Positions 1-31,622 of a stretch of 31,622 nucleotides of DNA are shown here, piece by piece. Position numbers and translations under genes: made by a program. The stretch comes from a virus. Under the pieces are notes generated by a model. That model had not been told where the DNA came from. It was given only the letters and a program-made list of their open reading frames with translations, and did no database searches. The stretch spans positions 1-31,622 of IMG/VR virus record IMGVR_UViG_3300032289_002104; one strand, 5' to 3'. Numbering within the stretch: the stretch's first letter is position 1; every line of letters begins with the position of its first letter.

Positions 1-282
1 AAAATGACCTTTTGTCATTGGTTTATTGCAGTTAGGACATGTAATAGGTGTGAATATTTGTTTTTTGATAGCGTCGAAACGTGTTACTGTTTGTTTGATT
101 CCGTTTTTTATAGTCCATTTTTTACCACGCTCTTCCCAAACGTCACCCTCCTTGCGTTCAACGTAGTCTGCAGTGTATCCAACCTGTACTCCAGTTTTAT
201 TGCCCGCTTTTTTGCTGATAATATTACGCATGCGCTGTACGTCACGCGTTTTGAATTCTTTTTTAAGTAAATTGTCGCTCAT
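1..282 (-). CDS. Partial zinc-ribbon phage protein, C-terminus beyond left edge
   Basis: An open frame of 94 codons starts at ATG 282 and runs off the left edge of the window. The N-terminal half is highly charged (Lys/Arg/Glu). It is followed by a segment containing GDVWEERGKKW and IKNGIKQTVTRFD, and then a CPNC pair (about residues 84-87), which is probably half of a zinc ribbon whose partner cysteines lie outside the window. Small proteins with the GDVWEE...TIKNGIKQ pattern and a terminal CPxC knuckle are, from memory, common uncharacterised proteins of T4-like phages. The start overlaps the stop of the upstream HNH gene as ATGA, so the two are likely translationally coupled. The function is unknown; the coding call is firm because the frame is open throughout and the composition is protein-like. 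Confidence 0.75.
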   Translation of the reverse strand, partial: MSDNLLKKEFKTRDVQRMRNIISKKAGNKTGVQVGYTADYVERKEGDVWEERGKKWTIKNGIKQTVTRFDAIKKQIFTPITCPNCNKPMTKGHF

Positions 283-848
283 AAACTTATTTTATTTGAT
301 TTAATTCTATTTTCTATTACAGATAAAGGTTGGGTATTAGTATAATGAAATGAACCACCTTTACTTAATGGATATATATGATCTATTTCCCAATATTTTC
401 CATAATTATCCCAATTCATTTCTGGTGTAAATTTTGATTCAAGATAAGTTTTGTATTCAGGTATTGTACATCCTAAATATTCTACTGTACTTTTTGTATC
501 TTTTTTAAAATGAGTATTAATACACGTTTTTATACTTTCATATAATCTAGTATTTATATTATTATCTCTTCTATTCTTAGCCCATTTGTTTCTAAAAGGC
601 TTTATACATGTTTTACATAAATGAGAATATATAATAGTACCATCCTTTCTTTTATGACCACTACTAATTCCGTTTGATTCAGTTAATGGAGATTTACATT
701 CTTTACATATTATCTTATTAGGTGTATAAACATAATGTTTATTTAAAAAACAAGTTTTACATATTACTGTATAACCATCTTTACATGTTTTTGACTTATA
801 AAAATCAGATAATTTTTTTTCTTTATTACATTGTTTACACAATTTCAT
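279..848 (-). CDS. HNH endonuclease with N-terminal zinc knuckles
   Basis: This 189-residue protein has four CxxC pairs in its N-terminal half (residues 4/7, 30/33, 48/51 and 78/81), consistent with two zinc-binding units. Its C-terminal HNH core contains WEIDHIYPLSKGG followed by NTQPL and N-x3-K, the His/Asn/Lys-rich finger of HNH nucleases. Such free-standing HNH proteins in phages are usually mobile homing-type nucleases or DNA-processing enzymes. It lies between a nucleotidase and a zinc-ribbon gene, and its stop codon overlaps the next start (ATGA). An ATATTTAT box precedes the start. Its codons look more AT-rich than those of the zinc-ribbon gene downstream, which fits an inserted gene. 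Nuclease family assignment is confident; the homing role is inferred. Confidence 0.88.
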   Translation of the reverse strand: MKLCKQCNKEKKLSDFYKSKTCKDGYTVICKTCFLNKHYVYTPNKIICKECKSPLTESNGISSGHKRKDGTIIYSHLCKTCIKPFRNKWAKNRRDNNINTRLYESIKTCINTHFKKDTKSTVEYLGCTIPEYKTYLESKFTPEMNWDNYGKYWEIDHIYPLSKGGSFHYTNTQPLSVIENRIKSNKISL

Positions 849-863
849 ATATTATTATTTCCA

Positions 864-871
864 ATAAATAT
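864..871 (-). promoter_or_regulatory. ATATTTAT box upstream of HNH gene
   Basis: On the minus strand the sequence ATATTTAT ends 15 nt before the ATG at 848. The same octamer sits just upstream of seven other starts in the window, generally in front of gene groups. It may be the phage late promoter -10 box, but an all-A/T octamer is expected often in such AT-rich DNA. Confidence 0.35.
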
Positions 872-880
872 TATAAAATT

Positions 881-1348
881 CTATAATCCTAATTTTTTAA
901 GTTGTGAAATTGTATTATCCGCTGATGTATGGTGTATTCCAATACCACCAGCAGCATTCCATTCATTTATGGTTTGTTCCATATCATCAATTAATATTCT
1001 ATTAGGACCTGCAAACATTTGTTTATAGGCACGCTGATAGAAATATAATTTCTTATATTGATTATTAATATGCATTTTACACCATGCTTCCTTACCTACT
1101 TTAGATGAAGGATCTTGTGATGGTGAAGATAAAATGTTAGGTTTGTAGCGTTTAATGTAGCGCCATAACGTTTGGCCATCTGGCATCCAGGGTAGATTGG
1201 CCCAAAAAGCGGCCCCTTCTTCCTCTATTGGTTGCCAAAAGGTAGCATCACCTTTAACATATTGTTTTGTGTGAACACCTGTTAGATCGTAATAACCTTT
1301 TTCAAAATAGACAAGGACACCGTCCATATCAGAGTAAATTGTATACAT
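881..1348 (-). CDS. HAD-family 5'(3')-deoxyribonucleotidase-like phosphatase
   Basis: The 155-residue protein opens with the HAD motif I, DMDGVL (Asp7 and Asp9 as nucleophile and general acid), and carries the late motif ILIDDMEQTINEW around residues 117-129, where the paired aspartates bind magnesium. The FWANLPWMPDGQTLWRYIK segment matches the cap-side region of phage and bacterial 5'(3')-nucleotidases. ILSSPS after the central strand supplies the motif II serine, and a lysine (SSKVGKEAW) fits motif III. These enzymes dephosphorylate (deoxy)nucleoside monophosphates and, in phages, are assumed to adjust nucleotide pools. It has none of the tag peptide found on the next three genes upstream. 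Family call is strong; substrate is inferred. Confidence 0.85.
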   Translation of the reverse strand: MYTIYSDMDGVLVYFEKGYYDLTGVHTKQYVKGDATFWQPIEEEGAAFWANLPWMPDGQTLWRYIKRYKPNILSSPSQDPSSKVGKEAWCKMHINNQYKKLYFYQRAYKQMFAGPNRILIDDMEQTINEWNAAGGIGIHHTSADNTISQLKKLGL

Positions 1349-1365
1349 AACTTTATTTTTATTTA

Positions 1366-1845
1366 TTAAAAATGATCTATAATATTAACTTTATCTATAA
1401 GTTCATCGTCAATATCTTCTTCAGGAACTATAGTATCAATTTGTAATATATAGCTTGGGCTTAAATATCCTGATTTTTTTGATATAATTCTTTCTTCAAA
1501 TAGTTCAGGAAATTTAGATGATGTTTTCCAATTTTTATCTCCAGCCATCCATACATTTTCAACATTAATTGGTTCTACCTTATATCTTTCTGATATTTTA
1601 TCTCCATCTAATTTAATTCTAACATCAAAATCAGTTAAATTAGATAAATAATCAATAACGCCTGCTCCTATCTTATCTCTAGTAACTGATATAGAATAAG
1701 TATTTTTATGTTGAGATAATGTTGAATTATTAGGTTCAAATTTTAATCCAGTTTTAATTATACCGTCTAGAAATGAAATATTAGTAAAATGGTATAAAGG
1801 ACCAATTTGTTTAGCTTCGCGTAATATGTCTATTAATTTAATCAT
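1366..1845 (-). CDS. Putative ADP-ribosyltransferase-like protein with capsid-targeting-like N-terminus
   Basis: This 159-residue protein begins with a short helical tag ending ILREA (residues 7-11), then YHFTNISFLDGIIKTGLKF, an ISVTRDK strand, an RIKLDGDKIS segment and a late FEERI motif. The order His (YHFT), Ser/Thr strand and Glu resembles the H-Y/T-E arrangement of DarT-like ADP-ribosyltransferase folds, which transfer ADP-ribose from NAD+ to proteins or nucleic acids. The ISxTR...LDGDK pattern also recurs in uncharacterised T4-like phage proteins. T4 packages its transferase Alt in the head, so the tag and ART-like fold fit together well. The start overlaps the stop of the 837-residue gene by one base (TAATG). 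The catalytic role is inferred from motif order only; another small alpha/beta fold remains possible. Confidence 0.6.
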   Translation of the reverse strand: MIKLIDILREAKQIGPLYHFTNISFLDGIIKTGLKFEPNNSTLSQHKNTYSISVTRDKIGAGVIDYLSNLTDFDVRIKLDGDKISERYKVEPINVENVWMAGDKNWKTSSKFPELFEERIISKKSGYLSPSYILQIDTIVPEEDIDDELIDKVNIIDHF

Positions 1846-4358
1846 TATTGATATATTTCTTCGTTTTGTTTGCCGAATTTTCTTAACAATACACCTGCTT
1901 GTGCATTTGCTTCATTTTCAATTTCACTACCCGTTTTACCACTATTTGGTTCTAGACGTCCATCTTCAGCTTGTTTGCGATGTACTAATTCATGTGCTAA
2001 TGTACGTAATAAATCAGCCATATTACGATTTTTAACATATAACCATATTTTATCGTTATTAGGATTAAATGAACCAAATGAGCGCATTTCTTTAGCCATA
2101 TTATTATCTCTTGATAATGTAAGAGATGTTGGGGGTTTTTGTATTCCTAATTCTTTAATAGCAAATCCAATGAATTGTTTTAATAATTTTTTATCGTTTG
2201 GTGTATTTAAACCTTCGTTTAATGATTGTAATTTTACTTTGGCTATTTGTTTATCGTATTTGTTTGATAATTCAACAAAACCTTGTAAAAATTCTTTCAT
2301 TTTTGCATCAACAGGAACTTCTTCATAATTTACTGTAAGTGGTGTTCCACCTAGTTCTGGATTATATTTTGGGGCACTATTGTATCTTGTTTTTAAGTCC
2401 CTAGCTTGTTTTTCTAAATCTTCCACAGTACCTATTTTATAAAAGGATGATGATAGGTGAAGAGGTTTATTTGTTAAACTATCAACAACATCATATTTAA
2501 ATAATTTTAAAGAACCTTTTAAAAGACTAATCACTTTAGCTTTATTTTCTAAATAACCTGAAAAGCGTTTTATTGGATTATTATTGTGTATATAATCGTC
2601 TAAAGCTGCATATTTTTCTTGTTCTGCATTATAAACATTAACATCAACATCATCTTCAGATGGAGATTCGTATTTTAATACATCTTTTAATCCTTTAAGT
2701 TGAGGATATGTGTCTGCCGCTTCTTCAAAAGTTTCATACCATTCAGTTCCATTATTATCTGCTTCTGTAATAGAATATCCTCCATTATCCTCTTCTACCA
2801 TTACTACTAACAAATGAGTATTATCTAAATATCTACCATTTAGGTGTTTACCACTAGGTCTATTGTCATCAAATACAAAATATGTAAGTGAAGGATATAT
2901 ATCCTCTTCTGCCCCAGCTCTATATTGAGCATATGCATTTCCTAATCCACGTGCTGATATGCAAAAAGTATACCCATGACCATATTTTATACATGATTTT
3001 TTATCTCCCGCTTTATATACCCTAATGCCGTTTTGGTTGTAAACTAAATCTGCATTATCTACTTCACCATCATTTATTTTACCTGCCTTAATGCGTTTAG
3101 GTTCGATTGAGGCCGCTGTGTCTACTAAATCGTCCCAACTATATTGTAATATATCTCTTTGTTCTACATTATCTTTTATTTGATCAAAACGTTTAATCAC
3201 TTTCTTTATTTCATCATCAGTTAATTCTGGATCTTCCTGTTTGAATTTCTGTATTAACTTATTAATAAGACCAGCCGAATATTCTCTAATTAATCCTTCT
3301 CCAAGAGAAGTAGGTTGATGTAATTGCTTAGTTTGTAAATTCAATGTGCCCTGTAATACAGTAGGGATTGAACCTAAAGCTCTATATAATGATAATACCA
3401 CTTCTCCGCCTACCAAATAGTATTTATCTTGTCCATAACATAATACAAGTGGTAATGGCATATCCTTACCAGCTTTGATTTGATCAATATATGGTTTAGG
3501 ATTTATACCTAATTTTAAAGCGTGTTGAATAGCATCATCTAATGTTTTCATTTTATATGATTTGCTATTCTCTAAATTAGACCACATATCATCATTTAAT
3601 ACTACTTCATCCCCACCATTAAAAGCATATTCCATATCAGGTATTGGTAGATTAAATACAGCAGCTGCCTTTTCAATTTTACCACGATTTTGTGTTATAT
3701 AATCTTGATATGGTGGTTCATCAAAATTAATTGGTGGTGATTCTTGTAATGGTTGTTCTGCAGGTGGTTGTTCAGCTGGAGGTGCTTCTGTAGGTGGTTG
3801 TTCAGTTGGTGTTTCTTCAGGTTTTTCTTCTGATTTAGTATTTAATGCTTGTAGGAATTCATCTACCGATACTCCATCAGGTAAGTATTTTGCTATTTCT
3901 TCCTTATTCTTTTGAGCTAAAGCCATTCGCAAGTTAGTTGCACTAACACCCTCAATTGCACCAGCATCAAATACTTTTACATTTGGATATTTTTCAATGC
4001 TCTTATAGCGATCCATTTCACCTTTACCAAATGCTACTAAAAACTCAGTATCAGGATTATCTTTAACTACGTTGTATACATCTTTAACAGGACTAGCATC
4101 AGCAGATATTTTTATTTCAACGGATCCATTAAATTTATTTTTATATAAATCCCATACAGCAATACTTTCATCAGCAGTAACACCTTCACGTGTTTGAGGT
4201 GATATAAGTACTACTACTTGATCTGCTGCTTTAAGTAATTGTTCAATAACATCAACATGTCCTTTATGGGGTGGTTTAAATGCACCGGGAAATAATGCTA
4301 TTGTTGGTTGGTCTTCTGCTTCTAATATTATATTAGCTAAATATTGTCCTAAGTTCAT
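1845..4358 (-). CDS. Multidomain protein: nucleotidyltransferase, ParB-like, unknown domain, zinc metallopeptidase
   Basis: The 837-residue chain has several parts. Residues 1-14 form a tag ending IILEA. Residues 18-170 form a HIGH-type nucleotidyltransferase, with GAFKPPHKGH at 25-34 and the late motif GVSATNLR, as in NMN adenylyltransferases and related cytidylyltransferases. A Pro/Glu/Gln-rich linker follows. A ParB/sulfiredoxin-like domain comes next (PLPLVLCYGQDKYYLVGGE...YRALGSIPTVL). A domain of unknown function contains KYGHGYTFCIS, a YFVFDDNR strand and an ITEADNNGTEW strand. The C-terminus is a zinc peptidase with HELVH at 789-793 and a glutamate-rich helix (EIENEANAQAG) for the third ligand. 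This layout matches the polyvalent proteins described in phages and conjugative elements, thought to enter the host with DNA. It overlaps the kinase gene upstream by ATGA. Domain calls are good for both ends and weaker in the middle. Confidence 0.82.
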   Translation of the reverse strand: MNLGQYLANIILEAEDQPTIALFPGAFKPPHKGHVDVIEQLLKAADQVVVLISPQTREGVTADESIAVWDLYKNKFNGSVEIKISADASPVKDVYNVVKDNPDTEFLVAFGKGEMDRYKSIEKYPNVKVFDAGAIEGVSATNLRMALAQKNKEEIAKYLPDGVSVDEFLQALNTKSEEKPEETPTEQPPTEAPPAEQPPAEQPLQESPPINFDEPPYQDYITQNRGKIEKAAAVFNLPIPDMEYAFNGGDEVVLNDDMWSNLENSKSYKMKTLDDAIQHALKLGINPKPYIDQIKAGKDMPLPLVLCYGQDKYYLVGGEVVLSLYRALGSIPTVLQGTLNLQTKQLHQPTSLGEGLIREYSAGLINKLIQKFKQEDPELTDDEIKKVIKRFDQIKDNVEQRDILQYSWDDLVDTAASIEPKRIKAGKINDGEVDNADLVYNQNGIRVYKAGDKKSCIKYGHGYTFCISARGLGNAYAQYRAGAEEDIYPSLTYFVFDDNRPSGKHLNGRYLDNTHLLVVMVEEDNGGYSITEADNNGTEWYETFEEAADTYPQLKGLKDVLKYESPSEDDVDVNVYNAEQEKYAALDDYIHNNNPIKRFSGYLENKAKVISLLKGSLKLFKYDVVDSLTNKPLHLSSSFYKIGTVEDLEKQARDLKTRYNSAPKYNPELGGTPLTVNYEEVPVDAKMKEFLQGFVELSNKYDKQIAKVKLQSLNEGLNTPNDKKLLKQFIGFAIKELGIQKPPTSLTLSRDNNMAKEMRSFGSFNPNNDKIWLYVKNRNMADLLRTLAHELVHRKQAEDGRLEPNSGKTGSEIENEANAQAGVLLRKFGKQNEEIYQ

Positions 4359-5137
4359 TGTAAAAAATTATTTATTTTAGTTTTAGCATCTTCGATATCA
4401 GTAAAATCAGGGGTCATTTTAAGTTGATTTGAGATTTCTTGATTCATAGCATCTATTTCTTGTCTTTTTTTAAGTAATTCCTCTGGTGAATACTGTTTGC
4501 CGCTACCCTTTACAGTATTAAAAAACATTCGTTTAGCATAATCAGGATCATATTCAGCTTTACCTTCAGGATCATTATTTACTAGTACAAAATTATTACC
4601 GAATGCTTCCTTATAAGTATCAATATTTTTATTTACATCTTTCCATGTACGTAATACAATAGCAGGAGGTAAAGTACGTTCACCTTTTTTTTCTCGTTCA
4701 ACATTTCGTTTGAGGGAAGTATAAGGTGAAGCCCAAACCATAATCATCATTGTATCATATCCTAATGCTTCTAATTCTTGTTTTTTCTTTAATAATGGTC
4801 TACTAGCAGCACCTGTACCATTAATTACAATGTTATTTTTAGCAGCGGTTAATTGTGCATATTTTTCTTTAGTAGCTACTTGAGCTTTACCCATTAATTT
4901 GGCTGCTTGGGATAATTGTGCTTGGTTAAAATTAGCAATATTTAATTTATCATCAGTAACTAGACCTGCTGCTTTTAATAATTCTTTATAAGGAGTATCT
5001 ACATTAATTTCTTCTAACCCTAAAGGTTTAATATAATTTGTATATATATAATCTTTTCCAGAACCGGCACTACCGGCCATGAATATAGCTTTTGGTTGAG
5101 ATGATGCTTCTAATAGTAAGTCTAATAATTTGATCAT
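4355..5137 (-). CDS. P-loop kinase (zeta-toxin/AAA-like) with capsid-targeting-like N-terminus
   Basis: This 260-residue protein starts with a tag ending LLLEA (residues 7-11), directly followed by a Walker A loop GSAGSGKD (22-29). Later it has VINGTGAASRP, a hydrophobic strand with MIMVWASP, and an Arg-rich lid region NVEREKKGERTLPPAIV. This order (P-loop, NGTG strand, Arg lid) is that of small-molecule kinases of the zeta-toxin / chloramphenicol phosphotransferase type, which phosphorylate nucleotide sugars or other small substrates. The C-terminal 50 residues are a charged helical extension. It heads a coupled group: its stop overlaps the start of the 837-residue gene (ATGA), which in turn abuts the ART-like gene. 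The substrate cannot be told from the sequence. Confidence 0.78.
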   Translation of the reverse strand: MIKLLDLLLEASSQPKAIFMAGSAGSGKDYIYTNYIKPLGLEEINVDTPYKELLKAAGLVTDDKLNIANFNQAQLSQAAKLMGKAQVATKEKYAQLTAAKNNIVINGTGAASRPLLKKKQELEALGYDTMMIMVWASPYTSLKRNVEREKKGERTLPPAIVLRTWKDVNKNIDTYKEAFGNNFVLVNNDPEGKAEYDPDYAKRMFFNTVKGSGKQYSPEELLKKRQEIDAMNQEISNQLKMTPDFTDIEDAKTKINNFLQ

Positions 5138-5146
5138 AATATATCA

Positions 5147-5154
5147 ATAAATAT
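5147..5154 (-). promoter_or_regulatory. ATATTTAT box upstream of kinase operon
   Basis: ATATTTAT on the minus strand ends 9 nt before ATG 5137, in the 18-bp gap between the PD-(D/E)XK gene and the kinase. The flanking ATATTTATTGATA is shared with the copy at 25800. It is a candidate promoter for the tagged gene trio. Confidence 0.4.
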
Positions 5155-5155
5155 A

Positions 5156-5941
5156 TTACTTTATTATCTTAACTGTGGTTGGTAGTAGTTCTGTGTATGG
5201 TTTATGGTCAGGATTTTCCATTTTATATATTTCCTGTATGTTTTTAAACATTTTAAAGTTGGTTTCAATGTCGGATACCGCTCTTAATTCCCAACCTTTA
5301 CCTTGAATTTTACCACCTTTACCTTCACCACGTGTATTTGCTTTAACCCATAATATACCAGTGTGTGTTACTTTCTCATTGTGCGTTTCGTTCCATGCTG
5401 TTGCATAGGCTGCTAACTGCAGATCATAACTAGTATGGAGTGAGTTGGATGTTTTAAGATCTAATAACCATAATTGATCAAACATTCTTACAACTAAATC
5501 TGCCGTACCTGCATATTCATGTTCATCTGAAAATAAATGATATTCTGTAGCTACTAATTCTGGTTTGTGTGTATTCCAAAAATCAGCAAAACGCATTATC
5601 ATTCTCCAAACATCTAAATTGTATTTGGCATTACCGTATTCATCTAACCAATTAATTTCTTCACCATTAAGGAATGCTTCAACAGCATTGTGTACTTGTG
5701 TACCTTCACCAGCTGCTTTGTTAGCTATAATATCGCTATTATGTCCAACGTCTTTTAACCAGCTATGAAAAAATTGATTTTTAGGAAAATAATTTAGAAT
5801 TGATGTTACGGAGGCGTAATATTTGTCATTGCGTCTATAAAATCTGTTATCTAATACATTGATTTGTTTATTATCAGCGCTGTATTCTACAAGGCGTTTG
5901 ATCTTAGGATCTTTGATAATGTTTACATTTTTTTCAATCAT
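5156..5941 (-). CDS. PD-(D/E)XK nuclease, Cas4/RecB-like exonuclease
   Basis: The 261-residue protein has the full set of RecB-family nuclease signatures: GTQVHNAVEAFL (motif with the metal-binding His), an ATEYHLFSDEHEYAGTADLVV stretch giving the catalytic Asp, LLDLKTS as the D-x-K motif, and QLAAYATAW as the Q-x3-Y helix. This family cuts single- or double-stranded DNA ends and in phages takes part in recombination, replication or host DNA breakdown. The gene overlaps the primase gene upstream by four bases (ATGA), so a replication or recombination role alongside primase is the natural reading. The N-terminal 75 residues are variable and contain ASVTSILNYFPK, often seen in this phage group. 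Confidence 0.87.
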   Translation of the reverse strand: MIEKNVNIIKDPKIKRLVEYSADNKQINVLDNRFYRRNDKYYASVTSILNYFPKNQFFHSWLKDVGHNSDIIANKAAGEGTQVHNAVEAFLNGEEINWLDEYGNAKYNLDVWRMIMRFADFWNTHKPELVATEYHLFSDEHEYAGTADLVVRMFDQLWLLDLKTSNSLHTSYDLQLAAYATAWNETHNEKVTHTGILWVKANTRGEGKGGKIQGKGWELRAVSDIETNFKMFKNIQEIYKMENPDHKPYTELLPTTVKIIK

Positions 5942-6882
5942 AATTGGAGTTTTTTAGTCAATAGAGACTGAAAGTTAAGAGGTTCAGTATTTTCAATAAT
6001 GTTTAAAAACCTCTCAAATCCAATTTCATTAGCATCTTTACCATCTAATTCTACTAGATATACTTCTTTACCATACGACATTAGTTCTTCGCAATATTTA
6101 AAAGCATTTTTAATAGCATCAGGATCAAGAGCAATATAGATTCTATTGACTGATGAACGGACTAATTTTTTCATTAGCTTCTCGTGAATAATTTTCCCAA
6201 ATAAGGGAATGACATTTCGTTTAATTGTTAAAGCATCAAATATACCTTCAACAAGTATAATTGGTGCGTCCCAATTTATATATAACTCCCAACCAATAGC
6301 TGATTTAGCATCAGTGGGAGGATTTTTATATTTTGTAGGTCCATCTTTATAAGCGCGAGCTATAAAATAATTTATAATACCATTTTCATCGTATGAGGGA
6401 ACTATAACTCTATCTTTATATGGTCCATCATTACAAAAACCAATATTATATTTAATAATATCATCAGGTGTTATACCACGTTTACGTAAAAATTTAATAG
6501 CGTGTTTTGCTTCAATAGTTATAATTTTATTTTCAACAACTGATGTTAATGATATAAATTCCTTAGGTAATTCTAAAGCAGTAGACACAATATGTTTATC
6601 TACATCCTTACCAGGAGCTATAATCATGTTTAGTTCAGCTACTTTATTAGTGGGGATTTTAGCGCTTTTAAAAAGGGATCTAATGGTTTTACCTTTTGCC
6701 TCACACACCCAACAATGCCAAGGATTCTCGCTTTTAGCGTTTGTTATGCAGTTGATTTCGAGTTTATTCTTATGGTGAGTACAAAAAGGACATTTAAATG
6801 AATAATTGCCCCGACTAGTCTTGTGACCTTGTCCTAATACGGATTCTAATAATATTAATAGAGCAGCATTTTCCATAATCAT
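5938..6882 (-). CDS. DNA primase, DnaG-type with zinc finger and TOPRIM domain
   Basis: The 314-residue protein has an N-terminal zinc finger with cysteines at 31, 34, 57 and 60 (CPFC ... CWVC). A central catalytic region follows, with FLRKRGITPDDI and YNIGFCNDGPYKDRVIVPSYDENG, and then a TOPRIM fold with ILVEGIFDALTIK and the metal-binding YIALDPDA. It is shorter than bacterial DnaG because it lacks the C-terminal helicase-binding domain, which is typical of T4 gp61-like and other phage primases. It makes RNA primers for lagging-strand replication, normally with a DnaB-like helicase that is not in this window. Its stop overlaps the nuclease start (ATGA). ATG 6882 is followed by a second Met at codon 3, so the start could be two codons later. 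Confidence 0.88.
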   Translation of the reverse strand: MIMENAALLILLESVLGQGHKTSRGNYSFKCPFCTHHKNKLEINCITNAKSENPWHCWVCEAKGKTIRSLFKSAKIPTNKVAELNMIIAPGKDVDKHIVSTALELPKEFISLTSVVENKIITIEAKHAIKFLRKRGITPDDIIKYNIGFCNDGPYKDRVIVPSYDENGIINYFIARAYKDGPTKYKNPPTDAKSAIGWELYINWDAPIILVEGIFDALTIKRNVIPLFGKIIHEKLMKKLVRSSVNRIYIALDPDAIKNAFKYCEELMSYGKEVYLVELDGKDANEIGFERFLNIIENTEPLNFQSLLTKKLQL

Positions 6883-6894
6883 TAAGATACGAAA

Positions 6895-7335
6895 TTATTC
6901 TGCCGTAACAAAGTCTTTGCGATAGAATTTACCTAATATGTTATCATTGTAACTGTCAGTAAATAATACTGAGTGTTGTATTTGGTAGCGTATTTCGTGA
7001 TATGTAAGTTGTTTTTTGGTAGGACAAAATATTAGTATTTCGCGTTCGAATTTATCTTCACCTAGTGATTTAACATCGGCTAATAATTCTTTAGATGAAC
7101 CCCAATAATTACGCCAACCACTGTCGACTTGTTCTACTTTAGTAGTAGAGCGACGACCGGGGCCGGTTTGTTCAGCTAATTCTTTTTTAGTAAGTTTTTT
7201 CTTCTTGTTATGAAAGAATGCTTTTTTACCTATGTAAAATTTGTTGGATTCTAAATTAGTGATTTTATAAATAAAACCATAATCGTTTGTAGTAAAGTCA
7301 TCCTGTAATGGGATGTATTCATATAACCAATTCAT
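6895..7335 (-). CDS. GIY-YIG family endonuclease
   Basis: The 146-residue protein shows YGFIYKITNLESNKFYIGKKAF (residues 19-40), the two strands of a GIY-YIG core with GFIY in place of GIY and FYIG as the second motif. WRNYWGSSKELLADV and a helix with LTYHEIRYQ supply the expected later Arg/Glu positions. A Lys-rich stretch follows the YIG motif. Such single-domain proteins in T4-like phages are usually homing-type nucleases. It sits exactly at the border between the tail block and the DNA-metabolism genes, 12 bp from each neighbour, a location consistent with insertion between modules. The catalytic family is clear; whether it is mobile cannot be decided here. Confidence 0.82.
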   Translation of the reverse strand: MNWLYEYIPLQDDFTTNDYGFIYKITNLESNKFYIGKKAFFHNKKKKLTKKELAEQTGPGRRSTTKVEQVDSGWRNYWGSSKELLADVKSLGEDKFEREILIFCPTKKQLTYHEIRYQIQHSVLFTDSYNDNILGKFYRKDFVTAE

Positions 7336-7346
7336 AAAACTATTTT

Positions 7347-8249
7347 TTAAGTATCGTATTTGACAATAAATGTCATATCTGTATCTGCTGATAGAACTAT
7401 TGGTTTACCTAATTTAGCAACCATTAATAATTCATTATCATCATTATATAATCCTATTGTTGTAACATATGGTTGGAAGGAGGATCCAGTAGCAAAATTT
7501 TTAACTGTACTATCTAATGATCCTGTTAATGTATATCCATCACTACCTGATATTATATATTGACCCCCATATTCCAATAGGGTCGGATTATATGATAAAT
7601 TATAGTCACTTTCTTTAATTATACAACGAACTTCATTTTCGTAAATGATATGTTCATTTTGAAACGACATTGTTGCATTAGTATATATTTGAGTATAATT
7701 GAGATTAGTTTTTACTATTATACCATGAGCATAAAATATATTTCCTATAAATACACTACTTGAATATAAATTACCATTTCCATCATCTTTAATTAATGTA
7801 CCTGAACCTGATATTTGAAAACTACCAGGTAATATTTTAGAACCAAAAATATTTTGATTAATACTATATATTTCTATTGTATCTCCTGAAGATGAAGGGA
7901 ATTGTTTTATTAATAATGGATTTGTATTATAATTAAAATATGAAGCTGTAGGACGTTGAGATGAAGCAGATTCATACGTATTTGCATTAAACATCAACGA
8001 CCCCGTATTGAGTAAACTTCCACTGAATGATTGATAAAATAAATGGTTTATTTGATCGTATATTAAGGATTGATATTGTCCGTTAGTTGTTGTTGATCCG
8101 GTTATATTAAATGGTACATTTCTCCCTACGTAATAAACTATATAACTATCATTTGGGGAAGTAGAAGTATACGCAAAAGACCAACGCTTATTCGCAGCGT
8201 AAGATACTGTTGTTATATCGGCCTTGTTTAATCTTTTGAATGATGACAT
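7347..8249 (-). CDS. Tail/baseplate structural protein, paralogue of the upstream neighbour
   Basis: The 300-residue protein is rich in Ser, Thr, Asn and Tyr and has no signal peptide or membrane segment. Its C-terminus has PYVTTIGLYNDDNELLMVAKLGKPI, nearly the same as the end of the adjacent upstream protein, and both share further blocks (NGQY-x-SLIY, IEIYSIN...LPGSF, YNPTLLE). From memory, the GLYNDDNELL-VAKL-KP ending recurs in virion proteins of marine and freshwater T4-like phages. The gene is three bases from its paralogue and is the last gene of the tail block. A role as a baseplate- or fibre-associated virion protein is inferred from position and composition; no enzyme motif is visible. 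Confidence 0.7.
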   Translation of the reverse strand: MSSFKRLNKADITTVSYAANKRWSFAYTSTSPNDSYIVYYVGRNVPFNITGSTTTNGQYQSLIYDQINHLFYQSFSGSLLNTGSLMFNANTYESASSQRPTASYFNYNTNPLLIKQFPSSSGDTIEIYSINQNIFGSKILPGSFQISGSGTLIKDDGNGNLYSSSVFIGNIFYAHGIIVKTNLNYTQIYTNATMSFQNEHIIYENEVRCIIKESDYNLSYNPTLLEYGGQYIISGSDGYTLTGSLDSTVKNFATGSSFQPYVTTIGLYNDDNELLMVAKLGKPIVLSADTDMTFIVKYDT

Positions 8250-8252
8250 GCA

Positions 8253-9284
8253 TTAATAGTCTAATTTGATTCTAATCAACGCTTCTTTAGTGAAATCCTT
8301 AGTTAATGGTTTACTTAATTTAGCTACAGCTAATAATTCATTATTATCATTATACATACCTACTGTTGTAACGTAAGTTTGTGGATTATTAATTAATGTA
8401 GTATATAATAAGTTACCATTAGCATCTATAATAGATGGATTTGTTGTGTAATTAAATTCACTATTTTTAACACGTGTAAAGAAATAACGTGATGAAACTA
8501 CCTCTTGTGATTGTAATTGAAATCCTGGGTCTCCTGTTCCTGCTAAACTATTTGAAATTGAACTTGAAATAGAATTAAATAGTTTAAATTGATTATTTTG
8601 AGCTGAGGAAGTTGATAGATTTGTTGCTTGAATAAATAATCTTAATGAACCTGTTACATTTGCACTACCTGTAGCATTTAATATAATAACACCTAAATTA
8701 GGTAACATCATACCATAATATATAGTTGCAGCTGCGGTATTATGTGCATTACCATTACTACCACTGATTATGTAATATACTTCATTTTCTCCAATAAATC
8801 TTGTTAATGAAGTAGTATTACTGTCATCCGTTAATTTAATGGTTCTACTTCCACTAGTTAATGATAAATTAAGAGACCCAGGCATTAATGCTTGTTTATA
8901 TCTAGCTCTTGAAACATTAATTACATAAATTTCATTTATTGTACTAATATCTCCATTAAAACTGAAATTAGTATCTTCAGTACCATAAACTAAATTTCTA
9001 TATTGTCCGTATACAATACGAGATGGAGAATATCCTCTAACAAGAGGGTTAACAGGTACTGATCCTGATCCTGCTATATGGCCATATTGAATATCAAATT
9101 GAACTTCTGATCCAGTTAATGATGGATCTCCGTTATATACATCTAAATAATATTCACCTCCTGGGTTTGTTCCACTTGCTGTCCAGGATGCAGATAAAAA
9201 ATTAGTGTCTCCACTCCATAATCCACGAACTACTGTTTCGGCACTTATTACTGAATCTTCTGTATTATATCTTGAAAATGACAT
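8253..9284 (-). CDS. Tail/baseplate structural protein, tandem paralogue
   Basis: This 343-residue, Ser/Asn/Thr-rich protein has blocks in the same order as the next gene: YGQYRNLVYG, INEIYVIN...LMPGSLNLSL, NEVYYIISGS, FNYTTNPSIID and finally YVTTVGMYNDNNELLAVAKLSKPL. The N-terminal 60 residues differ from the neighbour. The pattern indicates an old tandem duplication with divergence of the exposed N-terminal part, as often seen for fibre-adaptor proteins that dock on a common tail component. It lies 20 bp downstream of the 221-residue tail protein. A virion structural role is inferred from position, composition and the shared C-terminal motif. Confidence 0.7.
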   Translation of the reverse strand: MSFSRYNTEDSVISAETVVRGLWSGDTNFLSASWTASGTNPGGEYYLDVYNGDPSLTGSEVQFDIQYGHIAGSGSVPVNPLVRGYSPSRIVYGQYRNLVYGTEDTNFSFNGDISTINEIYVINVSRARYKQALMPGSLNLSLTSGSRTIKLTDDSNTTSLTRFIGENEVYYIISGSNGNAHNTAAATIYYGMMLPNLGVIILNATGSANVTGSLRLFIQATNLSTSSAQNNQFKLFNSISSSISNSLAGTGDPGFQLQSQEVVSSRYFFTRVKNSEFNYTTNPSIIDANGNLLYTTLINNPQTYVTTVGMYNDNNELLAVAKLSKPLTKDFTKEALIRIKLDY

Positions 9285-9303
9285 GTTTTTATTTTATTTT
9301 AAA

Positions 9304-9969
9304 TTATAGTGTTGATACTTTAGAAATATTAAGAGGAATAGTAATTCTAGCTCCACTATCTCTACCAATTGCTGTAATGGTTGTTGCTATTGATGTTAAT
9401 GTTGAACCAAACAATGTATTAACTGTTGTTCCTGTTAATGTAAATGATGTACCAATTACTGATTTAGATAATACAGCACCGGTTGTTGTATTAAGATTTT
9501 GGTCACCAACTGATGTTGTTGTAATACCTGTACCTTGGAATGCTGATACTAATCTAATATCTGCTATTGTTAATACATACCCGTTTGCTTCAAATGTATT
9601 TGTAGCACCTAAATAATTTAATGTTTGTGGTGTTATTGTTAATGAAGCACCTTGTTTAAGTATAATTGAATTATAACCTAAACTTACAACAGGTAAACGT
9701 GATGTTCCACGAGGTAATGTTATTAATTTATAACGCATTATTTGTGTATCGTTTGGAAATGCTTGTATTATAGGCATATTCTCAATTGCTTCACCATAAA
9801 ATGCGGAACCAGATGGGTGATTTGGATTATATAATGTATAATCAATTTCATCATCAGCCAAGGAAAATTGTGTAATTTGAAACGAACCATCGTTACGAGC
9901 TAGTAATTCACGGCCTTTTGTTGTTAGTATTGCATCTACTGTTACTACTGTTGGATTTAATATTGCCAT
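9304..9969 (-). CDS. Tail-associated structural protein with LTTKGRE N-terminal motif
   Basis: The 221-residue protein starts with VVTVDAILTTKGRELLARNDGSFQITQFSLADDEIDYTLY. This block (T-x-KGRE-x-LA ... F-x-LADDEIDY) is seen at the N-terminus of many phage tail and baseplate-associated proteins and probably forms an attachment domain. The rest is Thr/Val/Ile-rich beta sequence with repeated TGT and TTT runs, like a small fibre or collar domain. An ATATTTAT box lies 23 nt before the start, in a 74-bp gap after the LRR-fibre gene, so this gene and the paralogue pair may form their own transcription unit. The exact virion location is unknown. Confidence 0.7.
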   Translation of the reverse strand: MAILNPTVVTVDAILTTKGRELLARNDGSFQITQFSLADDEIDYTLYNPNHPSGSAFYGEAIENMPIIQAFPNDTQIMRYKLITLPRGTSRLPVVSLGYNSIILKQGASLTITPQTLNYLGATNTFEANGYVLTIADIRLVSAFQGTGITTTSVGDQNLNTTTGAVLSKSVIGTSFTLTGTTVNTLFGSTLTSIATTITAIGRDSGARITIPLNISKVSTL

Positions 9970-9992
9970 AATTGTTTATTATTGTATATACT

Positions 9993-10000
9993 ATAAATAT
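9993..10000 (-). promoter_or_regulatory. ATATTTAT box upstream of 221-residue tail gene
   Basis: ATATTTAT on the minus strand ends 23 nt before ATG 9969 in a 74-bp gap with no gene. The rest of the gap is A/T runs with no hairpin. It is a candidate promoter for the three-gene unit 9969-7347. Confidence 0.4.
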
Positions 10001-10043
10001 GTGAAGAATATAAATTTTAATTTTATTTTATATTGTTTTATTA

Positions 10044-12812
10044 TTATACTAAATAAGTAATAATTGATTTATTATCAGCTGCGCTACTAAACCAATTAGG
10101 TGATGGTTGAACTTTATATACTGAATATCCATATGGATAATCTCCAGGGGAATGTTGAAAAATTTGTACTAGATTTGAATCATCATGTGTTGTTATGTTA
10201 ACATATGTTAATCCAAAAACATATGATCCTGTTGGTGATGCAGAACCAGTTAAATAATAATTATCAAATGTGAAAGTTTGTAAACTTCCTGTTGGATTGG
10301 TTGCGATATTTAATAAAGAGGATGCTGCTATTGTGTTTGAAGACGTTGCTAATAAATTATTAGGTAATCCATCAAGTTGATCATATAAATTTAATTGAAG
10401 ATCAAATACAGGAGAATTTACTCTTCCTAATTGTAAAGATATATTTTGTAATATTCCATTTTCAAACATTGAAAATGTTTGACCATAATCAATAGAACCA
10501 CTATCACCACCAAAAGAAAAAAATGAATATGAAAAAGCATTACTACTACCAGTAACAATACTAATAGATTGTGAGGGCATGGATACTGTGTTTACAGTCC
10601 ATCCTTTATCTATTAAAGATAGAGCACTAATATATCCTTCTGGTGATGGAGCAGAATTTGTTCCATTTAATAATACTGAACCACCCGTTCTTCCAGCATT
10701 ATCTAAATCATATAATATATTATCAACTGATGTTTGATCTAATAAATTATCATAAGCCCAAAAATATTGTATTGTTGGAGATACACCTGAAGATGTATAA
10801 CTTGTTAAATAATTTTCATGTACATAAAATTGATTCAGAGCTATATTATTAGATAAATTAGGTATAGATCCTGATAATTTATTTGTAGCAACATTAACAA
10901 AATTTAAAGAAGTATTATTAGTTAATGAGGGTATAGATCCTGTTAAATTATTACCACCACAACTAAAATATTGTAAATTAGTATTATTATTTAAACTAGG
11001 TATAGATCCTGATATTTTACAAGAAGCTGCTGAGAATAAAATTAAGTTAGTATTATTATCTAGATTAGGTAAAGGACCAGTTATGCTAGTATCTGAACAT
11101 ATAAAATTAACTATACTAGTTGGTAAGGTTGGAATTGAACCAGTTATACCTAAATTAATATTGCAAAAAAAGTTAGTTAAATTAGTATTGTTAGATAAAT
11201 TAGGTATAGATCCTGATATTATGTTATTACTTACATTAAAATATTGTAAATTAGTATTGTTAGATAAATTAGGTATACTACCTGTTAGTCTATTAGAAGA
11301 AACATCAAAATATTGTAAATTAATATTATTAATTAAATCAGGGATACTTCCTGACAATTTATTATTTCCAACATCATAATATCTTAAAGCTGTATTACTA
11401 CTTAAAGAAGGTATACTACCTGATATATACAAATTATTGCTAGCAATAAATTGTTCTAATTCAGTATTAGTTGATATATCTATTAAATATCCTTCTGGGT
11501 TAGATTGAGGAGCATATGTAAAATTTAATAAGTTTGGATTAGCACTTATATTAGGATAAGAAATACGCTCAGTTCCCTCTGTTGTTAAATTTAATAAGTT
11601 AGTTAGTCCAAAAGAATAAAAACCAGTGGTTTTATAATTAAATTGAGAAGATATATCAATACTAGTTACATTAGCTAAATCATTACCTAATAAATAAACC
11701 TGATTAGATCCACTATATGATACATCACTTATTGGGAGTCCTGAGTATATTGCCCAATTATCAACAGTAAATGATCCAGTTCCTGGTAATACTGCGGATG
11801 ATGAATAGGTTAATAATATTCCTGGATATGAATTTATACTTGCTGTAATTTCATAATTAGAAATATTGGATGATGTAAAACTAGAAGTTAAATATGTTCC
11901 ATAAGATGATGATGAAAATATAATTAATTTTGATACTACATCTGTTAAGGTTAAATTTAAATTTGAAAGAATACCCCCACTTCCTGATAATATCAATGAC
12001 ATATTACTATACCACGGTATAGAAAATGATCCTTGATTATAAGTAGTATCTGTGTTGACTAATAATGATGATGCAGTTACAGCTGTACCCCCTGTAAAAT
12101 ATGTAGTTGTACTTCCTGAAGTTAAATAAAGATTATTTGCTAATGGAGCAGGAGTAGAAGGAATAGATTTAAAAAATAAACCAGCTGCAGGAGATCCTGA
12201 TGTGGATGATGTTATATATTGTAGAGCCGAAGCATAATTTATATTAGAAGCACTAGTATTAAATGAAGCTGTTATATTTCCTAGGGTAGCAGCAAAGCTT
12301 GATCCTGTAGATACAAATATTGTTGTTGAAGTATTAGATGGTTTTGTGCTACCTGTTATAGCAATAATAATACCATTTACTATAAATGAACCTGTTGGAG
12401 AGGTAAATGGGATTAAACTAGCACTACTAAAAGTAACTGATGATGTTGTTGCTAAAGTAAGTGTATTTGTTTTAACAGAATCATTATATAATTTAAAAGA
12501 ATTTAATGATGATGTCGTTATTGTATTTGGTGCAAGATACCACACTATACGAGATGAACCAGTGAAAGGTGATGTTGGTGGTTCTGGGGTTGATCCCGTA
12601 GGACCAGTATATGTGTATGCTGGGTAGTATGATAAATTTGTTGTAAATAGAGGAAATGTTGTTACTACTGTACTTCCACTAAAAGCTATTATTTGATATA
12701 AACTTCCACATGTTATTAAACTACTAATATCTGTCCATGAGCTATATTCTCCTAATTCAGTTATTAATTCTAAACTAGAAGATGCTTGAGTATAGTATAA
12801 ATTTTGAGCCAT
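10044..12812 (-). CDS. Tail fibre-like protein with plant-type leucine-rich repeats
   Basis: The 922-residue protein is extremely Ser/Thr/Asn/Gly-rich. An N-terminal beta-rich region (to about residue 390) is followed by about nine leucine-rich repeats of 21-24 residues (about 460-670) with the consensus GSIPxLxNNTxLxxFxVxxNxL, the LxGxIP type best known from plant receptors and some bacterial surface proteins. After the repeats come a short linker and a C-terminal beta domain (about 755-922) with YGQTFSMFENGILQNISL and FDLQLNLYDQLDG, resembling a jelly-roll surface domain. LRRs bind proteins or glycans, so this could be a host-recognition fibre. It is placed 13 bp after the 1949-residue tail gene. 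The receptor-binding role is inferred from position and fold. Confidence 0.78.
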   Translation of the reverse strand: MAQNLYYTQASSSLELITELGEYSSWTDISSLITCGSLYQIIAFSGSTVVTTFPLFTTNLSYYPAYTYTGPTGSTPEPPTSPFTGSSRIVWYLAPNTITTSSLNSFKLYNDSVKTNTLTLATTSSVTFSSASLIPFTSPTGSFIVNGIIIAITGSTKPSNTSTTIFVSTGSSFAATLGNITASFNTSASNINYASALQYITSSTSGSPAAGLFFKSIPSTPAPLANNLYLTSGSTTTYFTGGTAVTASSLLVNTDTTYNQGSFSIPWYSNMSLILSGSGGILSNLNLTLTDVVSKLIIFSSSSYGTYLTSSFTSSNISNYEITASINSYPGILLTYSSSAVLPGTGSFTVDNWAIYSGLPISDVSYSGSNQVYLLGNDLANVTSIDISSQFNYKTTGFYSFGLTNLLNLTTEGTERISYPNISANPNLLNFTYAPQSNPEGYLIDISTNTELEQFIASNNLYISGSIPSLSSNTALRYYDVGNNKLSGSIPDLINNINLQYFDVSSNRLTGSIPNLSNNTNLQYFNVSNNIISGSIPNLSNNTNLTNFFCNINLGITGSIPTLPTSIVNFICSDTSITGPLPNLDNNTNLILFSAASCKISGSIPSLNNNTNLQYFSCGGNNLTGSIPSLTNNTSLNFVNVATNKLSGSIPNLSNNIALNQFYVHENYLTSYTSSGVSPTIQYFWAYDNLLDQTSVDNILYDLDNAGRTGGSVLLNGTNSAPSPEGYISALSLIDKGWTVNTVSMPSQSISIVTGSSNAFSYSFFSFGGDSGSIDYGQTFSMFENGILQNISLQLGRVNSPVFDLQLNLYDQLDGLPNNLLATSSNTIAASSLLNIATNPTGSLQTFTFDNYYLTGSASPTGSYVFGLTYVNITTHDDSNLVQIFQHSPGDYPYGYSVYKVQPSPNWFSSAADNKSIITYLV
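10800..11425 (-). repeat. Leucine-rich repeat coding array, about nine units of ~69 bp
   Basis: Within the fibre gene the units recur every 63-72 bp. Each starts with a minus-strand GGAT-C/A-TATACC-type block coding GSIP and carries a run coding NNTNLQYF. Seven units are 23 residues long, one is 24 and one is shortened to 21. The close DNA similarity of units suggests recent expansion or recombination between units. Confidence 0.8.
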
Positions 12813-12825
12813 ATTTATTTTATTA

Positions 12826-15800
12826 TTATCCGTTTGATGTTGATGAGTTTATATTAGATACAGATAATGCTTTACTTATATTACCTATTTGATCTTTTAC
12901 ATCTGTTTTAAGATCTTGTGGGATTAATATTGCTTGTGATACATCTCCTGGTGTCTTTTTATAATTAACTATTACTGATGTTTCATTTGGTTTAGGTCTT
13001 AAAAAAGCAAAATTTTGATCGGCAGGAACTGCTAATGATCCAAAAATACTACCCGATGCATTAATATCTGGTGGGGTAAGTGTTAATATAGTTGTTTGGA
13101 TTTTATCAGTTGGTAAGTATTCAAAAGTTATAACACTTCCAGACCAAGGATTAGCAGATAAAGATGAACCTTGAGCACTTATAGTTGATGATGCTGAGAT
13201 AGGAATAAGATAATATTCATTAAATGTTTGATATGAGCCAGTAAGTTTATAAACTTTTGAATTATTAGTAGTATTTGATCCACTTATAGTAAAAAATTGT
13301 CCATCTTCTAAGTTTTTTAAAAATGCCGTTGATTCATTTGTAAGAGGCATTTTAATTACTTTATTAGTATAACTAAAAGGATTTCCAGATGCTAATCCTG
13401 ATCCTTGATATAAAGAAGAGGATATGGTTATTTTATTATACACTGAATCAAAGGATTGTTCAGATGCTAGTACTGTTTGATAAAAGGATTCTGGTGAATT
13501 AAATGATCCTATCCTTAATAAGTCTCCAGGAAGAATTTGACTTGGATCTGATATTTCTGAATAATTCTTATATGTTGAAGAATATCCATCAGCTGGTGTA
13601 AAAATAGATTCGGTTGTAAATAGATATTGAAATCCAGGGTCAAAAGTTAATGTATTGTTATTATATATACTACCTGTAGTAATATGAGTAAATATTTTAC
13701 TACTAGTATAAGGTGCAGAATAATCAAAATTTACTTTTATTTGATTAATATCAAATATTTCAAAAGAAGCATCAGGTACATTAGCAATAGCAGGTCCAAT
13801 ATCAATTGTGTTAGCGGCATCTGCTGCTAGATTAGTATTAGGATCAATTGGAGGTTTTCCTATTCTCATTTTCCATCTAAATGTATTAGTAGAATCAAGA
13901 CCATTTAAAGGTGATGTTGATTGAGCCCATCTAATAGCTCCTGATATATCCATAAAATAGAATTTAAACCTAATATATGTGTTTGGTCGAGTTGTTTTGT
14001 ATAATACTCCATTATCCCCATTTAAAGTAGGATCATTATCATCACATATTTTTAATAAATAGCAAGCTTTACTTGTTATTCCCGTATTTCTAGGTGCACC
14101 TGAAGTTGGTGGTGTAGCATCTGCGTCAATTCCTGGGTGCCAACAATTAGTTTTCTTATCAACAGCTATCTGATTGACTTCAATATACTTAGTAGGATCA
14201 GCATTTCTAAATTGTCCTGATGATGCTTCATATATAGTATCTGTTATTCTTGTAGATGCTACATATTTCCAATCACCATCAGCAGCAGTATCACTAGTAG
14301 CAGATTCTACAATTCCAAAGAATTTAAAATTAGCTCCGTATTCATATGGTTGAGAAATATCTGGACCATTGGTGGTTTGATTAACACTGACTCTATTGCC
14401 ATATTTCCATTCAATAAAGAAAGGGATTGTTCCTTTAATTCTATATTGTCCTACTCTTGGAATTTTATAAATATTTGTACCAGTAAATGAACTACCATTA
14501 TCTGTATTATATCCCCCATCTGCTGTACTTGAGAAATTTAATAAATCAAAAGCATATACCTTTCTTCTATCTTTAGTATAAAATAAAGAACTAAGAACTT
14601 GAAGATACCCCGAATCAACAACAGAAGCAAGATCCCACTTCCAAGGAGCAGTTTCAAGTTGATTGGTATAACCTCCTTTAGGCATTCTACAACTTAAATG
14701 AGGATAATCTAATCCACCATTAATATCATATTTCCACTCACTAACACTACTTCCTGTAGTGAAATATTCATTAACTGCCATTGGTGTATCTGGAAGATTA
14801 GGGATTTGGGTGTTTGCAATTACTAGGGATGTGTAATTATTGTATGAACCTTTAAACCATACATATCTACCAGTACCATAAGTTATGGAATTTGCAGTAT
14901 TAATACTTACATTACTGGTATTAGGAGGTTCTTGCCACGGATTTGCAGTTGGGGCTGGGCCTGTTGAATCTGGGTTAAATGCAGTTCCCTGTCCAAGATA
15001 TCCAGTTCGACCATAGTTAATAAAATTAATATATGTATAACATTCAAGATCAAATGACTTATATCCTACATAAGAATTCACTAATTTATATTCTGTTGTA
15101 TATCGAAAATCCATAATTTCTCCATTCTCTCTAAAGAAAAGAGGATCAAAAGAAACTCCACCTCTATATATCAATTTAGTTCCATCTAAATTTCTCTGAA
15201 ATGATGGTTTTGTTACATTATCTAAAGATATATCTACTGAGTCTCCTGACTTAAATGTATTTTGTACTTCAAATAAATTATAATTATAACGTGATAATTC
15301 TGTTAAATTACTATTTTTATCAACTAAATATTTTAATTGTATTTGTGTTTTATCATAAAAATTTAAACTTTGGCTTGGTATTGTTTTTACCCATCCTATT
15401 TTAACTGTATTGCGATCAATAGCAGCGGTTTTACCAAATGAATTATCTCCACTATATGTCATTTTCATTTCTGATAGGCCATCAAATCTAACTACGGGGG
15501 ATACGGTAGGGGTGATGTTTTGGCTTATAGAATTAAAAGAAATATAAAATGAGGCATTAGGATTTCCTGGGTTAGAGGTAAAATAATCTGTTGCTTTTAC
15601 TGTAGTTCCATTATTACTTCCTATACTGTCTCCTGAAATATATGTAATTGTAAGAGGAGTTTTATTTTTTATTGCCGATGCAAAAGAAGCGGATAGGATA
15701 AGTCCATTTCCATTTGTTGGAATAATGCCTACCCATGGTGCTAAAATTCCATTTATATTTGTTAGTGTATACCAAAGATCTGTACTTGTATTAATTGGGG

Positions 15801-18675
15801 CTGGTACTAAGGAATTAATTGATCCTGTATATGTATTATATTTTAAACTAGATACTGTAGATCCTTCATAACGAGAAGTATTATATGATCGTAATGTTAA
15901 ATATGAATCTTGTAATTCAACACTACTTATTAAACTACCTGTAGTTCCCCAAATATATTCTATTTTTTTTCTTTTAGTAGATACAATACTTTTAGATACA
16001 TTATTTAATAATACATTCCAATCAGAATGAGCAAATGAATTAGCATCTATACTTTGAGAAGGATATTGACTATTCCAAACATTCCAATTTCCTAAATATG
16101 GATTATAATTATCTGTAAAATATTGATATATATTTACTTTACTACCACTTAATTCACCATCATACCATCCCATAGTATTATTGGATGAAGATAATGCATT
16201 ATAAAAATTACCATAAGTAGATGATATAGTTGAAGCAGAATACTCTGCATCATATACACTTTGTGTAGTTGAGTTAGATGGGTTAGCATATACCGCTTTA
16301 TTACGCTCTAATACAGGTGAATTAAATGTTACACCCGTTGATAAACTTGTACGCTCAGGAGTAAAATCCTCAAGCATCTTAAATAAGGCATTATCAAAAT
16401 ATTGTATTAAACGAATAAATCCATTATAATCCATTAAAGATCCAGTAAATGGTCTAAATCCACTTACACCTGTTTCAAAATATAATTTACGTTGAGTATC
16501 TAAATCTGGGTATGATGAACTGTATTGTTGTCTAGGATCACCAATATAATCATCTAAACTCCATGTTGGATTATTGGAAGCTATAGCTCCTGAGATATAA
16601 GTATCAATTTGATTTTGTGGTGAAAATGAAATATCTACATAATTCATATCATCATCTCTAAATGAAGAAGATGATGTTGGGAATGATTGTAAACTTAATA
16701 ATGGCGATAATATACTACCTGATGGTCCTGGTACGATAGTATTAGATACAATTCTTACTTTATCATTATTATATCCTTTTATCAAATTTGATTTAAGTGA
16801 ACCACCAAATTCATTTACACTTAATATACTACCTGTGGAATTACTACCTGTTGGAGTATAAAAAGATTCACTAATTGATCCACTAATTACAGTATAATAT
16901 GTTTGGTTTGGAATACCAAATGTTGTCATTAAATAGTCTAAACCAGCAACTGTACCTTTTGTTTTTAATAATAGAGGTAAATTATGATAAATACGTTTAT
17001 ATAATTCAGATACTAAATCTTTACGTGGTATATTATTTAAAAAACTACCTGTAATTGTAAAGTCATTACCTGAAGTAGGGGTGAATGGGAATATTGAGCT
17101 TCCTGTATTAGATCCTATTAAATATTGAGCTACACTTTCTCCTGCTTGAGTATTATATAAATGAAGTCCTAATGATTTTAAGCGCTCATATACTAAATCT
17201 CTAGATATACCATAATCTAAATTATTATTAGCTAAATTAACGTCAGTTACTGCTTTAAGATAAATCCATATATTATCAAAATACTGACCAACCATATTTA
17301 AAAATAATAAAAATGGATAATTATCTGTATTATTTTTAACATAGGAAGGAATTGAGTATTCTAGATTATCATAATTATTTAGATCATAAGTTTGAGAGGA
17401 TCCTGTTAAAGTATTATACCATGTTTTAGTAATAGCTGATCCTGTTGATAATAAGCTAAATGGTTTGGTTGATGAAGTTTTTGGCCAAGTATATGAACTT
17501 GATTCAAAATATAGATATGATTCATATCCATCAAACTGAGATATAATAGTTTCTATACTAGATGAATATCTATTTATTTCAAATTGCAGACTAGCTGTTG
17601 TAGCAACATAAGGAGTATATTTATTTATTAAATTTCTATAATCTTCAATTTGTTTAGCTTTGGTATAAAAGTTAGTTACACGTTGATAAGCTGATCCAAA
17701 AAATATAAAATTATTAAAATCTGTATAGTCTACATTTATATCTATACTTTGTGTAGCTAATAAATTTAGTATTTGTCTATATGATGAACTTTGTAATGAT
17801 TGTAATCCTGTTATTAAATTAGAATAAGTATTATATGTTGATGATACAGTACTTTGATTTGGTATAGTAACATCAAAATTAGGTCCTCTTAAATTACCAG
17901 CAGGTAAAGGAATAATAAATTTATCTAAATTAATATCAAAAACATAAGGATTAACTATTTCTTCTACTACCCATAGTGTCATTTTTTCTTTTACACTTAG
18001 TGGAAGAGGTTCATACAACTTAAATAATACTTCATACCCAGTAGAAGCTTTATTTAAAGCAATATTAACAGCAACATATTGTTCATTATTACCAAAATTT
18101 AATAAATAATCTATGTAATAAGTTGAATTAGTACTTTGATCTATTAAATCTAAAGTAAGATTTTCAATTTCATCATCAGATAATGTAAGAGAAGCTAATC
18201 GTATCTCAGTTCTATCTTGTGATATTTCTTTAATAAATAATGCTTCATTACTATAATCAGATATTTTATTCTGGAAGAAATTGTATTGAACTTTAAATTC
18301 ACCAGAAGAATATCCTTGATTTTGTAAATCCTGAACTGGGTCTATTTCTATTATTGGGTATAATGAACTTGTTGTTGGGGATAAAGTTGAAGTAACGCCT
18401 ACATTTTCTGTTTGAATATTACCCGTAGTATTAGGAGTAGTAGTTGTTCCTGGTATTAAACCAGTTGATGATGGTATTTTATAACTAAGATAATTAAAAT
18501 TTATATTTAATAAGTTTCCTCCAGCATCATATATAAAATATTCAATATAGTCATTTTTACCACCAAAATTTTTTTGTAATTTACTAGACTGGATTAGTTT
18601 TATATCCTCTTCAGAGTAACGTGAAACTGTTGTTGTACTTAATATATTTCCAACTATTTTTATATTATTTGCCAT
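12826..18675 (-). CDS. Very large baseplate/tail structural protein (1949 residues)
   Basis: The 1949-residue protein fills nearly a fifth of the window. The N-terminus (VSRYSEEDIKLIQSS...DYIEYFIYD) is followed by a helical and beta region, and a central block LYKRIYHNLPLLLKTKGTVAGLDYLMTTFGIP (about residues 560-590), a motif I recall from large virion proteins of environmental T4-like phages. The C-terminal two thirds are Ser/Asn/Thr/Tyr-rich beta sequence with Trp/Gly-rich, lectin-like stretches around residues 1260-1420. It lies just after the gp6-like gene and two small structural genes, the place where T4 has gp7 and the fibre-connecting proteins. A wedge-to-fibre connector is a reasonable inference; no enzyme motif is visible. 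It overlaps the upstream gene by one base (TAATG). Confidence 0.72.
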   Translation of the reverse strand: MANNIKIVGNILSTTTVSRYSEEDIKLIQSSKLQKNFGGKNDYIEYFIYDAGGNLLNINFNYLSYKIPSSTGLIPGTTTTPNTTGNIQTENVGVTSTLSPTTSSLYPIIEIDPVQDLQNQGYSSGEFKVQYNFFQNKISDYSNEALFIKEISQDRTEIRLASLTLSDDEIENLTLDLIDQSTNSTYYIDYLLNFGNNEQYVAVNIALNKASTGYEVLFKLYEPLPLSVKEKMTLWVVEEIVNPYVFDINLDKFIIPLPAGNLRGPNFDVTIPNQSTVSSTYNTYSNLITGLQSLQSSSYRQILNLLATQSIDINVDYTDFNNFIFFGSAYQRVTNFYTKAKQIEDYRNLINKYTPYVATTASLQFEINRYSSSIETIISQFDGYESYLYFESSSYTWPKTSSTKPFSLLSTGSAITKTWYNTLTGSSQTYDLNNYDNLEYSIPSYVKNNTDNYPFLLFLNMVGQYFDNIWIYLKAVTDVNLANNNLDYGISRDLVYERLKSLGLHLYNTQAGESVAQYLIGSNTGSSIFPFTPTSGNDFTITGSFLNNIPRKDLVSELYKRIYHNLPLLLKTKGTVAGLDYLMTTFGIPNQTYYTVISGSISESFYTPTGSNSTGSILSVNEFGGSLKSNLIKGYNNDKVRIVSNTIVPGPSGSILSPLLSLQSFPTSSSSFRDDDMNYVDISFSPQNQIDTYISGAIASNNPTWSLDDYIGDPRQQYSSSYPDLDTQRKLYFETGVSGFRPFTGSLMDYNGFIRLIQYFDNALFKMLEDFTPERTSLSTGVTFNSPVLERNKAVYANPSNSTTQSVYDAEYSASTISSTYGNFYNALSSSNNTMGWYDGELSGSKVNIYQYFTDNYNPYLGNWNVWNSQYPSQSIDANSFAHSDWNVLLNNVSKSIVSTKRKKIEYIWGTTGSLISSVELQDSYLTLRSYNTSRYEGSTVSSLKYNTYTGSINSLVPAPINTSTDLWYTLTNINGILAPWVGIIPTNGNGLILSASFASAIKNKTPLTITYISGDSIGSNNGTTVKATDYFTSNPGNPNASFYISFNSISQNITPTVSPVVRFDGLSEMKMTYSGDNSFGKTAAIDRNTVKIGWVKTIPSQSLNFYDKTQIQLKYLVDKNSNLTELSRYNYNLFEVQNTFKSGDSVDISLDNVTKPSFQRNLDGTKLIYRGGVSFDPLFFRENGEIMDFRYTTEYKLVNSYVGYKSFDLECYTYINFINYGRTGYLGQGTAFNPDSTGPAPTANPWQEPPNTSNVSINTANSITYGTGRYVWFKGSYNNYTSLVIANTQIPNLPDTPMAVNEYFTTGSSVSEWKYDINGGLDYPHLSCRMPKGGYTNQLETAPWKWDLASVVDSGYLQVLSSLFYTKDRRKVYAFDLLNFSSTADGGYNTDNGSSFTGTNIYKIPRVGQYRIKGTIPFFIEWKYGNRVSVNQTTNGPDISQPYEYGANFKFFGIVESATSDTAADGDWKYVASTRITDTIYEASSGQFRNADPTKYIEVNQIAVDKKTNCWHPGIDADATPPTSGAPRNTGITSKACYLLKICDDNDPTLNGDNGVLYKTTRPNTYIRFKFYFMDISGAIRWAQSTSPLNGLDSTNTFRWKMRIGKPPIDPNTNLAADAANTIDIGPAIANVPDASFEIFDINQIKVNFDYSAPYTSSKIFTHITTGSIYNNNTLTFDPGFQYLFTTESIFTPADGYSSTYKNYSEISDPSQILPGDLLRIGSFNSPESFYQTVLASEQSFDSVYNKITISSSLYQGSGLASGNPFSYTNKVIKMPLTNESTAFLKNLEDGQFFTISGSNTTNNSKVYKLTGSYQTFNEYYLIPISASSTISAQGSSLSANPWSGSVITFEYLPTDKIQTTILTLTPPDINASGSIFGSLAVPADQNFAFLRPKPNETSVIVNYKKTPGDVSQAILIPQDLKTDVKDQIGNISKALSVSNINSSTSNG

Positions 18676-19019
18676 TATTTATTAACTGTTTTACTTATTT
18701 CATCAAGAGCGGTTTGAGTATCTAAAACTTGTTGTCTTAGATTAGTAATTTCTTCTAATAATGCCTGAATATCATCTTGATTAATTTTTACACCCAAATA
18801 TTCTGCTTCTTTTTCTAAAATATATCTATGTGAATTTGTATCTCCTTCTTTAGGTATTTGATAAAATAATTGCTCATATAATTGAAAAAAATCTTCTATA
18901 GTAAATACTGGTGTTTCTGGTGATACATTATTAAATAATTGACGAAATTCTGTATCAATTACTTTTCCATAAGTTAATTTATCAAATACTTGTTTTTCTA
19001 TATTAATTAATTCAGACAT
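18675..19019 (-). CDS. Small helical baseplate-associated protein
   Basis: The 114-residue acidic protein has FDKLTYGKVIDTEFRQLFN, then TIEDFFQLYEQLFYQIP, and ends with a heptad-like helix LLEEITNLRQQVLDTQTALDEIS (about residues 85-108) that predicts a coiled coil. It lies between the DNRLRE-like gene (one base away) and the 1949-residue gene, whose start overlaps its stop (TAATG). Tight coupling suggests it is made in step with the giant protein and may act as its assembly partner or chaperone, but that is inference. I do not recognise the family beyond recurrent co-occurrence in such tail blocks. Confidence 0.68.
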   Translation of the reverse strand: MSELINIEKQVFDKLTYGKVIDTEFRQLFNNVSPETPVFTIEDFFQLYEQLFYQIPKEGDTNSHRYILEKEAEYLGVKINQDDIQALLEEITNLRQQVLDTQTALDEISKTVNK

Positions 19020-19020
19020 A

Positions 19021-20112
19021 TTATCTTATAACTTTAAAGAAATAATTATCATCTAATACTAATGTTGTACTAGAAATTGTTGTTTTAACTAGTATTTTAT
19101 AATAACGTTCTGGTTCTAAACCATTCATATATACATCAAAATACATACCTGTTGGATCACAACTTATTTTTGTGAATGCCATATCGTAATCTACGACAAT
19201 TTCTTCAGTATCCAAATCTTTTATTTGATAATATGAAGCTGTTGGTAGAGCTTTATTTGATAAATAAACGGAAGTTGCAGTAAATGCTCTAGTAGGAAAT
19301 TTATCTCTTACATTTACTCTAAAACGTTGTATAGAATCTTGTTGGTATTCACTTTGATTATTAGCTAATGTAGCTACAATACTTGGTGATGTAGCTACAG
19401 ATAATGAACCCGTATTATATGACCAATCATTCCATTTTATTTCTAAACATGGAGGATATATAGTGTGAGATTCTGCTGAGAAATATTTAGTTTCAAATTT
19501 AGAAGCAGATGTGAATTCTAATGAGCTGCTGTGTTTTAAAATAAAACCATAATTAGAAAATATACTACCTGACCAGGCAACTACTGTATTAGTAACATTT
19601 AAATCAATATCTAAAGAATCAACATGATTAAAAGATTGAGTTGATTGATATAAAGATCCGGTCCACCATAGTCCCCCTCCAACATTGCTACCAGTATAAG
19701 ATCCTGTAGTGCCTACTGGGAAGGTAGTAAACCAAACACTTCCACTTAGTTGGTCTTTAAATTGCCAACCAGCTCCGTCTGTTGTTATAGGGGAATTTGA
19801 AAATCTTCCTGATCCAATATTCCAATCCGCTGCTAAAGGATGACAAAATATTGTATAATCTAACGGAATCTGGGAGGCATTAGCTAACGATAAACGTAGC
19901 GAAGCACTATATGAGGCTCCACTTACTTTATTATTAATAACATCAAGTATTTCAGCTTGAGGGAATTTAATAATAGGACGAGCTACTTCATACGTACCTC
20001 CAATTGATTCAAAAGTACTAAGTTCTAATATTTCATCTAATCCAGAATTAAGTGTTGGATAGTATGAATAAAGAGTAGCGGATTTTTCCGGAAATATTTT
20101 ATAAATTGCCAT
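19021..20112 (-). CDS. DNRLRE-like virion structural protein
   Basis: The 363-residue protein starts IFPEKSATLYSYYPTLNSGLDEILELSTF, which matches the opening of DNRLRE-type beta-sandwich domains (a strand, then a stretch of the N-xG-xxxxL type, then a strand). It continues with VARPIIKFP, WNIGSGRF and a central TGSYTGSNVGGGLWWTGS stretch, and ends with an Ig-like beta domain (YKILVKTTISSTTLVLDDNYFFK). Such domains occur in cell-surface and phage structural proteins. It lies between the gp6-like and the coiled-coil genes and has an ATATTTAT box before its start, so it may head the unit that includes the 1949-residue protein and the LRR fibre. Role in the baseplate periphery is inferred. Confidence 0.68.
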   Translation of the reverse strand: MAIYKIFPEKSATLYSYYPTLNSGLDEILELSTFESIGGTYEVARPIIKFPQAEILDVINNKVSGASYSASLRLSLANASQIPLDYTIFCHPLAADWNIGSGRFSNSPITTDGAGWQFKDQLSGSVWFTTFPVGTTGSYTGSNVGGGLWWTGSLYQSTQSFNHVDSLDIDLNVTNTVVAWSGSIFSNYGFILKHSSSLEFTSASKFETKYFSAESHTIYPPCLEIKWNDWSYNTGSLSVATSPSIVATLANNQSEYQQDSIQRFRVNVRDKFPTRAFTATSVYLSNKALPTASYYQIKDLDTEEIVVDYDMAFTKISCDPTGMYFDVYMNGLEPERYYKILVKTTISSTTLVLDDNYFFKVIR

Positions 20113-20131
20113 AATTACATGATTACTACAT

Positions 20132-20139
20132 ATAAATAT
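20132..20139 (-). promoter_or_regulatory. ATATTTAT box upstream of DNRLRE-like gene
   Basis: ATATTTAT on the minus strand ends 19 nt before ATG 20112, in a 43-bp gap after the gp6-like gene. Candidate promoter for the fibre-side tail unit. Confidence 0.4.
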
Positions 20140-20155
20140 GACAAACTATAACTTT

Positions 20156-22009
20156 TTAAATTGTAAATGGTACTACTCTACCTTGTATATCAATATCAGG
20201 ATATCTAACTTCAAATATACTTGGATCTAATGAAGGATATATATTACCTTGTCTAGTTGCACCAGAAATATCATATCCATATTGAGAATATGTAGTTCCA
20301 GTACTATCAAATTTATTTATTATTTCTATTTTAGTTGATGATTGTACTCCTTTTATTTGAAGTAAAGTAGATGCTATATCAGATATAACAATTGGTTGAT
20401 TAATGCTCCAGTTAGATATATTAAAGAAATCTTTTAATGCTAATATACAATTAGTTACAACATCATTATTATTATATCCACTTTGTACTATTATATCAAA
20501 ATTAATACCTATATTAATATAAAATGCATCTTTAATATTGATAGCATCAGTAACCATTCTATATTGGTTAAGATAAGTAGCTAAATTTTGTTTTAATGTT
20601 GTTGTTGCTGTAGTTAAATTTTTATTAGTATTATAAGCTAATATATACATGTCTAATGATAATGGATTACGACCTTCAGTAGTTGCTACTGTTGGAGTTG
20701 GTATCCTTTCTTGAGCGGCATCTTGTGTTACATATACTTTAGCTATACTACCATAATCAGAAGGTAATGATAAAGCACGTACCATATAATCTTCTCTAGT
20801 TACAGCACGTAATTGAGATTGATAAGCGTATAATGCATTATTACGTATTTCTTCAATTTCATCTCCATTTCTACCACCAGAAGCAGCAGATGGATTATTT
20901 GAAATTATACTATTTAATACAAAAGCAGTGATTGTTGGATTTGCAGGACTTCCAGGAAATGTAATATTTGTTTTATCAATTATTGTTATATCATTGGAAG
21001 GAACATTTGATTTAATTCCACCTCCAACAATATATCTAAATGTAATATCAGTACTTGGAGCTAAACCATATTCTTGAGTATAAAATAAATTTGCTTTATT
21101 ATAATTTTTTACTAAACTAGATATACCTGGTACTAATCCTAATTGAATATTATCAGGGTTTGGTAAAAGAGTTGTGTCAGATGAATTAGACATTCCTGCT
21201 CCAAATTCTATTTGTAATGTACTATCCGACAGGAATCTAGATACATAACGACGAGGTACTCTTTGGTAATTTACTAAATAAGGTACTCCGTCTGATGAAT
21301 AACTAGGATTAGTTTTTCTATTTAAAATAGATGATTGAGCTAAATAAGGTACTTCATACCACTTATTACCTTGAGTATCAGTTGCATCTAGTATTTGTAA
21401 TATATTAGTATCTGTAATCGTTGTAGTTGCAAATTTTTGTGGGCTAGAGAAAGATATTGTTGTTGTTTTTATTTCAGCAGATATAGCTTTAACAGATTTT
21501 TTAAGAAGAAAATAATCACTATTATTAGTATCTAATGTTATTTCTGTATTATTAGTATCAGTAAAATCTAATGTTTCTATTGTTATAAATTTAGTACCTG
21601 TACTAGTTGATGTTAATGATGTATTTTCGGGAACTACTATAGCATAAGTGTAATCAGGAATAGATTGACCTAAACTATTAATTGAAGGGATTAATTGATA
21701 TATTTCAATTACAACATTAGATGAATATGATATTTTAGGATAATAACCAAACATATATGATAAGGCATATAAATTTGGTTTTTCTTTAGCATATAATAAA
21801 AAATTTTCTTGTACTTGAGTATCTAAATAAAATGAAGAAACATCACCTATATATGATGCTAAATCAATAAATAATGCTCCTGGGTTTGCATCAGAAAAAT
21901 CATTATATGAATTAGGAAAATAGGTTTTAGCGTAATTTATAAGATTAGTTTTAAAATCACTAAAAGTTCTATTTAAATATGATACGTTATTATTATTATC
22001 TGTTACCAT
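20156..22009 (-). CDS. Baseplate wedge protein, gp6/J-like
   Basis: The 617-residue protein has the N-terminal signature of gp6/J wedge proteins: DANPGALFIDLASYIGDVSSFYLDTQVQENFLLYAKEKPNLYALSYMFGY (about residues 42-90), where helices pack around the hub. The central EIRNNALYAYQSQLRAVTREDYMVRALSLPSDYGSIAKVYV segment is the hallmark of the Baseplate_J family. In T4, gp6 dimers form the ring that holds the wedges together and opens on contraction. Length is close to T4 gp6. It is two bases downstream of the gp25-like gene, the usual partner of gp6 in the wedge core, which strengthens both calls. Confidence 0.92.
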   Translation of the reverse strand: MVTDNNNNVSYLNRTFSDFKTNLINYAKTYFPNSYNDFSDANPGALFIDLASYIGDVSSFYLDTQVQENFLLYAKEKPNLYALSYMFGYYPKISYSSNVVIEIYQLIPSINSLGQSIPDYTYAIVVPENTSLTSTSTGTKFITIETLDFTDTNNTEITLDTNNSDYFLLKKSVKAISAEIKTTTISFSSPQKFATTTITDTNILQILDATDTQGNKWYEVPYLAQSSILNRKTNPSYSSDGVPYLVNYQRVPRRYVSRFLSDSTLQIEFGAGMSNSSDTTLLPNPDNIQLGLVPGISSLVKNYNKANLFYTQEYGLAPSTDITFRYIVGGGIKSNVPSNDITIIDKTNITFPGSPANPTITAFVLNSIISNNPSAASGGRNGDEIEEIRNNALYAYQSQLRAVTREDYMVRALSLPSDYGSIAKVYVTQDAAQERIPTPTVATTEGRNPLSLDMYILAYNTNKNLTTATTTLKQNLATYLNQYRMVTDAINIKDAFYINIGINFDIIVQSGYNNNDVVTNCILALKDFFNISNWSINQPIVISDIASTLLQIKGVQSSTKIEIINKFDSTGTTYSQYGYDISGATRQGNIYPSLDPSIFEVRYPDIDIQGRVVPFTI

Positions 22010-22011
22010 TA

Positions 22012-22425
22012 TTATATGAATTGTACTGTAATTTCATCAGAATTTCCTGATAATTTTAATTTATATTTTATTGTTATTGAAACTGAATTATTATCTTCAT
22101 TTGGAAGTATTTGAACTTCTATTATTTGAACTTCAGGAATAAAATATTCTACATTAACATTTATTAACTCTTGTATATAAGAATAAGTATCTTCTACTTC
22201 CATTTCAAATAATGCTTTTGAAAGATCAGCACCAAATTCAGGATTCATTACTCTTTCACCTTTATTGGTAAGTAATAAATTAACTAAATTAGATTTAATT
22301 TGATCTGCTGTACTATATGTATTATTAAATGGGCCTGCTGGTCCACTGAAAGGTAAAGATACTCCAATTACAATATTTCCTTGCAAATCTAATGGATTAA
22401 CCTGTATTGTTTGTGGTATAGGCAT
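22012..22425 (-). CDS. Baseplate wedge protein, gp25-like
   Basis: The 137-residue protein carries the conserved gp25/GpW block: IKSNLVNLLLTNKGERVMNPEFGADLSKALFEM, followed by a helix with YIQELINVNVEYFIPEVQIIEVQI and a C-terminal beta hairpin. The GERVMNPEFG segment contains the conserved Glu-Arg pair that stabilises the sheath-initiating fold. gp25 lies at the top of the wedge and starts polymerisation of the tail sheath. Size matches T4 gp25 (about 130 residues). It is followed at two bases by the gp6-like gene and preceded at one base by a small tagged protein. Confidence 0.93.
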   Translation of the reverse strand: MPIPQTIQVNPLDLQGNIVIGVSLPFSGPAGPFNNTYSTADQIKSNLVNLLLTNKGERVMNPEFGADLSKALFEMEVEDTYSYIQELINVNVEYFIPEVQIIEVQILPNEDNNSVSITIKYKLKLSGNSDEITVQFI

Positions 22426-22426
22426 A

Positions 22427-22789
22427 TTAATCTAATTGTCTTAATCCTGATCTATCCATTGGTGACATATTAGCCGCTGCGTCATTAATAAAGGCTAGAT
22501 ATGGGTTTACTTTTTCACCAGTTGATTCGTCAACAGCATCTATAACTTTTAAATCGTTACGTTGTGGCTGTTGAAAACCAAACTCAGCTCCCATTTTAGC
22601 CATTAATGAGCTACGTACATCTCCAGATAATGGAGCTACATCCGCACTAGTAAAATTCATTGTTTTACCTTCACGTAATGTTTGTTTGTTTTGTTTAGCT
22701 AATGTTTCATTAATGATATCAGGTAATTCTTCATGGAGTGCCTCAATTACTGCTTCTCTAATAAGTTTTTTAAATAATTTTACATTCAT
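22427..22789 (-). CDS. Small protein with capsid-targeting-like N-terminus in the baseplate block
   Basis: The 120-residue protein begins with a basic amphipathic helix ending LIREA (residues 9-13), very like the tags on the genes at 1.4-5.1 kb. It continues as a helix, with a later NFTSADVAPLSG, SLMAKMGAEFGF and a C-terminal PYLAFINDAAANMSPMDRSGLRQLD. The last part recurs, as far as I recall, in small baseplate-block proteins of environmental T4-like phages. It lies between the Lys-rich 474-residue protein and gp25. It might be a virion protein processed by the prohead protease, or the helix may simply be a packing segment. No function is assigned. Confidence 0.65.
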   Translation of the reverse strand: MNVKLFKKLIREAVIEALHEELPDIINETLAKQNKQTLREGKTMNFTSADVAPLSGDVRSSLMAKMGAEFGFQQPQRNDLKVIDAVDESTGEKVNPYLAFINDAAANMSPMDRSGLRQLD

Positions 22790-22793
22790 ACGA

Positions 22794-22801
22794 ATAAATA
22801 T
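22794..22801 (-). promoter_or_regulatory. ATATTTAT box before small tagged gene
   Basis: ATATTTAT on the minus strand ends only 4 nt before ATG 22789 and abuts the stop codon of the upstream gene. This is closer than the other copies, so it may act as a leader or be a chance match. Confidence 0.25.
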
Positions 22802-24226
22802 TTAAGCTATTAATTTTTGTTGATCTATTACTAATTTTAATTGTTCTATTAAATCATTAGGATCTAATGTAAATGATAATTCACTTTTTAGTACCTCCAC
22901 ATCGCTAGTATCAATAGCCACAGCATAATGACGTTTATTTCCTGCTATTACTACAGCATTAGGTCCTTTTTCTTCTCTAATTGCAAATTTAAATCCTTTA
23001 TATCTACTATTAACAGAACCAAAATCAACAGTATTTATTAAAGAAGGTGTATTTCCTATACCACTAGTAGCTGCTGTTTCTATTTGTCCATTTATATTTA
23101 ATAATTGTGATTTATAGTCTTCCAATATAGATATTACTTTATCTAAAATAGATAATAATATAGGTATAAGTGCACTTAATGATAAAAGTATTCTATTTGC
23201 TTTATCTAATATTTTAACAAATCTAATAATTAAACTAGTTGGAATACCTACACCAGGAGGGACAGAAGTTGGAATTGGAATAGCTGATATAATTGCTACT
23301 ATAATGCTAAATATAGAAATATATGTTGATATTCTATTTATATCATTTTGAATTTTTATAATTTTTTCTTCATTACTTTGAATTATTCTAATAGCATTAT
23401 CTCTAGATAATTTAGCATTATTTAATTTAGCTGAATTCCCAGATTCATTAGCTTCTATAATTAAAGCATTAGTACTATTTACCAATTCTCCAACATAAGT
23501 ACTTTGAGCTATAACTTCTGCTATTTTATTTGTTAAAAGAAGGGTTATAATAGGTACTAAAGTTTTTTTAGCATTTTTTAATACAGCTTTTGCTTTATTT
23601 TTTAATGCTTTTCTTTTTTCTGCTTTGGTTCTAGCTTTACGTGCCTCTCTTTTTGCTTTTCTTTTTGCTTTTTCTTCTTTTTGTTTTTTAAAAGGATCTT
23701 TATAATAATCATCTAAATCTTTTTGATTTTTATCTTTTCTATCTTGAAGATTTTTCTTTGCCTCATTATAGTTTTTATTTTCATTATCAACTGCTTTTTG
23801 ATATTCTTCATCATCTAATTCAGGTGGAATGTCTACTGTTTGGCCATTTTGAATTTGTTTTTTTGGAGTATGTTTATATTCTAATTTTTGAAGAGTAATT
23901 TGATGATTTATATCTAATTCTATTCCTTCTCTAATTAACTCAGCTTCTGTTATTAATAATCTAGCTAAAGTAGATTCAGTTATTGCTTTAGTTATTTGTT
24001 GTGTAGCTATATTTTTTGTTTGATCTCCAAATGTTTTAGGATCTTTTATTGATTTTAAAGTACTTAAAGTAGAAGGATTAAGTAAAGAAGCTATATTAGA
24101 GGGTGAGTTTGCTTCTTGTTCTTGAGGTGTTTTTGTTTTTGATACAACAGTTACTGTTGGGAGTGTAGTAAGATTTTCTTGTGTAATGGGTGTTTTTGTT
24201 GTATTATTTGATTGTGATGTTGCCAT
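22802..24226 (-). CDS. Lys-rich baseplate-block protein with hydrophobic helices
   Basis: The 474-residue protein has a Thr/Ser-rich N-terminus, a long charged coiled region (about residues 130-215) that is exceptionally Lys/Arg/Ala-rich (KEEKAKRKAKREARKARTKA), and a first hydrophobic helix TLVPIITLLLTNKIAEVIA. A long coiled segment follows, then a strongly hydrophobic helix around YISIFSIIVAIISAIPIP and a second one in LLSLSALIPILLSILDKVI. The C-terminal domain has KFAIREEKGPNAVVIAGNKRHYAVAIDTS. It overlaps the spike gene by one base (TAATG). The combination suggests a hub or tail-tip component that meets membrane or DNA, perhaps a short tape-measure-like protein. I do not recognise a defined family. 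Confidence 0.65.
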   Translation of the reverse strand: MATSQSNNTTKTPITQENLTTLPTVTVVSKTKTPQEQEANSPSNIASLLNPSTLSTLKSIKDPKTFGDQTKNIATQQITKAITESTLARLLITEAELIREGIELDINHQITLQKLEYKHTPKKQIQNGQTVDIPPELDDEEYQKAVDNENKNYNEAKKNLQDRKDKNQKDLDDYYKDPFKKQKEEKAKRKAKREARKARTKAEKRKALKNKAKAVLKNAKKTLVPIITLLLTNKIAEVIAQSTYVGELVNSTNALIIEANESGNSAKLNNAKLSRDNAIRIIQSNEEKIIKIQNDINRISTYISIFSIIVAIISAIPIPTSVPPGVGIPTSLIIRFVKILDKANRILLSLSALIPILLSILDKVISILEDYKSQLLNINGQIETAATSGIGNTPSLINTVDFGSVNSRYKGFKFAIREEKGPNAVVIAGNKRHYAVAIDTSDVEVLKSELSFTLDPNDLIEQLKLVIDQQKLIA

Positions 24227-25392
24227 TATATTGTATAAACTTTTTCTGAAGTAATAGTATCTAATTTATCAATTAAATTTCCAACATCTGCTAATAACTG
24301 TTCACCTGCCGCATTACAATCTGTAACACATATTGCTCCTTCTGTTGTAGGAACTGTTGCTGATGATAAATAACTTGCTAGTGAGGTTAATGAGTTGAGT
24401 AAATCTAATAAAAAGTCATGTGTTTTTCCACCTAATAATACAGGTTCAGTTGGGTAAGTTCCATCTGATTTAGTACCTAAAGCAATAGAAGGTGAATTTA
24501 TATGAGCTACTCTACCAGCATTTATATTAATGATATTATCTGTATTTAATTCAATATTACCTTTAGCAAATAATAAAACTTCATCTTTTTTAGCGTTAAG
24601 AGTAATTCTATCACTATTAAGTATTAATTGAGGTGAAATATAATCACTAGGTTTTATTGTATTAACTCTAGGATTAACTATACTTGTACCTGGTAATAAT
24701 GGGAGTTTTTGAGAGGTTGTCATATAAATAGAAGATTTCTCTTTATTTACTTCTTCAATATTGGGGGCTAATGAATTAGTATCTGATGTTACGTATCCAT
24801 TAACTATTATAGTAATAGGATCACCATCATCACCAATATTACTCCATTCATTTTGATCGGAGTGAGTTTTAACTGTACTACCAAATCTTATACCATTTCC
24901 TTTTCTACCTTGATATATTGTATCTCCTTCAAAACTAAGAAGATTTCTAATGTCATTTCCTTCAACAAATGTTTTTCCTAAACTATCTCCTGCTGGGGCA
25001 TTTTGTTGAATATTATTCCATACATTTACAGTTCCTGTGTAATATTTTTGAGTACCTGTCGTATTTGCAACTTGAGAAACAGGAGTTGGAGCATCTATTA
25101 AATGTACTAATTCCCCTATTAAAGGATATTTTTGAAGACTAGCATGTTGAGGTTTAGCTATTTTACATTTACTTAAATCTACTACATCTAAATATTTAGA
25201 ATTTTCGTAGTCTAAATAAAATACAGTTCCTATACCTTTAAACCCACCATTAGCTTCAAATAATGCTTTATTAGGAGTATTTTTAGTAGTAATAACACCA
25301 AATACTTTTCCTATTTGAGGTTTATTAGCAGGGACAGAAATACGTTTTCCTTGAGATGCTTTAAAACCACCTAAATTTTCTCTAATTTTCAT
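24226..25392 (-). CDS. Baseplate hub/spike protein, gp5-like without a lysozyme domain
   Basis: The 388-residue protein has an OB-like N-terminal part with GKVFGVITTKNTPN and a later GTVFYLDYENSKYL, YPLIGELVHLIDAP (strands of a gp5/VgrG-type OB fold). It then has NLLSFEGDTIYQGRKGNGIRFGSTVK, the block that precedes the spike in gp5-like proteins of marine T4-like phages. Residues about 270-320 form alternating short strands (LILNSDRITLNAKKDEVLLFAKGNIELNTDNIININAG) as in a triple-stranded beta-helix. No lysozyme domain is present between OB and helix, unlike T4 gp5. It would form the membrane-piercing tip under the hub. It overlaps the gene before it by ATGA. Confidence 0.8.
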   Translation of the reverse strand: MKIRENLGGFKASQGKRISVPANKPQIGKVFGVITTKNTPNKALFEANGGFKGIGTVFYLDYENSKYLDVVDLSKCKIAKPQHASLQKYPLIGELVHLIDAPTPVSQVANTTGTQKYYTGTVNVWNNIQQNAPAGDSLGKTFVEGNDIRNLLSFEGDTIYQGRKGNGIRFGSTVKTHSDQNEWSNIGDDGDPITIIVNGYVTSDTNSLAPNIEEVNKEKSSIYMTTSQKLPLLPGTSIVNPRVNTIKPSDYISPQLILNSDRITLNAKKDEVLLFAKGNIELNTDNIININAGRVAHINSPSIALGTKSDGTYPTEPVLLGGKTHDFLLDLLNSLTSLASYLSSATVPTTEGAICVTDCNAAGEQLLADVGNLIDKLDTITSEKVYTI

Positions 25393-25784
25393 TTACTTTC
25401 AATTTGGTGTTGTATAGTTTCTGTTTGATCTAATAACTTTTGTCCCTCAACCTGTACAGCACGTTGCTCCTCTAATAATTGTTGTATTTCTGATGGATCA
25501 AAAAATGCTTCTACATTATTAGATGCACTAGCAGTTGATGCACGTTGTGCAATACCTGCCATTTTAATTAATTGTTCGTTATTTTTTACGTTAACATCAA
25601 TTAAATCTTTAACAGTAGGCATAAGCATTACTGCAGAACCAGCGTTAGATGATGCAAGTGGTTTAAGTGCATCAATTAATTCATTAATTTGTTTGTCAGT
25701 ATCCTTATTATTTCTATGGATTTGTTTAAATATATCGGATAATGACGTGTTACCAAATAGGGTAACGTCATCAAAATTAGCCAT
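25389..25784 (-). CDS. Helical virion-block protein upstream of the spike
   Basis: The 131-residue protein is almost wholly helical, with VTLFGNTSLSDIFKQIHRNNKDTDKQINELIDAL at the start, a hydrophobic SAVMLMPTVKDLIDV stretch, and a C-terminal coiled-coil-like Gln/Glu-rich helix (IQQLLEEQRAVQVEGQKLLDQTETIQ). It couples to the spike gene by an ATGA overlap and has an ATATTTAT box upstream. It heads the baseplate unit just after the late sigma factor gene. It may assist spike assembly; I do not recognise the family and infer the role only from position. Confidence 0.68.
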   Translation of the reverse strand: MANFDDVTLFGNTSLSDIFKQIHRNNKDTDKQINELIDALKPLASSNAGSAVMLMPTVKDLIDVNVKNNEQLIKMAGIAQRASTASASNNVEAFFDPSEIQQLLEEQRAVQVEGQKLLDQTETIQHQIESK

Positions 25785-25799
25785 AGCTTACGTTTATCA

Positions 25800-25807
25800 A
25801 TAAATAT
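25800..25807 (-). promoter_or_regulatory. ATATTTAT box upstream of baseplate unit
   Basis: ATATTTAT on the minus strand ends 15 nt before ATG 25784, in the 30-bp gap after the sigma factor gene. The context TTATATTTATTGATA is the same as at 5147. Candidate promoter for the long baseplate run 25784-20156. Confidence 0.45.
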
Positions 25808-25814
25808 AATATAC

Positions 25815-26597
25815 TTAGATTTTTATATACCCGTGTTTATAATATTCATTATACAATCTGGTACGTAATGTATCTAGTTTTTTAGTTACTTTAGTGATGT
25901 GGGGAGTAGATGTATCCGTTATCTCACGAATATAAATGTATAACGCTTTCTTATTAAATATTTCTAATGTTTCACGTTTACGAAATAATTCAAGAATAGC
26001 GTCTGCTGTTTTATTATCCTGGGATTTAGGAAATAATTGATGGAGATATTTATCTACATATCTAATATACTGATCAATAAATGTATTTGGATCTTCTTGA
26101 TCTTCAACCTCTTTATTGCTATCAGATAAAAATCCTTGATCTTCATCTAATTCATCTATATCCGCACGCTCCTGTAATTTCTTATAGTTATTATTATTAT
26201 AAACAATAAGATAGCGTTTAGCTATTGTACCGAAATAACTAAATGCTTTACCTTTATCCTGATTATATAAGTGGAGTTTCTCGAGTAAAAATGTTACTAC
26301 CTCATGTTTAAGTTCCTCAATTGTATCTGAGTCAGTATAATAGAATTTAAATGTATGAATAATATTTTCAGATAACTTATAAAAAGCATATTCAATACGA
26401 TCCCTATAGATCTTATCTCTAAAAGGTTGATCATCAGAAGCTAAGTATTCAATAATAGCTTCTTCAGTATCAGTAGTAAAATAAATGCGAGGTTCTTTAG
26501 GTTTGCGTTTACGAGGTTGTCCGCGTTTATTTAACGCAATTGTTTTTTCACTATCTAAAAATATATCTAGATTGTCGTTTTCGTAGTAAGTTGACAT
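25815..26597 (-). CDS. Late-transcription sigma factor, T4 gp55-like
   Basis: The 260-residue protein has a basic N-terminal segment (RGQPRKRKPKEPR) and then a sigma region 2-like core: YAFYKLSENIIHTFKFYYTD, EELKHEVVTFLLEKLHLYNQDKGKAFSYFGTIAKRYLIVYNNNNYKKLQ (about residues 70-145). The AFSYF-x-TIAKRYL block is characteristic of gp55-type phage sigma factors and corresponds to the -10 recognition helix. A helical acidic C-terminal half follows (DADEDQ-rich linker, then ALYIYIREITDTSTPHITKVTKKL, possibly an HTH). gp55 directs host RNA polymerase to late promoters with a short -10 box only. It lies directly before the baseplate genes it would switch on. Family call is good; it is longer than T4 gp55. 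Confidence 0.82.
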   Translation of the reverse strand: MSTYYENDNLDIFLDSEKTIALNKRGQPRKRKPKEPRIYFTTDTEEAIIEYLASDDQPFRDKIYRDRIEYAFYKLSENIIHTFKFYYTDSDTIEELKHEVVTFLLEKLHLYNQDKGKAFSYFGTIAKRYLIVYNNNNYKKLQERADIDELDEDQGFLSDSNKEVEDQEDPNTFIDQYIRYVDKYLHQLFPKSQDNKTADAILELFRKRETLEIFNKKALYIYIREITDTSTPHITKVTKKLDTLRTRLYNEYYKHGYIKI

Positions 26598-26650
26598 AAT
26601 AATTCTTGTTTATAACCTATAATGTATGAACAAAAAATATCGGAACCAAA

Positions 26651-26929
26651 CTAGTTTTTACGAGTATTAAATTGATTTAGAATATTTTGTATTTCCTTTA
26701 AACTTCTAAAGAAAGTACCTACTTCATCGTCGGCTTCAAAAGCACCACGATTATCTAATTCTTGAATAGTATTAGCCGAATCTTCAATAATGATACTAAT
26801 AGCATCGATATATTGTTGTTGTTCGACTAACGCTTTTTCAAGTTTATTATTTTTTCTAATTATTAAATAACCGGCAATACCAATTACTTCAATTACATGA
26901 ACTAATATAACCCATAAAACTATTTGCAT
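26651..26929 (-). CDS. Small membrane-anchored helical protein
   Basis: The 92-residue protein has one N-terminal transmembrane helix (about residues 3-24, IVLWVILVHVIEVIGIAGYLII), followed by a Lys/Arg patch and a long helix ending in RGAFEADDEVGTFFRSLKEIQNILNQF. The acidic DDEVG...F-x2-LK-x-IQ motif is one I recall from small conserved proteins of T4-like phages. By the positive-inside rule the C-terminal helix would be cytoplasmic. It is six bases downstream of the 66-residue gene and 53 bp upstream of the sigma factor gene, so the three are probably one unit. Function is unknown. Confidence 0.72.
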   Translation of the reverse strand: MQIVLWVILVHVIEVIGIAGYLIIRKNNKLEKALVEQQQYIDAISIIIEDSANTIQELDNRGAFEADDEVGTFFRSLKEIQNILNQFNTRKN

Positions 26930-26935
26930 AAATTA

Positions 26936-27136
26936 TTATTGTGGTCTAAATTGTTGATCAAAATCATCTGCTTCAACAGAAACTATCGATCTAGCGTTTT
27001 CAATTGCTTCTTTTAACATTTCAATAGATTCAAGAACTTGATCTTGAGTTCCACCTCTATTTGCTTGAACATGAAGACGATTAGCGATAGCATCTATTTG
27101 TCCTAATTTCTCTAATACATTGTTTTTGTATCTCAT
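26936..27136 (-). CDS. Small conserved helical protein
   Basis: The 66-residue protein reads as two helices: VLEKLGQIDAIANRLHVQANRGG, then a turn, QDQVLESIEMLKEAIENARSIV, and an acidic tail. Similar two-helix proteins (LEKL-x-QID ... NRG ... L-x-EA) occur near late sigma genes in T4-like phages as far as I recall. It has an ATATTTAT box 15 nt upstream of its ATG and heads the unit that leads to the sigma factor gene. Function is unknown. Confidence 0.68.
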   Translation of the reverse strand: MRYKNNVLEKLGQIDAIANRLHVQANRGGTQDQVLESIEMLKEAIENARSIVSVEADDFDQQFRPQ

Positions 27137-27151
27137 AATATATGTTTATAT

Positions 27152-27159
27152 ATAAATAT
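27152..27159 (-). promoter_or_regulatory. ATATTTAT box upstream of sigma factor unit
   Basis: ATATTTAT within GTATATTTATATA on the minus strand ends 15 nt before ATG 27136. It follows a 97-bp stretch without a gene after the terminator at 27257, so a promoter is expected here. TATATTTA also fits the Bacteroidota -7 pattern TAnnTTTG except for the last base. Confidence 0.5.
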
Positions 27160-27256
27160 ACGTTTCTTCCCGTTCCCTCATTCTCATTTCCCATTCAATC
27201 AAACATTTAATCAAATAGTATTTTGAAGCTACGAAAAAGAATCTTGAATTCCAAAG

Positions 27257-27285
27257 AAAAAAGGGCAACTCTTATAGAGTCACCC
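27257..27285 (-). terminator. Rho-independent terminator after the 193-residue gene
   Basis: On the minus strand GGGTGACTCT-ATA-AGAGTTGCCC forms a 10-bp stem (two G-T wobbles) with a 3-nt loop and is followed by TTTTTTC. It lies 28 bp after the stop at 27313. This is the clearest intrinsic terminator in the window and separates the 193-residue gene from the sigma factor unit. Confidence 0.88.
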
Positions 27286-27312
27286 AATTTATATTTTAAT
27301 CGAAATGGATTA

Positions 27313-27894
27313 TTATTGTCCTTTACTAAAGATATTAATTAATTCTGCTTCTTCATCACCTACTTCACTCATAGCTGTAGCACCACCTTTAGCTTTTTTC
27401 ATAGCACTTCTTACTTTAGAAACAAGGGTACCAATAGCACCTGTAAGAGCAAGACTACCAACAGTAGCTATACCTACTAAATTACCACCGATTTGTGCAG
27501 CAGTTTCTCCTAAATTTTTAGCAATTGCTGGATAATTTTCTAATACCCATGCTCCTAGATCAATAAGAGTTTCTTGCCCTCCCATATATTCTTTCATAGG
27601 TTTTTTCATAGGTTTTTTACTTTTTTCTTTCTTCATTGTTGCCAATTCTTCGCGAATAATTTCTGCTAATTGACCTTTAGTTAATTTTACCATTTCTTTA
27701 AGTTGATTTATTTTTGGACTTTGTTTTAAAATTGTTTTTACTATATTGTCTGTAACATCATCATTTGTAGTAAATTCAAAATACCCTTTAAGTTTATTGT
27801 CTATTATTTCGTAGCTATCTACTCCTATTCCTTGCTTATCTAAGCGATTTATAAAAGCAGCTTTATCTTCAAGTTTTATTTTGTAATTACTCAT
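27313..27894 (-). CDS. Protein with basic helix and hydrophobic Gly-rich segment
   Basis: The 193-residue protein has an N-terminal alpha/beta domain (YKIKLEDKAAFINRLDKQGI ... YFEFTTNDDVTDNIVKTILKQ), then a basic helix VKLTKGQLAEIIREELATMKKE, two copies of KKPM, and EYMGGQETLIDLGAWVLENYP. A hydrophobic glycine/alanine-rich stretch IGGNLVGIATVGSLALTGAIGTLV (about 139-162) could insert into or cross a membrane. The tail is mixed charge. IIREEL resembles the prohead-protease-like motif on other proteins here but is internal (about residues 80-85). A monocistronic unit is indicated: a promoter-like box before it and a strong terminator after it. A membrane-active or head-core role are both possible; I do not recognise the family. 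Confidence 0.68.
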   Translation of the reverse strand: MSNYKIKLEDKAAFINRLDKQGIGVDSYEIIDNKLKGYFEFTTNDDVTDNIVKTILKQSPKINQLKEMVKLTKGQLAEIIREELATMKKEKSKKPMKKPMKEYMGGQETLIDLGAWVLENYPAIAKNLGETAAQIGGNLVGIATVGSLALTGAIGTLVSKVRSAMKKAKGGATAMSEVGDEEAELINIFSKGQ

Positions 27895-27902
27895 GATTAA
27901 TA

Positions 27903-27910
27903 ATAAATAT
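27903..27910 (-). promoter_or_regulatory. ATATTTAT box upstream of 193-residue gene
   Basis: ATATTTAT in TTATATTTATTA on the minus strand ends 8 nt before ATG 27894, in the 37-bp gap after the 71-residue membrane gene. With the terminator downstream it would give a single-gene transcript. Confidence 0.4.
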
Positions 27911-27931
27911 AATAAAAATTAAAAACCAATA

Positions 27932-28147
27932 CTATTTATTCAACCACTTTTCTTCTACATATATACGATCATTATAATTATCTTTAATTGATTCAATTAC
28001 AAAAGCATTAAGAACAGCTAACCCAATAAATGTAATAAAACTAAAACTATGAGTATAAAGAATACAAAATACTTGAGCAAGAACAGTAATAATATAACTT
28101 CCTACAATTAATAAATTTCTTTTTGTTTTTAAATTTAAACTTTTCAT
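27932..28147 (-). CDS. Small two-helix membrane protein
   Basis: The 71-residue protein has a basic N-terminus (KTKR) followed by two transmembrane helices, about residues 12-32 (LLIVGSYIITVLAQVFCIL) and 36-52 (FSFITFIGLAVLNAFVI), and a charged C-terminal tail with IKDNYNDRIYVEEKW. Both termini would be cytoplasmic. It is the last gene in transcription order that carries the repeated GGCA-N12-TATATTCACG module, which lies 40 bp upstream of the start. Function is unknown; it could act on the host envelope, but nothing in the sequence shows it. Confidence 0.7.
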   Translation of the reverse strand: MKSLNLKTKRNLLIVGSYIITVLAQVFCILYTHSFSFITFIGLAVLNAFVIESIKDNYNDRIYVEEKWLNK

Positions 28148-28187
28148 GGCTTTTGATTTATTTGGTTTATTTAATCATTTCTTACAC

Positions 28188-28213
28188 CGTGAATATACGA
28201 GCAGGGTTTTGCC
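28188..28213 (-). promoter_or_regulatory. GGCA-N12-TATATTCACG module, copy 1
   Basis: On the minus strand GGCA (28210-28213) and TATATTCACG (28188-28197) are separated by exactly 12 nt, as in six other copies at 30.4-31.6 kb. Here the TTAACC part does not follow directly; an ACCAAATAAA element lies about 20 nt further on, before ATG 28147. A small AGGG/CCCT inverted repeat overlaps the GGCA. Confidence 0.65.
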
Positions 28214-28237
28214 CTCCACATAAATAAATATGTGAGG
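28213..28237 (-). terminator. Weak hairpin at the end of the T5orf172 operon
   Basis: CCTCACATA and TATGTGGAGG can pair on the minus strand with one bulged base around a 6-nt A/T loop, 10 bp after the stop at 28248. There is no T-run after it, so it is at best a weak terminator or an mRNA end-protecting hairpin. It abuts promoter module copy 1. Confidence 0.3.
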
Positions 28238-28247
28238 ACATTAACAA

Positions 28248-28727
28248 TTAATTGCCGCTGCCGTATCGCATCGCACTAGAATACTTATATCCCAATTCCT
28301 CAATCACCTTTTGCGCAGTATGCGAATCAACAGCAAACATTTCACGATGTTTATTAACGCGATGTGTAGCGAAATATTCATGTACTTCCGCCTCCAATAA
28401 ATCAGAGCGAAAACATTTAAATTCAAATACCGGTACCCACGGTACAGCAACACCCGTAGCACGTGATATTTCATGAGCACGTTGCGTAGGTGTATTAGTA
28501 GTCATACCAATCTTAACCATACTAGGTACGCTTGAATTAACTAATACGTACACGTATTCAGATGCTCTAACAGCGCCAGTAGAATCTAAAACAGCGCTGG
28601 CTAAGTAATATACGCTATCCCATCCGTCTCCCTCGTCTATGCGAGTAAATGCATCAGCTTTGTGAGAGTGTTTATGGGATAATTTGATGTAGTAATGTGA
28701 TTCTTCGGGTGTAACGTATTTTAGCAT
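28248..28727 (-). CDS. T5orf172 / GIY-YIG-like nuclease domain protein
   Basis: The 159-residue protein has a poorly conserved N-terminal 55 residues and a T5orf172-type domain: SEYVYVLVNSSVPSMVKIGMTTNTPTQRAHEIS (about 55-88), then VPWVPVFEFKCFRSDLLEAEVHEYFATHRVNKHREMFAV (about 94-134). YVYVL and VKIGMT correspond to the GIY and YIG strands, the Arg of QRAHEIS to the catalytic Arg, and LEAEVHEYF to the Glu helix. Such domains occur in phage proteins and in Bro/KilA-N or restriction-like contexts; enzymatic activity is inferred. It ends the micro-gene chain, three bases after the 61-residue gene. Its GC content looks higher than that of the tail genes. Confidence 0.82.
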   Translation of the reverse strand: MLKYVTPEESHYYIKLSHKHSHKADAFTRIDEGDGWDSVYYLASAVLDSTGAVRASEYVYVLVNSSVPSMVKIGMTTNTPTQRAHEISRATGVAVPWVPVFEFKCFRSDLLEAEVHEYFATHRVNKHREMFAVDSHTAQKVIEELGYKYSSAMRYGSGN

Positions 28728-28730
28728 ATA

Positions 28731-28916
28731 CTATGGTTTATCGTTATTATGTAGTGAGGAAGATGGCTGGGTATTAGGGCTAATGGTCGCACCCGTACGT
28801 ACAGCTTCATCCCATTGCTCCAGCGTCATACCGTATTCACGTGCTTTTTCCTCACGTAAACGTATAGCATACGCGTCAAACGCTTCTTTAGTTAGAAATA
28901 GATCAATTGGTTTCAT
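28731..28916 (-). CDS. Small unknown protein in the micro-gene chain
   Basis: The 61-residue protein has KPIDLFLTKEAFDAYAIRLREEKAREYGMTLEQWDEAVRTG, a predicted helix-turn-helix-like arrangement of charged helices, and a Ser/Asn-rich tail. The start overlaps the end of the 60-residue gene upstream by 14 bases, and the stop is three bases before the T5orf172 start. The packed layout supports expression. I do not recognise it. Confidence 0.62.
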   Translation of the reverse strand: MKPIDLFLTKEAFDAYAIRLREEKAREYGMTLEQWDEAVRTGATISPNTQPSSSLHNNDKP

Positions 28917-29085
28917 TTGGGGAATATTTTTTAATAAATTGTTTGTCGGATTGATAATGCCACGCCCAATACATACACGTACGTATACGTGAACGTTTTT
29001 TTGGTTTACGCCATACCATTACTATGCGATGTGCGTTAGGTTGATTTTCTATTGGTTCGAAGTAATAGCGTTTGTGTCGTTTCAT
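28903..29085 (-). CDS. Small basic aromatic protein
   Basis: The 60-residue protein is strongly basic and aromatic: KRHKRYYFEP at the start, VWRKPKKRSRIRTCMYWAWHYQSDKQFIKKY later. It has a single Cys and several Trp. Such a composition suggests nucleic-acid binding, but no fold can be named. It starts three bases after the 25-residue gene and overlaps the next gene by 14 bases. Confidence 0.6.
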   Translation of the reverse strand: MKRHKRYYFEPIENQPNAHRIVMVWRKPKKRSRIRTCMYWAWHYQSDKQFIKKYSPNETN

Positions 29086-29088
29086 ATA

Positions 29089-29166
29089 TTACTTTTGTTT
29101 ATCGCGTTTTTCTAATATAACACCATATATAATGGCTGATATCATTACTATTGATATTGGTATCAT
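29089..29166 (-). CDS. Tiny single-helix membrane peptide (25 residues)
   Basis: An ATG at 29166 overlaps the stop of the previous micro-gene (ATGA) and opens a 25-codon frame ending at TAA 29089. The peptide has one hydrophobic helix (IPISIVMISAIIYGVIL) and a charged KRDKQK tail, as in small membrane-embedded phage peptides. The exact ATGA chain on one side and a 3-bp gap on the other are the main reasons to call it. It is very short, so confidence is limited. Confidence 0.5.
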   Translation of the reverse strand: MIPISIVMISAIIYGVILEKRDKQK

Positions 29167-29321
29167 TTCTTTACTTTTGTTTTGTAGATGAATCCAAAGT
29201 TTAGTAGATAGCAAAATAATGTATATCTGTAACCCATTTTATCGTTACCTATTTTCATTAGATTTATCTCTATTAGATTAAATCCTGGTTTATTCCATCT
29301 GTTTTGAAATTGTATGTTCAT
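29163..29321 (-). CDS. Small unknown protein (52 residues) in the micro-gene chain
   Basis: An ATG at 29321 overlaps the stop of the 68-residue gene (ATGA), and its own stop at 29163 overlaps the next start (ATGA). The protein is Asn/Lys/Tyr-rich: NIQFQNRWNKPGFNLIEINL, then a YRYTLFCYLLNFGFIYK hydrophobic stretch and a Lys-rich end. No family is recognised. The double overlap is good evidence that the frame is translated. Confidence 0.55.
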   Translation of the reverse strand: MNIQFQNRWNKPGFNLIEINLMKIGNDKMGYRYTLFCYLLNFGFIYKTKVKK

Positions 29322-29524
29322 ATATTTTCTATTTCTGATTTTATAGCGTTAAAGTGATCGTCCGGGGTACCATCTGTACCAATTTCGGCGGTACAATGTA
29401 ATTTAAATTCGTCACGTGCAAATTCAACGGCTGCTAATGCGTATTCCTTAGCTTGGTCTTTTCTTACTCCCATAGTCATATACGTTAGAATTAATAATGC
29501 TGCTTTTTCTTTTAGTGTTGTCAT
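29318..29524 (-). CDS. Small helical protein heading the micro-gene chain
   Basis: The 68-residue protein has KEKAALLILTYMTMGVRKDQAKEYALAAVEFARDEF followed by an acidic HFNAIKSEIENI end. I chose ATG 29524 rather than the in-frame ATG at 29602, because the extension would be basic, low-complexity and partly inside the GC-rich island, and a promoter-like GTCA-N12-TACATTCACC lies just upstream of 29524. It heads a run of six overlapping genes down to 28248. Function is unknown. Confidence 0.65.
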   Translation of the reverse strand: MTTLKEKAALLILTYMTMGVRKDQAKEYALAAVEFARDEFKLHCTAEIGTDGTPDDHFNAIKSEIENI

Positions 29525-29526
29525 GT

Positions 29527-29552
29527 GGTGAATGTATATACTTTGTTTTGAC
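29527..29552 (-). promoter_or_regulatory. Divergent copy of the GGCA module before the micro-gene chain
   Basis: On the minus strand GTCA (29549-29552), 12 nt, and TACATTCACC (29527-29536) lie directly before ATG 29524. Spacing is the same as in the seven clear copies; the GGCA box differs in one base and the TTAACC part is missing. With such a short leader it would give an almost leaderless transcript. Confidence 0.4.
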
Positions 29553-29589
29553 CAAAAAAGTTGTTTAAGAGGAGATTTTGGAGTTTTAT

Positions 29590-29920
29590 AATTTATACGC
29601 AAAATGGTTAAGTCGGAAAACGGAATTGCGTTTTGGAGCCAAGTATATTAGTATATACTGTCGATGGGTAGAGATCGTTGTTGCGTTGAGAATACATGTA
29701 GCTTTTTTGTGCCCAACAACGGCCCGTCGATGGACCGCAATTAGCGTGGGAGCAGTCCGCGGACGATCCGCGCGCGGTCCGCTATCAAACGCTATCGCCC
29801 CGATATCATCTAGAAATTTGAGGATCCCCCCTCCTTCCACGCGCGCGTACCTTCCCCCACACAGACGATGGAAGGCATCCTCACGGACGCCTCTCTGGTA
29901 CTCTGGTATATTGACTATAT
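29590..29920. other. GC-rich, palindrome-rich island without a credible gene
   Basis: The 409 bp between genes 29524 and 29934 holds no gene that I trust. By hand count 29701-29880 is about 60% G+C, against an AT-rich background. It contains three perfect 10-bp palindromes, GTCCGCGGAC (29755), CCGCGCGCGG (29768) and ACGCGCGCGT (29839), plus inverted repeats GGACCGC/GCGGTCC (29732/29774), CCTTCCA/TGGAAGG (29833/29869) and AGTATAT/ATATACT (29642/29653). Both strands are open for about 80-115 codons, but the translations are Arg/Pro-rich, start at GTG/TTG-like codons and resemble nothing. A structured RNA, replication or packaging site, foreign insert or assembly junction are possible. Confidence 0.6.
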
Positions 29921-29933
29921 GGTGCTATTAATT

Positions 29934-30164
29934 TTAACCACACTGTTGTTTATACAGTTTATTACACTCGGGACACCCGATTGACTTAACCTCCTCAATA
30001 CGTGCCCAGTTACTACTTAACATTGGTACCCCACATAGTGTACGTCCACTGAAATCTGATTTACTGATGTGGGCTGTATCGTTCCACACGTTACCCTTAT
30101 TGCCGAATACCATATGTCCGGGCTTTAGATCGGCTACGTTCACTCTGGTTACTGTTGTTGTCAT
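29934..30164 (-). CDS. Small zinc-binding protein
   Basis: The 76-residue protein has an N-terminal strand region VTRVNVADLKPGHMVFGNKGNVW, then DTAHISKSDFSGRTLCGVPMLSSNWARIEEVKSIGCPECNKLY. The His, the Cys of LCG and the CPEC pair could bind one zinc, an arrangement (H ... CG-x-P ... NW-R ... CxxC) that recurs in small phage proteins. The start has a TTAACCAAATAATAA leader like the other small genes but no clear GGCA/TATATT part, so it is probably co-transcribed with the 74-residue gene. Role unknown. Confidence 0.7.
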   Translation of the reverse strand: MTTTVTRVNVADLKPGHMVFGNKGNVWNDTAHISKSDFSGRTLCGVPMLSSNWARIEEVKSIGCPECNKLYKQQCG

Positions 30165-30232
30165 AATGTTATTATTATTTGGTTAATGATCTGATTATTG
30201 ATACTGTTGGTAATGTTCTAATTGGTGGCATG

Positions 30233-30457
30233 TTATTTACTTATTTGGGTTATTGTACTATTATACACTTTAATTGAGCGTTTATTACCTGCTTTAATGT
30301 TTGATGTAGGTATCACTCTGATGAATTCGGCGTTTATCTCTTTCACCTGTCCCATTATATTATACCAGCATTGGCTTCCACTTCCGGCACCCCCACCCTC
30401 TACAATATTGAAGTTATATACTTGGTTTACTTTAACTTTTGATAATTTGATACTCAT
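30233..30457 (-). CDS. Small beta-rich unknown protein
   Basis: The 74-residue protein reads as a small beta barrel: KLSKVKVNQVYNFNIVEGG, a GAGSGSQCWYNIMGQVKEINAEFIRVI core and a KRSIKVYNSTI end. The Gly-rich loop plus the GQVKEIN strand suggest an OB- or SH3-like barrel, but this is only a visual reading. It is preceded by a full GGCA module and a GC hairpin. Function is unknown. Confidence 0.66.
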   Translation of the reverse strand: MSIKLSKVKVNQVYNFNIVEGGGAGSGSQCWYNIMGQVKEINAEFIRVIPTSNIKAGNKRSIKVYNSTITQISK

Positions 30458-30472
30458 GATTTATTATTATTT

Positions 30473-30504
30473 GGTTAACGTGAATATACGAGTGGGGCTC
30501 TGCC
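30473..30504 (-). promoter_or_regulatory. GGCA-N12-TATATTCACG-TTAACC module, copy 2
   Basis: On the minus strand: GGCA (30501-30504), 12 nt, TATATTCACG (30479-30488), TTAACC (30473-30478), then AAATAATAATAAATC and ATG 30457. The GGCA overlaps a 5-bp GC hairpin (GGGGC-AGA-GCCCC, 30494-30506) lying after the stop of the upstream gene, so terminator and promoter functions may be combined. Confidence 0.7.
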
Positions 30505-30518
30505 CCGCCCCGTTTTAT

Positions 30519-30782
30519 TTAAGCGTTGTACATGCGCTTTTGCTCGTTAGCGAATACATCGATCAATTCAGCGTCCGCTTTTAATTCATCGCTCGCCCAA
30601 TTTACTACTATTGTATTATGATCTGAACGACCATAATCAATACAATCATAAGCATCAACCATATCATCTTTACTGAATGTAACGTACGACCCATCGTTAT
30701 CGTCTGACATATTGTAACCTAACGATTCAGCGTATTGGTATACTGCTTTGTTAATCGCGCTTTTAATTTCTTTCTTAGTCAT
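30519..30782 (-). CDS. Small acidic unknown protein
   Basis: The 87-residue protein starts with a helix KKEIKSAINKAVYQYAESLGY, then an acidic NMSDDNDGSYVTFSKDDMVDAYDCIDYG and a Thr/Val strand with NTIVVNWASDELKADAELIDVFANEQKRMY. It is strongly acidic, which is common for early phage proteins that bind host enzymes or mimic nucleic acid, though nothing here proves that. Preceded by a complete GGCA module. Not recognised. Confidence 0.66.
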   Translation of the reverse strand: MTKKEIKSAINKAVYQYAESLGYNMSDDNDGSYVTFSKDDMVDAYDCIDYGRSDHNTIVVNWASDELKADAELIDVFANEQKRMYNA

Positions 30783-30796
30783 AATTTTAATTATTT

Positions 30797-30828
30797 GGTT
30801 AACGTGAATATACGATTAATGTTGTGCC
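30797..30828 (-). promoter_or_regulatory. GGCA-N12-TATATTCACG-TTAACC module, copy 3
   Basis: On the minus strand: GGCA (30825-30828), 12 nt, TATATTCACG (30803-30812), TTAACC (30797-30802), then 14 nt to ATG 30782. The GGCA box lies inside the last codons of the upstream lipoprotein gene (stop at 30816). No hairpin in this copy. Confidence 0.72.
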
Positions 30829-31010
30829 ATGCCCCGTTCATTTATGTACATCCAACCTGTGGCAGACGATTTAGTGGGATGAGGTGCCCACCCGTTCTTG
30901 ATCTGGTACACGGTCCTGGAACTGGTACAGCTCATCAGACCGTTGATGAGTGCCATCATCAGGATCATAATCAGAATAAGGGTTGGGGTGTCGATTTTGT
31001 TTGTGTTCAT
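30816..31010 (-). CDS. Small lipoprotein
   Basis: The 64-residue protein has an N-terminal region with Lys5, a hydrophobic stretch (LILIMILMMALINGL, about 11-25) and a lipobox LMSC with Cys28, followed by TSSRTVYQIKNGWAPHPTKS. This is a signal peptidase II lipoprotein signature, placing the mature protein of about 37 residues at the outer face of the inner membrane or, in Bacteroidota, possibly the outer membrane. It might block superinfection or alter the envelope; this is inference. Preceded by a module whose GGCA lies in the loop of a GC hairpin. Confidence 0.7.
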   Translation of the reverse strand: MNTNKIDTPTLILIMILMMALINGLMSCTSSRTVYQIKNGWAPHPTKSSATGWMYINERGMAQH

Positions 31011-31025
31011 AACGTTTATTTATTT

Positions 31026-31057
31026 GGTTAGTGGGAAGATAACGATAGGGCTCTGCC
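31026..31057 (-). promoter_or_regulatory. GGCA-N12-TATCTTCCCA-CTAACC module, copy 4
   Basis: On the minus strand: GGCA (31054-31057), 12 nt, TATCTTCCCA (31032-31041), CTAACC (31026-31031), then 15 nt to ATG 31010. The GGCA is the exact loop of a 6-bp hairpin GGGCTC-GGCA-GAGCCC (31048-31063), so in this copy terminator hairpin and promoter box are fused. Confidence 0.68.
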
Positions 31058-31091
31058 GAGCCCCATCTAATTGATTATATGGTTGATTATA

Positions 31092-31199
31092 TTATCTATA
31101 ACCAATCAAACCTCTTGTATTAACACATCCTGATCTTGATGATGAACAACTACTAAATCCTACTAATGCTACTAAAGCAATTAAAATGTACTTTTTCAT
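31092..31199 (-). CDS. Tiny lipoprotein (35 residues)
   Basis: An ATG at 31199 opens a 35-codon frame to TAA 31092. It begins MKKYILIALVALVGFSSCSS, a signal peptide with lipobox GFSSC (Cys18) and no charge in the core, then SSRSGCVNTRGLIGYR. It is paralogous in design to the gene at 31455: same length class, a lipobox Cys and a second Cys seven residues later (GC). The mature peptide would be only about 18 residues. A full module precedes it, and its signal peptide supports translation. Confidence 0.68.
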   Translation of the reverse strand: MKKYILIALVALVGFSSCSSSRSGCVNTRGLIGYR

Positions 31200-31214
31200 A
31201 ATTTTTATTTATTT

Positions 31215-31246
31215 GGTTAACGTGAATTTACGATTTGGATTCTGCC
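31215..31246 (-). promoter_or_regulatory. GGCA-N12-TAAATTCACG-TTAACC module, copy 5
   Basis: On the minus strand: GGCA (31243-31246), 12 nt, TAAATTCACG (31221-31230), TTAACC (31215-31220), then 15 nt to ATG 31199. GGCA and part of the TAAATT box lie inside the end of the upstream 60-residue gene, whose stop codon is 31228-31230. Confidence 0.72.
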
Positions 31247-31410
31247 TCGTCACGTGCAATTAACATTTCTGCTCCTAAATAACCTAATGACATTAGGAAT
31301 GTGAAGAACATAAGTACGCAATCGGCTGGTGTTTCTAGTGTGAATGAAATAATGAAACTGGTGATGAGGAAGGTAATAATTACCGCTCTAAGTACTAATA
31401 ATTTATTCAT
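31228..31410 (-). CDS. Small two-helix membrane protein
   Basis: The 60-residue protein has two hydrophobic segments, about residues 4-24 (LLVLRAVIITFLITSFIISF) and 31-48 (CVLMFFTFLMSLGYLGAEML), and ends in an acidic, soluble tail (IARDEAESKS). Its topology would be hairpin-like with both termini on the same side. A divergent module precedes its start. Not recognised; an inner-membrane protein of the early region. Confidence 0.66.
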   Translation of the reverse strand: MNKLLVLRAVIITFLITSFIISFTLETPADCVLMFFTFLMSLGYLGAEMLIARDEAESKS

Positions 31411-31422
31411 GGTTTAATTTTT

Positions 31423-31454
31423 GGTTGATGTGAAGATATATGATTAATTGTGCC
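31423..31454 (-). promoter_or_regulatory. GGCA-N12-TATCTTCACA-TCAACC module, copy 6
   Basis: On the minus strand: GGCA (31451-31454), 12 nt, TATCTTCACA (31429-31438), TCAACC (31423-31428), then 12 nt to ATG 31410. The GGCA follows the stop codon of the upstream lipoprotein gene (31455) with no gap. Confidence 0.65.
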
Positions 31455-31574
31455 TTAAGAATTAATTCGTCTAACCATATGATTCCAACTCTCTCTACCT
31501 TTACACCCGTATCCTGTACGACAACTTGTTCCTACTAATACTAACAATACTAAAGCAATAATTAATTTTTTCAT
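31455..31574 (-). CDS. Tiny lipoprotein (39 residues)
   Basis: An ATG at 31574 opens a 39-codon frame to TAA 31455. It begins MKKLIIALVLLVLVGTSCRT, with lipobox VGTSC (Cys18), followed by GYGCKGRESWNHMVRRI. The GYGC-x-GRE segment with a second Cys six residues after the lipidated one is also a pattern I recall from tiny proteins of flavobacteria and their phages. It resembles the gene at 31092 in layout. A full module precedes it. Confidence 0.7.
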   Translation of the reverse strand: MKKLIIALVLLVLVGTSCRTGYGCKGRESWNHMVRRINS

Positions 31575-31587
31575 TTTTTATCTTTTT

Positions 31588-31619
31588 GGTTAACGTAAAT
31601 ATATGTGTTGTGTTTTGCC
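31588..31619 (-). promoter_or_regulatory. GGCA-N12-TATATTTACG-TTAACC module, copy 7
   Basis: On the minus strand: GGCA (31616-31619), 12 nt, TATATTTACG (31594-31603), TTAACC (31588-31593), then 13 nt to ATG 31574. It is almost at the right edge of the window, so the row of module-led genes probably continues beyond it. Confidence 0.72.
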
Positions 31620-31622
31620 TTA

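Follow-up and report, generated by a model that had tools for sequence, protein, structure and literature searches.

A shared N-terminal tag on three adjacent genes of a T4-like phage points to probable, protease-processed head cargo

The window, the whole stretch of DNA analysed here, is a 31.6-kb fragment of a T4-like phage, with a host probably in the Bacteroidota. Three mutually adjacent genes on the minus strand encode an ART-like protein (1366-1845), an 837-aa protein (1845-4358) and a P-loop kinase (4355-5137). Since the genes overlap by 1 to 4 bp, start over stop, they probably form one operon. Head genes were absent from the window itself, and the genomes of relatives were searched for the N-terminal tag, the prohead protease and head genes. 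The features are listed below; a slash marks the predicted cut or module start, and the basis of each assignment is given in brackets.

5108-5137, minus strand: kinase tag, residues 1-10, MIKLLDLLLE (kept in kinase homologues)
4355-5107, minus strand: predicted mature P-loop kinase, Zeta_toxin/AAA_33 family, with stop codon (PF06414, PF13671)
4320-4358, minus strand: leader of the putative 837-aa polyprotein, residues 1-13, MNLGQYLANIILE, predicted cut after E13 (NMNAT homologues)
3741-4319, minus strand: module 1, residues 14-206, NMN-adenylyltransferase-like/cytidylyltransferase-like domain and Pro-rich linker (PF01467, phrog_395)
3282-3740, minus strand: module 2, residues 207-359, starting E/SPPINF after PLQE ([LI]xE before SPPI)
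2214-3281, minus strand: module 3, residues 360-715, starting E/YSAG after LIRE (starts of stand-alone homologues)
1848-2213, minus strand: module 4, residues 716-837, starting E/GLNT after SLNE, metallopeptidase-like (HExxH)
1816-1845, minus strand: tag of the ART-fold protein, residues 1-10, MIKLIDILRE (Glu10 in homologues; AF2)
1366-1815, minus strand: predicted mature ART-fold protein, DarT/Tpt1-like, with stop codon (AF2, Foldseek, VIA)
881-1348, minus strand: 5'-nucleotidase-like (DMDGV) neighbour gene, untagged in the window (module-by-module reading of relatives)
22427-22789, minus strand: baseplate-block protein, rejected as a fourth tag candidate (Glu register, homologue conservation)

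In relatives, this 5'-nucleotidase-like gene has either a tag of its own or a place in a fusion, where an L/I-x-E site precedes it.

The ART-like protein begins with MIKLIDILRE/A, the kinase with MIKLLDLLLE/A and the 837-aa protein with MNLGQYLANIILE/A. These tags are 10 to 13 residues long and end in LRE, LLE and ILE, respectively. The shared N-terminus, as claimed in an earlier sequence-only reading of this DNA, is real. The search beyond the three genes that this reading had called for was run in relatives, where the pattern MIKLx[DNE][IL]LxE matched 112 of 3,337 pooled N-termini, versus 1 of 10,978 internal-Met 10-mers. A looser pattern in the T4 register gave 52 matches across the window and nine large relatives, versus about 4 in shuffles. 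The domains behind the tag are indeed unrelated: it was found on 33 unrelated cargo clusters in relatives, and across these clusters conservation ends at residue 10, with Glu10 in 29 of the 33. A scan of viral contigs returned at least 120 tagged stretches, versus 1 for a permuted pattern and 1 in bacterial and archaeal genomes; the blind scan of viral contigs gave 52 cargo clusters among the matches listed, 29 of them new. Glu10 was present in 126 of 148 MIKL proteins, and in 12 of the 22 that lack it the first Glu is at residue 14. Pfam searches with the other cargo representatives mostly returned no family.

In the capsid-targeting sequence (CTS) of T4 IPIII, residues 4 and 7 serve targeting and residues 8 and 10 serve cutting, at L/I-x-E (PMC9026906). 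The MIKL tags of the ART-like protein and the kinase have hydrophobic residues at both targeting positions, and the MNLG leader of the 837-aa protein, with 13 residues and Glu13, lies outside the strict T4 register. The gp21 motif had been given as [IL]-x-x-E in the sequence-only reading and needs correction to L/I-x-E; the three tags fit both. The residue after Glu in MIKL tags is often Ile or Val, unlike gp23, where it is always E/A, and cutting at some of these tags may therefore be inefficient. Among cargo homologues, different leaders swap ahead of a fixed E/x site, and the NMNAT of one clade is untagged.

The protein at 22427-22789 had been proposed as a fourth tagged protein and was dropped. 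The Glu of its LIREA is at residue 12, and its family is conserved as LIKEAVxEAxxEEL through residues 9-22 with no drop after Glu.

The fold of the ART-like protein, as modelled, is DarT/Tpt1-like. An AF2 model built from 31 sequences reached pLDDT 84 (a four-sequence input gave 35), and Foldseek matched it to DarT1 (8baq, E 3.7e-4) and KptA (E 4e-4). In VIA, Z was 9.5, with DarTG (7omu) aligned over 132 residues and Tpt1 (8tfi) over 84, against Z of 6-7 for unrelated rows. Mean pLDDT was 50 for residues 1-10 versus 83-95 for the next 30, which indicates that the tag sits outside the folded domain. Glu10 of the tag is invariant in 31 homologues. Y18, H19, R56 and E117 are also conserved and are candidate catalytic residues.

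The kinase domain scored over Pfam cut-offs for PF06414 (Zeta_toxin, E 2.5e-10) and PF13671 (AAA_33, E 9e-7). Its tag is kept as M-I-[KSG]-L-x-x-[LI]-[LI]-x-E with invariant Glu10 in 37 aligned homologues, which were chosen via the tag pattern; the unfiltered homologue list was also tagged throughout. The homologues share the tag; a random helix absent from them would have counted against the sequence-only reading. In HTVC008M, a kinase gene adjoins an NMNAT-like gene.

The 837-aa protein had been taken as one tagged effector. It looks, from its sequence, more like a four-module polyprotein with internal L/I-x-E sites, a reading that is new: an NMNAT-like domain, a HELVH module and two modules that are found separately elsewhere. 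Each module follows [LI]xE, matching the mature start of stand-alone homologues, and five of the seven [LI]xE sites in the protein lie at module starts. Module 1 matched PF01467 (E 7e-6) and phrog_395 (E 7.8e-9), and in every NMNAT homologue that has a leader, a hydrophobic-x-E site is retained 4-9 residues ahead of the first strand, the leaders being of several unrelated kinds. Before module 2, [LI]xE directly precedes SPPI in 11/11 distinct contexts, one of which is the stand-alone MAIFDKQWWTEALQLHE/SPPIEF (L038), although the counts of 11/11 and 12/12 come from modules chosen as cargo modules and hence are not an unbiased sample. Module 2 has an extra SLGE site at residue 354. Stand-alone homologues of module 3 start with E/Y[ST] behind unrelated leaders (MRPIDKFILHVVHNLFPLNE/YS, MNNNFTVGWWKEVLDLNE/YS and MKYSLVELLLNE/YT). 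Module 4 carries HELVH at residues 789-793, with weak matches, both below cut-offs, to DUF6782 (E 0.006) and Tox-MPTase3 (E 0.087). Some fused homologues retain a whole NLGRYLASLILE leader internally. An automatic [LIVMF]xE test of all domain-fusion joins was uninformative (268/971 versus 22% expected), as its pool mixes contig-edge truncations and tail-protein repeats; the module-by-module reading replaced it.

The search for a gp21-like prohead protease, also called for earlier, found the gp21 type (PF03420) in 15 of 18 related contigs and 14 of 20 further tag-bearing contigs. Relatives encode a T4-type gp21 protease, portal and gp23, and gp23 carries [IL]VxE/A in every relative read. Tagged genes are concentrated upstream of the protease, within 30 kb of it (37/51 versus 341/1905). 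In T4, used as a positive control, the register pattern recovered IPII, IPIII and gp24. In the published virion proteome of S-CREM2, it was found in 5 of 52 detected versus 0 of 166 undetected proteins (p=6.6e-4); all five matching proteins were thus virion-detected, one of them an NMNAT (MKNFSSFLTE/A). Cyanophage NMNATs carry a T4-type CTS. NMNAT has repeatedly been detected in cyanophage virions by mass spectrometry (S-CREM2, S-SCSM1; PMC10665884, PMC9602691), and the authors were unable to exclude contamination. Our literature search found no virion proteomics of the isolate relative immuto (a Flavobacterium phage, MW353175), and among open-licence papers 'capsid targeting' with 'cyanophage' returned only a T4 review.

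We propose, with a probability of about 0.87, that the three genes encode head cargo that carries a CTS-like tag, is cut by the prohead protease and is delivered with the DNA into the host. We strongly infer that tagged proteins are packaged into the head; core binding, actual cleavage, injection and cargo action we infer as well. Through a short helix at their N-terminus (MIKLxDILxE or, in variant form, MNLGxYLxxxLLE), the proteins would bind the assembling prohead core, as modelled on the 10-residue CTS of T4 IPIII. The T4 gp21-type protease would then cut after Glu at L/I-x-E and release the protein inside the head. During the next infection, the released proteins would accompany the DNA into the host and work ahead of phage gene expression. 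The window cargo would be a DarT/Tpt1-like ART-fold protein, a Zeta-toxin-like P-loop kinase and the polyprotein, which the same protease may split at L/I-x-E joins into NMNAT-like, metallopeptidase-like and two uncharacterised modules. The earlier proposal of a T4-CTS-like tag on packaged effectors stands as regards unrelated cargo, IPIII register, gp21-type protease, gp23 site and S-CREM2 proteome, and needs changing as regards the protein at 22427-22789, the parallel with Alt, which is one of function only, and the 837-aa protein as one tagged effector.

A rival view takes the shared start as chance or as a DNA-level element, for instance a recombination cassette or late promoter, and the tagged genes do sit together in a single block of late genes. 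However, codons within the tag vary synonymously in relatives and the DNA upstream of tagged genes is no better conserved than controls (information content 12.4 versus 13.9 +/- 1.2 bits), so the tag acts at the protein level and not as a promoter; together with the excess at N-termini, this refutes the explanation. It is very unlikely that the tag binds a non-capsid partner (a host protein, or a replication or tail component) and resembles a CTS by convergence. Other N-terminal helices, of the MKxSxLRxxIKExL class, do occur on overlapping cargo, but against such a partner stand the T4 register and length, both matched exactly, the result for S-CREM2, the protease and gp23 site, the proximity to head genes and a mature start fixed behind different leaders.

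It is somewhat less improbable, though still unlikely, that tagged proteins are loaded into the head and remain in it, as parts of the core or to condense DNA. Directly after gp23, the head-gene block (G001-G003) includes a tagged family of about 112 aa (MIKLQDILLE...), and T4 gp24, a shell protein, carries the same kind of propeptide. Against this, the window cargo has enzyme folds or families (ART fold, P-loop kinase, NMNAT-like), cargo differs between phages, and T4 ejects Alt and its IPs, which carry propeptides of this type (PMC9026906). For the 837-aa protein, a more serious though still doubtful alternative is that the joins are relics of gene fusion and that the protein acts as a whole or is processed by the metallopeptidase-like module it contains. 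Such sites would be expected if genes that each carried a tag had fused, the NLGRYLASLILE leader is kept whole inside some fused forms, and Iyer et al. (PMC5512222) suggest that metallopeptidase domains let polyvalent proteins process themselves. The concentration of [LI]xE sites at module starts and the retention of a site at the same join despite unrelated flanks, as before SPPI, argue instead for the polyprotein reading.

We somewhat favour the broader view that T4-like phages use the tag quite generally to load a large and exchangeable set of injected enzymes, and link several of these in a tagged precursor, a capsid-processed effector polyprotein that the prohead protease would cut at L/I-x-E joins within the head. 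As a predictor of head cargo, a 10-residue tag would pick packaged, probably injected, proteins among T4-like late genes, and it offers an explanation for the recurrence of NMNAT-like enzymes and kinases in cyanophage virions. It yields about 60 candidate cargo clusters for host-takeover and counter-defence assays, among them ART folds, P-loop kinases, NMNAT-like and metallopeptidase-like proteins, where the ART-like and kinase-like readings outside the window are candidates only, from motifs judged by eye. If the prohead protease does cut the polyprotein, capsid maturation would also be an effector-processing step.

The closest known system is the CTS of T4 IPI-IPIII (PMC9026906, PMC3012670), which shares the 10-residue leader, hydrophobic residues 4, 7 and 8, Glu10 and unrelated cargo, with the T4-type gp21 protease, portal and gp23 present in relatives. 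The consensus differs (MIKLxDILxE here, MKTYQEFIAE in T4), Glu is often followed by Ile or Val here, and there are far more cargo families as well as tag-led polyproteins. T4 Alt had been cited as the parallel, and the analogy is confined to function: the window protein, too, is an ART of a T4-like phage and would be packaged behind an N-terminal propeptide. However, the best folds of the window ART are DarT and Tpt1/KptA; the Alt/VIP2-clade ART domain (R-S-E) was not among the fold matches listed, and the sequence showed no relation to Alt. As with the virion NMNAT and kinases of Kyanoviridae (S-CREM2, S-SCSM1; PMC10665884, PMC9602691), an NMNAT-like domain lies behind a T4-register tag. Their tag consensus is different, the window NMNAT belongs to a four-module chain, and the available parts of the two virion papers name no targeting tag. 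Polyvalent proteins (Iyer et al. 2017, PMC5512222) likewise combine unrelated enzyme-like domains with a metallopeptidase-like domain and are predicted to be injected. Curated models matched no hub domain of that class (MPTase, ART, DdrB-ParB and others) here, where HELVH and the below-cut-off Tox-MPTase3 and DUF6782 matches were found. Unlike them, the proteins here have a head-targeting leader and L/I-x-E module starts, with the prohead protease as the predicted processor. The ejected head proteins of phiKZ and SPN3US (PMC5694885) also carry N-terminal propeptides cut after Glu by a gp21-related protease, but most of those propeptides exceed 100 residues and the motif there is S/A-x-E, unlike the short tag described here.

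Three adjacent, slightly overlapping genes of the window begin with a similar short peptide ending in Glu, which we read as a T4-type capsid-targeting sequence (CTS). A slash marks the predicted cut.

1366-1845, minus strand: ART-fold gene, MIKLIDILRE/A
1845-4358, minus strand: gene of the 837-aa protein, MNLGQYLANIILE/A
4355-5137, minus strand: P-loop kinase gene, MIKLLDLLLE/A

The mature parts are unrelated, in agreement with the sequence-only reading of a common start on unrelated domains. The baseplate-block protein at 22427-22789 (minus strand), which that reading had proposed as a fourth bearer, was ruled out as a carrier of the same tag: its LIREA lies in a different register, within a longer conserved helix. 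An orthologue was present in 9/9 relatives and in immuto.

The window spans an entire IMG/VR virus record of 31,622 bases, which is probably a fragment of a phage genome. Its late genes lie on the minus strand, and it carries T4-like baseplate genes (gp6-like, gp25-like), a primase and an exonuclease. Judged by its gp6-like protein, the closest isolate is Flavobacterium phage immuto (47% identity), which suggests a host in Bacteroidota. Nine large contigs of 88-183 kb (G001-G009) were examined whole as relatives and immuto over about 134 kb in three overlapping stretches; gene starts were taken as the first ATG. In the tail-gene region, a 922-aa protein (10044-12812, minus strand) showed leucine-rich repeats by eye (NNTNLQYFDVSSNRLTGSIP...). 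A TAACCAAATAA-like stretch, which may serve in early-gene control or ribosome binding, directly precedes the start codons of small minus-strand genes at 27932, 29934, 30233, 30519 and 30816.

A T4-register pattern (hydrophobic at 4, 7 and 8; Glu at 10) recovered IPII, IPIII, gp24 and gp61.1 from T4 itself, and 52 proteins from the nine relatives and the window against about 4 in shuffles. MIKL.[DNE][IL]L.E occurred at 112 of 3,337 N-termini versus 1 of 10,978 internal methionines. When cargo clusters, whose counts vary with BLAST thresholds, were chosen solely by an MIKL start with positions 7 and 8 hydrophobic, without regard to residue 10, Glu10 was present in 29 of 33. Entropy over these 33 clusters rose from 0.8 bits at residue 10 to 2.7 at residue 11 and at least 3.3 later, and the end of the tag therefore coincides with that of the T4 CTS. 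Tag codons show synonymous variation and the DNA upstream of tagged genes showed no conservation above controls, indicating selection on the peptide. Across all viral contigs MIKLIDILxE was found in at least 120 stretches and a permuted order of its residues in 1; a single match turned up in 257 Gb of bacterial and archaeal genomes. Among the matches listed, 126 of 137 had 30 or fewer open codons upstream, i.e. lay at ORF starts, and 52 cargo clusters were represented, 29 of them new.

The T4 gp21-type prohead protease (PF03420), sought in relatives, was found in 15 of 18 related contigs, and in 14 of 20 tag-bearing contigs taken from the scan matches listed, many of these contigs being incomplete. 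Portal, scaffold and gp23 homologues adjoin it. In all relatives read, gp23 has [IL]VxE/A near residue 62, similar to the T4 gp23 site in type and position. Within 30 kb on the upstream side of the protease lie 37 of 51 tagged genes, compared with 341 of 1,905 for all genes.

The ART-fold protein model (pLDDT 84) had DarT and Tpt1/KptA as top folds; residues 1-10 averaged 50 and the next 30 residues 83-95. The P-loop kinase matched Zeta_toxin and AAA_33 above cut-off. Judged by family membership, the former might ADP-ribosylate nucleic acid, the latter might phosphorylate a small molecule, and NAD supply is a further hypothesis. One MIKL-tagged cargo (stretch L298, 13619, reverse complement) contains EPHTTLLYGLH, which by eye resembles a 2H-phosphoesterase motif; phage proteins that break cyclic-nucleotide defence signals are among those with this fold. 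Several tagged proteins look protein-kinase-like, with a glycine-rich loop followed by VKK/VIK/IIK (L193:3367-3807, immuto26A_178, in a stretch of immuto; L029:8875-9528; G001 91346-91936); Pfam matched no family on the one searched.

Leaders are exchanged on the same cargo. Among the 31 sequences of the ART-fold family, Glu10 does not vary and the mature part mostly opens with xKQVGxLYHF, behind leaders as varied as MIKLIDLLNE, MIKLINILKEITE, MKKSQLKQLIKEEILKALNE, MKYPQLRQIIKEEISKILNE and MDIFDKFFKK...IIQEILGE. NMNAT forms are tagged, fused or, in one clade, bare (MKIAIYPGAFKPP). The 5'-nucleotidase-like gene adjoining the trio (881-1348, minus strand) is untagged in the window; its homologues are tagged in L095 and immuto and elsewhere fused behind MLAE or LNE, so that packaging of this protein may switch between phages. 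A second N-terminal class, approximately M...INEIKRMQxLAGIxxE, was seen on about 25 small proteins of G001-G009 and immuto (e.g. L193:11676-12140, L193:25627-26868). In most genomes read its peptide, RMQKLA[GN]I(I)K, is also the C-terminus of the gp22-like scaffold, as if cargo copied the scaffold peptide. A third class, MKxSxLRxxIKExL.., occurs on several proteins (L244, L274, G002 37673, G005 92130, G008 33640, L193:13189) and substitutes for the MIKL tag on homologous cargo, the L/I-x-E site being retained at the mature start.

The 837-aa protein contains seven [LI]xE sites, five of them at module starts: IILE/A (NMNAT-like module), PLQE/SPPI (module 2), SLGE and LIRE/YS (module 3) and SLNE/G (module 4, with a HELVH motif and weak metallopeptidase profile matches). 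Stand-alone or otherwise fused homologues start at these module points with unrelated leaders (MAIFDKQWWTEALQLHE/SPPIEF, MRPIDKFILHVVHNLFPLNE/YS, MNNNFTVGWWKEVLDLNE/YS). A stand-alone HELEH protein in L001, MIKLIDILKE/GAYDSMT, aligns with the end of the immuto 907-aa protein at an internal VMAE/GRYDTVT. Fusion order differs between relatives, the largest product being 1,358 aa. These sites are most simply read as cleavage points of the prohead protease in a precursor; it is possible that the joins are instead fusion scars, never cut.

In T4, residues 1-10 of IPIII are enough for loading, residues 4 and 7 control targeting, 8 and 10 processing, and gp21 cleaves after L/I-x-E (PMC9026906); T-even internal proteins are a varied set with the CTS as the only common part (PMC3012670). 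MIKL tags agree with the IPIII rules in L4, I/L7, L8 and E10. The residue after Glu is frequently Ile or Val, and cutting may therefore vary. The T4-register pattern, unchanged from the T4 run, was applied to the T4-like cyanophage S-CREM2, which has a published virion proteome (PMC10665884, Table 3). By that table, all five matching proteins were detected in virions:

SAM hydrolase, MKDFDSFLEE
gp13, MKDLHSFLTE
APH/ChoK-like kinase, VKRFDAFLTE
gp136, MQTFSMFFSE
NMNAT-like cytidylyltransferase, MKNFSSFLTE/A

None of the 166 ORFs undetected there matched (Fisher p=6.6e-4), with five positives and an undetected set that may include unexpressed or tiny ORFs. The hypothetical protein gp156 (L399:3513-4226, S-CREM2), also virion-detected, has a TGGNANYNYTPYSDIDLHLV stretch resembling a nucleotidyltransferase motif, and tagged NTase-like proteins (MIKLISIVKQILME/GGNVF) were seen in the relatives of the window. 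The first domain of the 837-aa protein, product of the window's largest tagged gene, matched phrog_395, a cytidyltransferase; kinase and cytidyltransferase genes are likewise neighbours in Pelagibacter phage HTVC008M. Four further cyanophage NMNATs (L401-L404, Kyanoviridae) share the T4-like start MKxFxxFLTE/A with that of S-CREM2 (L399:2109-2969), and an NMNAT is also reported in the virion proteome of cyanophage S-SCSM1 (PMC9602691). T4-like capsid-targeting starts would account for the repeated virion detection of cyanophage NMNAT-like cytidylyltransferases.
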